The notes below the pieces were generated by a model. The model worked only from the letters and a program-made list of their open reading frames with translations. It was not told the DNA's origin and ran no database searches. The position numbers and the translations under genes are program-made. Below are positions 1 to 64,000 of a stretch of DNA of 64,000 nucleotides, piece by piece. Location: assembly GCF_026341515.1 (NCBI RefSeq), contig NZ_JAPEOK010000001.1, forward strand, positions 2,914,001 through 2,978,000, in the 5' to 3' direction. This DNA comes from Streptomyces sp. NBC_00878 (GTDB taxonomy: Bacteria > Actinomycetota > Actinomycetes > Streptomycetales > Streptomycetaceae). The first letter of the stretch is position 1. Every line of letters starts with the position of its first letter.

Positions 1-1863
1 CCGCACACCCGCCCCGGCCGCCACGCCCGTCAACAGCTCGCGCAGCGCGGTGGGTTCGGGCAGCGTGGAGACGTACCAGGCACGCTCCTTGCGCAGCACC
101 GCCGGGAGCCCGTCGAGTTCGCCGCCCTTGTACAGGACCTCCGCGACTCCGTCCCCGCTCTCGATCTCCTCGGACCACAACGTGCCCCGGAATCCGTCGC
201 ATTCGGCGGTCTCGTCCGCGTCCAGCGGCCACCACTCGTGGAGTGTGTGGATGCCGAAGAGGTCCCGCAGCCGCTGGTCCATGCCGCCGGGCCGTACCCG
301 GTCGTCCTCGTCGGCGACTCCGGTGAGGAAGCCGCTGACGAGGGTGCCTCCGCCGCGTACGTACGCGACGAGGTTGTCGATCGCCGCGTCGGTGAGCAGG
401 TAGAGCTGTGGCACGACGACCAGCCGGTACGCGGACAGGTCGTGCTCCGGGTGCGCGAAGTCCGTGGCGATGTGCGCCTCCCACAGGGCACGGTGCCAGG
501 CGCTCACGACCTGCGGATGGTCGAACTCGGAGGAGAGGCGGCCGTCCTGCGCACCGGCCCACCAGGCGTTCCACTCGTGCAGGATCGCGACGTCCGATGG
601 TGAGTGACTGCCCGTCACTTCCACACCGATACGGGCGAGTTCGGCGCCGAGCCGCTTGACCTCCTGGTAGGTACGGCCCCGCGGCCCCGCGTGACTGACC
701 ATGCCGGAGTGGAACTTCTCCGCGCCCTGGCGGGACTGCCGCCACTGGAAGTAGCAGACGGCGTCGGCGCCCCGGGCGACGGCCTGGAGGGACCAGAGCC
801 GGTTGAGGCCGCGCGGCTTGGGATGGTTGACGCCCCGCCAGTTCACGGGCCCCGCGGCCTGCTCCATCAGCATCCACGGTCCGCGGGCCTGAGACCGCGT
901 CAGGTCCTGGATGAGCGCGCCCTGCTGGGCGCCGAAGGGGTCGCGCGGGTCGGGATAGATGTCGACGGAGACGACGTCCTCTTCCCCTGCCCACTTCCAG
1001 GCGTCCTGGCCGACCCATATCGGCATGAAGTTGGTGGTCACCGGGGCGTGCGGGGAGTGTCGGCGGACGATGTCGCGCTCGGCGGCGAAACACTCCAGGA
1101 GCATGTCGGAGGTGTAGCGCTTGAAGTCCAGTACCTGCGTGGGGTTCTTCATGTAGTGGGCGTGCCGCGGCGGAAGGATCTCCTCCCAGTTGCCGTAGCC
1201 CTGGCTCCAGAAGGCCGTTCCCCAGGCGGTGTTGAGGGCGTCGAGCGTGCCGTACCTGTCCCGGAGCCAGCGGCGGAAGGTGGCGGCGGCCTCGTCGCCC
1301 CAGTCGTAGGTGCAGTACTCGTTGTTGATGTGCCACATCGTGAGGGCGGGGTGGCGGCCATAGCGGGCGGCCAGGTCCTCGGTGATGGCGGCGGCGTAGC
1401 GGCGGTAGGTGGCGCTGGAGTGCGAGAAGTGCTGGCGGCCGCCCCACCACTCGGTGCGGCCGTCCTCGTCGCGAGGCAGGGTGTCCGGGTGGAGGCGGCC
1501 CATCCAGGGCGGGGGCGAGGTGGTGGGCGTGGCAAGGACGACCCCGATGCCGTTCTCGTACATGAGGTCCATCAGCCGGTCGAGCCAGCCGAACTCCCGT
1601 GCCCCGGGATACGGTTCGAGCTTGGCCCAGGAGAAGACGCCGAGCGTGACGGAGTTGACGCCGGCCTCCTTCATCAGGCGTACGTCCTCGTGCCAGGTCT
1701 CCTCGGGCCACTGCTCGGGGTTGTAGTCGCCGCCGAAGAGGATGCGGCCGCGGGTGGCGTCGGCGAGACCGGGAGAGCCTGGGGGCGGGGTCGAGGTGGA
1801 GGGCCGGTTCGGGTTCGGGGTCGGGTTCGGGGTCGGGTTCGGGGTCGGGTTCGGGTGGCTCAT
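1..1863 (-). CDS. GH42 beta-galactosidase, C-terminus cut by the window edge
   Basis: Open to position 1 for 621 codons, so partial. Residues about 41-60 carry the start of the barrel (GDYNPEQWPEE), typical of GH42 beta-galactosidases, which release terminal galactose from oligosaccharides. The likely acid/base is Glu182 in WHINNEY, and the nucleophile Glu lies in LMEQAAGPVNW. The ATG overlaps the stop of the GH74 gene (ATGA), implying translational coupling and co-expression. There is no signal peptide; instead the first 20 residues are PNPT repeats from an iterated GGTCGGGTTC-type DNA repeat. The enzyme is therefore probably intracellular and acts on imported galactosylated xyloglucan oligosaccharides (inference). 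Family assignment is firm; the substrate is not proven. Confidence 0.93.
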   Translation of the reverse strand, partial: MSHPNPTPNPTPNPTPNPNRPSTSTPPPGSPGLADATRGRILFGGDYNPEQWPEETWHEDVRLMKEAGVNSVTLGVFSWAKLEPYPGAREFGWLDRLMDLMYENGIGVVLATPTTSPPPWMGRLHPDTLPRDEDGRTEWWGGRQHFSHSSATYRRYAAAITEDLAARYGRHPALTMWHINNEYCTYDWGDEAAATFRRWLRDRYGTLDALNTAWGTAFWSQGYGNWEEILPPRHAHYMKNPTQVLDFKRYTSDMLLECFAAERDIVRRHSPHAPVTTNFMPIWVGQDAWKWAGEEDVVSVDIYPDPRDPFGAQQGALIQDLTRSQARGPWMLMEQAAGPVNWRGVNHPKPRGLNRLWSLQAVARGADAVCYFQWRQSRQGAEKFHSGMVSHAGPRGRTYQEVKRLGAELARIGVEVTGSHSPSDVAILHEWNAWWAGAQDGRLSSEFDHPQVVSAWHRALWEAHIATDFAHPEHDLSAYRLVVVPQLYLLTDAAIDNLVAYVRGGGTLVSGFLTGVADEDDRVRPGGMDQRLRDLFGIHTLHEWWPLDADETAECDGFRGTLWSEEIESGDGVAEVLYKGGELDGLPAVLRKERAWYVSTLPEPTALRELLTGVAAGAGVR

Positions 1864-4091
1864 CGGAGGGGCTCCCCGTACTGGATGCCGCGCCCGTTGG
1901 TGGCCAGGTACACGCGGCCGTACACCCGTGGGTCACCGACGACGACCTCGCCGGTCCAGCCCCATTGATGGGCGTCGTCGTTGATCCGCGTCCAGGTCTT
2001 CGCCTCGTCGTCGGAGCGGTACACGGCGGTGATGGTGTCCGTCGAGCCGACCTGGTAGATCGCCGGATACTCGGCGCCGTCGGCGGCCTTGCCGAAGCCG
2101 AGGGTGTAGGAGGCCCAGCAGCTGGCCACCTTCGTGAAGCTCACCCCGCCGTCGGTCGACCGGTAGAGCCCGTTCCCCTTGACGGAGAGCCACAGGTCAC
2201 CGCTCCGCCCGGGCGCGGCGACGAGCTTGAACTGGGCGTCCCCGGAGGGCAGTCCGCCCGCACGGGCCGTGAACGAGCGGCCACTGTCAGTGCTGGCGTA
2301 TAGCGTTCCTGTGTCGGTGTCGTATGCGTAGAAGTGCGTCGGGTCGGCCGGGTCGGCGACCGGCGTGGCGCCCTTCGGGAAGGAGGAGATCTCGGTCCAG
2401 GTCGTGCCGTTGTCGGTGGAGCGGTGGGCTGCGTACTTCGTGCCGTCCCAGTGCACGAAGGACCACAGCAGCGCGCTGCCGTCGGCGTTGACGGCGATCG
2501 GCCCCGGTGCGTTCTTGGCGATGTCGGGCTGGGACTCGAAGGGCGCCCAGGTCCTGCCCCCGTCGTTCGAGTAGGCGCCGTTGCCGTGGTCGCCCCACCC
2601 GCTGCGCACCACGTACGACGGCTTGGCCGCGGCCTGCGCGAGTCCCGTCGCCGACCCGAACACGGGGTTCGCCGCCATGCCGCGCGACGGAGACGCCGTG
2701 AGCCGCTCGTGGTACATCACGCCGATGTCCCCGAGTCCGCTGATCAGGTGCGCCTCCCCGACCGGGGGCGAGATCAGCTGGCGCACGGCCGTCTCCTCCA
2801 GCCCGCGGATCTGCGGCGCCCAGCGCAACAGATCGCGGGTGCCGTAGAGGGTCGCCCCGGTCCCGTACACGACGTGCTTCGAGTCGTACGGGTCCACGGC
2901 CAGGGCCTGGATCCACCAGCCGAACTTCGGCTTGTCCTCGCCCCACTTGAGGAAAGGAGTCTCGGACACGTCGAACACGGCCGCGTCCTTGAGGGACGTC
3001 CAGGTACGGCCACCGTTCGTGGTGCGGTACACGGTGTCGATGTCGGCCCAGCGGTTGTTGGTGGAGACGACGAGGGTGCCTGGGCAGCGGGCGTCCACGG
3101 CGACTCCGCCGTAGCCGAAGGAGTCGGCGGAGCCGTCGGACGTGGTGCCCCCGGGCTTCACGGGGGTCACGTCGACCCACGTGCCGGTAGCGGTGCGCAG
3201 CTTGTGGACACTGCCGTCGGACTGGCCGTTGGGCCCGGGCGCGTTGGCGTAGGTCACGTAGAGCTCGCGGGTGTGCGTGTCGTACGCGGCTCGGATCGGC
3301 ACCTTGGCAGCGGTACCGGACGGCTGCCCGGGAACGGCCTCCCACGCGGTCCCGTCGACCGTGCGGTAGAGATTCGCCGTGCCCGGGGTGCCGTCACCGT
3401 CACCCCACCCGGCGTAGACGGCCCGCCCGGCGGCGACGAGGAACACGACGCCCTGCCCGGAAGCGCTCGCCGTCGCCGGAAAGCCGCTCACAGCTGCCCA
3501 ACTGACCCCACGATCGGTGGACTTGAGCAACCCGTCGTGCCGCGTCCCCAACCACAGGGTGTCGCTGTCCCGCGGGTCGACGAGCAGCCGCTCCCCGGCG
3601 CCCCGCCCGTCCTCGTTGGCCCCGAGCTTCACGTCGAGGTCGGTCCGGCGCCAGGTCGCGCCCCGGTCCTCGGACCGCAGCACCGCACCATTCCCGGCCC
3701 ACGACTGCGCGTACGTACCGAGCGCGAGATAGACCCGGCCGGGATGCGCGGGGTCGACGGCGATCGCCTCCACACCGAGCAGATTCCAGTCGTCCCACCC
3801 GAGATGATCGGTGAGCGGGGTCCACCGTGCGGCACGGTCGTCCCAGCGGTAGGCGCCGCCGATATCGGTACGGGCGTAGGCGAGACCGCGTACGGAGGGG
3901 TGGAACAGCACGCCGGTGACGAATCCGGTGCCGCCGATTACGGCGTTGCGCCAGCGGTAGGGGGGTGTGTCCGCGTCCGCTTTTGTGGCGGCCAGCGCGG
4001 GGCTGACGGCCGCCCCGGAGACAGCAGTAGCGGCAACCACGGCAGCACTACCGGCAAGAGCGGCTCGTCTACTGAGGCGGGGCGTGCGCAT
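1860..4091 (-). CDS. Secreted GH74 xyloglucan endo-glucanase
   Basis: 743 residues. The start is the ATG before RTPRLSRRAALAG, a twin-arginine-like signal, preceded by GAACGAGG; the longer open frame upstream runs through the permease and is not coding. Asp-box (BNR) repeats such as SEDRGATW, STDRGVSW, TTNGGRTW, SNDGGRTW and STDNGTTW mark a tandem seven-bladed propeller. Both GH74 catalytic aspartates are in place: Asp76 in ARTDIGGAYRW and the second in GLGDIGVMYH. The family cleaves the beta-1,4-glucan backbone of xyloglucan outside the cell. It is the fourth gene of the minus-strand operon and its stop overlaps the start of the GH42 gene. No separate carbohydrate-binding module is seen at the C-terminus. 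Confidence 0.93.
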   Translation of the reverse strand: MRTPRLSRRAALAGSAAVVAATAVSGAAVSPALAATKADADTPPYRWRNAVIGGTGFVTGVLFHPSVRGLAYARTDIGGAYRWDDRAARWTPLTDHLGWDDWNLLGVEAIAVDPAHPGRVYLALGTYAQSWAGNGAVLRSEDRGATWRRTDLDVKLGANEDGRGAGERLLVDPRDSDTLWLGTRHDGLLKSTDRGVSWAAVSGFPATASASGQGVVFLVAAGRAVYAGWGDGDGTPGTANLYRTVDGTAWEAVPGQPSGTAAKVPIRAAYDTHTRELYVTYANAPGPNGQSDGSVHKLRTATGTWVDVTPVKPGGTTSDGSADSFGYGGVAVDARCPGTLVVSTNNRWADIDTVYRTTNGGRTWTSLKDAAVFDVSETPFLKWGEDKPKFGWWIQALAVDPYDSKHVVYGTGATLYGTRDLLRWAPQIRGLEETAVRQLISPPVGEAHLISGLGDIGVMYHERLTASPSRGMAANPVFGSATGLAQAAAKPSYVVRSGWGDHGNGAYSNDGGRTWAPFESQPDIAKNAPGPIAVNADGSALLWSFVHWDGTKYAAHRSTDNGTTWTEISSFPKGATPVADPADPTHFYAYDTDTGTLYASTDSGRSFTARAGGLPSGDAQFKLVAAPGRSGDLWLSVKGNGLYRSTDGGVSFTKVASCWASYTLGFGKAADGAEYPAIYQVGSTDTITAVYRSDDEAKTWTRINDDAHQWGWTGEVVVGDPRVYGRVYLATNGRGIQYGEPLR

Positions 4092-4264
4092 TACATACCT
4101 CGTTCCAAGAAAGGGAGAACTTCGAAAGGAGGAGTGGCCGGGCTCTGCTAAGGGGCGCGGGGCTGTGACATTTTGCGGCTCCGCCGTGTGGGCGCGATCA
4201 GCCACAACGGACCCGCAGCCGACAAACAACCGCAGTTGCCCGCCCAACCCAGCGGAGCGAACCG

Positions 4265-5215
4265 TCAGCCTTTTACCGCTCCGGTGAGCATCCCCTTCTT
4301 GAAGTGCTTCTGGACGAAGGGCGAGAGGAAGGCGACAGGGAGCAGCGCCAGCACCATGACCGCCATCTGGACGGCGAGCGCGGAGAGCTGGCCCGTCTTG
4401 ATGGCCTGGCCCAGGCCGACCGGGGGCTCCTGCTTCTGGACGAGCTGGATCATGACGTTCTGCAGCGGCATCATGTCCTGATCGCTCAGGTAGATCGACG
4501 CGTTGAACCAGGCACTCCAGTAGCCGACGGCGTAGAAGAGCGTGATCACCGCGATGACGGCGCGGGACAGCGGCAGCACGATCCGCCAGAGGATCCGCCA
4601 GTCCCCCGCCCCGTCGATCCGCGCGCTGTCGATGAGCTCCGGCGAGATGCCCATGAAGAACGCCCGCAGCACCAGGATGTTGAAGACACTGATCGCGCTC
4701 GGCAGGATCAGCGCGAGATACGTGTCCGTCAGCCCCAGGGACTGCACCAGCAGATAGGTGGGGATGAGGCCCGCGCCGAAGAACATCGTCGCGAGCAGGA
4801 TCATCAGGAACCAGCGATGCCCGACCGACCCGATGCGCGAGAGCCCGTACGCCGCGAGGATCGACACCGCCATCGAGAACAGCGTGCCGACGAGCGTGAC
4901 CCCCAGACTGACCAGGGTGGCGCGAGTGACCTGGCCGCCGCTCAGCAGCTCCTGGTAGGCGATGAAGGTGATGTCCTTCGGGACCACCACCAGGCCACCG
5001 GCCTCGCTGATGGTCTGCTTCGAGGACAGACTGGTGACGATGACGATCCACAGCGGGAACAGGACGCCGAGGCAGGCGATGGTCAGGACGATGCCTTTGC
5101 CCGCTACCCCGGCCTTGCTGGGTTCCTCCTCCCAGACGGGCCTCGGCGGGGCCGCCCAGCGGCCTGGAATTTCGGGGCCGGGGGCCTTTTGCCGTTCCTC
5201 TGTCACGGCACTCAC
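4265..5215 (-). CDS. Carbohydrate ABC transporter permease (AraQ/LplC type)
   Basis: 316 residues with about six hydrophobic segments and the EAA-loop region around DSARIDGAGDWRILWRIVLPLS, as in MalG-type permeases of the CUT1 family. The GTG start overlaps the stop of the partner permease (GTGA), so the two subunits are probably translationally coupled; a second GTG nine bases downstream is an alternative start. With the 5212-6378 permease it should form the membrane channel for oligosaccharides bound by the 6383 lipoprotein. No ATPase gene is in the operon. About 170 bases separate it from the GH74 gene, holding a common Streptomyces-type intergenic repeat and no other gene. Confidence 0.93.
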   Translation of the reverse strand: MSAVTEERQKAPGPEIPGRWAAPPRPVWEEEPSKAGVAGKGIVLTIACLGVLFPLWIVIVTSLSSKQTISEAGGLVVVPKDITFIAYQELLSGGQVTRATLVSLGVTLVGTLFSMAVSILAAYGLSRIGSVGHRWFLMILLATMFFGAGLIPTYLLVQSLGLTDTYLALILPSAISVFNILVLRAFFMGISPELIDSARIDGAGDWRILWRIVLPLSRAVIAVITLFYAVGYWSAWFNASIYLSDQDMMPLQNVMIQLVQKQEPPVGLGQAIKTGQLSALAVQMAVMVLALLPVAFLSPFVQKHFKKGMLTGAVKG

Positions 5216-6378
5216 TTCTTGTACACCCCCTGCTCGCCCATGAGATGGGCGACCTTGTTCGCGGCGAGGACAAGGCCGAGACTGACCACGCCCTTGATCA
5301 GGCCCGCGGCGGCCGCGTAGCTGAAGTCCTGGTTGCGGACACCGTTCCACCACACGAAGGTGTCGAGCACTTCCGACGCGCCCGGCCCGACCGCACTGCG
5401 TTGCAACAGGATCTGCTCGAAGCCGACCGTGAGCGCGTCACCGACGCGCAGCACCAGGAGCAGGGCGATCACCGGACGCAGCGCGGGCAGCGTGACGTGC
5501 CACATCCGGCGCCACCGCCCGGCCCCGTCCATCGCCGAGGCCTCGTACAGATCGGGACTCACGGAGGCCAGCGCCGCGAGGAAAACGATGATGCCCCAGC
5601 CGGCGTCCTTCCAGACGCCCTCCGCCGTCACCAGGAACTTGAAGATCCCCGGGTCGGTCATGAGGTCGAAGCCCTCGTAGCCGTGCTGGCGCAGGGTCTG
5701 CGCGATGATGCCGGCGCCGCCGAAGATCTGCTGGAAGACGGTGATGACCAGCACCCAGGAGAAGAAGTGCGGCAGGTAGAGGATCGCCTGCGACACCGCC
5801 CGCACCCGGGGCCTGATCACGCTGTTGATGAGCAGCGCGAGCAGGATCGGGATCGGGAAGAAGAGCACCAGCTGAAGCACGAACAGGACCAGCGTGTTCT
5901 GGACGGCGTTCCAGAACTCCGAGTCCTCGAAGATCCGCGTGAATTGCTCGAAGCCCACCCAGGGGCTGTGGAAGACGGCGACGAAACCGTTGTCGCTGAT
6001 GTACGGGTCGTACTCCTGGAAGGCGACGACGTTGCCCAGGATCGGTATGTAGTTGAAGACCAGGAGCAGCAGGACGGCCGGCAGAGTCATCAGGATCAGC
6101 GTGCGGTCCCGCTTCAGACGGGTCCTGAACGTGCCGTTCTTGGAGGCCGTGCCGTTCCTCGAAGCCGTCTTCAAAGCCTTCTTCTCGGCCTTCGATACCC
6201 CGGTGACCTTCAATACCCCGGCGTCCTTGACGCCTTTGACATCTTTGGCGTCTTTGGCGCCCTTGGTCGCCGCCTTGTCCCCTCCGTCGGAGGGTTCGGC
6301 GGTGTCGTCCGCCGCCTGCGTCGACGACGCAGGCGAAGACGACGGCACGGCGGCGCCCGGCGTGGTGCTCTGTGCCAC
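5212..6378 (-). CDS. Carbohydrate ABC transporter permease (LplB type)
   Basis: 388 residues from a GTG 4 bases after the stop of the binding-protein gene. The core from about residue 90 on (LILMTLPAVLLLLVFNYIPI onward) is a six-helix LplB/UgpA-type permease with the EAA motif at DLYEASAMDGAGRWRRMW. The first 85 residues are unusual: a soluble Ser/Ala/Lys-rich tail with short repeats (KGAKDAKDVKGVKDAG) before the first helix. The DNA here is less GC-extreme and repetitive. Partner of the 4265-5215 permease; together with the upstream lipoprotein it forms a CUT1 oligosaccharide importer. Confidence 0.92.
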   Translation of the reverse strand: MAQSTTPGAAVPSSSPASSTQAADDTAEPSDGGDKAATKGAKDAKDVKGVKDAGVLKVTGVSKAEKKALKTASRNGTASKNGTFRTRLKRDRTLILMTLPAVLLLLVFNYIPILGNVVAFQEYDPYISDNGFVAVFHSPWVGFEQFTRIFEDSEFWNAVQNTLVLFVLQLVLFFPIPILLALLINSVIRPRVRAVSQAILYLPHFFSWVLVITVFQQIFGGAGIIAQTLRQHGYEGFDLMTDPGIFKFLVTAEGVWKDAGWGIIVFLAALASVSPDLYEASAMDGAGRWRRMWHVTLPALRPVIALLLVLRVGDALTVGFEQILLQRSAVGPGASEVLDTFVWWNGVRNQDFSYAAAAGLIKGVVSLGLVLAANKVAHLMGEQGVYKK

Positions 6379-6382
6379 GTCG

Positions 6383-8065
6383 TCACCCCTGCGCTGATCC
6401 GCTGTCGTCCAGCAGCTTCTTGTACCAGTCCCGCAGCTTGTCGCCGCCCTGGCTCTTCCAGTCCGACGCCGCCTGCTGCACGTCGCTGATCTTCTTGCGA
6501 CCGCGTACGACGTCGTCCTCCAGGTTCTCGAAGTCGCTGGAGAGGTTGGTCCAGCGGGCCGGTTCGGTGACCTGGAGGCCGAAGAAGGTGGACTTCGTGG
6601 TGAAGGCACCCATCCGCTGCTGCCACTCCACCTGGTCCTTCGCGATGTCCGGGAAGTCCGGGTGCGCGACGGTCGGAGCGGGGCTGGCGATCATCACATA
6701 GGCGTTGACGACCTCGATGTTGCCCTTGTCGGTCTTGACGGGCATGCCGTCCTTGACCGTGTAGTGCGTACCCTCCACCCCGTAGTTGGTGAGCATGTAC
6801 TCCTTGGTTCCGTACGGCGCCGCGGTGACGTTCGCGGCGGCCAGCACGTCGTGGATCACGGCCTTGGACGCCTTCCTGTTGATGAAGGCGAAGATGCCCG
6901 CGGACGATGCGGCCCACAGGTGGGGGTCTCCCCCGGCATGGCCGAAGATGTCCATGCCCGCGATGCGGAAGTCCTTGTTCTGGCCGGCCTGTTCGGCCAT
7001 CTTGCCCCACCAGTCCGAGATGTTCTGGTTGTACATCAGGACCTCACCGTCGGTGAAGCGCTGACCCGCGTTGCCCTGGTTCACCGCCCTGGCGTCGGGG
7101 TGGACGACGCCCGCCGCGTACAGCTTGCGTGTCCACTCCAGCGCTTCGAGGTACTCGTCGAACTCGACCCGGTACTTCAGCTTGCCGTCGACGAGGTTCC
7201 AGCCGAGCGGCTTCTCGCTTCCGGACAGCACGCCGAAGCTGTTGAAGGCGGTCCACTTCATGTCGTCGCAGGCCCACACCTTCGCCTTGGCGTTGGTGAT
7301 CTCCTTGGCGAGGGCCAGGAACTCGGCGGCGGAGGTGGGGAGTTCGTACCCCTTCTCGTCGAAGACGTCCTTGCGGTAGAAGGGCACGATGCCCGGGACG
7401 ATGGGGGCGGGCATGGGCAGGCCGCGCAGCTTGCCGCCGAAGATGGAGTACTTCCACGCGTCGGTCGGGATGGCCGCGAGGTTCGGATAGTCCTTCACCT
7501 TGTCGCCGGAGAGGTACGGGCCGAGGTCGGCCATCTTGCTGATGATGGCGCTGGGTATCTTGCCGCCCATGTTCCAGCTGGGGATCACCACGACGTCCGG
7601 CATGTCACTGGAGGCGAGGACCGCGCCCAGCTTCTCGTCGTAGGTGTTGCCGTCCTGGTTCTGCCAGACGATGTCGGTGCCGATCTGCTCGTTCATCGCC
7701 GAGTAGTAGGCGTTGTTGCTCTTCGGCGGCGAGCCCCAGAACGGTGACATGATCTTGACGGTGCTGCCCTTGCCGAGCTTCTTGGGCACCGAGGTCTTCA
7801 GGTCGGCGAGCGAGAGCCTGCCGGTGAAACCGACGGCGGAGCCGTTCTTCGACGCGATGTCCGGCGTCACCACGCTCTGCGCCACGAAGGCGGGAAGGAT
7901 CTTCTGCGCGTCCTTGCCCGAGGTCGTGCCGTCCTTGGAGCCGCCGCCGGAACCACCACAGGCGGCCAACAACGGCATTCCGCCGGCCACCGCGGCGGTG
8001 GCGACCGCCGTGGAGGCTAGGAAGCTTCTCCGGCTGGGAGCGGAGGCGGAGGTGTTCGGCGTCAT
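6383..8065 (-). CDS. Extracellular oligosaccharide-binding lipoprotein (LipO family)
   Basis: 560 residues. The N-terminus has a twin-arginine motif (PSRRSFLAS) and a lipobox LLAAC, so it is a Tat-exported lipoprotein held on the outer face of the membrane. The length and sequence fit large family-1 solute-binding proteins paired with LplB/LplC permeases. First gene of the xyloglucan operon (then two permeases, GH74, GH42). Its start is the ATG before TPNTSASAP; the in-frame ATG-equivalent further upstream lacks support. The promoter region upstream contains two identical 14-bp palindromes, so repression by a LacI-type regulator is likely (inference). The exact ligand is unknown; gluco-oligosaccharides from xyloglucan are the best guess. 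Confidence 0.93.
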   Translation of the reverse strand: MTPNTSASAPSRRSFLASTAVATAAVAGGMPLLAACGGSGGGSKDGTTSGKDAQKILPAFVAQSVVTPDIASKNGSAVGFTGRLSLADLKTSVPKKLGKGSTVKIMSPFWGSPPKSNNAYYSAMNEQIGTDIVWQNQDGNTYDEKLGAVLASSDMPDVVVIPSWNMGGKIPSAIISKMADLGPYLSGDKVKDYPNLAAIPTDAWKYSIFGGKLRGLPMPAPIVPGIVPFYRKDVFDEKGYELPTSAAEFLALAKEITNAKAKVWACDDMKWTAFNSFGVLSGSEKPLGWNLVDGKLKYRVEFDEYLEALEWTRKLYAAGVVHPDARAVNQGNAGQRFTDGEVLMYNQNISDWWGKMAEQAGQNKDFRIAGMDIFGHAGGDPHLWAASSAGIFAFINRKASKAVIHDVLAAANVTAAPYGTKEYMLTNYGVEGTHYTVKDGMPVKTDKGNIEVVNAYVMIASPAPTVAHPDFPDIAKDQVEWQQRMGAFTTKSTFFGLQVTEPARWTNLSSDFENLEDDVVRGRKKISDVQQAASDWKSQGGDKLRDWYKKLLDDSGSAQG

Positions 8066-8220
8066 TGCGTCAACCCTTCGTGGCGCACAGCAGGACACCC
8101 GGCGGTGGGGCCGTCGGCTGCGGTGTCTTGAGTGGATCTGGCTGAGCCGAAGCGGACCTCGGAGGTATCCGCACCCCCGGGGCTACGTCTTCGGGCGACA
8201 TCTTCGACCATCGACGACAG

Positions 8221-8234
8221 TCGAAGCGCTTCGA
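8221..8234. promoter_or_regulatory. LacI-type operator, copy 1
   Basis: Perfect 14-bp palindrome TCGAAGCGCTTCGA with the central GCGC common to LacI-family operators. It lies 155 bases upstream of the binding-protein ATG, in the region shared with the divergent GH3 gene. An identical copy is at 8403-8416. The 8066-8461 stretch contains no gene; these two sites are its main structure. No LacI-family gene is in this window. Confidence 0.75.
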
Positions 8235-8402
8235 TGTTGCTGCGAGGTTAAGTGAACACCTGGGGGTACACAAGAGCCGATTCCAAGATTCCTCGGAGGT
8301 ATATAGGTCTGAACCGGTCTCTTCCGACCCCTGCCGTGGCGGTGAGGATGCGGAGTTGTTGCGCCGAGGTGTCTTGACACCCACCCCACGGTCGAATCAG
8401 CA

Positions 8403-8416
8403 TCGAAGCGCTTCGA
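8403..8416. promoter_or_regulatory. LacI-type operator, copy 2
   Basis: Second exact copy of TCGAAGCGCTTCGA, 45 bases before the GTG of the GH3 gene, where a repressor would cover the start region of that transcript. The spacing from copy 1 (182 bases, centre to centre) would allow repression of both divergent promoters or looping. Confidence 0.75.
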
Positions 8417-8461
8417 AAGACCTTCACCGCTCTTCCGCACCTTCCACAGAGGGATCCTCGC

Positions 8462-11413
8462 GTGACCGCACAAACGCCGCCTTTCCGCGACTCGCAGCTG
8501 CCGTTCGCGAAGCGCATCGACGATCTTCTGTCGCGGCTCACCCTGGAGGAACGGGTCGCGATGCTGCACCAGTTCGGGCCCGCGGTGGAGCGCCTCGGCA
8601 TCGCCGCGTTCCGCACCGGCCAGGAAGCACTGCACGGGGTCGCCTGGATGGGCCCGGCGACGGTGTTCCCGCAGGCGGTCGGCCTCGGCGCGACCTGGAA
8701 CGGCGAGCTCGTACGCCGGGTCGGCGAGGCCGTCTCCGCCGAGACCCGCGCGATGCGCTCGCGCGACGACCGCGTGGGCCTCAACGTCTGGGCGCCCACC
8801 GTCAACCTCCTGCGCCACCCCCTGTGGGGCCGCAACGAGGAGGGCTACTCGGAGGACCCGAAACTGACCTCGGCCATCGCCACCGCCTACACCCGGGGCC
8901 TGCGCGGCGACCACCCCGCGTACTGGCGGACGGCTCCGGTCCTCAAGCACTGGCTCGCGCACAACAACGAGACGGACCGGGCGACCGCGTCGAGCTCCGT
9001 CCGCCCGCGCGTGCTGCACGAGTACGACCTGCGCGCCTTCCGCGAGACGGTCGAGGCGGGCACGGTGGCCGGCGTGATGCCCGCGTACAACCTGGTCAAC
9101 GGTCGCCCCAACCACGTCTCGCCGTATCTGCGCGAGCACCTGCGCGCCTGGACGGACCAGGATCTGCTGGTCTGCTCGGACGCGGGTGCGCCCTCGAACC
9201 TGGTCGACCACGAGCACTACTTCGACACGCACGAGGAGGCCACAGCGGCCTCCCTGATCGCGGGCGTCGACAGCTTCACGGACCACGGCACGGACAGCTC
9301 GAAGATCGTCGAACGCGTCCAGGGAGCCCTGGACCAGGGCCTGTTGACCGAGTCCGACATCGACACGGCGGTCCGCCGCCAGCTCGCGATCCGCTTCCGC
9401 CTCGGCGAGTTCGACCCCCGCCTGGACCCGTACGCGGTCGCGTTGGACTTCGACACCCCCGCGCACCGCACCCTCGCGCGGGAGGCCGCGGAACAGGCGA
9501 TCGTCCTGCTCAAGAACGACAACCTGCTCCCCCTCACCGACCAGGGCACCCGCATCGCGGTGGTGGGCCTCCTCGCCGACGAGTGCAAGCTCGACTGGTA
9601 CAGCGGCACCCTCATCCACCGCTCCACTCCGCTCGAAGGCCTCTACGAGCGCTTCGGCGCCGACCGCGTGGACTTCGCCGAGGGCGTGGACCGCGTACGT
9701 CTGAAGACCTCCGCCGGTACGTACCTGAGCGTCCCGACCGCGGACGACGCGACCGACGAGGTCCGGGGCGCCGAGGGTGCGCTGGACCCGGCCCTCCTCG
9801 CGGGCCGCACGGACCTGCCCCCGCTCACCACCGACACCGTCGGCACCGAGTTCGCGCTGATCGACTGGGGCGAGGGCGTCCTCACCCTGCGCGCCCCCGA
9901 CGGCCGCTACCTCTCGGTCGCCGACGACGGCTTCGTACGCGCCTCCGCCGACCAGCCCGGCGGCTGGGTCGTCCAGGAGACATTCCGCCTGGAGCCTCAT
10001 GAATCCCATGCATCCCATGAGTCCCACGATTCCCATGAGGGCGGTCACCTCCTGAAGCACGTCGGTACGGGGCGGTACGTCTCTGTCGCCGCCGACGGCG
10101 TAAAGGTTGCCGCGGAAAATCAGGAGAACCCGGACCACTCGGAGCACCCGGAGCACCGGGAGCACCGGGAGCACCCAGGGAACCCGGAAATCCTCCAGCT
10201 GGAGATCGTGGAACGCGGCGAGGACGCGGTGGCCCGCGCGGCGGCCTCGGCCGACGTGGTCCTCGTGGTCGCGGGCAACGACCCGCACATCAACGGCCGC
10301 GAGACGGAGGACCGCACCACCCTCACCCTCCCCGCCCACCAGCAGCGCCTCCTGGCCGCGGCCAGGACCGCGAACCCCCGTACGGCCCTGGTGATCACGT
10401 CCTCGTACCCGTACGCGATCGACCCCACGGACCTCCCCGCCGTCCTCTGGACGGCCCACGGCGGCCAGGCCGCCGGCACCGCCCTGGCCCGCGTCCTGGC
10501 GGGCGACGTCTCCCCGGCGGGCCGCCTCCCCCAGACCTGGTACGCCTCGGACGCGGACCTCCCCGACCTGCTCGACTACGACGTGATCGGCAGCCGTCAG
10601 ACGTACCTGTACTTCGAGGGCACCCCGCTCTTCCCCTTCGGCCACGGCCTGTCGTACGCGTCCTTCGCGTACACGGACCTCGTGACGCACGTGGGCAAGA
10701 CCTCCGTGCACGTCACGTTCACGGTCACCAACACGGGCAGCACGGTGGCCGACGAGGTGGCCCAGCTCTACACCCGCGCCGTGCACCCATCGGTCCCGCG
10801 CCCCCGCCGCGAACTGCTGGCCCACCACCGCGTCCGCGTACTCCCGGGCGCCTCCGCCGAGCTGACCTTCGAACTACCGCTGTACGCTTTCGAGTTCTGG
10901 GACGTGGCCCATGGCACCCCGCGCCTGGAGCCGGGCCCGTACGAACTCCTCGTGGGCGCGTCCAGCGAGGACATCCGGCTGCGCGGGACGATCGAGCTGG
11001 GCGGCGCGCCCGCCGTCCCGCGTCCGGTCCTCGAACACGGCCTGAACGCGGCCGACTTCGACGAGCAGCGGAGCACGGAGATCGTCGACCGCGCGAAGGC
11101 GTCGGGCAACTCGGTGACACCCGCACACGAGAACGACGCCGAACTGGTCTACCGCGGCTGCGACTTCGGCCCGGGCACCAGGGCCGTCGCCGTCGAGGTG
11201 TCGGGCGAGGGCGCAATCGAACTGGCCCTGGACGGCGGCCCGGTGATCGCCCGGCTCGACGTCCCGGCCACGCCGGGACCGTACGACTACCTCACCGTCG
11301 TCGCCCCGTTCCGGGCCACCGGGATGCACGACCTGCACGTCGGGCTGCGCGGCCCACTGCGGCTCGCGCACGTCGGCTTCTCCGGCGGAGGGGGAGGCGG
11401 AGAGGCCGACTGA
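8462..11413 (+). CDS. GH3 beta-glucosidase with inserted trefoil-like domain
   Basis: 983 residues from GTG, with AGAGGGAT upstream. Residues 1-330 form the GH3 barrel; the nucleophile is Asp240 in VCSDAGAP. The alpha/beta sandwich begins near AEQAIVLLKNDNLLPL and is interrupted at about 410-580 by an insertion with three YLSV/YVSV blocks (TYLSVPTADD, RYLSVADDG, RYVSVAADG), resembling a fascin or ricin-type beta-trefoil that may bind sugar. The insertion contains two low-complexity tracts, HESHASHESHDSHEGG and a His/Glu/Arg-rich one. The sandwich resumes at VVLVVAGNDPH, followed by an Fn3-like domain and a C-terminal CBM6-like region. No signal peptide, so probably cytoplasmic, removing glucose from imported oligosaccharides. 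Divergent from the xyloglucan operon and sharing its operators. Confidence 0.92.
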   Translation: MTAQTPPFRDSQLPFAKRIDDLLSRLTLEERVAMLHQFGPAVERLGIAAFRTGQEALHGVAWMGPATVFPQAVGLGATWNGELVRRVGEAVSAETRAMRSRDDRVGLNVWAPTVNLLRHPLWGRNEEGYSEDPKLTSAIATAYTRGLRGDHPAYWRTAPVLKHWLAHNNETDRATASSSVRPRVLHEYDLRAFRETVEAGTVAGVMPAYNLVNGRPNHVSPYLREHLRAWTDQDLLVCSDAGAPSNLVDHEHYFDTHEEATAASLIAGVDSFTDHGTDSSKIVERVQGALDQGLLTESDIDTAVRRQLAIRFRLGEFDPRLDPYAVALDFDTPAHRTLAREAAEQAIVLLKNDNLLPLTDQGTRIAVVGLLADECKLDWYSGTLIHRSTPLEGLYERFGADRVDFAEGVDRVRLKTSAGTYLSVPTADDATDEVRGAEGALDPALLAGRTDLPPLTTDTVGTEFALIDWGEGVLTLRAPDGRYLSVADDGFVRASADQPGGWVVQETFRLEPHESHASHESHDSHEGGHLLKHVGTGRYVSVAADGVKVAAENQENPDHSEHPEHREHREHPGNPEILQLEIVERGEDAVARAAASADVVLVVAGNDPHINGRETEDRTTLTLPAHQQRLLAAARTANPRTALVITSSYPYAIDPTDLPAVLWTAHGGQAAGTALARVLAGDVSPAGRLPQTWYASDADLPDLLDYDVIGSRQTYLYFEGTPLFPFGHGLSYASFAYTDLVTHVGKTSVHVTFTVTNTGSTVADEVAQLYTRAVHPSVPRPRRELLAHHRVRVLPGASAELTFELPLYAFEFWDVAHGTPRLEPGPYELLVGASSEDIRLRGTIELGGAPAVPRPVLEHGLNAADFDEQRSTEIVDRAKASGNSVTPAHENDAELVYRGCDFGPGTRAVAVEVSGEGAIELALDGGPVIARLDVPATPGPYDYLTVVAPFRATGMHDLHVGLRGPLRLAHVGFSGGGGGGEAD

Positions 11414-11444
11414 GTCTCCGGGTCAGGGCCCGGGTCACACGGCA

Positions 11445-11479
11445 ACGGCCGGAGCCCCCGCACAGCGGGCTCCGGCCGT
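11445..11479. terminator. Bidirectional hairpin terminator
   Basis: Perfect 13-bp inverted repeat (ACGGCCGGAGCCC and its complement, loop of 9) between the convergent GH3 gene and the aldehyde dehydrogenase gene. No T-tract, as is common for Streptomyces terminators. Between it and the dehydrogenase stop lies a small AGCGGGCAAC repeat. Confidence 0.8.
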
Positions 11480-11530
11480 ACGCCGATCGGACGGGCAACA
11501 AGCAGCGGGCAACAGGCAGCGGGCAACGGG

Positions 11531-12976
11531 TCAGAGAGCCAGTCCCGTCAGGACGAGCACCCGCTCGTACGTGTAGTCGTCCATCGCGAACTTCACGCCT
11601 TCGCGCCCGACGCCGGACTGCTTCACCCCGCCGTAGGGCATCTGGTCGGCGCGGTAGGAAGGCACGTCACCGACCACGACCCCGCCCACTTCGAGCGCGC
11701 GGTGGGCACGGAAGGCGGTCTGCAGATCATGGGTGAACACACCTGCCTGCAGCCCGTACTTGGACTCGTTGACGGCGGCGAAGGCGGCGGCCTCCCCCGT
11801 CACCTTCTGGAGGGTGAGAACGGGCCCGAAGACCTCTTCGCAGGAGAGAGTCGCGTCCGCGGGCACATCGGCCAGCACGGTGGGGGCATACGTGGCGCCG
11901 TCCCGCTTGCCACCGGTGAGCAGTGTGGCGCCGGAGTTCACGGCCTCGTCCACCCATGACTCGACCCGCTTGGCGGCATCCTCGTTCACCAGCGGTCCGA
12001 CATCGGTCGCGTCGTCGGCCGGATCACCGGTGACCTGCGCCTCGACAGCGGCGACCACGCGGGGCAACAGCCGCTCGTACACGGAGGCGTCCGCGAACGC
12101 CCGCTGCACGGAGACGCAGGACTGCCCGCCCTGGTAGTTGGCGAAGGTGGCGATCCGCGAGGCCGCCCGGTCCAGGTCCTCGTCACTCGCCCAGTCGGCG
12201 AGCACGACGGCCGCGCCGTTTCCGCCCAGCTCCAGGGTGAGGTGCTTGCGCGGTACGGAGTCCATGATCGCGTAGCCGACCTTGTCGGACCCGGTGAACG
12301 AGATGACGGGCAGCCGGTCGTCCTGCACGAGGGCGGGCATCTTGTCGTTGGCGACGGGCAGTACGGACCAGGACCCGGCCGGCAGGTCGGTCTCGGCGAG
12401 CAGCTCACCGATGAGCAGCCCGGACAGGGGCGTCGCGGGTGCGGGCTTGAGGATGATCGGGGCGCCTGCCGCGATGGCGGGGGCGATCTTGTGAGCGCAG
12501 AGGTTCAGCGGGAAGTTGAAGGGCGCGATGCCGAGCACGACCCCCTTCGGGAACCGCCGGGTGAGGGCGAGCCGCCCCTGCCCCCCGAGGTCCGTGTCCA
12601 GCCGCTGGGCCTCGCCCCCGTTGAACCGGCGGGCCTCCTCGGCCGCGAACCGGAACACGGACACGGCCCGGCCGACCTCGCCGCGGGCCCACTTGATCGG
12701 CTTGCCGTTCTCGGCGGAGATGAGCCGGGCGATCTCCTCGGTCCGCTCCACCAGGCGGCGGCTGACGTGATCGAGGGCGGCGGCGCGTATGTGGGCCGGG
12801 GTGGCGGCGAACTCGTCCCGTACGGCGTACGCGGCGGCCACGGCCTCCTCGACCTGGGCGTCGGTCGGTACGGCGACCGTGCCGACGGGGCGGCCGTCCC
12901 ACGGGGAGGTGACGTCGAAGGTGGACTCGCCGGTGGCCTGACGGCCGGCGAGCCAGAAGGCGTGGGTGGAGGTCAT
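11531..12976 (-). CDS. NAD(P)-dependent aldehyde dehydrogenase
   Basis: 481 residues; the start is the ATG before TSTHAFWLAG. It has the aldehyde-dehydrogenase fold signatures: the general-base Glu in LELGGNGAAVV and the nucleophile Cys in GGQSCVSVQ. The variant GQSC (rather than GQDC or GQVC) and the ending resemble the glyceraldehyde-3-phosphate/lactaldehyde-type branch. It lies downstream of the PucR regulator gene and near gabT, so oxidation of a semialdehyde from amine or GABA breakdown is plausible, but the substrate cannot be read from sequence. Confidence 0.9.
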   Translation of the reverse strand: MTSTHAFWLAGRQATGESTFDVTSPWDGRPVGTVAVPTDAQVEEAVAAAYAVRDEFAATPAHIRAAALDHVSRRLVERTEEIARLISAENGKPIKWARGEVGRAVSVFRFAAEEARRFNGGEAQRLDTDLGGQGRLALTRRFPKGVVLGIAPFNFPLNLCAHKIAPAIAAGAPIILKPAPATPLSGLLIGELLAETDLPAGSWSVLPVANDKMPALVQDDRLPVISFTGSDKVGYAIMDSVPRKHLTLELGGNGAAVVLADWASDEDLDRAASRIATFANYQGGQSCVSVQRAFADASVYERLLPRVVAAVEAQVTGDPADDATDVGPLVNEDAAKRVESWVDEAVNSGATLLTGGKRDGATYAPTVLADVPADATLSCEEVFGPVLTLQKVTGEAAAFAAVNESKYGLQAGVFTHDLQTAFRAHRALEVGGVVVGDVPSYRADQMPYGGVKQSGVGREGVKFAMDDYTYERVLVLTGLAL

Positions 12977-13252
12977 GTGCGAGTCCGTGCCCTTCCGCGT
13001 TCGGGGTGTGCCTGGTGTTTCCCGTCCTACGGTAGAGCCGGGGTGGCGACGGGGGGCATGTCCGGGCCGGAGCACTCGTGGGGTGGGGTGCGCCGGTTTG
13101 GCCTAGTCGGTGGCTTGGTTCTCGCCCCCGCCGCCCCAACCCATTCCCATCACTACTCGGGTGCTCCGCCCCCGAACCCCCGCTCCCCAAACGCCGGAGG
13201 GGCTGATTTTCAGCGGGGGTCCGGGGGCGTCAGCCCCAGAAAGGGGAGCCCC
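12977..13252. other. Intergenic stretch with dispersed repeat
   Basis: No gene between the aldehyde dehydrogenase start and the PucR-gene stop. From about 13150 it holds a GC-rich block with CAAACGCCGGAGGGGCTGA, a piece of a palindrome widespread in Streptomyces intergenic DNA (a perfect form is at 54945-54999). It may terminate the pucR transcript. The bases nearer 12976 should hold the promoter of the dehydrogenase gene. Confidence 0.5.
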
Positions 13253-14989
13253 CTACTCCGCCGCCGCAGTCGTCTTCAGCGCCAGCCACAGCTCCATCCG
13301 CACATCCGCATCGTCCAGCGACCGCCCGAGGATCTCCTCGACCCGCCGCATCCGGTACCGCAACGTATGCCGATGCACCCCAAGATCCACCGCGGCCGCG
13401 TCCCACTGCCCGTGCCGCGACAACCACGCCCGCAGCGAGGCGACAAGATCCCCCCGCCCCGTCGCGTCATGCTCGTACAGCGGCCTCAACAACCCGTCCG
13501 CGAACGCCCGCACGGCATCATCCGCCAGCAACGGCACCACAGACCCCGCGGCCAGCTCCTCGTGCTCGACCAGCACCCGCCCCCGCCGCCGAGCCACGGA
13601 CAACGCCTGCTCGGCCTGCTTGTAGGCCGCCCCCGCGGCGATCGGCCCGGCGGGAGCCGAGATCCCCACCACGAGCTCGTCCTCCTCGCCCGCCTGCTCG
13701 CCGCCGGTTCGCGCGGCCCCGACGGCCTCCGCGTACTGGGCGCAGGCGGAAACGACCGCGCCCCCGTCCGCGGCCAGCACCACGAGCCGCTCCCCGTCGG
13801 GCACCACGAGCACGGCTTCACCGGACCGCGCGGCGGCGGACTCCGCGACCTCGCCGAGCCCACCCACGAGATCACCCCCGGCATCGGCAAGGGCGGCAGC
13901 GGCCTCGGCTCTCACCGCGGCCCCGCCGCCATCGCCCACTCCGTCCCCCTCCACATCCGGATCCCCGGCGCGAGCCCGAGCACCCGCCCGAGCCCGCCCG
14001 GCGGAAGCCGACGCGGCCTCGGCCAGGATCATCCGGTAGGGCGCGTCCAGCAGCCCCCCGTACAAGTGCCCGGCGACCCCCCGCGCATGATCCGGCTGCC
14101 CCGCCAGCAACATCCGCAACACGGCCGCGCCGATCCGCTGCTCGGCGGCGTACAACGACCGGGACCGCTCCGTGGTCAGCGTCAGCAGCGCGATGGCCGA
14201 GTGCACGGCATACCGCTCGGCCGTACCCAACGCGGCCGCCGTCCCCACGGCCAGCGCGGCCCGGGCCCGCCGCCCCGACCCGAGCGAATGCAGCTCGACC
14301 CGGTCCTCCCCGCCCCCGCCCTCGCCGTCCTCGTCTTCGCCGTCACCCTCGCCGCCTCCGACGACGGAACTCGCGGGCGCCGGCCGCTCCCGCAACCGCT
14401 CCACGTCCCCGGTGAGCCGGGCGGCCCGCCGCCCCGCCCACTCGGGCGCGGTGGCGACGACGGCCCCGGACGCGTCGTACAACGCCGCCCATCCGTCCAC
14501 CTGCGAGGCGAGCGCGGTCAGCAGCCCTTCGGGGCCGTCGCTCAGCGCCTGCCTGGTCAGTTCCCGCTGCGCCGCGAAACCGGCCGTGACCGCCCGGTAC
14601 TGGTCGGCGGCGATGGCGGCCGACACGGCCTTGCTGATGGCGAGGAACGGCGTACGCCGGGGCACCTCCAACAGCGGCAGCCCCTCCCCCTCCGCCGCGT
14701 CGACCAGCGCCTTGGGGGTCTCGTCGTAGTGCACCCCGACGGCGAAACCGAGCCCGGCCACCCCCGCCCCCACCAGCCGTTTCACATACCGCCGCATGGC
14801 GTCGGCGTCCTCCACGTCCAGCTTGAGCGCGGTGATGAGCAGCAGCTCCCCGCCCTCCATGTACGGCACGGGGTCGGTGAGCTCGCTGGCGTGCACCCAG
14901 CGAACGGGGGTGTCCAGACGATCCCCGCCCGCGCGCACGGTGAGCTTGAGCGCCGAGTGATGTACGAGCGAGGCGAGCGTGGGGGGCAT
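13253..14989 (-). CDS. PucR family transcriptional regulator
   Basis: 578 residues. The N-terminal 130 residues match the purine-catabolism regulator (PucR) sensing domain (LTVRAGGDRLDTPVRWVHAS). The C-terminal 60 residues are the PucR helix-turn-helix (WDAAAVDLGVHRHTLRYRMR). Between them are alanine-rich stretches and an acidic Gly/Glu/Asp run. Relatives control purine, GABA and polyamine catabolic genes and usually act as activators. Flanked by an aldehyde dehydrogenase gene downstream and gabT two genes upstream, it is a candidate regulator of the GABA/polyamine genes here (inference). Start ATG before PPTLASLVHH; a divergent promoter or self-regulation is not evident. Confidence 0.9.
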   Translation of the reverse strand: MPPTLASLVHHSALKLTVRAGGDRLDTPVRWVHASELTDPVPYMEGGELLLITALKLDVEDADAMRRYVKRLVGAGVAGLGFAVGVHYDETPKALVDAAEGEGLPLLEVPRRTPFLAISKAVSAAIAADQYRAVTAGFAAQRELTRQALSDGPEGLLTALASQVDGWAALYDASGAVVATAPEWAGRRAARLTGDVERLRERPAPASSVVGGGEGDGEDEDGEGGGGEDRVELHSLGSGRRARAALAVGTAAALGTAERYAVHSAIALLTLTTERSRSLYAAEQRIGAAVLRMLLAGQPDHARGVAGHLYGGLLDAPYRMILAEAASASAGRARAGARARAGDPDVEGDGVGDGGGAAVRAEAAAALADAGGDLVGGLGEVAESAAARSGEAVLVVPDGERLVVLAADGGAVVSACAQYAEAVGAARTGGEQAGEEDELVVGISAPAGPIAAGAAYKQAEQALSVARRRGRVLVEHEELAAGSVVPLLADDAVRAFADGLLRPLYEHDATGRGDLVASLRAWLSRHGQWDAAAVDLGVHRHTLRYRMRRVEEILGRSLDDADVRMELWLALKTTAAAE

Positions 14990-15264
14990 GGGGCCTTCAG
15001 GTCTTCAGTCGTCAGATCGTCGTCAGGTCATCGTCAGGTCGTCAGGTCGCCGAATCGGCAAATTCGTCACAGGTTCTTCGATGGTCACGCGCCATGTGAT
15101 CCTTTTGATCCTTTGGCCGCAACGTATGAACAACCTGTGTCGATTCTGCCTCACCGTACGGTCGACCCGTGACCCCATGTCCGGACGGTCACACTCGTCG
15201 CACCCCTCAAAAGTCCCTCAGAGGCCCCTCGCGCCCAGCCCCTCACCCCAACCCCCGGCCCGCC
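14990..15264. other. pucR upstream region with short direct repeats
   Basis: No gene. Just upstream of the pucR start, 15000-15050 contains several near-repeats of CGTCAGGTC and TCGTCAG, spaced about 10 bases, which could be an array of regulator half-sites or simple slippage. The rest is a lower-GC stretch (15060-15160) likely to hold the promoter. Confidence 0.4.
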
Positions 15265-17391
15265 TCAGCTCCGCAGATCCACCAGCAACGGCGGCGCGTG
15301 CTCCCCGCGCACGCTGGTGAGCGAAAGCACCGCGTACCCCGGCGGCACCCCGTGCGCCAGCTCGGACGCGGACCAGCGCTCACGCTCGACCTGCCGTACG
15401 GTCACGGCCCGGGCGGTCGGCGCATTGCCGGTGATCACCCGTCGCAGCATGTGGACGGCCTTGCCGGCCGGGGTCTCCGCGATGATCTGCCGGTCGGTGA
15501 CGTCCCGTGCCTCGGTCCACTCCTTGCCCCACACCTCGGCGAAGTCCTGCCCGTCCCACGGCGTGAGCCCGGACAGCGCCATCCGGCACCCGATGGCACC
15601 GAGCAGCGGCGACCGCAGCGGGCGGGGTACGTCGTCGAGGGTGCGCAGGGTCATGACGACCCCGGCGTTGGCGGACCGCAACCGCTGAATACCCCGTACG
15701 GCCTCGGGCGTGATGACTCCCGTGGCGTCGTCGAGTACGAGGCAGGCGAACAGCGACCGGTCCTCCCGTACGGCGACGCTCGCCGCGAACTGGGCGAGTA
15801 CGAGCCGCGCGAGCATGCGGGAGGCGTCGGCATGCCCGCGCTCGGGCAGGTCGATCCGCACGCGTACGGGATGGTCGAGGGCGCGGAGGGAGAAGGGCCG
15901 GGACTGGCCCGACGTGTCGAAGAAGGTGGCGAACGCGGGCCGGTCGAGCAGTGCCACCCGGTCGGCGAGCACGCTCCCCACATCCCCGGGCTGCCCCAAC
16001 TGCCGCTCCCGCGCGTCGAGTTCCCGCAGCAGGGATTCCTTGCCGCCCTCCGTGAGCGCCTTGCGCAGGGCGCCGAGCGGTCCGGGCGCGCCGTCGAGCA
16101 GCTGCCTCAGCTCGGGCACGGACGGGAAACGGCCGTGCACGGCCCGGTACGGTCCGAGCAGCTGGGCCAGCACGGTGGTGGACCGTCGGCTGTCCGCGCC
16201 GGGATGCGGATCGGCCAGGTCCCCGACGAGCGCCTCGGCGAGCACGGCCGCCGCCTCGTCGGGGTCGGTGGTCCCGCCGTACAGATCGAGGTCGTACACG
16301 GACTCGGGATTGCCCACCCGCACCACGACGTCGTACGCGTCCACCGGCCCGAGCCCCGCCCCCGCGGCACCGACGACGACCACGGCGGCCCGCCCCGCGA
16401 GCGCGTGCAGGCACAGCGATTCGGCGAGCGGCCAGACGACACCGCCGGTCTTGCCGGACCCGGCGGGCCCGACGGCGAGCAGCGAGGTGCCCAGCAGGTC
16501 CGGCCCGAGCGCCAGGCCGGTCCCACGGTAGGAGTACGGATTCCGCGGGTCGTCGGCGGTCGTGCCGAGCCGTACCTGTCCGGTGACAAGGTCGTGCCGC
16601 GCGAGGCGTCCCGGCAGGTCCCGCTCCCCGGAGGGGTGCAGACAGGCGGCGGCTCCGTCCCGCAGGACGGCACCGCTGAAGGTGGCGAGACTGTGCTGCC
16701 CGCTCCGCACGCCCTGCCAGGCCCGGGCGATCCTGGCCTGGTCGACGTCGCGCATGTGTCCGGCCCGGGCCTCGGCACCGAGCCGCTCGGCGGCGTCGGC
16801 GGCTCCGGCGGCGCGCAGTTGGTTCCACTGGGCGGGGTCTTCCTCGGGCGTCGGCGGAGCCTGCTGGGGCACGACTCGTCGCAGACGGGGAGCCACGAAG
16901 CGGCGCCAGACCTCGCTCCAGCGGCCGAGACGTCCCACGCCGATCATGATCGCGAACACGACGAGGACGGTGTAGCCCTCAAATACGAGGAACCTGACGA
17001 TCCTACTGTCGCTGTTGCGCCAGGAATCCGGGGTGAACAGTTCGAGCGGCAGGATCCACCAACCGCCGAGATAGCCGTTGGACAGCAAAGACCAGATCAG
17101 CCACCCCACAAGAAAGGCGATCAGCGCCCCACTCAGCAACTGCCGGGCCGGAGTCTCCTCCGGCTCCTCCTCCGGCCGAGGCACATGCCCGAAGCGCCAC
17201 ACGCCCGGCGCGGCCTCGGGCCGAGGCGTCCGCAGCCAGGTGAGAAAGGTGGGCCCGTCCGGCGCCGACGGCATCCCGGGCGCCCGTGCGGGCCGCGGCG
17301 GCACCTGGGGCGGCCCCGCCGGCCGCGGCACACGATCGGCGTGCGTGCCCCGTGCGTCCTGCGTGCCGTCGCTGTCCATCGCCTCTGCCAC
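15265..17391 (-). CDS. TraG/VirD4-like membrane ATPase, conserved Streptomyces type
   Basis: 708 residues. A Pro/Gly-rich N-terminus is followed by two hydrophobic helices (around GALIAFLVGWLIWSLLSNGY and GYTVLVVFAIMIGVGRLG), then a cytoplasmic P-loop domain with Walker A GPAGSGKTGG and a Walker B-like strand ending in LVLDDATG. This layout resembles VirD4/TraG coupling proteins and FtsK-like translocases, but it stands alone with no conjugation genes nearby. It is divergent from gabT. Function unknown; a DNA or protein translocation role is only suggested by the fold. Confidence 0.8.
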   Translation of the reverse strand: MAEAMDSDGTQDARGTHADRVPRPAGPPQVPPRPARAPGMPSAPDGPTFLTWLRTPRPEAAPGVWRFGHVPRPEEEPEETPARQLLSGALIAFLVGWLIWSLLSNGYLGGWWILPLELFTPDSWRNSDSRIVRFLVFEGYTVLVVFAIMIGVGRLGRWSEVWRRFVAPRLRRVVPQQAPPTPEEDPAQWNQLRAAGAADAAERLGAEARAGHMRDVDQARIARAWQGVRSGQHSLATFSGAVLRDGAAACLHPSGERDLPGRLARHDLVTGQVRLGTTADDPRNPYSYRGTGLALGPDLLGTSLLAVGPAGSGKTGGVVWPLAESLCLHALAGRAAVVVVGAAGAGLGPVDAYDVVVRVGNPESVYDLDLYGGTTDPDEAAAVLAEALVGDLADPHPGADSRRSTTVLAQLLGPYRAVHGRFPSVPELRQLLDGAPGPLGALRKALTEGGKESLLRELDARERQLGQPGDVGSVLADRVALLDRPAFATFFDTSGQSRPFSLRALDHPVRVRIDLPERGHADASRMLARLVLAQFAASVAVREDRSLFACLVLDDATGVITPEAVRGIQRLRSANAGVVMTLRTLDDVPRPLRSPLLGAIGCRMALSGLTPWDGQDFAEVWGKEWTEARDVTDRQIIAETPAGKAVHMLRRVITGNAPTARAVTVRQVERERWSASELAHGVPPGYAVLSLTSVRGEHAPPLLVDLRS

Positions 17392-17758
17392 CCCTGACCA
17401 GCCGCTCCGTACGTCGTTTGCGAGTCAATCTAACGCCCCCACAAGGGGAGTTCACCGCTTACCGGGCCGGGTGAGCGGCGATACGGAAACCTCGCCGCCC
17501 CATCGCTCCCCACCCACGCCATGTCCACGGCGGACAACCGAATCTCCCGACAACGCCCGGATGGAGCATGCCCACCCCCTGTTCCCGGGCCTAGCCTGCG
17601 AGGAAAGAAGGAAGCCGAGCGTCCGAAGATCCCGTCCGCAAGCCGCCCGCAAGCCGCCCGCAAGCCCTTCCCTCCCCGATGTCCTTCCCGATGTCCTTCC
17701 TAATGCCCTTCCCAATGTCCTTCCCCAAGCCGTTCGCAAGACCCCCAGGGAGCCCCTC
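17392..17758. promoter_or_regulatory. Divergent promoter region between ATPase gene and gabT
   Basis: 367 bases without a gene, which must contain the promoters of both divergent genes. The gabT-proximal half is occupied by two small tandem-repeat arrays (17638-17726). The gabT ribosome-binding site CAGGGAG lies 7 bases before the ATG. Confidence 0.55.
17638..17726. repeat. Two adjacent short tandem repeat arrays
   Basis: An 11-bp unit GCAAGCCGCCC (two and a half copies, 17638-17662) is followed by a 12-bp unit GATGTCCTTCCC with variants (four copies, about 17677-17726). They lie in the gabT leader; copy number could vary between strains. Confidence 0.8.
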
Positions 17759-19093
17759 ATGAGCACACTTCCGCAGGAGCGCCGCGTCGTCACCGCCATT
17801 CCCGGTCCGAAGTCGCAGGAGCTGCAGGCCCGCCGTACCGCCGCGGTCGCGGCCGGTGTGGGGTCCGTGCTGCCCGTCTTCACCGCGCGCGCGAGCGGCG
17901 GCATCATCGAGGACGTCGACGGCAACCGCCTGATCGACTTCGGCTCCGGTATCGCCGTGACGTCCGTCGGCGCGTCCGCCGAGGCCGTCGTACGCCGGGC
18001 CTCCGCCCAGCTCCAGGACTTCACCCACACCTGTTTCATGGTCACGCCGTACGAGGGTTACGTCGCCGTCGCCGAGGCGCTGGCCGAGCTGACCCCGGGC
18101 GACCACGCCAAGAAGAGCGCCCTGTTCAACTCAGGCGCCGAGGCCGTCGAGAACGCCGTAAAGATCGCGCGGGCGTACACCAAGCGGCAGGCCGTCGTCG
18201 TCTTCGACCACGGCTACCACGGGCGCACCAACCTCACGATGGCACTGACCGCGAAGAACATGCCGTACAAGCACGGCTTCGGCCCGTTCGCGCCCGAGGT
18301 CTACCGTGTGCCGGTGGCGTACGGGTACCGCTGGCCGACCGGTCCGGAGAACGCGGGCCCCGAGGCCGCCGCGCAGGCCATCGACCAGATCACCAAGCAG
18401 GTCGGGCCGGAGAACGTGGCCGCGATCATCATCGAGCCGTTGCTCGGCGAGGGCGGCTTCATCGAGCCCGCCAAGGGATTCCTGCCGGCGCTCAGCCGGT
18501 TCGCGTCCGAGCACGGGATCGTGTTCGTCGCGGACGAGATCCAGTCCGGTTTCTGCCGTACGGGCCAGTGGTTCGCGTGCGAGGACGAAGGCGTCGTCCC
18601 GGACCTGATCACGACGGCCAAGGGCATCGCGGGCGGTCTGCCGCTCGCCGCCGTCACGGGCCGCGCCGAGATCATGGACGCCCCGCACGCGGGCGGGCTG
18701 GGCGGCACCTACGGCGGCAACCCGGTGGCCTGCGCGGGCGCGCTCGGCGCGATCGAGACGATGAAGGAGCTCGACCTCAACGCCAGGGCGAAGAACATCG
18801 AGGCCGTCATGAAGGCCCGGCTGGGTGCCATGGCCGAGAAGTTCGACATCATCGGCGACGTCCGGGGCCGCGGCGCGATGATCGCCATCGAACTGGTCAA
18901 GGACCGTACGACGAAGGAGCCGAACGCGGAGGCGACCGCCGCGCTCGCCAAGGCGTGCCACCAGGAGGGCCTGCTGGTCCTGACCTGTGGGACCTACGGC
19001 AACGTGCTGCGCTTCCTGCCGCCGCTGGTCATCGGAGAGGACCTGCTGGCCGAGGGTCTCGACATCATCGAGCACGCTTTTGCCCGTATCTGA
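17759..19093 (+). CDS. gabT: 4-aminobutyrate--2-oxoglutarate transaminase
   Basis: 444 residues. Class III PLP aminotransferase: HGYHGRTN region, ADEIQSGFCRTG, and the PLP lysine Lys288 in TTAKGIAGGLP. The length, MVTPYEGY motif and overall sequence match bacterial GabT, which converts GABA plus 2-oxoglutarate to succinate semialdehyde plus glutamate in the cytoplasm. The ATG at 17759 follows CAGGGAG; the much longer open frame upstream covers the repeat-rich leader and is not coding. It fits with the polyamine uptake and aldehyde dehydrogenase genes in the window, which would produce GABA from putrescine. Confidence 0.95.
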   Translation: MSTLPQERRVVTAIPGPKSQELQARRTAAVAAGVGSVLPVFTARASGGIIEDVDGNRLIDFGSGIAVTSVGASAEAVVRRASAQLQDFTHTCFMVTPYEGYVAVAEALAELTPGDHAKKSALFNSGAEAVENAVKIARAYTKRQAVVVFDHGYHGRTNLTMALTAKNMPYKHGFGPFAPEVYRVPVAYGYRWPTGPENAGPEAAAQAIDQITKQVGPENVAAIIIEPLLGEGGFIEPAKGFLPALSRFASEHGIVFVADEIQSGFCRTGQWFACEDEGVVPDLITTAKGIAGGLPLAAVTGRAEIMDAPHAGGLGGTYGGNPVACAGALGAIETMKELDLNARAKNIEAVMKARLGAMAEKFDIIGDVRGRGAMIAIELVKDRTTKEPNAEATAALAKACHQEGLLVLTCGTYGNVLRFLPPLVIGEDLLAEGLDIIEHAFARI

Positions 19094-19352
19094 GCGGAGT
19101 CTGCCGAATCACTTCCGGTGTCGCGGCGACGAGGAGCGGGGCGTGTGAAGAACGTGTGCGAGGTGCATGAGGGGACGCGAATCCACCTGTCGGAGGCCTC
19201 GCCCCTGACGTAGGTTCTACCCAGATGAGAGATACACCCCGTCCACAGGGGACTGTGGACGGTACCGGGTCGGGGCCTCCCCAGCTTCGCCCTGGGCGTG
19301 CCTCGCGCACACAACCGGAGCCTTGGCTCCGGGTCTCCTCACCGATCGGACA

Positions 19353-19455
19353 GTCGCCCGCCCCAAACCCCCCGGGGCGTGCGACAACCGATCTGATCGG
19401 TTCCACCGAAGGGCTTGCACCTACCCCCCCTGGTGCAAGCCTTTCGGCGTTTTTG
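19353..19455 (+). ncRNA. 6C small RNA
   Basis: Two hairpins, each with at least six cytosines in the loop, the defining trait of the actinobacterial 6C RNA family. Hairpin 1 (19353-19385): GTCGC and CGCCCC arms, loop AAACCCCCC. Hairpin 2 (19405-19448): GCTTGCACC paired with GGTGCAAGC, extended below by CCGAAGGG with CCTTTCGG, loop TACCCCCCCT, then CGTTTTT, giving a strong terminator. The 5' end is not visible; it may lie 20-40 bases further upstream. It lies downstream of gabT on the same strand. In mycobacteria and Streptomyces 6C RNAs act as C-rich-loop trans-acting regulators (family knowledge). Confidence 0.85.
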
Positions 19456-19608
19456 CGGGTGCGCGTCTGCGTGGCTTGTGTTGTGGTGTGGCTGCGGGTT
19501 GGTGGGGGCTTGTCGCGCCCCGCGGCGGAGCCGCATATGTAACCGCCCCGCGCCCCTATGGGGGCGCCCTCGGCACCCGGAGCGATCACACCTGGCAGGG
19601 TGTGTGGC

Positions 19609-20301
19609 ATGGTCAGCGTTCCGGATCCGCACCCATCGCAGCATGCACCTGCCCATGTAGACGGTGAGCGGCGTGCTGTGGTGCGGCCGGTCTGGGTCCT
19701 CGGCCCGCTCGTCCTCCTCTTCACCTTCCTGACCTGGCAGGCCGCCGTCGAGAACCCCCTTCGCCGCGCGGACGAGCGGCTCGCCGGGACGATCAGGGGC
19801 AGTCGTCTCCCGGCCGGCGCCGCCGATTTTCTCGCGGACCTCGGGAATCTCACAGTGGCCGTGCCGATCCTGCTCGCCGTTGTCGCCCACGTGTCCTGCC
19901 GGGCCCGGCGCGCGGATCTCCCCCGCTGGTGGGTGCCGCCTCTTGCGGCCCTGTCCGCCATGGTCGCCGTACCACTCCTGGTCGTTCCCCTCAAGGAAGC
20001 CATCGGCCGTACCGGTCCGCCCGGTATGGCCGGTGACGGCTATTACCCCTCGGGTCACACCGCCACGGCCGCCGTCGCCTACGGGGCGGCCGTCCTCCTC
20101 CTGCTCCCCTGGCTCCGGAGCCGCTATCGCCGCCGCGAACTCGCCATCGGCTGCCTGATGCTGGTGGCGGCGGTGAGTTTCGGTCTGGTCCGCCGCGGCT
20201 ACCACTGGCCGCTGGATGTGGCGGGGAGCTGGTGTCTGTCTCTGGTGCTCCTTCAGCTGATGGTCCTAGCCGTCGCGCGATACGGTCGGGGGTCGGCGTA
20301 G
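19609..20301 (+). CDS. PAP2 superfamily membrane phosphatase
   Basis: 230 residues with five or so hydrophobic segments. It has the PAP2 signature: a KEAIGRTGPP block (a slight variant of KX6RP), PSGHT, and RRGYHWPLD with the catalytic His and Asp. Such proteins dephosphorylate lipid phosphates (phosphatidate, undecaprenyl pyrophosphate) at the membrane. Start ATG at 19609; a GTG a few codons upstream is possible. It follows the 6C RNA by about 150 bases, which contain a CCCCGCGCCCC intergenic repeat. Confidence 0.88.
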   Translation: MVSVPDPHPSQHAPAHVDGERRAVVRPVWVLGPLVLLFTFLTWQAAVENPLRRADERLAGTIRGSRLPAGAADFLADLGNLTVAVPILLAVVAHVSCRARRADLPRWWVPPLAALSAMVAVPLLVVPLKEAIGRTGPPGMAGDGYYPSGHTATAAVAYGAAVLLLLPWLRSRYRRRELAIGCLMLVAAVSFGLVRRGYHWPLDVAGSWCLSLVLLQLMVLAVARYGRGSA

Positions 20302-20340
20302 GACCGGCTGGTCGGCGACGGGCACAACCAGGGGAGCACG

Positions 20341-20697
20341 GTGGCGGACGAGGGCGAGCGGGAACAGGTGGCTGTCACCTTCGAGCGCCGCGACTACGCG
20401 CTCACCCCGTCACCGGGCGAGGTGATCCTCCCCGCACACGGCCGCATGATCCACCACGATCCGGCCTGCCTGCACCTGACCGATTCCCAGGAGCTGGGCC
20501 GTTTCGCGGATGCGGAACGAGTGCTGTGGCGTCGACTGATCGATTCGGCTCCGTCGGACGACACCGCGGGGCGTGCGAAGTTCGCCCGGTCCATCACCTG
20601 TTCTTCGCAGGGAATCCGGGCCTTCAGGCCGGGCGGGAATGCGATCCTCGATCCGGAGGCGCGCGAAGCGCCGGAGTTCTCTGCGTCTCCGGGGTGA
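20341..20697 (+). CDS. Hypothetical protein, 3' end replaced by IS left end
   Basis: 118 codons from GTG. I do not recognise the family. About the first 85 codons look like native coding sequence (VAVTFERRDYALTPSPGEV, then CLHLTDSQELGRF). After the putative IS200/IS605 left boundary at 20597/20598 the frame continues into transposon DNA for about 33 codons and ends at a TGA at 20695-20697. The native C-terminus is therefore probably lost. The gene sits where the 5' part of the McrB gene or a linked gene would be expected, but the sequence itself shows no ATPase motif. Confidence 0.55.
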   Translation: MADEGEREQVAVTFERRDYALTPSPGEVILPAHGRMIHHDPACLHLTDSQELGRFADAERVLWRRLIDSAPSDDTAGRAKFARSITCSSQGIRAFRPGGNAILDPEAREAPEFSASPG

Positions 20698-20700
20698 CGG

Positions 20701-21129
20701 TCAGACTGGGCGCTTCTGGTTCTCGATGTAGTCCGTGACGATGCTCAGCGGTGCGCCGCCGCAGGACCCTGCAAAGTAGGACGGGGACCAGAACACGGAC
20801 CCCGTGCCGATCCGGTTGATCTGGCCGGTGTACTCCGCCCGTAGGTATCGGGAGCTGACGCCCTTGAGGGAGTTGACGAGCTTGGACAGGGCGATTTTCG
20901 GCGGGTAGTGCACGAGCAGGTGGACGTGATCGCCTTCGCCGTTGAACTCGTGCAGCTGGGCGCCGAAGCTCTCGCACACCTCCCGCATGATCGCCTCGCA
21001 GCGTGTCAGCATCTCGTCGTTGAAGATCTCACGCCGGTACCTGGTGATAAACACCAAATGGACATGCAGGTTGTGGATGACATGGTTTCCCCTTCGGATA
21101 TCGGGATCTGGTTCCCAGCGTGGTGACAT
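20701..21129 (-). CDS. tnpA: IS200-type Y1 transposase TnpA
   Basis: 142 residues, full family length. It has the HUH motif in GDHVHLLVHYPP and the catalytic tyrosine in DYIENQ near the C-terminus. It catalyses single-strand excision and insertion by recognising the subterminal hairpins. Divergent from tnpB with 50 bases between the two starts, as in IS605. The frame appears intact, so the element could still be mobile. The C-terminus (YIENQKRPV) ends right at the left-end hairpin region. Confidence 0.93.
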   Translation of the reverse strand: MSPRWEPDPDIRRGNHVIHNLHVHLVFITRYRREIFNDEMLTRCEAIMREVCESFGAQLHEFNGEGDHVHLLVHYPPKIALSKLVNSLKGVSSRYLRAEYTGQINRIGTGSVFWSPSYFAGSCGGAPLSIVTDYIENQKRPV

Positions 21130-21179
21130 ACGCCAAGTGTAGTAGGATCAAGCGAACCTGACCGGAGGGGGTGGGCTGG

Positions 21180-22199
21180 ATGATCCGTGCGTACAAGTTC
21201 CTCATGCGGCCCACCTTCCGTCAGGAGCGGGCGCTGGGCGAGATGCTGCGGGATCACTGCTCCCTCTACAACGGGGCCCTGCAGGAACGCCGCGACGCCT
21301 GGCGGCACGTGTCGAAGACGAGCGTCAAGTACGGGCAGCAGTCCGCTCAGTTGAAGGAGATCCGGGCGTTCGACCCGGAGCGTCAGGGCCGGTGGTCGTT
21401 CTCCTCGCAGCAGGCGACGCTGCGCCGGCTGGACAAGGCGTTCGCCGCGTTCTTCCGCCGTATCAAAGCGGGCGACAAGCCCGGCTACCCGCGCTTTCGT
21501 GGGGTGAACTGGTTCGACACGGTCGAGTTCCCCAAGGACGGCGACGGCTGCCGGTGGGACTCCGCCCCGCACGACCCCATCACCCGCGTCCGTCTCCAGG
21601 GCGTCGGCCACGTCAAGGTCAACCGGCATCGCACCGTGGTCGGCAAGGTCAAGACGGTGTCCGTGAAGCGCGAGGGCCGTAAGTGGTTCGTCGTGGTCAC
21701 TGCCGAGCAGGGCCAGCCCGAACCGCTGCCCGCGACCGGCTCCGTGGTCGGCATCGATCTGGGCATCGCGAACTTCCTCGCCGACTCGAACGGCGATTTC
21801 GTGCCCAGCCCGCGCCACGGCCGCCGTGCGGCCGCGAAACTGGAGGCGGCGCAGCAGGCCGTGTCCCGGTTCCCGCGCCGCAAGGCGAAGGACCGAACCG
21901 CCAACCACCGGCGCGCGGTGGAGAAGGTAGCCCACATGCGTGGCAAGGTGCGGCGCCAGCGGCTCGACCACGCGCACAAGACCGCACTCGGCCTGGTCCG
22001 CGCACACGACTTCATCGCGCACGAAGACCTCAAGATCCGCAACATGAGCAAGGCCCCCGCGCCGAAACCCGACCCCAGCCGGCCTGGCGCCTTCCTGCCC
22101 AACGGGGCCGCTGCGAAGGCCGGACTCAACAAGTCGATCAACGATGCCGGATGGGGGGTGTTCCTGACGATCCTGCACGCCAAGGCTGAAAGCGCCGGA
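21180..22199 (+). CDS. tnpB: TnpB RNA-guided nuclease, exon 1 (340 codons)
   Basis: N-terminal 340 residues of TnpB: wedge/REC region, then RuvC motifs with the first catalytic Asp193 (GIDLGI) and Glu282 (AHEDLKI). Without splicing, translation would run 13 more codons into the intron and stop at a TGA at 22239-22241, losing the zinc finger and the last RuvC Asp. ATG at 21180 (MIRAYKF); a GTG at 21171 is an alternative. TnpB proteins are omega-RNA-guided DNA nucleases that help retain the element. Continues at 24714. Confidence 0.92.
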
Positions 22200-22863
22200 G
22201 TGCGACACGAAGTCGCACTAAACAAGTGGAAGCCTTTCTGAAAGGAGAGTGCGACCCAGGCCTGTGTCCGGGCCTGTTCCCCGCGCCCACATGCGTTGCT
22301 GGTAACGGCAGGGTGTGAAGCTGGGCGCTCACGCTCAAGAGCATCCCGGCCATCGGGAAGCCACAAGCAAGGGGAAAGACTGGACGGGTGAACGAAAGTG
22401 AATCTCCGACTATGCCTCGTGATTTCAAAGCTGCGCGATGGTGATGCAAACGGCAGTTGTAGGACCCGGCGTGGAAGAACGCCAGGTGATCCCCGCAGAA
22501 TCGGCAGCGGGGGCAGGACACCACCGGTCCCGGGGTAGAGGAGGCACCCACCCCAGTCGCATCTTGTTGGTGCGGAACGTGGAAACCCCGTCGGGGTCCG
22601 GAGAGATCCGGTAAGCCGACCGTAAGGGAAGCAGAAGTCCCCGGCGGGAACAGGATGACCCAAGAAGCGAATGCCGACAAGCCGAAAGGCCAGGGGAAAG
22701 CGGGAACGTCCCGTATAACCCGTCGGATACGGGCCCAGGTGGCCCGGCCCGAAAGGGAGCCCACGTGGGTCGGGTGAGCCCATGAAGAACCTACGTCAAG
22801 AGACCAGAGCCAAAGGGCAAGTTGGATGCGGGGAGGGGAATCATGTGAGCGCAGGCAGCTGCC

Positions 22864-24621
22864 TTGAACTCGTCCGTCCCGGCGAACGGACCGGAGGGCG
22901 TTTTTTTCGACTGGCACAGCATCGACTGGGCCGAGTGCGAGGAAAGCGTACGGCGACTGAGGCGCAGAATCTTCAAGGCGACGCAGGAAGGTGACCTGAA
23001 GAAGGTCCGCAATCTGCAAAAGCTCATGCTGCGCAGCCTCTCGAACACTTTGGTAAGCGTGAAGAGGGTTACGCAGCAGAGCGCGGGACGCAAGACCGCC
23101 GGCATCGACGGGAAAGTGGCCTTGACTCCGAAGGAGCGGGGCCAACTGGCGGCTGAAATCCAACAGTCGGCAACCCCGTGGAAGGCGCAGCCGGTCAAGC
23201 GTGTGTACATCCCGAAGAGCAACGGGAAACAGCGGCCACTCGGCATCCCGGTCATTCGTGACCGGGCACTCCAGGCGCGTGTGAAAAACGCGCTGGAGCC
23301 CGAATGGGAAGCCCGGTTCGAGCCGAGGTCGTACGGCTTCCGGCCTGGCCGGGGCTGCCACGACGCGATCGAGGCCATCTACAAGGCGATGGCCCGTAAG
23401 GGCTCCACGCGATTGTGGGTGCTCGACGCGGACCTGGCGGCGGCGTTCGACCGAATCAATCACGATCGGCTCATGGGCGTACTCGGGCAGTTCCCTGGCA
23501 GGGATCTGGTACGGGGATGGCTCAAGTCTGGGGTGATGGAGAAAGGCCGGTTCGCTCCGACCGAGGAGGGGACTCCTCAAGGCGGAGTGATCAGCCCCTT
23601 GCTGATGAATGTTGCCCTGCACGGAATGGAAGAAGCTGCGGGGTGCCGCTACGTAGGGAACGGGTCTCTCCCGGAACCGCGTACGGCGCGAGACTCCCCG
23701 GTCCTGGTGCGTTATGCAGACGATTTTGTGGCCCTGTGCCACAGCGAATCGGATGCGTATCAAGTCAAGGACAGGCTGGAGCAGTGGCTCGAACCGCGAG
23801 GGCTGAGGTTCAACGGGGACAAGACCCGGATCGTTCACGCGACTCAGGGCTTTGACTTCCTTGGCTTCAACCTTCGACGCTACGGGTCAAAGCTGCTGGT
23901 AAAGCCCAGCAAATCCGCCATCAAGAGAGTCCGGGAACGGCTCAGAGTCGAGGTCAAGGCCCTGTACGGGGCCAACGCCGAGGCTGTACGCAGAAAGCTC
24001 TCCCCGATCATCCGGGGATGGGCCGCCTACTACCGGACGGTGGTCGCGTCCGAGGTCTTCACAGCCCTCGACGACTACGTGTGGAAGCTCGTCTATAAAT
24101 GGGCCAAGCACACCCATCCGAAGAAACCGAAGTACTGGATCATCAAGAGCTACTTCGGCCAGTTCAACAAGTCCAGGCAGGACCAATGGGTGTTCGGCGA
24201 CCGCACCAGCGGGGCCTTCCTCGTGAAGTTCGCCTGGACCAAGATTGTCCGCCACGTCCTGATCAAGGCCGGAGCGTCTCCGGATGACCCGTCCCTGACC
24301 GAGTACTGGGAAAGTCGCCGCCGCAAGAAGGCGCCACCGCCGATGGACAAGACCAGTCTTCTCCTCGCGGTCCGGCAGAAGGGGCTATGCCCCCTGTGCC
24401 GTCAAGCGCTGATCGTCGGAGCCGAATACGAACCGGACAGCCCACGCGAGTGGATCGAATGGTTCGCGGCCTCGAAGAAGATGCTCAACAAGCATCACTT
24501 CGTTTACCGGCGCGACGGCGGAGCGGACAACAGAACGAACCTTCGTCTCGTACACGCCGACTGCCATCGCCAGCACCATGCCAGCGACGGTAAACGGCCT
24601 CGTGAGCAGGAACCCGCGTAG
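22864..24621 (+). CDS. ltrA: Group II intron reverse transcriptase/maturase with HNH domain
   Basis: 585 residues. An in-frame TGA at 22846 makes the TTG at 22864 the first possible start. Reverse transcriptase blocks include TAGIDGK, RPLGIPVIRDRALQ, YGFRPGRG, GTPQGGVISPLL and the catalytic YADDF. The maturase X domain follows (IRGWAAYYR). The C-terminus is a zinc-binding HNH endonuclease: CPLC, HHFVYRRDGG, NLRLVHADCHRQHH. It helps fold the ribozyme and carries out target-primed reverse transcription. Codon use is less GC-biased than the surrounding chromosome, as expected for an acquired element. A run of seven T at 22901-22907 near the start could be slippery. Confidence 0.93.
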   Translation: MNSSVPANGPEGVFFDWHSIDWAECEESVRRLRRRIFKATQEGDLKKVRNLQKLMLRSLSNTLVSVKRVTQQSAGRKTAGIDGKVALTPKERGQLAAEIQQSATPWKAQPVKRVYIPKSNGKQRPLGIPVIRDRALQARVKNALEPEWEARFEPRSYGFRPGRGCHDAIEAIYKAMARKGSTRLWVLDADLAAAFDRINHDRLMGVLGQFPGRDLVRGWLKSGVMEKGRFAPTEEGTPQGGVISPLLMNVALHGMEEAAGCRYVGNGSLPEPRTARDSPVLVRYADDFVALCHSESDAYQVKDRLEQWLEPRGLRFNGDKTRIVHATQGFDFLGFNLRRYGSKLLVKPSKSAIKRVRERLRVEVKALYGANAEAVRRKLSPIIRGWAAYYRTVVASEVFTALDDYVWKLVYKWAKHTHPKKPKYWIIKSYFGQFNKSRQDQWVFGDRTSGAFLVKFAWTKIVRHVLIKAGASPDDPSLTEYWESRRRKKAPPPMDKTSLLLAVRQKGLCPLCRQALIVGAEYEPDSPREWIEWFAASKKMLNKHHFVYRRDGGADNRTNLRLVHADCHRQHHASDGKRPREQEPA

Positions 24622-24638
24622 TCCATAGGGGCTTGCTT

Positions 24639-24672
24639 GAGCCGGATGCGGTTAACGTCGCACGTCCGGTTC
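24639..24672 (+). ncRNA. Group II intron domain V
   Basis: 34-nt hairpin starting GAGCCGG and ending CCGGTTC, with the internal TGCGG/GTCGCA pairing and a UAAC tetraloop: the catalytic core of group II ribozymes, carrying the AGC triad. It lies 17 bases after the maturase stop. Domain VI follows (about 24678-24706, GGGGCACAGCAATGTGCTCC hairpin), with a candidate branch A in GGCTAC near the 3' end. Confidence 0.88.
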
Positions 24673-24713
24673 TGAGGGGGCCGGGGCACAGCAATGTGCT
24701 CCGGCTACCCGAC

Positions 24714-24908
24714 CGGGAAGTGATCGCCGTGGACCCCCGCAACACCTCCCGCACCTGCCCCGAATGCGGGCGCACTGCGAAGGAGAACCGGCCCACACAG
24801 GAGAAGTTCCACTGCGTCTCGTGCGGCCACCACGCGCACGCCGACACGGTAGGCGCTCTCAACGTTCTACGGGCCGGGCTGGTCCGTCGCGACGCCGACC
24901 CAGCGTAA
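24714..24908 (+). CDS. tnpB: TnpB, exon 2 (64 codons plus stop)
   Basis: Encodes REVIAVDPRNTSRTCPECG, the rest of the four-cysteine zinc finger (CVSCG) and the last RuvC aspartate, Asp384 in HADTVGA. Spliced to exon 1 this gives a 404-residue TnpB with all three RuvC residues (Asp193, Glu282, Asp384). The frame has no internal lesion. The 3' end of this exon and the right-end hairpin are where the guide (omega) RNA scaffold of such elements is normally encoded. Confidence 0.9.
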   Translation, partial: REVIAVDPRNTSRTCPECGRTAKENRPTQEKFHCVSCGHHAHADTVGALNVLRAGLVRRDADPA

Positions 24909-24915
24909 CGAGAAG

Positions 24916-24935
24916 CCCCCGGCTTCAGCCGGGGG
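24916..24935. repeat. IS right-end subterminal hairpin
   Basis: Perfect 9-bp arms CCCCCGGCT and AGCCGGGGG with a two-base loop, 9 bases before the TCAC at the element's right edge. The left end has a similar but imperfect hairpin sharing GCCTTCAGGC. TnpA recognises such hairpins as single-stranded DNA. Confidence 0.85.
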
Positions 24936-24944
24936 AGGAGTCAC

Positions 24945-25079
24945 GTGGAACAGCTGCACCTGGCGGACCTGCTCGACTCGCTCAACCAGCGCATCCGTAC
25001 GCATCTCGACCGCGAGAAGCAGATCGGCCAGGCCTTCTTCCTGCCGAACGGCGCTCCCGTCGGCCGGGGCCGGGCGTCT
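24945..25079 (+). pseudogene. 3' remnant of mcrB
   Basis: Directly after the right end, the frame from 24945 reads LHLADLLDSLNQRI then LDREKQIGQAFFLPNGAPV, the conserved late segment of McrB-type AAA+ GTPases (usually ...LDRE.QIGHSYF). The upstream P-loop part is missing, and after FFLPNGAPV the sequence leaves the family. It precedes an mcrC-like gene, as in McrBC operons. The McrB subunit is therefore lost and restriction by this system is very probably inactive. Confidence 0.75.
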
Positions 25080-25113
25080 CCGTGTCCGCGAACTCGCCGG
25101 AGGAAGGCTGGAG

Positions 25114-26280
25114 TTGACCGCGGGGCCGTGTGTCGGGGTCGTCCGCCTCGACGCCTGCGAGGTCCGCGTCCTGCCCAAGTACCTGGGCGAGGAGCTGGAC
25201 GTCCTGCGGATGCTGGAGTACGCGGCCGGGCGCGCACTGCCCGTGCTCGACGCGGCCCGCACGGTGCGCGAGGGAGCTCCCCATCTCCGGGACCTGGTCG
25301 CACTCCTGGTGACGGAGCACTGCGAACGGCTGCTGGCGCGCGGGGTGCGCCGCGACTATGTGACGGTCGAGGACGAACTGCCCGCGGTCCGGGGCCGGTT
25401 GCTGGCCGACCGTCAGGTCCTGCGGCACTACGGGCGGCTGGACCGGCTGGCCTGCCGCTTCGACGAGCACGACGCGGACATCGTGGACAACCGGCTGTGC
25501 GCCGCCGCACTCGATCTCGCGGCGCGTACGGCGCGCTCCCCCGCGGTACGCGCCAGGGCCCGGCGAGCCGCCGCTCAGTTCGCCCAGGTGGCCCCGACAC
25601 CGCTCGGTGATCTGCGCACGGCCCTGGCGGGGCTCGACTACCACCGGCACAACAGCCACTACGAGACCGCGCATCGCTGGGCGGCGCTGCTCCTGTCCGG
25701 CGGCGGCATCACGGACCTGTTCGCCGGAGGGTCGCTCTCCTCCCGGGCGTTCCTCATCGACATGAACGTGCTGTTCGAGTCGTTCGCCACCCAGCTGCTG
25801 CGGGAGGCCGCGGCCGGTACGGGCTATGTCGTCCGGGGCCAGTCCCGGCACGCCGGGGTGCTGCACGACGAGCGAACGGGCCGCTCCTACACCGAGGTTC
25901 GGCCCGACGTCCTGCTCTCCGGCAGTGTCGACGGGGCACCACTGACGCGCCCCGTCGACATCAAGTACAAGCTGTACGAGGGCAGCGGGCTCGCGACCGC
26001 CGACCTCTACCAGGCGTTTCTCTACGCCCATGCGCTGGGCCGGCAGCCCGGTGGCGGGCCGCCCACCTGTGTCCTGCTGCATCCCGGCGGGACGGGCGGG
26101 TCGTCGGTGTCACGCGAGAGCGTTGCCGTGCGCCGCTGGGACGGCAGCACTTCGGCCCGCGTACGGTCCGTGTCCCTCGACCTGCCGTCGGTGCTCGGCG
26201 CCCTGGGAGGCGCCGAGCGGAAGACGACACTACGGAAGACGGCAACGCTCACGAGGCTGCTCGCGGCAGTGCTGGAGTGA
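25114..26280 (+). CDS. mcrC: McrC-like restriction endonuclease subunit, N-terminally short
   Basis: 388 codons from a TTG preceded by GGAGGAAGG. VGVVRLDACEVRVLPKYLG and VEDELPAVRGRLL are typical McrC blocks, and the PD-(D/E)XK nuclease core is visible as YTEVRPDVLLSG followed by RPVDIKYKLYEG. McrC cleaves modified DNA in complex with McrB GTPase. The usual first 40-60 residues are missing or fused: the frame stays open upstream into the mcrB remnant (LRVRELAGGRLELTAG), pointing to an internal deletion joining the two genes. Probably a relic without its partner. Convergent with the chitinase gene, 36 bases apart. Confidence 0.82.
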   Translation: MTAGPCVGVVRLDACEVRVLPKYLGEELDVLRMLEYAAGRALPVLDAARTVREGAPHLRDLVALLVTEHCERLLARGVRRDYVTVEDELPAVRGRLLADRQVLRHYGRLDRLACRFDEHDADIVDNRLCAAALDLAARTARSPAVRARARRAAAQFAQVAPTPLGDLRTALAGLDYHRHNSHYETAHRWAALLLSGGGITDLFAGGSLSSRAFLIDMNVLFESFATQLLREAAAGTGYVVRGQSRHAGVLHDERTGRSYTEVRPDVLLSGSVDGAPLTRPVDIKYKLYEGSGLATADLYQAFLYAHALGRQPGGGPPTCVLLHPGGTGGSSVSRESVAVRRWDGSTSARVRSVSLDLPSVLGALGGAERKTTLRKTATLTRLLAAVLE

Positions 26281-26316
26281 CTCCGCCACCACCGCGAAGC
26301 CGCCCCCTCAGCCCCC

Positions 26317-28116
26317 TCAGCCGAAGTAGCTGTCGAAGTTCTTCGAGAACTCCCACCCCCCGTACCGGTCCCAGTTGATCGACCAGGTCATCAGGCCGCG
26401 GAGGGCGGGCCAGGTGCCGTGGGTCGTGTACGAGCCGCAGTTGGTCTTCTTGGTCAGGCAGTCGAGGGCCTTGTTGGTCTCGGACGACGGTACGTGGCCG
26501 TTGCCCGCGTTCGTGGTCGCCGGCATGCCGATCGCGACCTGGTCGGCGCGCAGCGGCGGGAAGACGTTGTTGGCGTCGCCCGCGACCGGGAAGCCCGTGA
26601 GGAGCATGTCGGTCATGGCGATGTGGAAGTCGGCGCCGCCCATGGTGTGGTACTGGTTGTCGAGGCCCATGATCGGGCCCGAGTTGTAGTCCTGGACGTG
26701 CAGGAGCGTCAGGTCGTCGCGCAGGGCGTGGATGACCGGGAGGTAGGCGCCGGCGCGCGGGTCCTGGCCGCCCCACTTGCCGGTTCCGTAGTACTGGTAG
26801 CCGAGTTGGACGAAGAACGTCTCCGGCGCCATCGACAGGACGAAGCCGGCGCCGTACTTGGCCTTGAGGGTCTTCACGGCCGAGATGAGGTTCACGATCA
26901 CCGGCGTCTTCGGGTTCTTGAAGTCCGTGTCGTCGGCGTTCAGGGAGAGCGAGTGGCCCTCGAAGTCGATGTCCAGGCCGTCCAGACCGTAGGTGTCGAT
27001 GATCTTCGAGACCGAGGAGACGAACGCGTCACGGGCCGCCGTCGTCGTCAGTTGTACCTGGCCGTTCTGGCCGCCGATGGATATCAGGACCTTCTTGCCC
27101 GCGGCCTGCTTCGCCTTGACGGCCGCCTTGAAGTCGGCCTCGCTCTCGACGTTCGGGCACTCGGTGGCCGGGCAGAGGCTGAAGCGGATGTCCCCCGAGG
27201 TGGTCGAGGTGGGTTCACCGAAGGCCAGGTTGATGACGTCCCAGCTGTCGGGGACGTCGGCCATCCGCGTATAGCCCGAGCCGTTGGCGAAGCTCGCGTG
27301 GAGGTAGCCGACCAGGGCGTGGGCGGGGATGTCCGAAGGATTGCCGCCGCCCGTACCCGCCTTCGTCGTCGCCGTGACGGCGGGGGACTTGGCGGACTCG
27401 CCGGCCGCGTTCACGGCGGTGACCTGGAAGGAGTACGCGGTGGAGGGGGACAGCCCGGAGACGGTGGCCGAAGTGCCGCTCACCGACTGGATCTTCGTAC
27501 CGTTGCGGTGGATCGCGTAGCCCGTCGCGCCGGGGACCGACGGCCAGGAGAGGCCGACGCTGGTGGACGTGACCGTGCCGACCGTGGGGGCGGTCGGGGC
27601 GGCCGGGGGTTGTGCGGCGTCGGCGCCCGGACCGACCAGGGAGATGTCGTCGGCGTGGTACGCGGCGGTGCCGTACCAGCCGTTGGTGTAGATGGTGACG
27701 CTGGTGGTGGACGGGCCGGTGCGGAAGGTCGTGGTGAGCCGCTGCCAGTCCGGCGCGGACTGGGTCCACGTGGAGACGTCGGTGGTACCGGTGCCGCTCG
27801 CGCCGAGGTAGGCGTAGTCGCCCCGGACGTATCCGGCGAGGGTGTACTGGGAGTCGGGCTTGACGGTCACGGTCTGCGCGCAGCGCGCGTTGTCACTGCC
27901 GGCCGGGGTCGCCTTCAGTGCTGAACCGCCGCTCCGCACGGGTGTGGTGACCACGCTGCCCGCCGTGCAGGTCCAGCCGTCGAGGCCCGCCTCGAACCCG
28001 CCGTTCCTGGCGAGGTCCGCGTCGGCCGCACGGGCGGGCGACGAGAGCGCGGTGATGCCGGGTACGGCCAGGACGGTGGCCGCACAGAGGGCTAGGACTG
28101 ATCTGACGCGATCCAC
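26317..28116 (-). CDS. Secreted GH18 chitinase
   Basis: 599 residues. GTG start with AGGAGGT nine bases upstream; the longer frame to 28176 lies in the promoter. A Sec signal peptide (VLALCAATVLAVPGITALSS, cleavage after ARA) leads to an N-terminal carbohydrate-binding domain of the CBM4/16 type (NGGFEAGLDGWTC), a fibronectin type III domain (about 170-255), and a GH18 catalytic domain with DGLDIDFEG; Glu386 is the proton donor. This layout matches Streptomyces chitinases that hydrolyse chitin outside the cell. A DasR-type site overlaps the promoter, so N-acetylglucosamine probably relieves repression. Confidence 0.95.
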   Translation of the reverse strand: MDRVRSVLALCAATVLAVPGITALSSPARAADADLARNGGFEAGLDGWTCTAGSVVTTPVRSGGSALKATPAGSDNARCAQTVTVKPDSQYTLAGYVRGDYAYLGASGTGTTDVSTWTQSAPDWQRLTTTFRTGPSTTSVTIYTNGWYGTAAYHADDISLVGPGADAAQPPAAPTAPTVGTVTSTSVGLSWPSVPGATGYAIHRNGTKIQSVSGTSATVSGLSPSTAYSFQVTAVNAAGESAKSPAVTATTKAGTGGGNPSDIPAHALVGYLHASFANGSGYTRMADVPDSWDVINLAFGEPTSTTSGDIRFSLCPATECPNVESEADFKAAVKAKQAAGKKVLISIGGQNGQVQLTTTAARDAFVSSVSKIIDTYGLDGLDIDFEGHSLSLNADDTDFKNPKTPVIVNLISAVKTLKAKYGAGFVLSMAPETFFVQLGYQYYGTGKWGGQDPRAGAYLPVIHALRDDLTLLHVQDYNSGPIMGLDNQYHTMGGADFHIAMTDMLLTGFPVAGDANNVFPPLRADQVAIGMPATTNAGNGHVPSSETNKALDCLTKKTNCGSYTTHGTWPALRGLMTWSINWDRYGGWEFSKNFDSYFG

Positions 28117-28159
28117 AAGTACCTCCTGGCGTGGGGGAATTGGAGGGTGGAGCGCGCCC

Positions 28160-28189
28160 AATTTGGTCCAGACCAATCCAGGTTGTCAA
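28160..28189 (-). promoter_or_regulatory. Chitinase promoter with DasR (dre) site
   Basis: On the minus strand a -35 TTGACA (28184-28189) and a -10-like CAAATT (28160-28165) are 18 bases apart. TTGGTCCAGACCAA (28163-28176) fills the spacer and overlaps the -10; it matches the dre consensus (TGGTCTAGACCA core) bound by the GntR-type regulator DasR upstream of chitinase genes. The site is 47 bases before the start codon. Confidence 0.82.
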
Positions 28190-28195
28190 GACCTC

Positions 28196-28312
28196 CGGCG
28201 ACTGGCCGCGGTCATCGGCGACTGGCCGCGGTCATCAGCCGCTGTCCGCGATCATCAGCGACCGTCCGCCGCCGTCGACGGCTGGCTGGGGTCGTCGACG
28301 GCTGGCTGGGGT
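28196..28312. repeat. 20-bp-period minisatellite
   Basis: Two exact 20-mers (CGGCGACTGGCCGCGGTCAT, 28196-28235), a degenerate copy (28236-28255), then two exact copies of a second 20-mer (CGTCGACGGCTGGCTGGGGT, 28273-28312). The whole array keeps a 20-base period. It begins just upstream of the chitinase -35 and lies in the 343-base gap between chitinase and the polyamine operon; the rest of that gap (28313-28459) has a short coding-like remnant only. Confidence 0.88.
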
Positions 28313-28459
28313 CGTCGGTCGCCAGACGCACCGCCGCCTCGTGCATGGCCAGTTCCAGCAGCGTCGGGTCGGTGAGCGTGCCGGAGCCGTCCGGCGGGAC
28401 CAGCCGGCGGACTCCGCCGGTCGACCTCCCCGGTTCAGACAGAGGCGGGTCAGGCGGTC

Positions 28460-29887
28460 TCAGCTGTCGAAGCCGAGCCCCAGTCTGTCCATGGTCCTGA
28501 GCCACAGATTGCGTCGGCCGCCGTGCGCGTCCGCCCGCGCCAGGGACCATTTGGTGAGCGCGATCCCCGTCCACGCGAACGGCTCCGGCGGGAAGGGCAG
28601 CGGCTTCTTGCGGACCATCTCCAGCGACGTACGCTCCGTGCGCTCCCCCGACAGCAGGTCGAGCATCACGTCCGCGCCGAAGCGGGTGGCGCCGACGCCG
28701 AGGCCCGTGAAGCCCGCCGCGTAGGACACGCGGCCCTGGTGGGCGGTGCCGAAGAAGGCCGAGAAGCGGGAGCAGGTGTCGATCGCGCCGCCCCACGCGT
28801 GGCTGAAGCGGACGCCCTCCAGCTGCGGGAAGCAGGTGAAGAAGTGCCCGGCGAGCTTCGCGTACGTCTCCGGCCGGTCGTCGTACTCGGCGCGCACTCG
28901 GCCCCCGTACGGATAGACCGCGTCGTAGCCTCCCCACAGGATCCGGTTGTCGGCGGACAGGCGGAAGTAGTGGAACTGGTTCGCCGAGTCCCCGAGGCCC
29001 TGCCGGTTCCGCCAGCCGATCGACGCGAGCTGGTCGGCGGTCAGCGGCTCGGTCATCAGGGCGTAGTCGTAGACCGGGACGGTGTACGAGCGCACGCGTC
29101 TGACCAGGTTCGGGAAGATGTTGGTGCCGAGGGCGACCCGGCGGGCGCGGATGCTGCCGTACGGCGTGCGTACGGCCATTCCGGCGCCGTACGGCTTGAG
29201 GGTGAGCGCGGGCGTGTGCTCGTACACGCGGACGCCGAGTTCGACGCAGGCGCGCTTGAGGCCCCAGGCGAGCTTGGCGGGGTGCAGCAGGGCGACGCCG
29301 CGGCGGTCGTGGAGGCCGGCCAGGAAGGTCGGTGAGTCGACTTGTCCCCGTACGGCGTCGGTGTCCAGGTACTCGACGTCGTCCGCCAGGCCCTCGCGCT
29401 CCAACTCCTCGTACCAGTCCCGGAGTTCGGCCGCCTGGTACGGCTCGGTGGCGACGTCGATCTCGCCGGTGCGCTCGAAGTCGCAGTCGAGGGAGTAGCG
29501 GGCGACGGTCGCCTCGATGCCGTCGAGGTTGCGGGCGCCCAGCTCCTCCAGCTGGTGGATCTCGTCGGGCCAGCGGGTCAGGCCGTTGGCCAGGCCGTGG
29601 GTGAGGGAGGCGGCGCAGAAGCCGCCGTTGCGGCCCGAGGCGGCCCAGCCCGCCTCGCGGCCCTCGACCAGGACCACCTCGCGACCGGGGTCGCGCTCCT
29701 TGGCGAGGAGCGCGGTCCACAGCCCGCTGTAGCCGCCGCCGACGACGAGCAGGTCGCAGGTCTCGACGGTGGTGAGGGCGGGTTCGGGGCGGGGCCTGCC
29801 GGGGTCGTCCAGCCAGTACGAGACCGGCTGGGCGTCGGAGAGGGACTTCGCCCAGTTCTTGTCACGGCTCATGGCGCTTGGGGCCAT
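28460..29887 (-). CDS. puuB: FAD-dependent amine oxidase, gamma-glutamylputrescine oxidase type
   Basis: 475 residues of the DAO/GlpO family. The N-terminal dinucleotide fold is LLVVGGGYSGLWTALLA; GREAGWAASGRNGGFC and the C-terminal FTGLGVGATRFG close the FAD site. PuuB relatives oxidise gamma-glutamylputrescine or putrescine to the aldehyde with release of peroxide and ammonia. It is the last gene of the minus-strand operon, 66 bases after potC, and upstream of it are a complete polyamine importer and an aldehyde dehydrogenase that could take its product. Another choice would be a general D-amino acid or glycine oxidase relative, but the context favours polyamine breakdown. Confidence 0.85.
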   Translation of the reverse strand: MAPSAMSRDKNWAKSLSDAQPVSYWLDDPGRPRPEPALTTVETCDLLVVGGGYSGLWTALLAKERDPGREVVLVEGREAGWAASGRNGGFCAASLTHGLANGLTRWPDEIHQLEELGARNLDGIEATVARYSLDCDFERTGEIDVATEPYQAAELRDWYEELEREGLADDVEYLDTDAVRGQVDSPTFLAGLHDRRGVALLHPAKLAWGLKRACVELGVRVYEHTPALTLKPYGAGMAVRTPYGSIRARRVALGTNIFPNLVRRVRSYTVPVYDYALMTEPLTADQLASIGWRNRQGLGDSANQFHYFRLSADNRILWGGYDAVYPYGGRVRAEYDDRPETYAKLAGHFFTCFPQLEGVRFSHAWGGAIDTCSRFSAFFGTAHQGRVSYAAGFTGLGVGATRFGADVMLDLLSGERTERTSLEMVRKKPLPFPPEPFAWTGIALTKWSLARADAHGGRRNLWLRTMDRLGLGFDS

Positions 29888-29953
29888 GATTTCAACTCCC
29901 TACGACTGCTGCTTTCTTGAAGTTTCCTGATGTTCTTGAAGCCTCTTGAAGCG

Positions 29954-30754
29954 CTATGCCTTTTGGCGGTTTCGGCGGTTGCCGATGACCATTCCGGCCA
30001 GCACGAACAGTACGGCGACGATGAACATGGCCGTACCGATGACATTGATCTGAACGGGTGTGCCGCGCTGGGCCGAGCCCCAGACGAACATGGGGAAGGT
30101 GACGGTCGAGCCCGCGTTGAAATTGGTGATGATGAAGTCGTCGAAGGAGAGCGCGAAGGCGAGCAGCGCTCCCGCGGCGATTCCGGGGGCGGCGATGGGC
30201 AGGGTGACGCGGACGAAGGTCTGCACGGGACCCGCGTACAGGTCCTGGGCGGCCTGCTCCAGCCTCGGGTCCATCGACATGACTCGGGCCTTGACGGCGG
30301 TGACCACGAAGCTCAGACAGAACATGATGTGGGCGATCAGGATGGTCCAGAAGCCCAGTTCGGCGCCCAGGTTGAGGAAGAGCGTGAGCAGCGAGGCGGC
30401 CATCACGACCTCGGGCATCGCCATCGGCAGGAAGATCAGCGAGTTCACGGCGCCGCGCGCGCGGAAGCGGTAGCGGACGAGCGCGAAGGCGATCATCGTG
30501 CCGAGGACGGTGGCGCCGAGGGTCGCCCAGGCCGCGATCTGCAGGCTCAGCGAGAGCGAGCCGCACAGGTCGGCGACCCCGCAGGGATCGGTCCATGCCT
30601 CCGTGGAGAACTGCTGCCATTCGTAGTTGAAGCGCCCCTTCGGATTGTTGAAGGAGAACACCGTGACGACGATGTTCGGCAGCAGCAGATAACCGAGGGT
30701 CAGCAGACCCGCGATGACGACGAGACGGCGCTTCAGCCAGCGTACGAGGGCCAT
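29954..30754 (-). CDS. potC: Polyamine ABC transporter permease PotC
   Basis: 266 residues, six predicted helices. The EAA loop (EQAAQDLYAGPVQTFVRVTLP) and the sequence SFDDFIITNFNAGS are characteristic of PotC/PotI. Its ATG directly follows the TAA of potB with no spacing, so translation is coupled. With PotB it forms the membrane channel for spermidine/putrescine import. Confidence 0.93.
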   Translation of the reverse strand: MALVRWLKRRLVVIAGLLTLGYLLLPNIVVTVFSFNNPKGRFNYEWQQFSTEAWTDPCGVADLCGSLSLSLQIAAWATLGATVLGTMIAFALVRYRFRARGAVNSLIFLPMAMPEVVMAASLLTLFLNLGAELGFWTILIAHIMFCLSFVVTAVKARVMSMDPRLEQAAQDLYAGPVQTFVRVTLPIAAPGIAAGALLAFALSFDDFIITNFNAGSTVTFPMFVWGSAQRGTPVQINVIGTAMFIVAVLFVLAGMVIGNRRNRQKA

Positions 30755-31684
30755 TTAAACCAGATCCTCCGTCCCGGACTTGCGAATGTAGAGGGTGACG
30801 ATGGCGAGGATCCCGGCCATGAGAATGAACGAGAGCGCCGCGGCCGTCGGATAGTCGAGAATCCGCAGGAACTGGGTCTGGATGACGTTTCCGACCATGC
30901 GGGTGTCGGTGGAGCCGAGCAGATCGGCGTTCACGTAGTCGCCGCTCGCCGGGATGAACGTGAGCAGCGTCCCGGAGACGACACCGGGCATCGACAGCGG
31001 GAACGTCACCTTGCGGAAGGTGGTGAAGGGCTTCGCGTACAGGTCGCCCGCCGCCTCGTGCAGCCGCCCGTCGATCCGCTCAAGGGAGGTGTAGAGCGGC
31101 AGGATCATGAACGGCAGGAAGTTGTACGTGAGACCGCAGACCACGGCGAGCGGCGTGGCGAGGACCCGGTCCCCGGCCGTGATGCCGAGCCAGCTGGTGA
31201 CGTCCAGGACGTGCAGCGAGTTGAGGGCGCCGACGACCGGGCCGCCGTCCGCGAGGATCGTCTTCCAGGCGAGCGTACGGATCAGGAAGCTGGTGAAGAA
31301 CGGGGCGATCACCAGGATCAGGATCAGGTTGCGCCAGCGGCCCGCGCGGAACGCGATCAGATACGCGAGCGGGTAGCCGAGCAGCAGACAAAGGATCGTG
31401 GCGGTACCGGCGTACGCGATGGAGCGCAGGAACTGCGGCCAGTACTCGGACACCGCGTCCCAGTACGTCGCGAAGTGCCAGGTGACCTTGTAGCCCTCCT
31501 CCAGGGAGCCCGTCTGCACGGACGTGGAGGCCTGGTAGACCATCGGCAGAGCGAAGAAGACGAGCAGCCAGAGGATGCCGGGGAGCAGCAGCCAGTACGG
31601 GGTGAGGCGGCCGCGCTTTCCGGGCGGGCGTTCCTTCGGTGCGGGGGTCGGCGCCAGGGGTGGCGCCTCGGTGACAGTGGTCAT
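30755..31684 (-). CDS. potB: Polyamine ABC transporter permease PotB
   Basis: 309 residues. A Pro-rich N-terminus (PPLAPTPAPKERPPGKRG) precedes six helices; the EAA loop is RLHEAAGDLYAKPFTTFRKV, and PASGDYVNADLLGS is typical of PotB/PotH. Its ATG overlaps the potA stop by one base (TGATG), and its TAA abuts the potC start. Confidence 0.93.
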   Translation of the reverse strand: MTTVTEAPPLAPTPAPKERPPGKRGRLTPYWLLLPGILWLLVFFALPMVYQASTSVQTGSLEEGYKVTWHFATYWDAVSEYWPQFLRSIAYAGTATILCLLLGYPLAYLIAFRAGRWRNLILILVIAPFFTSFLIRTLAWKTILADGGPVVGALNSLHVLDVTSWLGITAGDRVLATPLAVVCGLTYNFLPFMILPLYTSLERIDGRLHEAAGDLYAKPFTTFRKVTFPLSMPGVVSGTLLTFIPASGDYVNADLLGSTDTRMVGNVIQTQFLRILDYPTAAALSFILMAGILAIVTLYIRKSGTEDLV

Positions 31685-32844
31685 CAGGCCGCCACCCCCT
31701 CTTCTTGCCCCACCGTCTCCACGCCCGCGTCGATGTCCTGAGCGGCGTCCAGGCCGAACGTGTGGGCCGGGTTCCAGTGCAGGACGACCTCGGCACCGCG
31801 CACGAGCCGGGAGTCGCGGTCGATGTTCTGGGCGTAGACCTCGAACTCGGGGCAGACCGGGCTGTCGATGACGTACTGCGTGGAGACGCCGATGAAGCTG
31901 GAGTCGGCGATCGTGCCGGTGATGCGGTTGCGGCCGACGGGTATCTCGCCCGCGTCGTCGGCGTGCGTGAGCGAGATCTTCTCGGGGCGGACGCCGACGA
32001 GAACCTTGCCGCCGGTCGCCGTGGGCGCGGAACATCGCGCCTCGGGCAGGACGAGCTTGCCGCCGCCCGCCTTGAGGACGATCTCGGCGCCGCTCCTGGT
32101 GTCGACCTCGGCCTCGATGAGGTTCGAGGTGCCGAGGAAGTTGGCGACGAAGGTGGTCTGCGGGTTCTCGTAGAGGTCGGCGGGCGAGCCGAGCTGTTCG
32201 ACACGGCCCGCGTTCATCACGGCGACCGTGTCGGCCATCGTCATGGCCTCCTCCTGGTCGTGTGTGACGTGCACGAAGGTGATGCCGACCTCGGTCTGGA
32301 TGCGCTTGAGCTCCAGCTGCATCTGGCGGCGCAGCTTGAGGTCGAGGGCGCCTAGGGGTTCGTCGAGAAGGAGGACCTTGGGGGTGTTGATCAGCGCGCG
32401 GGCCACGGCGACGCGCTGCTGCTGGCCGCCGGAGAGCTGGTGCGGCTTCTTGCGGGCCTGCTCGCCGAGCTGGACGAGGTCGAGCATGTCCTCGACCTGC
32501 TTCTTCACCGACTTGATGCCGCGCCGGCGCAGACCGAAGGCGACGTTCTCGAAGATGTCGAGGTGCGGGAAGAGCGCGTACGACTGGAAGACGGTGTTCA
32601 CAGGCCGCTTGTACGGCGGCAGGTTCGTCACGTCCTGGTCGCCGAGCGCGACGGAGCCGGAGGAAGGTTCCTCCAGACCGGCGATCATCCGCAGGGTGGT
32701 GGTCTTGCCGCAGCCTGAGGCGCCGAGCAGGGCGAAGAACGAGCCCTGGGGGACGGTCAGGTCGAGCGGGTGGACGGCGGTGAAGGAGCCGTAGGTCTTG
32801 CTGATTCCGGAGAGGCGGACGTCGCCGCCGGTGTCTTTCGTCAT
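31684..32844 (-). CDS. potA: Polyamine ABC transporter ATPase PotA
   Basis: 386 residues. Walker [12 protein letters not shown]-loop [12 protein letters not shown], signature [10 protein letters not shown], Walker [13 protein letters not shown], switch His in [10 protein letters not shown], and a C-terminal TOBE-type domain ([12 protein letters not shown]). It powers import by the PotBC channel. Start ATG at 32844; 158 bases separate it from the potD stop, a GC-rich gap with no obvious gene. This is the only importer in the window that carries its own ATPase. Confidence 0.95.
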
Positions 32845-33002
32845 GGTGTGGTCCCTGGGTGTCGGGGTCGTCTGTGGTCCGGGGGCGGGACACGGAAGCC
32901 GTGCCGCACGGGCAGGTCCGAGGCGGAGCCGGCACTGCCGCCCGGAACGCCGGGCACCCGCCCTCGCGACCCGAACCACCGATTCCGCACCCGCCGGAGG
33001 CG

Positions 33003-34247
33003 TTACGCCCCGGTCAGCTTCGCGAACTTCTCTTCGTAGGCCGTCTCTTCCTTCGCGCTCAGGGAGCGGAAGGAGTGGGACTTGGCCGCCATGGCGGCGT
33101 CCGGAATGATCAGCGGGTTGTCGGCCGCCGACTCGTCGATCTTCGCCAGCTCGGCCTTCACTCCGTCGACGGGACAGACGTAGTTGATGTACGCGGCGAG
33201 CTGGGCGGCCGGAGCGGGCTCGTAGTAGTAGTCGATGAGCCGTTCGGCGTTGGTCTTGTGCCGGGCCTTGTTGGGGACCAGCAGGTTGTCCGTGGACGTC
33301 AGATAGCCGCTGTCCGGGATGACGAAGTCGACGTCCGGGCTGTCCGCCTTGAGCTGGACGACGTCACCGGCCCAGGCGACACAGGCCGCGAGGTCGCCCT
33401 TGGTGAGGTCGGAGGTGTAGTCGTTGCCGGTGAAGCGGCGGATCTGGCCCTGGTCGACGGCCTTCTGGAGGCGGGCGATCGCCGCGTCGAAGTCGTCGTC
33501 GGTGAACTTCGCCGGGTCCTTGCCCAGGTCGAGCAGCGTCATGCCGATGCTGTCGCGCATCTCGGACAGGAAGCCGATGCGCCCCTTGAGCTTGGGATTG
33601 TCGAGCATGTCGGAGAGGGACTTCACCTCCACGCCGTCCAGCGCCTTCTTGTTGTAGGCGATGACCGTGGAGATACCGGTCCAGGGGTACGAGTACGCGC
33701 GTCCCGGGTCCCAGTCCGGCGTACGGAACTGCTGGGACAGGTTGGCGTACGCGTGCGGCAGGTTGGACGCGTCCAGCTTCTGCACCCAGCCGAAGCGGAT
33801 GAGCCGGGCGGCCAGCCAGTCGGTGACACAGATCAGGTCGCGTCCGGTGGCCTGGCCCGCCGCGAGCTGCGGCTTGATCTTCCCGAAGAACTCGACGTTG
33901 TCGTTGATGTCCTCGGTGTACTTGACCTTGATGCCGGTGCGCTTGGTGAACGCGTCGAGCGTGGGGTGGTGCTTCTCGCTGTCGTCGACGTCCATGTACT
34001 CGGTCCAGTTGGAGAAGGTGATCTGCTTCTCCTTGGCCGAGTGGTCCTCGGACGAGACGCCCGCGGTGTTCTTCGCCGCGGGTATCCCGCAGGCGCTCAG
34101 CGTCCCGAGCCCGCCCAGGGCGAGCGCGCCGCCGGTGGACGCGCGCAGCAGCGAACGGCGGGTGAGGGAGGCCCTGCCGTTGCTGAGGCCGCGCCGCATG
34201 GCGGCGAGTCGGGCCGGGGACAGGCGGTCGGGCTCGTACTGCTCCAT
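33003..34247 (-). CDS. potD: Polyamine-binding lipoprotein PotD
   Basis: 414 residues. A twin-arginine stretch (LTRRSLLRASTGG) and lipobox LSAC mark a Tat lipoprotein. The mature part has the PotD/PotF signatures ITFSNWTEYMD, DINDNVEFFGKI, RRFTGNDYTSDL and DYYYEPAPAAQLAAYINYVCPV. It delivers spermidine/putrescine to PotBC. It follows the aldehyde dehydrogenase gene by 50 bases, with AAGGG before its start. A paralogue without a transporter lies at 53678. Confidence 0.93.
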   Translation of the reverse strand: MEQYEPDRLSPARLAAMRRGLSNGRASLTRRSLLRASTGGALALGGLGTLSACGIPAAKNTAGVSSEDHSAKEKQITFSNWTEYMDVDDSEKHHPTLDAFTKRTGIKVKYTEDINDNVEFFGKIKPQLAAGQATGRDLICVTDWLAARLIRFGWVQKLDASNLPHAYANLSQQFRTPDWDPGRAYSYPWTGISTVIAYNKKALDGVEVKSLSDMLDNPKLKGRIGFLSEMRDSIGMTLLDLGKDPAKFTDDDFDAAIARLQKAVDQGQIRRFTGNDYTSDLTKGDLAACVAWAGDVVQLKADSPDVDFVIPDSGYLTSTDNLLVPNKARHKTNAERLIDYYYEPAPAAQLAAYINYVCPVDGVKAELAKIDESAADNPLIIPDAAMAAKSHSFRSLSAKEETAYEEKFAKLTGA

Positions 34248-34297
34248 GCTCGTGGTGCCCTTTCGGGAGGGTGCGGCCTGGTCTGGGCCGGTGGCGA

Positions 34298-35836
34298 CTA
34301 ACGGTCCCCGAAGATCGTGCGGTGCCAGTCCTTCCTGGCCACCGCGGTGTTGTCGAACATGACGTGCTTGATCTGGGTGTACTCCTCGAACGAGTACGAG
34401 GACATGTCCTTGCCGAAGCCGGACGCCTTGTATCCGCCGTGCGGCATCTCGCTGATGATCGGGATGTGGTCGTTGACCCACACACAGCCCGCCTTGATCT
34501 CGCGCGTGGCACGGTTCGCGCGGTACACGTCACGGCTCCACGCGGAAGCGGCGAGACCGTACGGCGAATCGTTGGCGAGCCGGATGCCTTCGTCGTCGCT
34601 GTCGAAGGGGAGCACGACGAGAACAGGGCCGAAGAGCTCGGACTGCACGATCTCGCTGTCCTGGGCGGCGTCCGCGACGAGGGTGGGCCGGTAGTACGCG
34701 CCGTGCTTGAGGTCCTGCGGGATCTCGCCGCCGGTGACCACGCGCGCGTAGGACCGTGCCCGGTCGACGAATCCGGCGACGCGGTCGCGCTGGGCGACCG
34801 AGATGAGCGGCCCGAGGTCGGTGTCGGGTGCGAAGGGATCGCCGAGCCGGACGGTCCCCATCAGCTCCGCCGTCCGGGAAACGAACTCTTCGTAGAGGGG
34901 CCTTTGGACGTACGCGCGCGTGGCGGCCGTGCAGTCCTGTCCCGTGTTGATGAGCGCGCCCGCCACCGCGCCGTGCACGGCGGCCTCCAGGTCCGCGTCG
35001 TCGAAGACCACGAAGGGGGCCTTGCCGCCGAGCTCCAGGTGAAGGCGCGTGACGGTGGCGGTAGCGATCTCGGCGACGCGCTTACCGACGGCGGTGGAGC
35101 CGGTGAACGAAGTCATCGCGACGTCGGGATGCCCGACGAGATGCTCACCGGCGTCCTTGCCCGCCCCGGTGACGATATTGACGACACCGTCCGGGATGCC
35201 CGCTTGGGTGGCCGCCTCGGCGAACAGCAGCGAGGTGAGCGGGGTGAGCTCGGCGGGCTTCAGGACGATGGTGTTGCCCGCGGCGATCGCCGGGAGGATC
35301 TTCCAGGCGGCCATCTGGAGGGGATAGTTCCAGGGGGCGATGGAGCCGACGACACCGATGGGTTCACGGCGTACGTACGAGGTGTGGTCGCCGGAGTACT
35401 CGCCCGCGGACTGCCCCTGCAGATGCCGGGCGGCGCCCGCGAAGAAGGCGGTGTTGTCGATCGTGCCCGGGACGTCGAACTCCCGGGTCAGCTTGATCGG
35501 CTTGCCGCACTGGAGGGACTCCGCCTGCGCGAACTCCTCGGCGCGGTCGGCCAGCACGGCGGCGAAGCGGTGCATGGCGTCGGAGCGCTCGCCCGGGGTG
35601 GTGGCGGCCCAGCCCGGGAACGCCTCGCGGGCGGCGGCGACGGCCGCGTCCACGTCCGCCGTACCGGCCAGCTCGTACGTGTAGACCTCGTCGCCGGTGG
35701 CCGGGTCGACGACCGCGTGCGTGCGGCCGGACGTGCCCTTGGTCAGCCGCCCCGCGATGTACTGCGCGCCCGCCTCGAAGCGGTCCTGCGCCGGGAAGCG
35801 GTCCTGTGCCTGGAAGCGATGGCCCGGATTGTGCAT
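34298..35836 (-). CDS. Gamma-aminobutyraldehyde dehydrogenase-like enzyme
   Basis: 512 residues, first gene of the polyamine operon. Aldehyde dehydrogenase signatures: LELGGKAPFVVFDDADL with the general-base Glu, and the nucleophile Cys in NTGQDCTAATRAYV, the pattern of PatD/PuuC/betaine aldehyde dehydrogenases. It should oxidise the aminoaldehyde formed by the PuuB-like oxidase to GABA or its glutamyl form. The N-terminus has an extra stretch with a duplicated AQDRF (RFQAQDRFPAQDRFEAG), so the true start may be later than 35836. A closely related enzyme is encoded at 57789. Confidence 0.9.
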   Translation of the reverse strand: MHNPGHRFQAQDRFPAQDRFEAGAQYIAGRLTKGTSGRTHAVVDPATGDEVYTYELAGTADVDAAVAAAREAFPGWAATTPGERSDAMHRFAAVLADRAEEFAQAESLQCGKPIKLTREFDVPGTIDNTAFFAGAARHLQGQSAGEYSGDHTSYVRREPIGVVGSIAPWNYPLQMAAWKILPAIAAGNTIVLKPAELTPLTSLLFAEAATQAGIPDGVVNIVTGAGKDAGEHLVGHPDVAMTSFTGSTAVGKRVAEIATATVTRLHLELGGKAPFVVFDDADLEAAVHGAVAGALINTGQDCTAATRAYVQRPLYEEFVSRTAELMGTVRLGDPFAPDTDLGPLISVAQRDRVAGFVDRARSYARVVTGGEIPQDLKHGAYYRPTLVADAAQDSEIVQSELFGPVLVVLPFDSDDEGIRLANDSPYGLAASAWSRDVYRANRATREIKAGCVWVNDHIPIISEMPHGGYKASGFGKDMSSYSFEEYTQIKHVMFDNTAVARKDWHRTIFGDR

Positions 35837-35927
35837 GTCGCTCTCCTCCGCCGTCCTCCCCGTGCACCGGGGGTGGGCGTAGCTCCAGCTCGATTTGAGT
35901 GCCGATCCTGACAGAGCAACCGTCCTC

Positions 35928-35948
35928 CAACAAGTGATTCCGTTGTTG
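35928..35948. promoter_or_regulatory. Candidate operator upstream of the polyamine operon
   Basis: Inverted repeat CAACAA-N9-TTGTTG, 92 bases before the operon's first start codon. Read on the minus strand it contains AACAACGGAATCA, close to AACAACGAATTTCA at 59346-59359 in front of the AsnC-type regulator gene. A shared Lrp/AsnC regulator is the suggested reader (inference). Confidence 0.5.
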
Positions 35949-36019
35949 CCTTTTGGTTACGCGACGGAATCTGTCGGCCAGGTGTCGAGTTCCCCGGGAA
36001 AAGGAGGGACGGACTGTCA

Positions 36020-36601
36020 GTGGTGCCTGCCAGACTCGCGTGCATGGGGAAGATCGATTCCTGGGACGCGCTGATCAGTGCGGTCCAGTCCGGGGCGAGA
36101 GTCAAGTACCTGCACTTCTGGGGGCACCGGGCGCGGGCGGACGGGCAGGTGGGGGCGGGCTGTCTGAGTCAGTGGTGGCCGTCGCCGTTCACGGTGGACG
36201 GAGTGGAGTACCGGACGGCCGAGCACTGGATGATGGCGCGGAAAGCGCGGCTGTTCGGTGACGAGAGGGCGGAGCGGCTCGCGCTCGACGCCCCGAATCC
36301 CGCGCTCGCCAAGAAGGCGGGGCGGCTGGTGCGGGGCTTCGACGAGGCCGTGTGGGAGCGGGAGCGGTTCGGGATCGTGGTGGAGGGCAGCGTGCGGAAG
36401 TTCGCCGCGGACGGTTCGCTGGGGGCGTTCTTGCTGGGCACGGGTGAGCGGGTGCTTGTTGAGGCCAGCCCTGTTGATCGGGTGTGGGGGATCGGGTTGG
36501 CGGCGAGCGATGAGCGGGCGGCTGATCCGGAGCGGTGGAGGGGGGCGAACCTGCTCGGGTTCGCGTTGATGGAGGCGCGGGATCGGTTGCGGTCTGTTTG
36601 A
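36020..36601 (+). CDS. NADAR (YbiA-like) family protein
   Basis: 193 residues from GTG, or 185 from the ATG at 36044. AAGGAGGG lies 12 bases before the GTG, which supports it. Family marks: LSQWWPSPFTVDGVEYRTAEHWMMARKA, Glu in GERVLVEASPVDRVWGIG and GANLLGFALM. NADAR proteins are N-glycosidases; relatives hydrolyse early riboflavin intermediates or remove ADP-ribose from DNA. The neighbours give no clue: it is divergent from the polyamine operon. Which of the activities applies is unknown. Confidence 0.88.
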   Translation: MVPARLACMGKIDSWDALISAVQSGARVKYLHFWGHRARADGQVGAGCLSQWWPSPFTVDGVEYRTAEHWMMARKARLFGDERAERLALDAPNPALAKKAGRLVRGFDEAVWERERFGIVVEGSVRKFAADGSLGAFLLGTGERVLVEASPVDRVWGIGLAASDERAADPERWRGANLLGFALMEARDRLRSV

Positions 36602-36635
36602 TGGCTGCGGGTGGGTGGGGGCTGGTCGCGCCCAC

Positions 36636-36683
36636 GATGGGGGTCCCCCCGCTCGAGCGAAGCCGAGAGTGGGGGAGAAGCCG
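36636..36683. repeat. Dispersed Streptomyces intergenic repeat, copy A
   Basis: Block containing GGGGGTCCCCCCGCTCGAGC followed by GAAGCCGAGAGTGGGGGAG. A near-identical block occurs at 55031-55110. It lies in a gene-free stretch (36602-36882) together with two copies of GGGGCGCGGGGAACTGCGCG (about 36725-36744 and 36799-36818) and a hexamer array. Such units are common in Streptomyces intergenic DNA. Confidence 0.85.
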
Positions 36684-36834
36684 CAAATGAACACAGCCCC
36701 GCGCCCCTGACGGGGCGCCCCGTCAGGGGCGCGGGGAACTGCGCGCTCAGCCAAGGACGGCCAACGCCCGATACGCGGCATTGAGCCCCAACCACCCCAG
36801 GGGCGCGGGGAACTGCGCGACCAGCCCCCACCCA

Positions 36835-36870
36835 CCCGCACCCGCACCCGCACCCGCACCCGCACCCGTA
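36835..36870. repeat. Hexamer tandem repeat (CCCGCA)6
   Basis: Six tandem copies of CCCGCA (the last is CCCGTA), 12 bases after the 3' end of the DUF4190-type gene. Likely slippage-prone. Confidence 0.9.
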
Positions 36871-36882
36871 AGCCGTGGCAGA

Positions 36883-37641
36883 TCAACTGTCGACGGTCAG
36901 CGACGTGCTGAAGCCGTCATCCGTCGTCTCCGAGTCTCCACTGCCCGATTCCTCGGGCATGACGAGGAAGAGCACCACGAAGGCGATGGCCAGGGCTATG
37001 CCCACGGCCCCGCAGATGATGCCGGCCAGGGCCTGGCCGGGGTTGGTCGCCTCCCCGCGGCGCGCCTTGCCGCGGCCGATCGCGCCGAAGATCACCGCGA
37101 GGATGCCGCAGGCGAGGGCAACCGGCCAGAGGCAGAAGCCGATCGCCGCGATGATGCCGAGTACGAGCCCGGCCGTGCCCAGCCCGTTGCTGGGCGCCAT
37201 GGGCATTCCGGGCCAGCCGTAGCCCGGGCCGCCGACGGGACCTCCGTATCCGGGATACCCCGGATAGCCGTATCCGTACGGCATCTGGCCGGGACCGTCG
37301 GGAGCGATGGGAGGCGGAGGGACGGAGGAGCCGGGAGTGGGATGGGGGTGAGCGTGGGAGTGGGGGTGCGGGCCGACCGGAGGTGCGTACGGATAGCCCG
37401 GCTGAGGACCGCCGGGAGGCGCGAAGGGGTTTCCCGGGGCAGGGGCGGGGGCCGACGCGGTCGGCGGAGCCCAGGAGTCCGGCTCGGCGGCGGGCTTGGT
37501 CAGCGGGACCTTCGCCACGGGAGCCGCATCACCAGGAGCTGCATGACCGGGAGCTGCATGACCGGGCCCCGCGTCCTCCGGGCCGCGGTCCCGCGGCCCG
37601 TCGTGCTCCGGCGCATCCGGTGTCTGCGCGTCGTCGGACAT
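36883..37641 (-). CDS. DUF4190-type membrane protein with Pro/Gly/Tyr-rich N-terminus
   Basis: 252 residues. The first 165 are disordered and rich in Pro, Gly, His and Tyr, with repeats GHAAPGHAAPGDAAP and YGYPGYPGYGG. Two C-terminal hydrophobic helices follow (LGTAGLVLGIIAAIGFCLW and ALAGIICGAVGIALAIAFVV) around a basic loop GRGKARRGEA, the DUF4190 layout common in Streptomyces. Function unknown. ATG at 37641 with GAGGGG upstream; a GTG at 37674 would add 11 residues. Confidence 0.82.
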   Translation of the reverse strand: MSDDAQTPDAPEHDGPRDRGPEDAGPGHAAPGHAAPGDAAPVAKVPLTKPAAEPDSWAPPTASAPAPAPGNPFAPPGGPQPGYPYAPPVGPHPHSHAHPHPTPGSSVPPPPIAPDGPGQMPYGYGYPGYPGYGGPVGGPGYGWPGMPMAPSNGLGTAGLVLGIIAAIGFCLWPVALACGILAVIFGAIGRGKARRGEATNPGQALAGIICGAVGIALAIAFVVLFLVMPEESGSGDSETTDDGFSTSLTVDS

Positions 37642-37794
37642 GCGCGGAGTCCCCTCTGTTGTACGTAGCGTCATGCTACGGCCCGGACCTCTCCCCGCAC
37701 GGGCCGCGTCCTACGATGATCCCTGAACCACCGATCAGCCGATCACCCGCGCCCGCCGGACACACGGCCGGGCGCCGTTCCCGGGGAGGAACCC

Positions 37795-38835
37795 TTGACC
37801 GACCACCGCGACCTGCACGCCTTCATCGCCGGACTGCCCAAGGCCGAACTGCACGTGCACCACGTCGGCTCAGCCTCCCCCCGCATCGTCTCCGAACTGG
37901 CCGCCCGCCACCCCGACTCCAAGGTGCCGTCGGACCCCGAGGCCCTGGTCGACTACTTCACGTTCACGGACTTCGCCCACTTCATCGACGTGTACCTGTC
38001 CGTCGTCGACCTCATCCGCACCCCCGAGGACGTACGTCTGCTGACGTACGAGGTCGCGCGCGACATGGCCCGCCAGCAGATCCGCTACGCCGAGCTGACG
38101 ATCACGCCGTTCTCGTCGACCCGTCGCGGTATCGACGAGGGTGCCTTCATGGAGGCGATCGAGGACGCGCGCACGTCCGCCGAGGCCGACTTCGGGACCG
38201 TACTGCGCTGGTGCTTCGACATTCCGGGCGAGGCGGGAATCGAGTCCGCGGAGGAGACGGTCCGGCTGGCCACCACCGACAAGCTCCGCCCGGAGGGCCT
38301 GGTCTCCTTCGGGCTCGGCGGACCCGAGGTCGGCGTGCCCCGGCCGCAGTTCAAGCCGTACTTCGACCGCGCGATCGCGGCCGGCCTGCACTCCGTACCG
38401 CACGCGGGCGAGACGACGGGACCGGAGACCGTCTGGGACGCGCTGACCGTTCTGCGCGCCGAGCGCATCGGGCACGGCACCAGCTCAGCCCGGGACCCTA
38501 AGCTCCTCGCGCACCTCGCCGAGCACCGGATCCCGCTGGAGGTCTGCCCCACCTCCAACATCGCCACCCGCGCGGTCCGCACCCTCGACGAGCACCCCAT
38601 GAAGGAGTTCGTACGGGCAGGCGTCGTCGTCACCGTCAACTCCGACGACCCGCCGATGTTCGGCACCGACCTCAACAACGAGTACGCGGTCGCCGCCCGC
38701 CTCCTCGACCTCGACGAGCGGGGTCTCGCCGGGCTCGCGAAGAACGCCGTCGAGGTCTCCTTCCTCGACGACACCGGCAAGGCGAAGCTCGCCGCGGAGA
38801 TCGACACGTACACCACTGCCTGGCTCGCTCCCTGA
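37795..38835 (+). CDS. Adenosine deaminase family, probable aminodeoxyfutalosine deaminase
   Basis: 346 residues, metal-dependent amidohydrolase. Metal ligands are in AELHVHHVGSASP, HAGE and NSDDPPMFGT, and GHGTSSARDP matches the family. Classical adenosine deaminases read HLDG or HLEG where this protein reads HHVGSASP; a Streptomyces subgroup with that variant acts on 6-aminodeoxyfutalosine in the futalosine route to menaquinone (recalled family knowledge, moderate certainty). It is followed by a GDPD gene 17 bases away. No other menaquinone gene is in view. Plain adenosine deamination remains the alternative. Confidence 0.88.
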   Translation: MTDHRDLHAFIAGLPKAELHVHHVGSASPRIVSELAARHPDSKVPSDPEALVDYFTFTDFAHFIDVYLSVVDLIRTPEDVRLLTYEVARDMARQQIRYAELTITPFSSTRRGIDEGAFMEAIEDARTSAEADFGTVLRWCFDIPGEAGIESAEETVRLATTDKLRPEGLVSFGLGGPEVGVPRPQFKPYFDRAIAAGLHSVPHAGETTGPETVWDALTVLRAERIGHGTSSARDPKLLAHLAEHRIPLEVCPTSNIATRAVRTLDEHPMKEFVRAGVVVTVNSDDPPMFGTDLNNEYAVAARLLDLDERGLAGLAKNAVEVSFLDDTGKAKLAAEIDTYTTAWLAP

Positions 38836-38852
38836 CCCAGCACAATGGGCCC

Positions 38853-39536
38853 ATGCGTACCGTGACAGCCGTGGCCCACCGCGGCGACCCCTACCGCGTC
38901 CGCGAGAACACGATCGACTCGCTGCGTTCCGCACTCCAACGGGGCGCGGACGCCGTGGAGTTCGACGTCCGGCTCACCCGTGACGGCGTGCCCGTGCTGC
39001 TGCACGACGACTCGCTGAAGCGGCTGTGGGAGCAGGACCGGCCGCTGCGGTCGCTCTCCTGGGACGAGGTGCGGGGCCTCACTTCCGGCGGTGTTCCCAC
39101 GCTGGAGGAGGCCCTGAAGGCGACGGACGACGGCCGGCTCATGATCGATCTGCCGGGTCCGGCGGACGCGCGTGCCGTCCGCCGGATCGTCGGCGTCATC
39201 CGTGACTTCGGTGCCGAGGAGCGCGTGTACTACTGCGCCGGCGCCGACACCTTGCTCGCCGTCCGCGCCGCCGACCCCGCCGCGGAGATCGCCCTCACCT
39301 GGACGACCCTCGCGCCCCCGCGGCCCGCACTGCTGGACGCGGTGCGGCCGCGGTGGCTCAACTACCGCTTCGGGCTTGCCAACCGCGACGTGGTCGCCCG
39401 CACGCACCGCGACGGATACCTGGTGTCGGTGTGGACGCCCGACACCCGCCGCTCCATGCGGCGCCTCCTCGACGCGGGCGTCGACTCGATCACGACGAAC
39501 CGCATCGACACCCTGTGCGCCCTGCGCAAGGGCTGA
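38853..39536 (+). CDS. Glycerophosphodiester phosphodiesterase (GDPD)
   Basis: 227 residues. VAHRGDPYRVRENT with the catalytic His, EFDVRLTRDGVPVLLHDDSL with metal Glu/Asp and second His, and VWTPDTRRSMRRLLDAGVDS at the barrel end define the GDPD family. It hydrolyses glycerophosphodiesters to sn-glycerol 3-phosphate and an alcohol. No signal peptide, so cytoplasmic. It follows the deaminase gene closely and may be co-transcribed. The last codons (CGCAAGGGCTGATG) are duplicated immediately downstream. Confidence 0.92.
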   Translation: MRTVTAVAHRGDPYRVRENTIDSLRSALQRGADAVEFDVRLTRDGVPVLLHDDSLKRLWEQDRPLRSLSWDEVRGLTSGGVPTLEEALKATDDGRLMIDLPGPADARAVRRIVGVIRDFGAEERVYYCAGADTLLAVRAADPAAEIALTWTTLAPPRPALLDAVRPRWLNYRFGLANRDVVARTHRDGYLVSVWTPDTRRSMRRLLDAGVDSITTNRIDTLCALRKG

Positions 39537-39572
39537 TGCCCTGCGCAAGGGCTGATGGTCCGAGGTCCGGAA

Positions 39573-39614
39573 CCAGGCACCAGGCACCGGGCACCGGGCA
39601 CCAGGCACCAGGCA
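39573..39614. repeat. 7-bp tandem repeat (CCAGGCA/CCGGGCA)6
   Basis: Six 7-bp units in the order A-A-G-G-A-A (A = CCAGGCA, G = CCGGGCA), between the convergent GDPD and sigma-factor genes. Probably non-coding and variable. Confidence 0.9.
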
Positions 39615-39618
39615 CCAA

Positions 39619-41331
39619 CTAGGCCTTCACCCGCGACGCCTGACGCACCGTCGCCGCGTCCGCCGGGGTCTCGCGCGTGACGTACTGGGGGACGGGCGTC
39701 GTGTCCTTTCCGGTGTCGCGGACCAGGCCGTAGCGGATGGCGCCCTGGGCGGGGCCGGTCATGATGTCCTTGGTCACGGCCTCCCGGTTCGACGGGAAGA
39801 CGATCAGCCCGTAGTCGGCGCCCCGCTCGTTCTGGACGAGGGTGACGGTGCCGTCGACGTAGAAGTACTCGTTCTGCCACATCTGCTGGGTGCCGGTGGG
39901 CAGGACGGCGTATCCGACGCCCGGCCCGCCCATGCCGGAGGTGTAGCCGTCGGCGTTCGCCGCGAAGGTGTCGTCCATCCGGCGGCCGCCGCCCGAGGCC
40001 ACGTGGAACACCTTTCCCTTGAGGCCGGTCCAGGCGGGCATGACCACGGCGCCGGGCCGCGACTTCGGGGAGATCTGCCAGCGCACCAGCACATAGCCCC
40101 GGCCGCTGAGCGTCACGCTGTCCCCGCGGTGCTGCATCACGGCCTTGGGGCCGCCGGTGCTGGTGATCCCGGTTTCCGGGCGGCGCGGCAGGTCCGCGGG
40201 CCGGGCGTCCGGGTCCGGGGCCTGGTCCACGGCGTCGACGACCGTGCCGTACAAGCTCTTCGGGGTGCTGCCGGCAGACGGTGACGGGCTCGGTGGCGCG
40301 GAAGGGCTCGGCGGCCTCGGCCGTGAGGTGCTCGACGCGGTGGGCGGCGCGGCGGCCTTCGGCGGTGCCGCGTCGGGCTGGGTGACGACGTACGCGCCGC
40401 CCGCGACGATGGTCGCCCCGGCCGTCATGGCGACGGCGGGCTTGGTGAGCGCGGCGACGACCTTGGCGGACCAGCCGACGCCCGTGGCGGCGGTCGTCGC
40501 GGCGACCGCCGTCTTGCCGCCGAGGGCGAGCGAGAGCGTGAAGCCGACCGGGATCGGGACGAGCGCGAGCCCGACGAGCAGCCGTTCGGCCGGTACGACG
40601 GCCTCGCCCGGCGCGGCGCAGTGGCGGCAGCCCCGGATGTGCCGGGCCAGCCGTTTGCGCCACACCGAGTCGGGACGTCCGTCCCAGCGGGCGGTCAGCT
40701 CGCGCCGGTCGGGGCAGGCCGAGTCGAGCGCCCGCACGATGCCGCGCGCGGCCTCCAGGCGGGCCTTCATCCGCTGGACGCGTACGGCGGCGTGCTGGCG
40801 GCTGATGCCGACGGCCGCCGCCAGTTCGCGTCGGCTGAGTTCCCCGGCGACCTCCAGCCACCACAGCGACAGCAGCTGCCGGTCCTCGTCGTCGAGCCAG
40901 CGCACCGCCTCCGCGACCTCGCGCCGCTGGCCCTCCAACTGAAGCCGCAGCACGGTGAGTTCGGCGAAGTCGGTGACCTCCTGGGCTGCATCGTCGGTGG
41001 CGGAGGCCAGCGACTCGGAGGTCCGCCGCCGGGCCCGGTCGCGTATCTGCCGCATGGCGATGGCGACCAGCCAGGAACGGAAGCTGTCCGGATCGCGCAG
41101 TGTCCCGAGGTTGTCGACGGCTCGCAGCATCGTCTCCTGCACGACGTCGTCGACGTCCGCGTGACCGTTCAGCGCGCGGCCGACGATGTTGTAGACCAGC
41201 GGCAGCCAGCCCTCCACGAGCTCGTCGAGCGCGCGCCGGTCGCCGGACTGTGCCGCCGCGATCGTCGTACGCCACTGCCGCCCGTCCACGTACGCCCCTT
41301 TCACGTACGCCCCTTCCCGAAGAGGTGTCAC
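39619..41331 (-). CDS. ECF-type sigma factor fused to a membrane and extracytoplasmic domain
   Basis: 570 residues. Region 2 (LVYNIVGRALNGHADVDDVV to RSWLVAIAMRQIRDRARRR) and region 4 (SRRELAAAVGISRQHAAVRV) make an ECF sigma factor in the first 190 residues. A CXXC-like motif follows (RHIRGCRHCAAP), then two hydrophobic stretches (LLVGLALVPIPVGFTLSLAL and AVAMTAGATIVAGGAYVV), a Ser/Pro linker, and a 200-residue C-terminal domain that should lie outside the membrane. The GTG at 41331 overlaps the lyase stop (GTGA); GTG codons at 41301 and 41313, each after a duplicated AAGGGGC, are alternatives. Confidence 0.87.
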   Translation of the reverse strand: MTPLREGAYVKGAYVDGRQWRTTIAAAQSGDRRALDELVEGWLPLVYNIVGRALNGHADVDDVVQETMLRAVDNLGTLRDPDSFRSWLVAIAMRQIRDRARRRTSESLASATDDAAQEVTDFAELTVLRLQLEGQRREVAEAVRWLDDEDRQLLSLWWLEVAGELSRRELAAAVGISRQHAAVRVQRMKARLEAARGIVRALDSACPDRRELTARWDGRPDSVWRKRLARHIRGCRHCAAPGEAVVPAERLLVGLALVPIPVGFTLSLALGGKTAVAATTAATGVGWSAKVVAALTKPAVAMTAGATIVAGGAYVVTQPDAAPPKAAAPPTASSTSRPRPPSPSAPPSPSPSAGSTPKSLYGTVVDAVDQAPDPDARPADLPRRPETGITSTGGPKAVMQHRGDSVTLSGRGYVLVRWQISPKSRPGAVVMPAWTGLKGKVFHVASGGGRRMDDTFAANADGYTSGMGGPGVGYAVLPTGTQQMWQNEYFYVDGTVTLVQNERGADYGLIVFPSNREAVTKDIMTGPAQGAIRYGLVRDTGKDTTPVPQYVTRETPADAATVRQASRVKA

Positions 41332-42602
41332 TTGGCGTAGAGCAGCGTCCCGAAGCCGAGTTGGTCGTAGCCGCCGCTGTTCGGCCCGTAATCGCCGCCT
41401 CCGCCTTCCGCACGCACCTTCTCAGCCATCGCCGTGACGTACGGAACGGAGAGCCGACGGCGGCGCGCGTAGTGGTAGTGCAGGACCTCCCAAACAGGAC
41501 GAAGCTCCCCGCGGGCTATGTGGGAAATCACAGCCTGCTCGTTGTACTTGCCGTTCCCGGTGCCGCTGCGCCAGGCGTACTTGGTGAAGGGCACGTCACC
41601 GCCGAGGTTGTACTTGGCGACGTACTCGGCGGCCTTCATGAACCGGCTGTCGTCGTAGCCGTAGAGGTCGACGCCCTGGTTCCAGGCCATCTCACAGATC
41701 GCGCCCATCTGGCCCACGCCCATCGCGGTGTGCCCCTGGTCGCGGCCGGACTCCTGCCACTGGGCGAGACCGTCGGACTCGTGGACGAAGGGGACGGCGT
41801 TCCCGATCGAGCCGTTGCCCGCGCCCTTCTTGAAGTAGTCCACCGCGCGGTCGAACAGGGCCCTGTCGTCGCAGAGGATGCCGATCGCCATGACCGAAGC
41901 CACGTTGCACAGATCCCAGTTGGCCCAGTAGTTGGTGATGACGGCGCCGTTGTGGTGGGTGAGGAAGTCCTCGTTCATGGGGTGGAAGACCTTGAGCATC
42001 ATCTTCTGGAAGCGGGCCAGGTCGAAGCCGGAGTAGTCGCGCACCAGCTCGGCGGCGTTGGCGAACTGGTAGCCGTAGAGCCCGGCGGCCAGGAACCGGT
42101 CGGCGTTGCCGTTGACCGTGGTGAGCGTGGCCGACCAGGCGTTGAGGATCGCGACGGCCGCCTCGGCGTTCTCCTTCGTGCCCGCGATCTTCCAGCGCAG
42201 GGCGTTCTGGTAGGCGGCGTGGATGTCGTTGTAGAGAGACACGTAGTTCTGGCCGGTGCCGCCGCGGACGACGGTGGCCTGCGGCCTGGGGGTCCAGGTG
42301 CTCGCGGAGTGCCGGTTGGCGGTCAGCCGCTGCCAGCCCGCGGCCCAGGGCTCGCGGCCCGCGGCGACGCGCACCTTGGCCCGGTTGAGGTCACCGGCGT
42401 TGTGCAGCATCCCGGGGTGCGCGAAGACCGGCTTCGCGGCGGACTCACTGGGCGACGGGGAGGCACCGCTCTGCGCCGCGTCGGCCGAGTCACCTCCGCT
42501 TAACGAGATCGCGACCCCGCCGACGGTTCCCGCGGCGGCGACACCGCCGGCGATCTGGAGGACGCTGCGACGGCTGAAGCGGTGCTTGTTGTGCTCTGCC
42601 AC
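41328..42602 (-). CDS. Secreted alginate-lyase family protein
   Basis: 424 residues from GTG with CAGGAG upstream. A twin-arginine signal (RFSRRSVLQIAGG) precedes a Ser/Ala-rich linker and an (alpha/alpha) barrel domain. HPGMLHNAGDLNRAKVRVAA, THHNGAVITNYWANWDLCN and GRDQGHTAMGVGQM match the Pfam alginate_lyase (PL5-like) family, with candidate catalytic Asn/His/Tyr. Such enzymes cut uronate polysaccharides by beta-elimination; the true substrate is unknown. Its stop overlaps the sigma-factor start. Upstream, 42620-42665 carries TGTGGTGTA repeats. Confidence 0.85.
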   Translation of the reverse strand: MAEHNKHRFSRRSVLQIAGGVAAAGTVGGVAISLSGGDSADAAQSGASPSPSESAAKPVFAHPGMLHNAGDLNRAKVRVAAGREPWAAGWQRLTANRHSASTWTPRPQATVVRGGTGQNYVSLYNDIHAAYQNALRWKIAGTKENAEAAVAILNAWSATLTTVNGNADRFLAAGLYGYQFANAAELVRDYSGFDLARFQKMMLKVFHPMNEDFLTHHNGAVITNYWANWDLCNVASVMAIGILCDDRALFDRAVDYFKKGAGNGSIGNAVPFVHESDGLAQWQESGRDQGHTAMGVGQMGAICEMAWNQGVDLYGYDDSRFMKAAEYVAKYNLGGDVPFTKYAWRSGTGNGKYNEQAVISHIARGELRPVWEVLHYHYARRRRLSVPYVTAMAEKVRAEGGGGDYGPNSGGYDQLGFGTLLYAK

Positions 42603-42879
42603 GAGTAACTCCTGTGCGGATGGAGAGGCGTGTGTGGTGTATGTGGTGTATGTGGTGTGTGTGGTGCGTGTGCACAGGAGACGGACGAAGGGCTTCCGGG
42701 ATAACAGTTTTTTCCGTGAAGGCGCGAGTCGCCCTACGGGAAACCCCTGACAACACCCTTGCTCCGCACGGCAGTTACTCGGGGTCGGGGCCAGGGTCGG
42801 TCCCCTCCGCGAAGAGGATCCGCGACAACGGCGTACGCCCGGAGGATGAAGGTCACCGATCACCCCTGGGAGTCAGCCG

Positions 42880-44058
42880 ATGGATATCCGTATCCGTGTC
42901 CGTACCGCCTGCGCCGCCCTCGTGGCCCTGGGCCTTACCGCGGGACCCCTGGCCGGGACCGCCCTCGCCGCCTCCTCCCCCACGGCCGTCGTACAGGAGA
43001 CCCCGGGTCCGAAGACGGTGAGCCCGGAGACCGCCAAGGCCCTGCGTGCCGCGCTCAAGGGGCTTCCGGACAAGGACGCGACGGCCGCGCTCCTACGCGT
43101 CGGGGGCAAGGCCGGCAGTTGGCGGGGCAGCGCCGGGGTGCACGACCTGACGAGTGGTCGCAAGGCTCTGGAACACGGCCGCTTCAGGGCCGGTTCGACC
43201 ACCAAGGTGGTCACCGCGGCCGTCGTGCTCCAGCTGGCCGCCGAAGGCAGGATCGACCTGGACGGCCACGTCCAGACCTATCTCCCCGGCCTCCTCTCGA
43301 AGGCCTTCGAGCCCATCACCGTACGGCAGTTGCTGACCTTCACCAGCGGGCTGAAGCCGGGAGCGACGCTGGGTGACGTGAACGGTGAGGGGTACGAGCG
43401 GCGGTTCGAGACGCTGACCCCCGAGGCGGTCGTGGCCTCGTCCGTCGCCGCCGGCCCCGCCTTCTCCCCGGGCAAGCGGCAGCAGTACAGCAACATCGAC
43501 TACACGGTGCTCGGCCTGCTCATCGAGAAGGTCACCGACGACTCGTACGAGCACCAGGCGGCCGTGCGGGTCCTGCGGCCGGCCGGGATGCGTCACACGT
43601 CCTTCCCCGGCGGGCCCGACCCGCGCATCCACGGCCCGCACAACCGCGGCTACCAACTCCTCGCGGACGGCAGGCTGGTGGACGCCACCGAGTGGAACAT
43701 GTCGGACCGGTGGGCCGCGGGCGACATGATCTCCACGACGGAGGACCTGGAGCGCCTGCTCTTCGCGCTGTTCCGCGGCCGGCTGGTGCCCCAACCCCTG
43801 CTGGAGCAGGAGATGTTCACGCTCCCGGACGTACCGAACGCGACGATGAGCGCGGGCCTCCAGCGGTACGAGGTCGACGAGGACACCGTCCTCTGGGTCA
43901 AGTCCGGTGCCAGGCCCGGCTACGGCACGGCGATCGCCGCCACCCGCGATCTGTCTCGCACGCTCGTGTACTCGGTGAACGCGACCGACGCGAAGAGCGA
44001 AGCGATGAATCCGGTGGCCGAGCGGATCATACGGGCGGCGTTCGGAACCGGAAGCTGA
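42880..44058 (+). CDS. Secreted serine hydrolase (beta-lactamase / D-alanyl-D-alanine carboxypeptidase type)
   Basis: 392 residues. A signal peptide (ACAALVALGLTAGPLAGTALA) precedes a class C beta-lactamase-like domain. The nucleophile Ser is in GSTTKVV (SXXK), the second motif is YSN in QQYSNIDYTVLG, and the third is near VKSGARPGYG. Relatives are D,D-carboxypeptidases or esterases at the cell wall. Upstream the 277-base gap to the divergent lyase holds both promoters. Antibiotic hydrolysis is not implied. Confidence 0.9.
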   Translation: MDIRIRVRTACAALVALGLTAGPLAGTALAASSPTAVVQETPGPKTVSPETAKALRAALKGLPDKDATAALLRVGGKAGSWRGSAGVHDLTSGRKALEHGRFRAGSTTKVVTAAVVLQLAAEGRIDLDGHVQTYLPGLLSKAFEPITVRQLLTFTSGLKPGATLGDVNGEGYERRFETLTPEAVVASSVAAGPAFSPGKRQQYSNIDYTVLGLLIEKVTDDSYEHQAAVRVLRPAGMRHTSFPGGPDPRIHGPHNRGYQLLADGRLVDATEWNMSDRWAAGDMISTTEDLERLLFALFRGRLVPQPLLEQEMFTLPDVPNATMSAGLQRYEVDEDTVLWVKSGARPGYGTAIAATRDLSRTLVYSVNATDAKSEAMNPVAERIIRAAFGTGS

Positions 44059-44084
44059 GGATCCTGTCGGAGCGGCCGAGGCAC

Positions 44085-44708
44085 TCAGCTCTGGGGCTTG
44101 CGCGGCCATGCCGCCGCTGTGACGGCGCAGGCAAGGACGTGGACGGTGACGAGGACAGCGAATGTGGTGACGAAGGCGTCGGCGTCCTTCAGACGTTCGG
44201 TGGCGACGGGCGGCGACCAGCCGTCCGGGATCACGGAGACGGAGATGACGGCGCCGACGGGTACGCGTGTGCGTGGGCCGAACCACATCCGGCCGAGGTC
44301 ACGCTCGGTCGCCGCGTCCGCGATGCGGTAGTGGGTGAGCCCGGTGTCCTCGCCCTGGCTGTCGACGGCCGGCTCGACCTCGATGACGCGGACCTGGGTC
44401 GGCTGCCCGGCCAGCTCGTGGAAGGCCCAAGGAGCCAGCCCCGGTGCCGTGAAGAGCAGAGCGGCTGCCGTGAGCCAGGGCGCCGTCGAGGGATCTCGCG
44501 GCGCGCGGCCCGCGCTGTACGCGTAGACCCAGGAATCACCGATCGCCAGGCTCATGGCGCCGGAGAGGCACGCGAGGCAGACGAAGACCGCCACCCATGG
44601 CGTTCCGTAGCTGCGGGAGGCCAGGAAGACCAGGATCGGTACGACGACCAGCGACCACGTCATCGTGCCCGCGAGGAGGCCTCGTCCGCGCCGGCGCGGC
44701 CTCCTCAT
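44085..44708 (-). CDS. Membrane protein of unknown function
   Basis: 207 residues. Two or three N-terminal helices (TWSLVVVPILVFLASRSYG, WVAVFVCLACLSGAMSLAIG and WLTAAALLFTAPGLAPWAF) precede a soluble beta-rich part (VIEVEPAVDSQG to ISVSVIPDGW) and a C-terminal helix (FAVLVTVHVLACAVTAAAW). The soluble part resembles the small SH3-like loop of DUF3592-type proteins. Third gene of a minus-strand trio: its ATG overlaps the stop of the 44705-45556 gene (ATGA). No function can be named. Confidence 0.75.
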   Translation of the reverse strand: MRRPRRRGRGLLAGTMTWSLVVVPILVFLASRSYGTPWVAVFVCLACLSGAMSLAIGDSWVYAYSAGRAPRDPSTAPWLTAAALLFTAPGLAPWAFHELAGQPTQVRVIEVEPAVDSQGEDTGLTHYRIADAATERDLGRMWFGPRTRVPVGAVISVSVIPDGWSPPVATERLKDADAFVTTFAVLVTVHVLACAVTAAAWPRKPQS

Positions 44709-45556
44709 TCCGGCCGGTCCTCGGCCGTGCCGTGCAGGGAGCGGGTGATCTCGTCGAGTGTGTCGAGTCCGGCCTGTACGGCGTCGAGTTCGTGGTCGAG
44801 GGCGGTGAGGTCCGGAGGGACGGCGGAGGCGTCCGTCGCGGCCTGGAGGGACAGCAGCATGGCGCCACGCTCCGCCGCGGCTTCCAGGCGCAGCGCGGTG
44901 GCCTCCATGGTGGTGATCAGGAGTTGGCGCAGCTCGGCCAGGCGCTTCAGGGTGGCGGCGCGTTCGCCCGTGGCGCGGGCGGCGTCCTCTTTGGCCCGCC
45001 GCAGCGGGCCGTCGGGGAGGGCTCGGGCCTCAGCCTCCAGGCGCCCCTGGTCACGCCGCAGAACCTCGTGGTCGGCGGGTGTGCCGCTGGTGTCGATGAC
45101 GCGGACCGCCTCGGCCGCCGCCCTCAGCCGGTCGGCCGCGGCCCGTACGGACGTCGCCGCCGTTGCCAGCGTCGGCCAGAGCGAGGCGTTGGGGCTCTGC
45201 CGGCACTGGTTCTGCAGCCGGTCGGCTGCCGCCGACGCGCGGGTCAGCCATCGGACGGCGTCGGCGGGCGGTTCGGACGACGGGTCGGACATTGAGTCGA
45301 AGAGCGGGTCGGACGTCGTGTCCGTCGGCCGATCCGCGTCCCAGGCGTCCGCCCGGCCGGTCGAGAGCCTCGCGGATGCCGACGCCGCGGGACGGGTGAG
45401 ACGGCCGGTGAGGGCGTGCGTCCCCCACACGAGACCGCCGACGCCCGCGCCGACGGGCAGCGCGGCGGCGGCCGGGGCACCGGCGAGGAGAGCCGTGACG
45501 CTCCCCGCGACGGCGAACAGCGCGACCGCGGCGCCGGGAAGGAAACGGCTGCCCAT
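44705..45556 (-). CDS. Membrane-anchored coiled-coil protein
   Basis: 283 residues. Two short N-terminal hydrophobic segments (AAVALFAVAGSVTALLAGA and AALPVGAGVGGLVWGTHAL) precede an acidic Asp/Ser/Thr-rich linker and a long Ala/Leu/Arg helical region (about 105-275) with heptad character, likely a coiled coil. I do not recognise the family. It lies between the VWA-domain gene upstream and the small membrane-protein gene it overlaps, so the three probably act together. Confidence 0.75.
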   Translation of the reverse strand: MGSRFLPGAAVALFAVAGSVTALLAGAPAAAALPVGAGVGGLVWGTHALTGRLTRPAASASARLSTGRADAWDADRPTDTTSDPLFDSMSDPSSEPPADAVRWLTRASAAADRLQNQCRQSPNASLWPTLATAATSVRAAADRLRAAAEAVRVIDTSGTPADHEVLRRDQGRLEAEARALPDGPLRRAKEDAARATGERAATLKRLAELRQLLITTMEATALRLEAAAERGAMLLSLQAATDASAVPPDLTALDHELDAVQAGLDTLDEITRSLHGTAEDRPE

Positions 45557-45574
45557 CGTGTCCTCTCTCCCTGT

Positions 45575-45658
45575 ACTGCTCTATCTGCACTGCTCTATCT
45601 GCACTGGTCTGTCCGTCCTGCCCATGGGGTTCGGTCTGTCGGTACTGCCCATGGGGTT
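45575..45658. repeat. Short direct repeats upstream of the coiled-coil gene
   Basis: ACTGCTCTATCTGC occurs twice in tandem (45575-45602) and CTGCCCATGGGGTT twice (45618-45631, 45645-45658). They fill the 129-base gap between the VWA gene's stop and the next start. Confidence 0.88.
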
Positions 45659-45685
45659 GAGCCCGTCCTCACGTGCTGTGCCGGG

Positions 45686-47485
45686 TCAGAAGTTGCTGAT
45701 GACGGAGACCATCACCTTGTCGATGACCGCCGGGTCGCGGGCGTCGTAGGAGGTGGCCTTGGTGGCGGCGGCGATCTTCGTGAGCGTGCCGAAGTCGGCC
45801 TGGTCGCTGAAGGCGACGGTGAAGACGCGTACGGAGCGCTCCAGTTGACTGGCGTCGAGGTCGCTCAGAAGTGCGTCGAGGTCGTTGTCGGCCGGGTACT
45901 CGTTCCGGCCGTCGGTCAGGACGACGACGGCGTTGATGCGGTCGGTGTCCAGGTCGGCCAGCATCTCCTTCTGCGCGGCGCGCACGGTCGTGTAGAGGGC
46001 GGTGCCGCCTTCGGCGTTGAGCCCGTTGATGGCCTCGGTGAGCCGCTGTTCGTTCTCGCGGACGGGGCGCGGCGGCACGATCTCCCGGTACGGCTGGGGA
46101 TGGTCATCGGTCTCGGTGGAGAACGCCCACAGGCCGACCTCGTCGTCGGGATGGTAGAGGTCGAGTGTGTCGGCGGCGGCCTTCTTGGCCGCCTCCATCC
46201 GGCTCTGTCCGCCGCCCGCGCTCTGGTTCATCGACCCGGAGACGTCCATGACGAGCAGCACCCGGGCCTTCTTGCGCAGTTCGTCCCAGCTGTCCAGGAC
46301 CGCCGCCAGCACATCGGCCGCGGGCGGGTCGATCAGTGACAGGTTCCCCTGGCTCTGCTCGGACAGGCTGACCGAGCGGGCGAGTTCGCTGCCGGCGTTG
46401 CCCTCGTGGTCGCGGAATCCGGTCTGCTGGAAGCGGCGCTGCTGAGCGTCCTCCAGCAGGAAGGCACGGAAGTCGGCGGCCGCGGCCCGCTGGTCCTTGG
46501 ACGCCGTGGGCAGCACCGCGAAGGGGTGGTCGAACATGAGCGTGCCGTCGGCCGGATGCACGGCCACCAGAGGCACCTGCGGCTTCTTCCCCTTGCCGAT
46601 CCGCTCGGTCTCGCCCGTGGGGCTGCCCTGGTTGTAGAGGTGGATCAGCTGTTCCTGTACGGCGATGGCGCTGGTGTACGACAGAGCGCGCCCGTCGGCG
46701 TCGGCCTCGGCGAGGTTGGCCATGTACGCGGTCGCGTCGGAGGCGTAGTGCAGGACGCCCGACTCGACCCCGGCCACGAACTGCCGGGTCTTCGCGTCCT
46801 TGACCTCGTCCACGGTCAGGTCGCTGGAGCGGCCGGTGGCGGCGTAGAAGGTGGCCACGGTCGCGCCCAGGCCCGAGGTGGAGGTGTGCGGGTTGTCCTT
46901 GCCCAGGCTGAAGCGGCCCCACTCCGGCCGGCCCTTCGAGGCCCAGCCCTTCTGCGTCAGCGACAGCACGTCCCGCCAGCCGATCTTCTTCTCCGGCCAG
47001 CCGAGCGCCTCCGCCATGGGCCGGGGCATGGCGATGGCCAGCGGGCTGGTGGCGAGCGAGCGCGGCTTCTCGTCGGTGAGCAGCTTGCGGTCGGCGGCGG
47101 TCGCGTCGCGCTGGAGCAGTGTCAGCCACAGCGAGGAGGACGGCGTCCACACCTGTGGTTCGGGCGCGCCGTCGCGCCGCTCGTCCCACCCCTGGGCGAG
47201 TGCGTCCTTGGCGACGCCGGAACTCGTCTCCTCCACCGCCACCTGGGCGCACTTCCCGCCCGCGAGCTCACGCCCGGAGTCGTTGTAGTCCTCGGCGAGG
47301 TCGGCGAGCAGATCGCCCTTCTCCGTCGAGGAGTTCACTTCAAGCCGTACGTCGCAGTCGTCGCCCGAGCCACCGACGGCCGCGCTCACGACCAAGCCGA
47401 CGGCCGCGAGCAGCGCCAGCCCCACCACGACCGCCACCAGCATGGGCAGCCTGCGTGCGTTCCCCATGACACCCCCCGTGTCCAT
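45686..47485 (-). CDS. Solute-binding/von Willebrand factor A chimera
   Basis: 599 residues. One N-terminal helix (LPMLVAVVVGLALLAAVGLV) anchors the protein outside the cell. Residues about 45-375 look like a type 2 periplasmic-binding fold (VRLEVNSSTEKGDLLADLAE, TSGLGATVATFYAATG, HPADGTLMFDHPFAVL). Residues about 400-595 are a VWA domain with an intact MIDAS (VMDVSGSMN, later TALYTTV and VVLTDGRNE). First of three minus-strand genes. Such chimeras occur in actinobacteria, with unknown roles; binding of a ligand and of a protein partner is suggested by the folds. Start at 47485, or the ATG before GNARRLP at 47467. Confidence 0.87.
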   Translation of the reverse strand: MDTGGVMGNARRLPMLVAVVVGLALLAAVGLVVSAAVGGSGDDCDVRLEVNSSTEKGDLLADLAEDYNDSGRELAGGKCAQVAVEETSSGVAKDALAQGWDERRDGAPEPQVWTPSSSLWLTLLQRDATAADRKLLTDEKPRSLATSPLAIAMPRPMAEALGWPEKKIGWRDVLSLTQKGWASKGRPEWGRFSLGKDNPHTSTSGLGATVATFYAATGRSSDLTVDEVKDAKTRQFVAGVESGVLHYASDATAYMANLAEADADGRALSYTSAIAVQEQLIHLYNQGSPTGETERIGKGKKPQVPLVAVHPADGTLMFDHPFAVLPTASKDQRAAAADFRAFLLEDAQQRRFQQTGFRDHEGNAGSELARSVSLSEQSQGNLSLIDPPAADVLAAVLDSWDELRKKARVLLVMDVSGSMNQSAGGGQSRMEAAKKAAADTLDLYHPDDEVGLWAFSTETDDHPQPYREIVPPRPVRENEQRLTEAINGLNAEGGTALYTTVRAAQKEMLADLDTDRINAVVVLTDGRNEYPADNDLDALLSDLDASQLERSVRVFTVAFSDQADFGTLTKIAAATKATSYDARDPAVIDKVMVSVISNF

Positions 47486-48274
47486 GCCTCACCCGAGGCG
47501 GGCTCTTCCCGGATCGCCGGATCGCGGTCGTCCAGCCGGTTGCGCTGGTGGAAGAGGCGGTATCGACCGGCCGGCGGGTTCAGCGCCCCCTTCGGGTACG
47601 TGCCCGAACCGGCCGTACGGACCCGGCTCCCGGCGTCCATGCCACTGATCACCAGGAGAATCCGGCTTCCGTCCGCCGTCCCCGCTCCCCGAGGCCCCTC
47701 ACGCCGCCTCCACCATCTCCGGAACTCTCACACAATGAGATGCCCGTCTTCACACGGTCTACACGGCACATGGTGGTGCCAATGGCCTTTTGAACAAAGG
47801 AAGTTGGGGCGACTGCGATCCCGGCTCGGCGCCACCTGCCGGACGCGTCCGATCGCTCCAGCCCGGGGGCGGGAGCTGGACCGCCAGCCCCGCCCTTGTG
47901 GCTGAATTCCTTGCAGACCCCGCGGTTGACGGCAGGGATCCCCACCGCACGCACCCATAACGCGGCGGTGACCGGATTTCCGCGTCGGAATCCGGCCCAC
48001 ATGTCCTGATCCATCCGGAAAACGGGCCCGGAACGGGCGCACTCCAGCCCGTAAGCAGACATCGACTTCCCCGCCCCGGGCTCCTCCACCGCATCAGCCA
48101 GGGGCCCCGCACTCCAGCAAACGGGCACATTCGGTCATGAACTGCTCGACGACGAACCTGGTCAGTAGCCGCTATCAGCTTGTACAAATTGGCCACCAGA
48201 GTCCGACCGGGCCGGGCTCCGGAGAGCAGCCCACTCGGGCACAGCTTGTGGAGCCGTGAAACGGAGGTGTCGCC
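47486..48274. other. Long gene-free stretch, possibly a decayed gene
   Basis: 789 bases without a convincing gene. Reading frames on the minus strand between about 47730 and 48180 look partly coding but switch frame (LLTRFVVEQFMTECARLLEC in one frame, then AALWVRAVGIPAVNRGVC in another), as in a frame-broken gene. GC is slightly lower than around it. The right part must hold the promoter of the DeoR gene; the left part that of the VWA operon. No family recognised. Confidence 0.45.
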
Positions 48275-49036
48275 GTGGACACCGAGGAACGAAGACGCGC
48301 AATCCTGGAAACGGCGCGCCGTGACGGATCCGTTGACGTCGGAGAGCTCGCCGCCGGTCTCACGGTCTCCAAGGAGACCGTGAGACGAGATCTCAACATG
48401 CTGGAGAGGCACGGACTGGTCCGGCGTACCCATGGCGGTGCCCATCCCGTGGAGAGCGCGGGCTTCGAAACCACGCTCGCCTTCCGTACCACCATGCACG
48501 TCCCCGAGAAGTCCCGGATCGCGGCCGCCGCGGCCGAGCTGCTCGGAGACGCCGAGACCGTCTTCATCGACGAGGGCTACACCCCGCAGCTCATCGCCGC
48601 CGCCCTCCCCCGCGACCGGCCGCTGACCGTGGTCACCTCCTCGCTGGCCACAGCGGGCGCGCTGGCCTCCGCCGAGAACATCACCGTGTTACTGCTCGGC
48701 GGCCGGGTACGAGGCGGCACCCTTGCCACGGTCGACCACTGGGCCACCCGTATGCTGTCCGGCTTCGTCATCGACCTGGCGTATGTCGGCGCGAACGGCA
48801 TCTCCCGCGAGTACGGACTCACCACGCCCGATCCCTCGGTGAGTGAGGTCAAGGCCCAGGTCATCAGGGCCGCCAGGCGCCGGGTGTTCTCCGGGGTCCA
48901 TACGAAGTTCGGTGCATCGAGCTTCTGCCGCTTCGCGGACGTCACAGAGTTCGAGGCGATCGTCACCGACGCCGGACTGCCCGCCTCCGAGGCCCATCGC
49001 TACTCACTACTGGGCCCCGAGGTCATCCGGGCCTGA
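48275..49036 (+). CDS. DeoR/GlpR family transcriptional repressor with a TTA codon
   Basis: 253 residues from GTG. The N-terminal helix-turn-helix (RRAILETARRDGSVDVGELA, then VSKETVRRDLNMLERHGLV) is the DeoR signature; the C-terminal sugar-phosphate isomerase-like sensor domain follows (VFIDEGYTPQLIAAAL, GANGISREYGLTTPDP, TKFGASSF). Members repress sugar and polyol operons and are released by phosphorylated sugars. It heads the polyol transport/dehydrogenase operon, 81 bases upstream. An in-frame TTA leucine codon at 48689-48691 would make its synthesis depend on the bldA tRNA, which is rare and developmentally timed in Streptomyces. Confidence 0.92.
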   Translation: MDTEERRRAILETARRDGSVDVGELAAGLTVSKETVRRDLNMLERHGLVRRTHGGAHPVESAGFETTLAFRTTMHVPEKSRIAAAAAELLGDAETVFIDEGYTPQLIAAALPRDRPLTVVTSSLATAGALASAENITVLLLGGRVRGGTLATVDHWATRMLSGFVIDLAYVGANGISREYGLTTPDPSVSEVKAQVIRAARRRVFSGVHTKFGASSFCRFADVTEFEAIVTDAGLPASEAHRYSLLGPEVIRA

Positions 49037-49117
49037 GCCGCTTCATCTCCCTGTCCCACCCTCGTAAAGCCGGGGGCCTGGTTCTCCATGCCCTCGAAAG
49101 ATCCCCTGGAGTCAGTC

Positions 49118-50473
49118 ATGCGCGCACGAAGAATGACCCACGTCCTCATCACGGCCACGGCCGCAGGCTCGCTGCTGGCCGCATGCAGCGGGGCGGGCGG
49201 CTCCTCATCCGACGGCGGTGACGGGAAGAGCATCAATGTGCTGATGGTCGGCAATCCGCAGATGGAGGACATCGCGAAGCTGACGAAGAGCACGTTCACG
49301 AAGGACACCGGCATCAAGGTCAACTTCACGATCCTTCCCGAGAACGAGCTGCGCGACAAGGTCACCCAGGACATCGCCACCCAGGCCGGGCAGTACGACG
49401 TCGCCACCGTCGGTGCGTACGAAGTCCCTGTCTGGCAGGAGAACGGCTGGCTGCACGAGATGGGCACCTATGCGGACAAGGACTCGGCCTTCGACAAGGG
49501 CGACCTGCTCAAGCCCATGGTGCAGTCCCTGTCGGCGGCGGACGGCAAGCTGTACGCCCTGCCGTTCTACGGCGAGTCCTCCATGCTCATGTACAACAAG
49601 GACGTCATGACGGCCAAGGGCATCACGGTGCCCGAGCGGCCGACCTGGCAGGAGATCGCCGACATCGCGGCCAAGGTCGACGGCGCCAAGCCCGGCATGA
49701 AGGGCATCTGCCTGCGCGGCCTGCCCGGCTGGGGCGAGCTCGGCGCACCCCTGACGACGATGGTCAACACCTTCGGCGGCACCTGGTTCACCAAGGACTG
49801 GAAGGCCCAGGTCAACAGCCCCGAGTTCAAGAAGGCCACCAACTTCTACGTCGACCTGGTCAAGAACCACGGTGAGGTGGGCGCTCCGCAGGCCGGGTTC
49901 ACCGAGTGCCTCAACGCGATGAGCCAGGAGAAGGTCGCGATGTGGTACGACGCGACCAGCGCCGCCGGGTCGCTGGAGGACGCCAAGTCCAGCAAGATCG
50001 CCGGCAAGGTCGGCTACGCCTACGCACCGGTCGTCGAGACCAAGAGCAGCGGCTGGCTGTGGACGTGGGCGTGGGCCATGCCCAAGACCACGAAGAACGC
50101 CGACGCCGCCTCGAAGTTCATGCTGTGGGCCTCCAGCAAGAAGTACGAGCAACTGGTCGGCGAGAAGCTCGGCTGGGCGCGGGTTCCCTCCGGCAAGCGG
50201 GCCAGCACCTACGAGATCCCCGAGTACAAGACGGCCGCCGCGGCCTTCGGTGACATCACCCTGAACTCCATCCAGGAGGCCAATCCGACCAACCCGGGTG
50301 TGCAGCCCAGGCCCACGGTGGGCGTCCAGTTCGTGGCCGTCCCCGAGTTCCAGGACCTCGGGACCAAGGTGACCCAGGAGATCTCCGCCGCCATCGCCGG
50401 CCAGACCAGCGTGGACAAGGCGCTGAACGACGGCCAGAAGCTCGCCGAGGAAGTCGCCAAGAAGCACCAGTGA
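49118..50473 (+). CDS. Sugar/polyol-binding lipoprotein
   Basis: 451 residues; ATG at 49118 with CTGGAG 6 bases upstream (the longer frame from 49088 lacks a site). Signal with lipobox SLLAAC. Family-1 solute-binding protein resembling sorbitol/mannitol binding proteins (SmoE-like): ATVGAYEVPVWQENGWLHEM, YALPFYGESSMLMYNKDV and GWLWTWAWAMPK. It captures the substrate for the permeases at 50553 and 51512. The operon's dehydrogenase points to a polyol. Confidence 0.92.
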   Translation: MRARRMTHVLITATAAGSLLAACSGAGGSSSDGGDGKSINVLMVGNPQMEDIAKLTKSTFTKDTGIKVNFTILPENELRDKVTQDIATQAGQYDVATVGAYEVPVWQENGWLHEMGTYADKDSAFDKGDLLKPMVQSLSAADGKLYALPFYGESSMLMYNKDVMTAKGITVPERPTWQEIADIAAKVDGAKPGMKGICLRGLPGWGELGAPLTTMVNTFGGTWFTKDWKAQVNSPEFKKATNFYVDLVKNHGEVGAPQAGFTECLNAMSQEKVAMWYDATSAAGSLEDAKSSKIAGKVGYAYAPVVETKSSGWLWTWAWAMPKTTKNADAASKFMLWASSKKYEQLVGEKLGWARVPSGKRASTYEIPEYKTAAAAFGDITLNSIQEANPTNPGVQPRPTVGVQFVAVPEFQDLGTKVTQEISAAIAGQTSVDKALNDGQKLAEEVAKKHQ

Positions 50474-50552
50474 CCCGAAAGTGCCCGGCCGGCCTCACCC
50501 GCCGGCCGGGCACCCGACCACCACCCGGTTGTCACCGGCCCAAGGAAGCCTC

Positions 50553-51515
50553 ATGACCGCGCTCACCGAAAGACCCAAGAAAGGGGCGCCACCCTCTGTG
50601 CGCCCACAACCGCCCACCGGCGTCAGCAAGTGGCGGCGACGCGTTCCGCTGCTGCCCGCGCTGATCTTCACCATCATCGTCACGCAACTGCCCTTCGTGG
50701 CCACGCTCGTGATCTCCACGTTCCAGTGGAACATCCTCAAGCCGGGCGAGAGGCACTTCGTCGGCCTGTCCAACTTCTCGTTCGTCTTCACCGACGAACG
50801 GCTGCGCACGGCGGTGCTCAACACCATCGTGCTCACCGCGTCGGTGGTGCTCATCAGCGTGGTCCTCGGGCTCGGCCTGGCGATGCTGCTCGACCGCCGG
50901 TTCGTGGGCCGCGGGCTGGCGCGCACCCTGCTCATCGCGCCGTTCCTGGTGATGCCGGTCGCGGCGGCGCTGCTGTGGAAGCACGCCATCTACAACCCCG
51001 ACTACGGCCTGCTCAACGGCACCCTCAACGCCGTATACCGGTTCTTCGGCGCGGACAACGGCCCCACGGTCGACTGGATCTCCTCCTACCCCATGTCCGC
51101 CGTGGTCCTCTCGCTGGTCTGGCAGTGGACCCCGTTCATGATGCTGATCCTGCTGGCCGGCCTGCAGGCGCAGCCCGGCGACGTTCTGGAGGCGGCCCGC
51201 ATGGACGGGGCTTCGGCCCTGGCGACCTTCCGCTTCATCACCCTGCCGCACCTGCGCCAGTACCTCGAACTGGGCATTCTGCTCGGCACGATCTACGTCG
51301 TGCAGACCTTCGACGCCGTCTACACCATCACCCAGGGCGGCCCCGGCAAGCAGACGACCAACCTGCCCTACGAGATCTACCTGACCATGTTCCGCAAGTA
51401 CGAGTACGGCGAGGCGGCCGCCGCCGGTGTCGTCGTCGTACTCGGCTCGATCGTGATCGCGACCTTCGCGCTGCGCACCATCGCGTCGCTGTTCCGCGAG
51501 GAGGTATCCCGATGA
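50553..51515 (+). CDS. Polyol ABC transporter permease (SmoF/MalF type)
   Basis: 320 residues, six helices. LVISTFQWNI, the EAA loop DVLEAARMDGASALATFRFI and a characteristic end QGGPGKQTTNLPYEIYLTMF match CUT1 permeases of the sorbitol/mannitol group. The gene sits 79 bases after the binding-protein gene. Its stop overlaps the start of the second permease (ATGA). Confidence 0.93.
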   Translation: MTALTERPKKGAPPSVRPQPPTGVSKWRRRVPLLPALIFTIIVTQLPFVATLVISTFQWNILKPGERHFVGLSNFSFVFTDERLRTAVLNTIVLTASVVLISVVLGLGLAMLLDRRFVGRGLARTLLIAPFLVMPVAAALLWKHAIYNPDYGLLNGTLNAVYRFFGADNGPTVDWISSYPMSAVVLSLVWQWTPFMMLILLAGLQAQPGDVLEAARMDGASALATFRFITLPHLRQYLELGILLGTIYVVQTFDAVYTITQGGPGKQTTNLPYEIYLTMFRKYEYGEAAAAGVVVVLGSIVIATFALRTIASLFREEVSR

Positions 51516-52396
51516 CCCACGCAGCTCTCGCCGCCCCCGGGGCCAGGTTCAAGAAACTCCTGCGCCGAGGCGACGACCCCGGCGGTGCGCCCCGGCTCTC
51601 CCCGCTGTGGACGTTCGTCGCCTGGCTCGCCACGCTGGCGTTCTTCGCGCCCGTGGCGTGGATGGTGCTCACCTCCTTCCACCAGGAGGCGGACGCGGCC
51701 ACCAACCCGCCGACCCCCTTCGCGCCGGTCAGCTTCGACCAGTACGAACTGCTGTTCAGCCGGGACATCACCCCCTTCCTCCTCAACTCGGCCATGGCCA
51801 GCGTCATTTCGACGCTGCTCGTGCTCGCTCTGGCGGTGCCGACGGCCTACGCGCTGTCCATCAAGCCGGTCGAGAAGTGGACCGACGTGATGTTCTTCTT
51901 CCTGTCCACCAAGTTCCTCCCCGCCATCGCGGCCCTGCTGCCGGTGTACCTGATCGTCAAGGACGCCGGGATGCTGGACAACGTGTGGACGCTGATCGTC
52001 CTCTACACCGCCATGAACCTGCCGATCGCGGTGTGGATGATGCGTTCATTCCTCGCCGAGGTACCCAAGGAGATCCTGGAGGCGGCCGAGGTCGACGGGG
52101 CGGGCCTGCTCACCGTGCTGTGGCGGGTCGTCGCCCCGGTCGCCATGCCCGGACTCGCCGCCACCTCGCTGATCTGCTTCATCTTCAGCTGGAACGAGTT
52201 CATGTTCGCCGTCAACCTCACCGCCACCCAGGCCTCCACCGCACCGGTCTTCCTCGTCGGCTTCATCACCAACGAAGGCCTCTTCCTCGCCCGGCTCTGC
52301 GCGGCGGCCACGCTGGTCTCCCTGCCCGTCCTCATCGCCGGCTTCGCCGCCCAGGACAAGCTCGTCCGCGGCCTTTCCCTAGGAGCAGTCAAGTGA
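51512..52396 (+). CDS. Polyol ABC transporter permease (SmoG/MalG type)
   Basis: 294 residues, six helices. The EAA loop is EILEAAEVDGAGLLTVLWRV, followed by FSWNEFMFAVNLT. It partners the 50553 permease; GAGGAGG lies 8 bases before its ATG inside the end of the previous gene. Its stop overlaps the dehydrogenase start (GTGA), so the whole operon is tightly coupled. No ATPase gene follows. Confidence 0.93.
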   Translation: MTHAALAAPGARFKKLLRRGDDPGGAPRLSPLWTFVAWLATLAFFAPVAWMVLTSFHQEADAATNPPTPFAPVSFDQYELLFSRDITPFLLNSAMASVISTLLVLALAVPTAYALSIKPVEKWTDVMFFFLSTKFLPAIAALLPVYLIVKDAGMLDNVWTLIVLYTAMNLPIAVWMMRSFLAEVPKEILEAAEVDGAGLLTVLWRVVAPVAMPGLAATSLICFIFSWNEFMFAVNLTATQASTAPVFLVGFITNEGLFLARLCAAATLVSLPVLIAGFAAQDKLVRGLSLGAVK

Positions 52397-53382
52397 AGGC
52401 CGCTGTCATCGAAGCCCCCGGCAAGGTCACCGTCACCACGGTGCCCGACCCCACTCCGGGGCCGCGCCAGGTCGTCGTCGAGGTGGCGGCCTGCGGACTG
52501 TGCGGGACCGATCTGCACATCCTCCAGGGCGAGTTCGCACCGACGCTGCCGGTCGTGCCGGGCCACGAGTTCGCCGGGGAGGTCGTGGGCCTCGGCCGCG
52601 AGGTGACCGAACTCGCGATCGGCGACCGGGTCGCCGTGGACCCCTCGCTGTACTGCAATGAGTGCCGCTACTGCCGGGTGGGACGCAACAACCTCTGCGA
52701 CCGGTGGCAGGCGATCGGAGTGACCGTGGCCGGTGGCGCCGCCGAGTACGCCGTGGCGCCCGTCGCCAACTGCGTACGGCTGCCGGACCACGTGAACCTC
52801 CAGGACGCGGCGTTGATCGAGCCACTGTCCTGCGCCGTGCGCGGCTATGACGTGCTCAACAGCAGGCTCGGCTCCCATGTGCTGATCTACGGCAGCGGGA
52901 CGATGGGCCTGATGATGCTGGAGCTGGCCAAGCGCACCGGAGCCGCCTCGGTCGACATCGTCGACGTCAACCCCGAGCGGCTGGCGACGGCAGAGAAGCT
53001 GGGTTGCTCCCAGTCGGCGCTCTCGGCCGACGATCTGAGGCGGCCGACCGGCTGGGACGTGGTGATCGACGCGACCGGCAACGCCGCCGCCATCCAGGAC
53101 GGCCTGGAACGGGTCGCCAAGGCCGGAACGTTCCTGCAGTTCGGGGTCTCCGACTACGCGACGACAGCGACCATCTCGCCGTACCGCATCTACAACCAGG
53201 AGATCACCATCACCGGATCCATGGCCGTCCTGCACAGCTACGAGCGCGCCGCGGAGCTGTTCGCCACCGGGGTACTCGACCCCCAGGTCTTCATCAGCCA
53301 CCGGCTGCCGCTTGCGCAGTACCCGCAGGCACTGGACCAGTTCGCCGCCGGCCAAGGACGCAAAATCGTCGTACTGCCCTGA
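52393..53382 (+). CDS. Zinc-dependent polyol dehydrogenase
   Basis: 329 residues of the medium-chain dehydrogenase family. Catalytic zinc ligands lie in CGLCGTDLH and GHEFAG; the structural zinc site has four Cys in CNECRYCRVGRNNLC; NAD binding is at YGSGTMGLMML. The substrate is likely a polyol (sorbitol, xylitol or arabitol) oxidised to a ketose, given the polyol-type transporter that precedes it and the DeoR regulator. GTG start overlapping the permease stop. Which polyol cannot be decided. Confidence 0.9.
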   Translation: MKAAVIEAPGKVTVTTVPDPTPGPRQVVVEVAACGLCGTDLHILQGEFAPTLPVVPGHEFAGEVVGLGREVTELAIGDRVAVDPSLYCNECRYCRVGRNNLCDRWQAIGVTVAGGAAEYAVAPVANCVRLPDHVNLQDAALIEPLSCAVRGYDVLNSRLGSHVLIYGSGTMGLMMLELAKRTGAASVDIVDVNPERLATAEKLGCSQSALSADDLRRPTGWDVVIDATGNAAAIQDGLERVAKAGTFLQFGVSDYATTATISPYRIYNQEITITGSMAVLHSYERAAELFATGVLDPQVFISHRLPLAQYPQALDQFAAGQGRKIVVLP

Positions 53383-53677
53383 CCCCGGCCCACGCCCGGC
53401 CATGCGGCCCGACCTGCGAAGGAGCGGCTGAACTCCTGTTCCTGCCCGGACGCTGCCACACCGCGCACGCTCGTACCGGTTGGGCACCTGTGCCACCCCT
53501 TGCCCGTGGAGGCACTGGACATACCCTCCGGCCCTGCGGCGAGCTGCGCCACCAGAACCTGGTGCGCGACCGGAACACACCCCTGGGGCGAGCGGGGGTG
53601 GCCGTCGGCGACCCGGAATTCGCCCACTACTCTTCCTGTGCCAACCAAAATCCTCGTCATTCTGATCGCGCGTCCGT
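53383..53677. other. Convergent intergenic region
   Basis: 295 bases between the dehydrogenase stop and the stop of the orphan PotD gene. I see no gene and no strong hairpin; it presumably holds the end of both transcripts. Confidence 0.4.
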
Positions 53678-54841
53678 CTACAGCCCCGCGATCGCGTTCC
53701 ACCGCTTCGCGAACTCCGTGCGTTCGTTCGCCGTGACGTCCCGTGCGATCGTGAGGCGCTCGCGCATGGCGGTGTCGGGGAAGATGAGCGGGTCCTCGGC
53801 GAGGGCGGCGGTGTCCTTGTCCTTGGCGGAGGCGAGGATGTCCTGGGCCGCCGGGACGGGACAGACGTAGTTGACCCAGGCCGCGAGCTCGGCGGCCACG
53901 GTCGGCTCGTAGTAGTAGTCGACGAGGGTCTCCGCGTTCGCCTTGTGGCGGGCGAGGTTCGGGATCATCAGGGACTCGGACCAGAGCTCGGCGCCCTCCT
54001 CCGGGACGACGAACTCGATGTCGGGGTCGTCGGCCTGGAGCTGGATCACGTCACCGCTGTACGCCTGGCAGGCCAGTACGTCGCCGCTCGACAGATCCTT
54101 GATGTAGTCGTTGCCGGTGAAGCGGCGGATGTGGTCCGTACGGACGAGCTTCTCGACCTGCTCGCACATGGTGTGGAAGTCGTCCGCGGTCCACTTGGTG
54201 ATGTCGACGCCGTTGCCCTGCATGAGCAGCGCGAATGCCTCGTCGAGACCGGAGAGGAGCGTGACGCGCCCCTTGAGGTCGCCCGCCCACAGGTCGGAGA
54301 CGTGCCGGATCTCGCGACCGACCGTGCGTCGGTTGTACGCGATGCCGGTGATCCCCGACTGCCACGGCACGGTGTGCCCCCGGCCCGGGTCGAAGGCCGG
54401 TGAACGCAGTTGCGGGTCAAGGTACTTGGTGACGTTCGGCTGCCGGGAACGGTCCATCTCCTGTACCCAGCCCAGGCGTACGAACCGGGCGCACATCCAG
54501 TCGCTGATCACCATCAGGTCCCGGCCGGTCTCCTGATGGTTCATCAGGGAGGGGCTGATCTTCCCGAAGAACTCGTCGTTGTCGTTGATCTCCTCGGTGT
54601 ACGTGACCGCGATCCCGGTGCGCTTCCCGAAGGCGTCCAGCGTGGGGCGCCTCGACTCGTCCTCGTCGTCCGTGTCGATGTAGAGGGGCCAGTTGGCCCA
54701 GGTCAGGCGCTTGTCGGTGGCCGACAGGTCACTTCTCGACCGGTCGCCCGGGGCGACGTACGCCGCCGGTACTCCGCATCCCGCGGCCAGGGCGGCGACC
54801 GCGCCCGTGCCGAGGGTGCGCAGCAGGGAGCGGCGGGACAT
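53678..54841 (-). CDS. Orphan PotD-like polyamine-binding lipoprotein
   Basis: 387 residues from the ATG before SRRSLLRTLG, preceded by GAGAAG; the frame is open to a TTG at 54901 but that start lacks a ribosome-binding site. Tat motif (SRRSLL) and lipobox ALAAGC. Conserved blocks (LTWANWPLYIDTD, EINDNDEFFGKISP, RRFTGNDYIKDLSSGD, VDYYYEP, WVNYVCPV) align with the PotD at 33003. There is no permease or ATPase beside it, so it may feed the PotABC complex from a distance or act as a sensor. A divergent origin rather than a recent copy is likely, as the two differ widely outside the blocks. Confidence 0.88.
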   Translation of the reverse strand: MSRRSLLRTLGTGAVAALAAGCGVPAAYVAPGDRSRSDLSATDKRLTWANWPLYIDTDDEDESRRPTLDAFGKRTGIAVTYTEEINDNDEFFGKISPSLMNHQETGRDLMVISDWMCARFVRLGWVQEMDRSRQPNVTKYLDPQLRSPAFDPGRGHTVPWQSGITGIAYNRRTVGREIRHVSDLWAGDLKGRVTLLSGLDEAFALLMQGNGVDITKWTADDFHTMCEQVEKLVRTDHIRRFTGNDYIKDLSSGDVLACQAYSGDVIQLQADDPDIEFVVPEEGAELWSESLMIPNLARHKANAETLVDYYYEPTVAAELAAWVNYVCPVPAAQDILASAKDKDTAALAEDPLIFPDTAMRERLTIARDVTANERTEFAKRWNAIAGL

Positions 54842-54944
54842 TCGGCTTCTCGGGTTCGCTGGCACCTCCGCAGCATGCCGTTTGCCCTGCCGGGCGGGCA
54901 ATGGACGGTGCGTCGAACCGTCCGGCCAGGGGGCGACACCTTGT

Positions 54945-54999
54945 CGCTCCTCAAACGCCGGACAGGCTAAGGATCAGCCCCTGAGGCGTTTGAGGAGCG
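54945..54999. terminator. Streptomyces-type palindromic terminator
   Basis: Perfect 15-bp arms CGCTCCTCAAACGCC and the complement, with an inner CAGGCT/AGCCCCTG pairing. It is the widespread Streptomyces CTCCTCAAACGCC palindrome, here placed after the histidine-kinase gene (minus) and before the orphan PotD start. Confidence 0.82.
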
Positions 55000-55030
55000 G
55001 GGGTTCGGGGGCGGGGCCCCGAGGAAGTGA

Positions 55031-55110
55031 CGATGGGGGTCCCCCCGCTCATGGGGGTCCCCCCGCTCGAGCGAAGCCGAGAGTGGGGGAGAAGCCGAGA
55101 GTGGGGGAGG
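55031..55110. repeat. Dispersed intergenic repeat, copy B, duplicated and overlapping a gene end
   Basis: Contains GGGGGTCCCCCCGCTC twice and GAAGCCGAGAGTGGGGGAG-like blocks twice, matching 36636-36683. The stretch from 55049 on lies inside the reading frame of the histidine kinase and supplies its last residues. Confidence 0.85.
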
Positions 55111-56269
55111 GCAGGGGCGGCGGGGGCGGAAACCCCACCTCCACCCACAACCCGCCCTCCCCCCGAGCCCGCGCCTCCACCACACCCCCGTGCGCCTCCG
55201 CGATCGCCGCCACGATCGACAACCCCAGCCCCGCCCCCTCCCGAGCCCGCACCCGCTCGACGCCCAACCTCCGGAACGGCTCGAAAAGAACACCCACCTG
55301 ATCCCCCGGCACCACCGGCCCGCTGTTCACGACCCGCAAGCAGGCCCGCCCACCGACGACCCCGGTCCAGACCGTGACCCAACCGTCCTCCCCCGACGGC
55401 ACGTTGTGCCGCACGGCGTTCCCGACGAGGTTGCCCACCAGCCGCCCGATCAACTGCGGATCCCCGAGCAAGGGCGCGGGCGCGAGCTCCACGGACACCC
55501 GAACCGGCCCACCGTCGAGCACCCGCATCTGCTCGGCCGCCACCACCGCGAGGTCAATGAACTCCCGCTCCGGCACCCCCCGTTGGCTGCACGCCAACGT
55601 CAACAACGCCTCGATCAACCGCTCCTGCTCCTGCCCGGCGGCCCGCACCCGAAGACAGGCCGACCGCAGAGCGGCGACATCGGCCCCGGGATCGGCGAGC
55701 GCGACATCGATGACGGCCTGCTGAAGGGTGAGCGGCGTACGCAACTCGTGCGACGCGTTGGCGACGAACCGGCGCTGCGCCTCGAAGGCACCTTCGAGCC
55801 GGGCGAGCAGATCGTCGAACGTGTCGGCGAGGTCCTTGAGTTCGTCGGCCGGTCCGGCCACCGCGAGCCGCCGGTGCAGGGCGTCCGCGGAGATCCGCCG
55901 CACCGCCCCGGTCATGGTCCTGAGCGGCGCGAGCACCCGCCCGGCCACCAGCCACCCCAGTACGAGCGAGGCCACCGCCATGACGCCGAGCGCGATCCCC
56001 GACTCGACGAGGAGCTGGTGGAGCTGGTCGCTGCGCTGGGCGACCAGCTGCTCGCGTACGTATCCCTGGACGGCGGGCGCCCCCGGTTCCCACTCCCCCA
56101 CAGGAACATCGGGCCTGCTCACCGACACCTTCTCGTTCTCACCGCGCTCGGCCACGAGGGCGTACGTGAGAGCCAGCAGCACCGCTCCCGCCACCACGAA
56201 CAGCCCGCTGTAGAGCACGGTCAGCCGCCACCGAATGCTCTGCGCCGGCCGCGTGAGACGCGCCCTCAC
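55049..56269 (-). CDS. Two-component sensor histidine kinase
   Basis: 406 residues. Two helices (LTVLYSGLFVVAGAVLLALT and GIALGVMAVASLVLGWLVAG) flank an extracellular loop of about 55 residues; then HAMP, the H-box FVANASHELRTPLT with the phosphorylated His, N-box (LVGNLVGNAVRHN) and G-box (REGAGLGLSIV). GTG start overlapping the regulator stop (GTGA). The last 20 or so residues (LPSPTLGFSPTLGFARAGGP) come from a dispersed repeat that has moved into the 3' end. It pairs with the regulator upstream. Confidence 0.93.
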   Translation of the reverse strand: MRARLTRPAQSIRWRLTVLYSGLFVVAGAVLLALTYALVAERGENEKVSVSRPDVPVGEWEPGAPAVQGYVREQLVAQRSDQLHQLLVESGIALGVMAVASLVLGWLVAGRVLAPLRTMTGAVRRISADALHRRLAVAGPADELKDLADTFDDLLARLEGAFEAQRRFVANASHELRTPLTLQQAVIDVALADPGADVAALRSACLRVRAAGQEQERLIEALLTLACSQRGVPEREFIDLAVVAAEQMRVLDGGPVRVSVELAPAPLLGDPQLIGRLVGNLVGNAVRHNVPSGEDGWVTVWTGVVGGRACLRVVNSGPVVPGDQVGVLFEPFRRLGVERVRAREGAGLGLSIVAAIAEAHGGVVEARARGEGGLWVEVGFPPPPPLPSPTLGFSPTLGFARAGGPP

Positions 56270-56925
56270 ACCCGGTACCCGGCCTGCGCCACCGTCTCGA
56301 TCAACGGCGGATCCCCGAGCTTGCGCCGCAGCCGGCTGACCGTCACCTTCACGGTCTGCGTGAACGGATCCGCGGCCTCGTCCCAGGCCCTCTCCAACAG
56401 CTCCTCGGCGGACACCACCGCCCCGCCCGCGCCCATCAGCAGCTCCAGGACCGCGAACTCCTTCGGACTGAGCGGGAGTTGACGCCCCTCGCGCGACACC
56501 ACCCGCCGCGCGGGGTCGAGCCGCAGATCGCCGTGGACCAGCACCGGAGGCAGCGCGGGCTGCGCGCGTCGCCCCAACGCCCGTATCCGCGCGACGAGTT
56601 CGGTGAAGGCGAACGGCTTCGGCAGATAGTCGTCGGCACCCATCCCGAGACCCGCGACCCGGTCGGCGACCGTGCCGGACGCGGTCAGCATCAGTACCCG
56701 CGCCCGGCTGCCCCCCTCGGCCAGGGCCCGGCAGACCCGGTCTCCGTGCAGTCCGGGCAGATCACGGTCGAGTACGACGACGTCGTAGCCGTTGACCATG
56801 GCCCGCTCCAGCGCCGCATGGCCGTCCAGCGCGATGTCGACGGCCATCCCCTCTCTGCGCAGTCCCGCCGCGACGGTCTCGGCGAGCTCCTCGTGGTCCT
56901 CGACCACCAATACGCGCATCGGCAT
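56266..56925 (-). CDS. OmpR-family response regulator
   Basis: 219 residues. Receiver domain with acidic pocket (VVEDHEELAE), phospho-Asp in VVVLDRDLPG, Lys in LPKPFAF; C-terminal winged helix (LSPKEFAVLELLMG, DPFTQTVKVTVSRLRRKLG). Translationally coupled to the histidine kinase gene. The divergent small secreted-protein gene is a likely target. Confidence 0.94.
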   Translation of the reverse strand: MPMRVLVVEDHEELAETVAAGLRREGMAVDIALDGHAALERAMVNGYDVVVLDRDLPGLHGDRVCRALAEGGSRARVLMLTASGTVADRVAGLGMGADDYLPKPFAFTELVARIRALGRRAQPALPPVLVHGDLRLDPARRVVSREGRQLPLSPKEFAVLELLMGAGGAVVSAEELLERAWDEAADPFTQTVKVTVSRLRRKLGDPPLIETVAQAGYRV

Positions 56926-57108
56926 CTCCGGCTGCGTCTCCGGTTGCTGCGAACCCTGCGGCCAGCGTGCCCGCCGGCCGGTAACAGGGCGGTAAGAGCA
57001 CCCGTTCCCGTGTCGTAACCGCCCGCGCGCTGAGGTGACTTCGAGAACACGAAGTCACAGAACACCGAGTCACCGAGCACCGAGTCACAGAGCACCAGGA
57101 GGAACCTC

Positions 57109-57669
57109 ATGCGAAGTACGACCAAGCGGCACCGCCGACTGACCGTGGGCTGCGCCCTGATCACCGCCGTCGCGCTGGGCGGGGTGTACGCCGGGCAGTC
57201 CACGGCGGCCGGCTCGCCCTCACCCCTGAAGGACGACGACTCGACCTCGACCTCGGCCTCGACCACCTGGGAGCGTCAGGACGAGGCATCCCGCGAGTTC
57301 ACCGAGTGCGTGCGCGACAACGGCCTGAAGGACTTCCCCGACATCGTCATCCACACGGCGGACGACGGCCGCGGCGTACGCGTACGGATCGACGCGGGCG
57401 AGCGGGCGAAGCGCCCGGATCCGGTCTCGAAGGAGTTCCGGAAGGCCGTGAAGGCCTGCCGCCACATCCTGAAGGACATCGGCGTCGACCTCCCGGTCCC
57501 GCCCGACGGCCCGCCCGGCAAGGGCGACCGGCCCTCGCCCCCGGACTGCGGCGGCCGTGAGGAGCACAAGAACGAGCAGGGCAACAAGAACGAGAAGAGC
57601 GACGAGAGCGAGCTGGGGTCCGACGCAGGGCAGAGTGCCGCCGGACTCGTCCTCACCGGGACCGCCTGA
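57109..57669 (+). CDS. Small secreted protein, likely two-component target
   Basis: 186 residues. An N-terminal signal or anchor (LTVGCALITAVALGGVYAG) precedes an acidic Ser/Thr stretch, a compact core with two Cys (TECVRDNGLKDFPDIVIHTA, VKACRHILKDIGVDLP) and a charged low-complexity tail (KNEQGNKNEKSDESELG). No known family beyond similar Streptomyces proteins encoded next to OmpR-type systems. GAGGAACCT precedes the ATG. The leader (57045-57100) has short repeats of CACCGAGTCAC. Divergent from the response regulator gene, so control by it is plausible. Confidence 0.8.
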   Translation: MRSTTKRHRRLTVGCALITAVALGGVYAGQSTAAGSPSPLKDDDSTSTSASTTWERQDEASREFTECVRDNGLKDFPDIVIHTADDGRGVRVRIDAGERAKRPDPVSKEFRKAVKACRHILKDIGVDLPVPPDGPPGKGDRPSPPDCGGREEHKNEQGNKNEKSDESELGSDAGQSAAGLVLTGTA

Positions 57670-57788
57670 CACGTACGCGCCAGAGCCATCTGACGCCTGC
57701 TCACCTGGCCCATCTGGCGCACACCACGGCCCCGGGCGGATCAACTCCCGCCCGGGGCCTCGTCATTCACACCATCAGCGACGAACCG

Positions 57789-59228
57789 TCATCCCTCGAT
57801 GGACGTCATCACGTGCTTGATCCGCGTGTAGTCGTCGAACCCGTACGCTGACAGGTCCTTGCCGTAGCCGGACTTCTTGAAGCCGCCGTGCGGCATCTCC
57901 GCGACCAGCGCGATGTGCGTGTTGATCCAGACGCACCCGAAGTCGAGGACCTTGGCCATGCGCATCGCGCGCGCGTGGTCCTTGGTCCAGACGGAGGAGG
58001 CGAGGGCGTACTCGACGCCGTTCGCGTACGTCACGGCCTGGGCCTCGGCCGAGAAGGTCTGGACGGTGATGACCGGGCCGAAGACCTCGTTCTGGATGAT
58101 CTCGTCGTCCTGCTTGACGCCGGAGACGACGGTCGGGGCGTAGAAGAAGCCCTTCTCGCCGACCCGGTGGCCGCCCGCCTCGACCTTGGCGTGGGCGGGC
58201 AGGCGCTCGATGAATCCGGAGACCTGCTTGAGCTGGTTGGGGTTGTTGAGCGGGCCGTACAGCACGTCCTCGTCGTCCGGCTGGCCGGTCTTCGTGTCGG
58301 CGGCGGCCTTGGCGAGCGCGGCCACGAACTCGTCGTGGATGGACTCCTGGACGAGGACGCGGGTGGCGGCCGTACAGTCCTGCCCGGCGTTGAAGAAGCC
58401 CGCGACCGAAATGTCCTCGACGGCCTTGGCGATGTCGGCGTCCTCGAAGACGACGACCGGCGCCTTGCCGCCCAGCTCCAGGTGGACGCGCTTGACGTCC
58501 TTGGCGGCGGACTCGGCGACGGAGATGCCCGCGCGTACGGAACCGGTGATCGACGCCATGGCGGGCACGGGGTGCTCGACCATCGCGCGGCCGGTGTCGC
58601 GGTCGCCGCAGATGACGTTGAAGACGCCCTTGGGGACGATCGAGCCGATGATCTCGGCGATCAGGACCGTGGAGGCGGGAGTGGTGTCCGAGGGCTTGAG
58701 CACGACCGTGTTGCCGGCCGCGAGCGCCGGGGCGAACTTCCACACGGCCATCATCATCGGGTAGTTCCACGGCGCGACCTGTGCGCAGACGCCGACCGGC
58801 TCGCGCCGGATGATCGAGGTCATGCCCTCCATGTACTCACCGGCCGCGCGGCCCTCCAGCATGCGCGCCGCACCCGCGAAGAAGCGGATCTGGTCGACCA
58901 TGGGCGGGATTTCCTCGGACCGGGTGAGACCGATGGGCTTGCCCGTGTTCTCGACCTCGGCCGCGATCAGCTCCTCGGCCCGCTCCTCGAAGGCGTCCGC
59001 GATCTTGAGGAGGGCCTTCTGGCGCTCGGCCGGGGTCTGGTCGCGCCAGCCCGGGAAAGCCGCGGCAGCGGCGGCCATCGCGGCGTCGACGTCGGCCTGG
59101 CCGGACAGCGGCGCGGTGGCGTAGGCCTCGCCCGTCGCGGGGTTGACCACGTCCGTGGTCCGTCCATCGGCGGCATCGCGGAACTCTCCGTCGATGTAAT
59201 TGCGCAGACGACGCAGCTCGGTGCTCAC
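57789..59228 (-). CDS. Gamma-aminobutyraldehyde dehydrogenase (PatD-like)
   Basis: 479 residues from the GTG before STELRRLRNYIDG. LELGGKAPVVVFEDAD carries the general-base Glu and FNAGQDCTAATRVLV the nucleophile Cys; EIPPMVDQIRFFAGAARMLEG and the ending match PatD. It oxidises 4-aminobutanal from putrescine to GABA with NAD. It is divergent from the AsnC-type regulator, which is followed by an omega-aminotransferase that could form that aldehyde from putrescine. A related enzyme heads the polyamine operon at 34298, so the window encodes two. Confidence 0.92.
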   Translation of the reverse strand: MSTELRRLRNYIDGEFRDAADGRTTDVVNPATGEAYATAPLSGQADVDAAMAAAAAAFPGWRDQTPAERQKALLKIADAFEERAEELIAAEVENTGKPIGLTRSEEIPPMVDQIRFFAGAARMLEGRAAGEYMEGMTSIIRREPVGVCAQVAPWNYPMMMAVWKFAPALAAGNTVVLKPSDTTPASTVLIAEIIGSIVPKGVFNVICGDRDTGRAMVEHPVPAMASITGSVRAGISVAESAAKDVKRVHLELGGKAPVVVFEDADIAKAVEDISVAGFFNAGQDCTAATRVLVQESIHDEFVAALAKAAADTKTGQPDDEDVLYGPLNNPNQLKQVSGFIERLPAHAKVEAGGHRVGEKGFFYAPTVVSGVKQDDEIIQNEVFGPVITVQTFSAEAQAVTYANGVEYALASSVWTKDHARAMRMAKVLDFGCVWINTHIALVAEMPHGGFKKSGYGKDLSAYGFDDYTRIKHVMTSIEG

Positions 59229-59314
59229 TGCCGGCCCTCCTGTCAGGTGTCCAATCGCTGAGACTCCCACCCTAGTCCGACCCGCCACGTTTTCAACACC
59301 CCCGATCGGCCCAG

Positions 59315-59363
59315 AACTACGAAATCCGCACATGCCAGCCGCGTAAACAACGAATTTCATCAA
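59315..59363. promoter_or_regulatory. Candidate Lrp/AsnC sites between aldehyde dehydrogenase and regulator genes
   Basis: AACTACGAAATCCGC (59315-59329) and AAACAACGAATTTCATCAA (59345-59363) share ACGAAAT/ACGAATT cores and lie in the AT-richer middle of the divergent promoter region. The second also resembles the inverted repeat at 35928-35948. Autoregulation and control of the divergent gene by the AsnC protein are typical of the family. Confidence 0.5.
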
Positions 59364-59391
59364 TCCACTCTTGCGGAACTGCTGAGGCCTC

Positions 59392-59913
59392 ATGCACAGT
59401 GAGCACGTGGCCAGTCGCAGCGCAGAGCCAAAGGGCTCACGAGAGACCCGGGCGGGGAACGGCACTCCTCCGCTGGACGCCGTCTCCCTCGGCATCATCG
59501 AGCAGCTCCAGGAGGACGGCCGAAGGCCGTACGCCGCGATCGGCAAGGCCGTCGGCCTCTCCGAGGCGGCCGTGCGCCAGCGCGTCCAGAAGCTGCTCGA
59601 CCAGGGTGTGATGCAGATCGTCGCCGTCACGGACCCCCTCACGGTGGGTTTCCGCAGACAGGCGATGGTGGGCGTGAACGTCGACGGCGACCTCGAACCC
59701 GTGGCGGACGCGCTGACCGCCATGGGAGAAGTCGAGTACGTGGTGATGACCGCGGGTTCGTTCGACATCCTCGCCGAGATCGTCTGCGAGGACGACGACC
59801 ACCTGCTGGACGTCATCAACAAACGCATACGGGCCCTGCCCGGTGTGCGCTCCACCGAGAGCTTCGTCTACCTCAAGCTAAAGAAGCAGACCTACATGTG
59901 GGGAACCCGATAG
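59392..59913 (+). CDS. Lrp/AsnC family transcriptional regulator
   Basis: 173 residues. An N-terminal tail of about 25 residues precedes the Lrp-type helix-turn-helix (VSLGIIEQLQEDGRRPYAAI, then GLSEAAVRQRVQKLLDQGVM) and the RAM ligand domain (VGVNVDGDLEPVADAL to GSFDILAEIVCEDDDH). It reads small-molecule effectors such as amino acids or amines. Overlaps the aminotransferase frame by 16 bases. Probably controls the divergent aldehyde dehydrogenase and its own operon (inference). The ATG at 59392 or GTG at 59407 may be the start. Confidence 0.92.
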   Translation: MHSEHVASRSAEPKGSRETRAGNGTPPLDAVSLGIIEQLQEDGRRPYAAIGKAVGLSEAAVRQRVQKLLDQGVMQIVAVTDPLTVGFRRQAMVGVNVDGDLEPVADALTAMGEVEYVVMTAGSFDILAEIVCEDDDHLLDVINKRIRALPGVRSTESFVYLKLKKQTYMWGTR

Positions 59914-61292
59914 CCGTGACCAAGGACCTCAGCCGAACCGCGTACGACCACCTGTGGATGCACTTCACCCGCATGTCCTCGTACGAGAACGCTCCCGTCC
60001 CCACGATCGTCCGTGGCGAGGGCACCTACATCTACGACGACCAGGGCAAGCGCTACCTTGACGGCCTCGCGGGGCTGTTCGTGGTCCAGGCGGGCCACGG
60101 CCGCCGGGAGCTGGCCGAGACGGCGTTCAAGCAGGCGCAGGAGCTGGCCTTCTTCCCGATCTGGTCCTACGCCCACCCCAAGGCGATCGAGCTCGCGGAG
60201 CGCCTCGCGAACTACGCGCCGGGCGACCTCAACAAGGTCTTCTTCACCACGGGTGGCGGCGAGGCCGTCGAGACCGCGTGGAAGCTCGCCAAGCAGTACT
60301 TCAAGCTCCAGGGCAAGCCGACGAAGTACAAGGTCATCTCGCGCGCGGTCGCCTACCACGGCACCCCGCAGGGCGCCCTGTCCATCACGGGCCTGCCCGC
60401 CCTGAAGGCCCCCTTCGAGCCGCTGGTCCCGGGCGCCCACAAGGTCCCGAACACCAACATCTACCGTGCCCCCTCCTTCCTCGACCAGGGGTCCGGCGTC
60501 TCCCCCGAGGCCTTCGGCCGCTGGGCCGCCGACCAGATCGAGGAGCAGATCCTCTTCGAGGGCCCGGAGACGGTCGCCGCGGTCTTCCTGGAGCCCGTGC
60601 AGAACGCCGGCGGCTGCTTCCCGCCGCCGCCCGGCTACTTCCAGCGGGTGCGCGAGATCTGCGACCAGTACGACGTGCTGCTCGTCTCGGACGAGGTCAT
60701 CTGCGCCTTCGGCCGCCTCGGCACGATGTTCGCCTGCGACAAGTTCGACTACGTACCGGACATGATCACCTGCGCCAAGGGCATGACCTCGGGCTACTCC
60801 CCGATCGGCGCCTGCATCGTCTCCGACCGCCTGGCCGAGCCGTTCTACCAGGGCGACAACACCTTCCTGCACGGCTACACCTTCGGCGGTCACCCGGTGT
60901 CGGCGGCCGTGGGCCTCGCGAACCTCGACCTGTTCGAGCGCGAGAACCTCAACCAGCACGTGCTGGACAACGAGGGGGCGTTCCTCTCCACCCTCCAGAA
61001 GCTGCACGACCTGCCGATCGTCGGCGACGTCCGCGGCAACGGCTTCTTCTACGGCATCGAGCTGGTGAAGGACAAGGCCACCAAGGAGACCTTCACGGAC
61101 GAGGAGTCGGAGCGCGTGCTCTACGGCTTCGTCTCCAAGAAGCTCTTCGAGTACGGCCTCTACTGCCGCGCCGACGACCGCGGTGACCCGGTCATCCAGC
61201 TGTCGCCGCCGCTCATCTCCGACCAGTCGACCTTCGACGAGATCGAGGGGATCGTCCGCCAGGTACTGACGGAGGCGTGGGCGAAGCTCTGA
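59898..61292 (+). CDS. Class III omega-aminotransferase (putrescine/diamine type)
   Basis: 464 residues. PLP lysine Lys294 in CAKGMTSG; SDEVICAFGRLG and FFTTGGGEAVETAWKLAKQY are typical of class III transaminases of the omega-amino acid:pyruvate or putrescine:pyruvate (SpuC-like) branch. With the neighbouring aldehyde dehydrogenase it would turn putrescine into 4-aminobutanal and then GABA. Start GTG at 59898 overlapping the AsnC gene; the GTG at 59916 is the alternative, with GGGGAA upstream. The aldehyde dehydrogenase, regulator and aminotransferase together look like a compact polyamine-degradation module. Confidence 0.9.
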   Translation: MGNPIAVTKDLSRTAYDHLWMHFTRMSSYENAPVPTIVRGEGTYIYDDQGKRYLDGLAGLFVVQAGHGRRELAETAFKQAQELAFFPIWSYAHPKAIELAERLANYAPGDLNKVFFTTGGGEAVETAWKLAKQYFKLQGKPTKYKVISRAVAYHGTPQGALSITGLPALKAPFEPLVPGAHKVPNTNIYRAPSFLDQGSGVSPEAFGRWAADQIEEQILFEGPETVAAVFLEPVQNAGGCFPPPPGYFQRVREICDQYDVLLVSDEVICAFGRLGTMFACDKFDYVPDMITCAKGMTSGYSPIGACIVSDRLAEPFYQGDNTFLHGYTFGGHPVSAAVGLANLDLFERENLNQHVLDNEGAFLSTLQKLHDLPIVGDVRGNGFFYGIELVKDKATKETFTDEESERVLYGFVSKKLFEYGLYCRADDRGDPVIQLSPPLISDQSTFDEIEGIVRQVLTEAWAKL

Positions 61293-61496
61293 TCCCGCCG
61301 AAAACCTCGGTGACTCCGACCGCTGCACGGCTCCGATACACGGCTCAGATGAATCGTGGCCCGGCCCCGATGGGCTGAAGCCGCGATCAACACCGGCCCC
61401 GGTGCCGCCCGTTCGAGTGAGAATGGGCGCCCCGGGGCCGCGTGCTGTCCGGCCTCCTGGCCCCGACTCCCTAGCGTGCGCAGTGACCGATCGGCC

Positions 61497-61530
61497 CTGC
61501 CTTCGTTCCCCCGGACGGGGGACAAGGCAG
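61497..61530. terminator. Hairpin upstream of ABC ATPase gene
   Basis: CTGCCTT pairs with AAGGCAG around a CCCCC/GGGGG inner stem. It lies 204 bases after the aminotransferase stop and 31 bases before the ATPase ATG, so it is either a terminator or a 5' leader structure. The rest of 61293-61561 shows no gene. Confidence 0.5.
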
Positions 61531-61561
61531 CGGAAATCAGATCTGAACCGAGGTGTACGCG

Positions 61562-62302
61562 ATGGTGGCTCCGCCGGACAACGACGTGCTGTGGGCACGC
61601 GCCCTGCACGTCAAGCACAACGGCTCACCCGCGCTCACCGGCGTCTCACTCGGAGTTCGCGAAGGTGAGATCCTCGCCGTCGGCGGCCCGCGCGGCAGCG
61701 GCAAGACGACCCTGCTCCAGTGCCTGTCGGGGCAACTGCGGGCGCAACAGGGCGAGGTCTGGTTCAACAGCACGCCCGTGCACACCATGGGCCCGCTGTC
61801 CCGCGAGCGGTTGCGCCGCAACCGCTTCACCTGGATCGACCCGGCGCCGGTCCTGGTCCCCGAGCTGAACGCCTGGGAGAACGCGGCCCTGCCCCTCATG
61901 CTGCGCGGCGTCTCCCGCCGCCGCGCCAAGACCACCGCCCTCGAGTGGCTGGATCGCCTCGACATCGGCGGCTGCGCCCGCAAACGCCCGTACGCGCTCA
62001 CGCAGGCAGAGCGACAGCGCGTGGCCATCGCCCGCGCCCTGGTCCCCGCGCCGACCGTGCTCTTCGCCGACGAGCCCACCGCCCCGCTGCACCGCGCCGA
62101 CCGGACGCAGGTGCTGCGTACGCTCACGACGGCGGCCCGTTCGCACGGGATCACCGTCGTCCTGGCCACGCACGACGCCGACACCGCGGCGCTCGCCGAC
62201 CGCACGGTGTCACTGCTCGACGGACGGCGCGTGAACACCGTCCATCTGCCGCCGGTGGCCGACAGCACGGAAGGCCGGACCGCGTGCTCGCTCTCCGTCT
62301 AG
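61562..62302 (+). CDS. ABC transporter ATPase, MacB/LolD-like, with degenerate signature
   Basis: 246 residues from ATG (GTG at 61553 is an alternative). Walker A GGPRGSGKTTLL, Walker B VLFADEPT and switch His LATHDAD are intact, but the signature LSGGQ reads LTQAERQRVAIA, an unusual variant that could weaken dimer catalysis. The size and the following FtsX-like permease fit a MacB/LolCDE-type exporter or a bacteriocin-resistance transporter. The permease start overlaps its end by 19 bases. Confidence 0.88.
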   Translation: MVAPPDNDVLWARALHVKHNGSPALTGVSLGVREGEILAVGGPRGSGKTTLLQCLSGQLRAQQGEVWFNSTPVHTMGPLSRERLRRNRFTWIDPAPVLVPELNAWENAALPLMLRGVSRRRAKTTALEWLDRLDIGGCARKRPYALTQAERQRVAIARALVPAPTVLFADEPTAPLHRADRTQVLRTLTTAARSHGITVVLATHDADTAALADRTVSLLDGRRVNTVHLPPVADSTEGRTACSLSV

Positions 62303-64000
62303 CGCGCGGGGCCCGTCCCGCCGTCCAGCTCCGCAGGCTCCTGGTCGCGGCCGCGTCGGCGGGTACCGGCTTCCTTCTCCTGTGCACCCTGGGGTACGCG
62401 ATGGGGCACCCGGACGCGTCCGGCGCGGCCCTGCTGCGGCTCGCCTGGTGCGTCGCGCCGCTCGCCGCGACCGTGCAGTTCGCGGTGGCGGTCGCCCGGA
62501 CCGATCCGGCCACCCGTCCCCGGCAGGGGCTGTCGGCGATCGGCCTCGGTCCCGCCCGTCTGACGGTCCTGGCGGCGGTCTCCACCGCCGTGTCCTGCAC
62601 GCTCGGTTCGCTGGTCGCCCTGCTCCTCTTCCTCCACCTGCGCGGCGACCTGACCGGCCTCCCCTTCGACGGCGACGCCAGCGGCCTCCTCGCCGCGGAC
62701 GAGCCACTGCCCCTCCCGGCCGCGCTCACCCTGCTGACCCTCGTACCGATCTTCGCCTCGGCGGCCAGCGCGGCGGTGCTCCGGCCGCGGGGCCCGAGGC
62801 CGAGCGGCTTCATGGCGGGCGGGCGCCCGGGGCGCCCGGGGCGCCTGAGCGGCTTCGGCGGCTACGGACGCTCCGCCGAGCGCGTCGGCTTCGGCGCGTA
62901 CGGTCGCTTCGGGGCGCGCGCTGGTACGAGAGAGGGCGCGGGGGCGGGCGCCCGCCCTGAGGGTCAGGACGGCCCCGGGGGTCAGGACGCCGCTGATGGT
63001 CGGGGCGGTGCCGCGGACCGAGACGGCGCCGAGGGCCGGGACGGTCACGGCCTCCGCCCCGGCGGCCCCGGGCAGGACACGCCCCGCCGCTCCGGACGGA
63101 ACGGTGCTTCCGGCGCGAAAGGCTCGCGCGGCAGGGCTCGCGACGATCACGCCGACAACGCCACACAGACGGGACAGGCGGCACAGGCGGCACAGGCCGA
63201 GAACGCCGGGCAAGGCAGCCCGGGGGCGCCCCTCATCATCGCGGCGCTCGACGTGCCTCGCCGCTCCGGCGCGCGTGCCCGCGCCCGGGTCGACAACCGC
63301 TCCCACGGCACGGACCCCTCCGGCACCCGAGCCGCCACCGACTCACCCGCGCACGACGACCGTGATGGCCACAAGGGCCACGCCAGCCACAACGCACCCG
63401 GCCACCCCGCCACCCCGCATCATCCCGACAGCCCCGGTAACCCCGGCAGCCCCGGCAGCCCCGGGCTCGGCCAACCTGACCACCCCGGCCACCCCGGCCA
63501 CCTGCTGGACCCCCAACACCCTCCCGCCCCCCTCCCCACCCCCGGCGGCCTCCCCTGGGGTGCCGCCGTCCTCGCGGCCGGGCTCGCCGTGGAGACGTAC
63601 GCCGGTCGTGCCGCCTCCTCCCTCGCAGGGCCCGCGCTGCCCGGCGGGTTCACGGGCGGGCCCATCGGTGTGCTCGTCGGCTGGGCGCTCACCGCGTTCG
63701 GTCTCGCGCTGGCCGGGCCCGCGATCACGCACCTCTGCGGCAGGCTGCTCCAGGCCGTGCGGCCGGGCGCCCTGCGGCTGCTCGCCGGACGCGTGCTGAT
63801 GGAGGAGGCGGCCCGCATCGGGCAACCGCTCGGTGTGCTGTGTGCGGTGGCGTCGGGGGTGTACGCCATGGCCGTGCTCTACGGCAGCGCGCGCCCCGAT
63901 GTCGGGCCGCTCACCACGCTGGGCGCGCTGCTCGTCGCGGGGTGCGCCGTCGCGACGCTCCTGACCGCCGCGGTGGAGGCGAGGCACGCGCGCGCCGACA
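62284..64000 (+). CDS. FtsX-like ABC permease with long collagen-like loop, cut by window end
   Basis: Open from GTG at 62284 to the edge (572 codons), so partial. Four hydrophobic stretches lie in the first 165 residues (LLVAAASAGTGFLLLCTLGY, LAWCVAPLAATVQFAVAVA, VLAAVSTAVSCTLGSLVALL, LTLLTLVPIFASAASAAVL). Then about 250 residues have no hydrophobic segment: Gly/Arg/Asp/Pro-rich repeats such as GRPGRPGRLSG, EGQDGPGGQDAADG and PGNPGSPGSPGLG. Helices resume at WGAAVLAAGLAVETYAG. The frame was checked codon by codon and has no stop. Partner of the ATPase whose end it overlaps. The loop is probably a flexible linker or a slippage product. Confidence 0.85.
   Translation, partial: MLALRLARGARPAVQLRRLLVAAASAGTGFLLLCTLGYAMGHPDASGAALLRLAWCVAPLAATVQFAVAVARTDPATRPRQGLSAIGLGPARLTVLAAVSTAVSCTLGSLVALLLFLHLRGDLTGLPFDGDASGLLAADEPLPLPAALTLLTLVPIFASAASAAVLRPRGPRPSGFMAGGRPGRPGRLSGFGGYGRSAERVGFGAYGRFGARAGTREGAGAGARPEGQDGPGGQDAADGRGGAADRDGAEGRDGHGLRPGGPGQDTPRRSGRNGASGAKGSRGRARDDHADNATQTGQAAQAAQAENAGQGSPGAPLIIAALDVPRRSGARARARVDNRSHGTDPSGTRAATDSPAHDDRDGHKGHASHNAPGHPATPHHPDSPGNPGSPGSPGLGQPDHPGHPGHLLDPQHPPAPLPTPGGLPWGAAVLAAGLAVETYAGRAASSLAGPALPGGFTGGPIGVLVGWALTAFGLALAGPAITHLCGRLLQAVRPGALRLLAGRVLMEEAARIGQPLGVLCAVASGVYAMAVLYGSARPDVGPLTTLGALLVAGCAVATLLTAAVEARHARAD

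Follow-up and report, generated by a model that had tools for sequence, protein, structure and literature searches.

A Streptomyces IS605-type element whose tnpB gene is exactly interrupted by a structurally complete group II intron that encodes an HNH-type maturase

In Streptomyces sp. NBC_00878, the tnpB gene of an IS605-type element is interrupted exactly by a group II intron that is structurally complete. In the window analyzed here, a stretch of 64,000 nucleotides, the intron occupies positions 22200 to 24713 (2514 nt, + strand, the same strand as tnpB); its exons join in one frame, and intronless relatives run exactly through the junction. The original prediction of a 2514-base group II intron placed exactly after codon 340 of tnpB was therefore confirmed. 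We consider it probable that a mobile and intact HNH-maturase group II intron homed into tnpB at a conserved site, and that full-length TnpB depends on splicing.

The intron begins with GTGCGACACG, and its 3′ end matches the Rfam model of domains V and VI (RF00029) at 24637-24713. Failure of domains V and VI against a covariance model had been named beforehand as one outcome that would refute the prediction; the match scored 55.3 bits, compared to a gathering threshold of 40. A second match, to RF02012, covers 22256-22342 (42.2 bits, gathering 34). Based on RF00029 and an alignment of 16 introns, domain V, with the catalytic triad, lies at 24639-24672 (+) and domain VI lies at 24676-24710 (+), with a bulged branch-point A at 24707 that is the same in 16/16 aligned introns; compensatory changes were found in 15 of the 28 pairs of domains V and VI. 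When the whole window was scanned at the Rfam gathering thresholds, only the two group II families and Scr5676 were found, and no group I ribozyme.

The exon-binding sites of domain I were located by covariation over 56-58 intron/target pairs, which include related introns and so are not independent data points, and EBS1, EBS2 and EBS3 all fit the tnpB exons. EBS2 (TTTCA, 22423-22427, +), the top scan column at IBS offset 7 (z 15.6, n = 58 pairs), pairs with IBS2 (TGAAA, 22187-22191, +). EBS1 (TCGGC, 22501-22505, +), where the top scan column is 22500-22501 (z 15-17, n = 58 pairs), forms five pairs, one of them G-U, with IBS1 (GCCGG, 22194-22198, +). The complementarity observed for EBS1 and EBS2 was 4.5 and 4.0 of 6, compared to 2.2 and 1.9 (z ~15, 58 intron/target pairs). 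EBS3 (G at 22538, +), which lies 38 nt from EBS1, is complementary to C24714, the first base of exon 2; this complementarity holds in 51 of 56 intron/target pairs versus 26% expected, and the next-best column reaches 54%. Another candidate for EBS1 at 22607 (TCCGGT), with six pairs to IBS1, was rejected since its column is conserved without covarying with the target (2.78 vs 2.76 shuffled, of 6, n = 50). The intron combines EBS1 and EBS2 with an EBS3-IBS3 contact at a distance, features that mark group IIB, and its assignment to this subclass is based on them.

The intron encodes a reverse transcriptase/maturase at 22864-24621 (+, 585 aa) whose start codon is uncertain, the TTG used being the first start after the in-frame stop. 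The frame is open with all four domains (RVT_N 110.4, RVT_1 141.8, GIIM 67.6 and HNH 30.1 bits), every one of them above its Pfam cut-off, which bears out the HNH-type maturase predicted from the letters. Its nearest solved structure is that of the Thermosynechococcus TeI4h group II intron (PDB 6me0; E 1.5e-117), which aligns with residues 16-580 including the HNH region. TeI4h comes from another phylum and has another target, and we know of no tie between it and tnpB.

The IS605-type element spans 20602-24944 (+, the strand of tnpB) by the extent of its homology to intronless copies and is ~1829 bp long without the intron. Its left end is approximate, as homology begins near 20602, while its right end falls directly after GGAGTCAC. 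Direct reading reveals a palindrome at the left end, CCGGGCCTTCAGGCCGGG (20616-20633), like a hairpin in the intronless copies L056 and L062, and another at the right end, CCCCCGGCTTCAGCCGGGGG (24916-24935); the right-end hairpin and the GGAGTCAC boundary are common to L056, L062, L061, L199 and L200. Between the palindromic ends, an intact tnpA for a Y1 (HUH) transposase (20701-21129, −, 142 aa, Pfam Y1_Tnp 140 bits) and tnpB diverge on opposite strands. The next-best TnpB match in the same genome is 33% identical. We take the region 24714-24944 (+), which comprises the 3′ end of tnpB and the right end, to be the source of the omega-RNA, based on IS605 biology; the predicted omega-RNA region lies wholly in exon 2, and the guide is expected to begin at 24945.

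Joining 22199 to 24714 gives a single frame of 404 codons from the ATG at 21180, with 340 codons in exon 1, as had been predicted. Exon 1 (21180-22199, +, codons 1-340; Pfam OrfB_IS605) carries the regions of the RuvC-I Asp and the RuvC-II Glu, and exon 2 (24714-24908, +, codons 341-404 and the stop) carries a Cas12f1-like TNB zinc ribbon (PF07282) and the last RuvC Asp. Residues 4-401 of the joined protein align to ISDra2 TnpB (PDB 8h1j and 8bf8, E ~1e-27), and the alignment to 8h1j places both the zinc-ribbon cysteines and the final conserved Asp (ADTVGALN / RDENAALN) in exon 2; to our knowledge, tnpB of ISDra2 has no intron. The joined protein is thus predicted to hold the D/E/D of RuvC and the zinc ribbon of a TnpB nuclease. 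The unspliced frame stops after 13 intron-coded residues, short of the zinc ribbon and of the final RuvC Asp, just as the prediction had stated, so the nuclease activity of TnpB should need splicing. That full-length TnpB would depend on splicing, also claimed at the outset, agrees with the exon layout, the Pfam domains and the ISDra2 TnpB alignment.

One alternative is that the intron no longer splices, in which case tnpB would be a pseudogene and the element would survive through tnpA alone. The intron is a single copy in its own 11.1-Mb genome, and a copy in a second Streptomyces genome (G011, locus L196) has decayed by a deletion spanning 22160 to 24517, as this alternative would have it. 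However, domains V and VI, the branch A, the EBS/IBS pairings and the maturase frame with GIIM and HNH are all intact in the window, and both tnpB exons are open, with a dN/dS of 0.27 for the joined TnpB versus L056, which indicates purifying selection. Loss of splicing is therefore improbable. On its own branch, tnpB has 15 synonymous and 18 non-synonymous changes (binomial p 0.009; 4:2 in exon 2, where the counts are tiny), a signal that is not datable relative to the insertion of the intron.

Intronless relatives that are 80-95% identical run exactly through 22199|24714 (L056 95%, L062 85%, L061 81% and L063 80%), as do the G024 copies L155/L199 (one place, 87%) and L200 (86%). Five intronless copies were searched for an open reading frame: an intact 404-aa TnpB was found in L056, L062 and L199, L200 has a frameshift in exon 2, and no frame was found in L061 with the start pattern used. 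The search for the same junction in other Streptomyces tnpB genes, as proposed originally, returned contiguous copies without the intron and one decayed copy with it, in G011. Carriers at this site are few, which counts against the homing that we favor. With a probe from domains V and VI to exon 2, the junction was spanned only in G000 and G011 among the matches listed from 363 Streptomyces genomes, two candidates per genome being scored; a strict junction pattern found only G011 among 394 genomes of the family. An exon 1/intron pattern matched 22 places in 21 of 392 Streptomyces genomes, and among the 20 of 22 that were fetched only the window is a tnpB, most others being chance matches or other genes. 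Two of these loci, L068 and L083, are IS4-like in appearance. A search with the read-through protein returned only the window's own cluster in the best 120 of 1538 matches. An insert in tnpB on an S. mirabilis plasmid (L063) was rejected as a second intron at this site, as it lies elsewhere in the gene and 22199|24714 is intact.

The intron and the exons differ in how closely they match between alleles. Compared to L196, the intron piece of the window is identical at 192/197 positions (97.5%) and the exon pieces at 123/138 and 200/235 (85-89%), giving 5/197 mismatches in the intron and 41/364 in the exons (Fisher p 1.6e-4). In 10 other introns, the stretch used for this comparison shows no unusual conservation (69-81% vs 71-77% overall). 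In protein evidence from S. botrytidirepellens (P0121), the intron-derived residues are 29/29 identical and the TnpB part 42/58 (72%). In both comparisons between same-site carriers, similarity is higher in the intron than in the host exons, which argues for lateral movement of the intron. The other possibility is a single old insertion inherited with the element. The exon pieces in G011 are still recognizable at 85-89% and the element type is identical, which would fit such descent, but the window exons are nearer to the intronless L056 (133/138 and 216/231 identical) than to the intron-bearing L196, whose intron is 97.5% identical, and P0121 has an identical intron end beside a TnpB only 72% alike. 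We regard such descent as very unlikely, and from these alignments the intron appears to have homed laterally into tnpB at the same site in related bacteria. Gene conversion rather than retrohoming is a possible route, given that the copy in G011 has decayed and that the evidence from P0121 is limited to protein. Misassembly is unlikely: G011 and P0121 share the 3′ junction, and the contig that holds the window is large.

By the homing route that we favor, the excised intron RNP would find tnpB DNA by pairing EBS2 and EBS1 with the final ~13 bases of exon 1, and EBS3 with the first base of exon 2; the intron would then reverse-splice into tnpB and be copied (retrohoming). These pairings, together with the maturase, would also serve to splice the intron out of RNA and join codons 340 and 341, returning the zinc ribbon and the third RuvC Asp to TnpB. 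The intron includes neither tnpA nor the right-end (omega-RNA) region, and neither of them would depend on splicing.

Relatives of the intron were found in sense inside transposase or recombinase genes at 35 of the 59 unique sites (IS630 9, IS30 8, tnpB 6, IS5 5, IS4 4, and one each in IS1380, ISAzo13 and a tyrosine integrase), with four different tnpB sites occupied; the intron belongs to a family inserting into transposase genes in general. In a quick maturase tree (98 sequences, 81 different), the tnpB label amounts to one change versus the IS30, IS4 and IS630 rows. The sister of the window's intron (support 99) is L057, which lies in an IS5-type gene, L016/L100 lie in a separate branch, and the seven-row group that includes the window has a support of only 81; for these reasons, we do not claim the tnpB insertions as a single clade.

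Such a distribution would also fit an intron that is a passive passenger, spliced constitutively and efficiently with little effect on the level of TnpB or on element retention, and with tnpB as one of many transposase targets. The relatives at these 35 sites all lie in sense, in several types of transposase gene, and target choice tracks EBS/IBS complementarity, which calls for no regulatory purpose. Nothing speaks directly against this explanation, to which we give an even chance, but RmInt1 splicing is argued to be inefficient in its own host IS (PMC4238363). Alternatively, limiting or conditional splicing may throttle the TnpB protein and not the guide RNA, coupling the fates of the intron and the element. 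Without splicing, an intron at this position deprives TnpB of its zinc ribbon and third RuvC Asp, the omega-RNA region would lie downstream of the 3′ splice site, and a proposal of this kind exists for RmInt1/ISRm2011-2 (PMC4238363); the tnpB of the window, however, shows no relaxation of constraint by which to decide, and we regard such throttling as doubtful. With similar reserve, we suggest that an actinobacterial group II lineage homes into the conserved or catalytic motifs of transposon genes, one branch into tnpB at several independent sites, and that the intron throttles TnpB, whose retention activity keeps the intron-bearing copy. If nuclease activity requires splicing, intron and element would share one fate; with the omega-RNA located entirely 3′ of the intron's 3′ splice site, the guide would be made regardless and the protein alone gated.

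TnpB is an RNA-guided nuclease that resembles the ancestor of Cas12 and serves as an editing tool, and a natural TnpB protein that depends on ribozyme splicing, with a guide RNA that does not, would be a ready-made genetic switch. The intron in tnpB also offers a test of conflict versus alliance between mobile elements, and a model, open to testing, for a lineage of retroelements specialized on the conserved motifs of other transposons, with targets readable as covarying base pairs. A literature search of limited depth found no group II intron described within tnpB before, which does not prove absence.

The element resembles RmInt1 in ISRm2011-2 of Sinorhizobium meliloti in that a group II intron lies inside a gene of an insertion sequence. 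ISRm2011-2 belongs to the IS630-Tc1 family and is not of the IS200/IS605 type. Unproductive splicing of RmInt1 is proposed to limit transposition of its host (PMC4238363), and so the gating idea already has a precedent. The RmInt1 protein is described as lacking an endonuclease domain (PMC8914252); in contrast, the window's intron encodes HNH and interrupts tnpB, the gene of an accessory RNA-guided nuclease, and the tnpA transposase gene is intact. The original prediction had also likened the arrangement to an IStron, which shares the combination of a self-splicing intron with an IS605-type element and tnpB. This likeness did not hold. IStrons, as described in PMC4227781 and PMC3073962, have a group I ribozyme and carry the IS within the intron, the whole chimera being spliced from host RNA, whereas here the ribozyme is group II and the topology is reversed, with the intron in tnpB in the IS and intact tnpB genes as its empty sites.

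The window (G000:C1:2914001-2978000 of the 11.1-Mb genome) contains an IS605-type element that has palindromic ends and carries tnpA (20701-21129, minus strand, Y1_Tnp) and the divergent tnpB, whose exon 1 (21180-22199) and exon 2 (24714-24908) share a strand; the right end of the element closes at GGAGTCAC 24944. Between the exons, on the tnpB strand, lies a group II intron of 2514 nt. The original prediction of a precise interruption was borne out, since six distinct intronless copies (L056, L061, L062, L063, L155/L199, which are one place, and L200) are contiguous across the junction; tnpB is also uninterrupted in L187, L188, L189 and L194. Joining the exons restores the frame, as had been proposed, and yields a TnpB of 404 aa, of which residues 4-401 align with ISDra2 TnpB (8h1j, E 1.4e-27). 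The TnpB proteins of L056, L062 and L199 are likewise 404 aa, the L200 gene has a frameshift past the insertion site, and no ORF was recovered from L061 with the start pattern used for the ORF search. Also as predicted, unspliced TnpB stops after 13 intron-encoded residues and is missing the zinc ribbon and the last Asp, both of which the ISDra2 TnpB alignment places in exon 2. Compared to L056, tnpB of the window has a dN/dS of 0.27 overall and 0.15 in exon 2. The window's branch shows more synonymous changes than neutral (15 synonymous to 18 non-synonymous, binomial p 0.009), with a small share in exon 2 (4:2). These values support, rather than show, that the spliced TnpB is useful, because the insertion cannot be dated on this branch.

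Next to the element (24945-26280) is a McrC-like gene (PF10117, 25114-26280), and a short stretch upstream of it looks, by eye, like the C-terminus of McrB; the N-terminal part of McrB was not seen left of the element in the window. The Streptomyces small RNA Scr5676 (RF02832) was found at 19223-19350 (133.7 bits). In S. mirabilis, a different insert of ~2.15 kb (L063:3171-5321), whose flanks overlap by 17 bp, interrupts a tnpB of the same IS605 type close to the 5′ end of the gene.

Domains V and VI of the intron, which the original prediction had named, scored 55.3 bits with the covariance model RF00029 (gathering 40); for part of domain I, RF02012 gave 42.2 bits (gathering 34). The 585-aa intron protein contains RVT_N, RVT_1, GIIM and HNH domains, and its closest solved structure is 6me0 (E 1.5e-117). 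In an alignment of 16 introns, the consensus for D5/D6 comprises 28 pairs, and 15 of them show at least one compensatory change; pair-breaking sequences number at most four and are confined to one outer D5 pair, and the bulged A at 24707, seven from the intron end, is invariant. Exon-binding sites were located without prior assumption by a sliding comparison of each alignment column, over the first ~780 nt, with the exon ends in 58 distinct intron/target pairs. The last exon bases have a single strong partner place at 22500 (4.53 of 6 versus 2.19, z 15) and exon bases -8 to -13 have one at 22422 (3.97 versus 1.88, z 15.6), where the z values are not probabilities because of the phylogenetic relatedness among the pairs. 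At column 22538 the intron base complements the base that opens exon 2 in 51 of 56 cases (expected 26%; next-best observed column 54%). The window's own pairings are five at EBS1 (one G-U), five at EBS2 and one at EBS3. An earlier EBS1 candidate did not pass the same kind of pairing test against targets and was dropped. As judged from sequence, the parts needed for splicing are present in the window's intron.

The same junction was found in two more carriers. One is a decayed copy in another Streptomyces-group genome (L196 in G011), in which a deletion has joined 138 nt of exon 1 to the final 197 nt of the intron, followed by exon 2. Identity to the window is 97.5% for its intron piece (192/197), compared to 89% (123/138) and 85% (200/235) for the exons. 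Chance is an unlikely cause of this gap in mismatch rates (Fisher p 1.6e-4), and in ten other family members the 197-nt piece varies roughly as much as the whole intron. With intronless L056, by comparison, the window's exons share 96% and 93.5% identity. The other carrier is a predicted protein of S. botrytidirepellens (P0121), which joins a D5/D6-derived stretch (29/29 residues identical) to a TnpB C-terminus that is 72% identical. Since the intron is closer than the exons between carriers, it appears to have moved from one tnpB allele to another. Retrohoming would explain this most naturally, and gene conversion is a possible alternative. Occupancy of this site is rare. The junction was spanned in 2 of 363 genomes among the matches listed, a search in which exon 2 without the intron end occurred in dozens of genomes, and was found in 1 of 394 with a strict pattern; among the matches listed (120 of 1538 proteins), no protein cluster but the window's own had it. 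Away from tnpB, Streptomyces sp. NBC_01549 holds a 357-nt 3′ fragment of the window's intron (L052:3997-4353, 97.2% identical).

Maturase matches at E ≤ 1e-50, more distant RTs counted, occur in 90 of 392 Streptomyces-genus genomes, and the species collection has 43 loci with the maturase. The family survey considered 117 loci, with three Mycobacterium loci left out; the maturase matched in 113 (101 at ≥50% identity), and both intron ends were found in 63, which represent 59 distinct sites. Host genes were assigned by homology to exon pieces, 16 of 19 of which have some Pfam match to a transposase, an integrase or its HTH domain (L099 exon 1 and L118 have none, and L131 a weak HTH only). In 35 of the 59 sites the intron lies in sense within a transposase or recombinase gene: IS630 (9), IS30 (8), tnpB (6), IS5 (5), IS4 (4), and once each a tyrosine integrase (L110), ISAzo13 (L122) and IS1380 (L130). 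At one site the intron runs antisense to an IS30-like gene; the other 23 gave no match, a class that takes in transposase types outside the probe set, because the probes derived from these same loci. L131 (QVDWG^DEG; ^, insertion point) is also a single case, in a gene that we take to be IS21-like. Insertion points recur by sub-clade, as in YHERW^E (IS4), EGD^LI (IS30), SWLN..^E (IS630) and NRLK^ (IS5), and several are presumably catalytic residues.

The tnpB gene was entered at four different places: near the N-terminus (YNYR^VYP or YAFR^LYP; L013 and L014, with L015/L092 the same site by sequence), before RuvC-I (WYGSF^V; L099), at AG^REV (window, G011 and P0121) and at TS[RK]^WG (L016 from Actinomadura, and L100). 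Pfam confirmed tnpB for L013, L014 and L099 exon 2, and matched L016 and L100 weakly, below the cut-off. Related introns in L096 (790/3326), L112 (3098), L150 (3274), L183, L191 and L192 end directly before TGAGCGCACTCACC..., and thus split the start codon (A^TG) of a ~195-aa gene downstream, presumably Uma2-like; the 5′ side in L096 reads GGAG-AACCGCCA^. The same split in L182 lies upstream of an unrelated acetyltransferase-like ORF. Family introns were also nested within the RT gene of another group II intron (L034 at 61/4104, L103/L107 and the L032 3′ flank), at TEEGTPQGGV^ISPVLMN and SDGFDFL^GF.

In the most probable mechanism, the pre-mRNA would give rise to the maturase, which would aid intron removal; the ligated exons would encode TnpB, and the excised RNP could enter empty tnpB sites. 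The omega-RNA is made from the right-end region of the element. Since tnpA and this region are outside the intron, only the nuclease protein would depend on splicing, which may limit TnpB. The resemblance to an IStron in the original prediction does not hold, as the window's intron differs in both ribozyme class and nesting order. For RmInt1 in ISRm2011-2, the host IS has been argued to be limited by inefficient splicing (PMC4238363).
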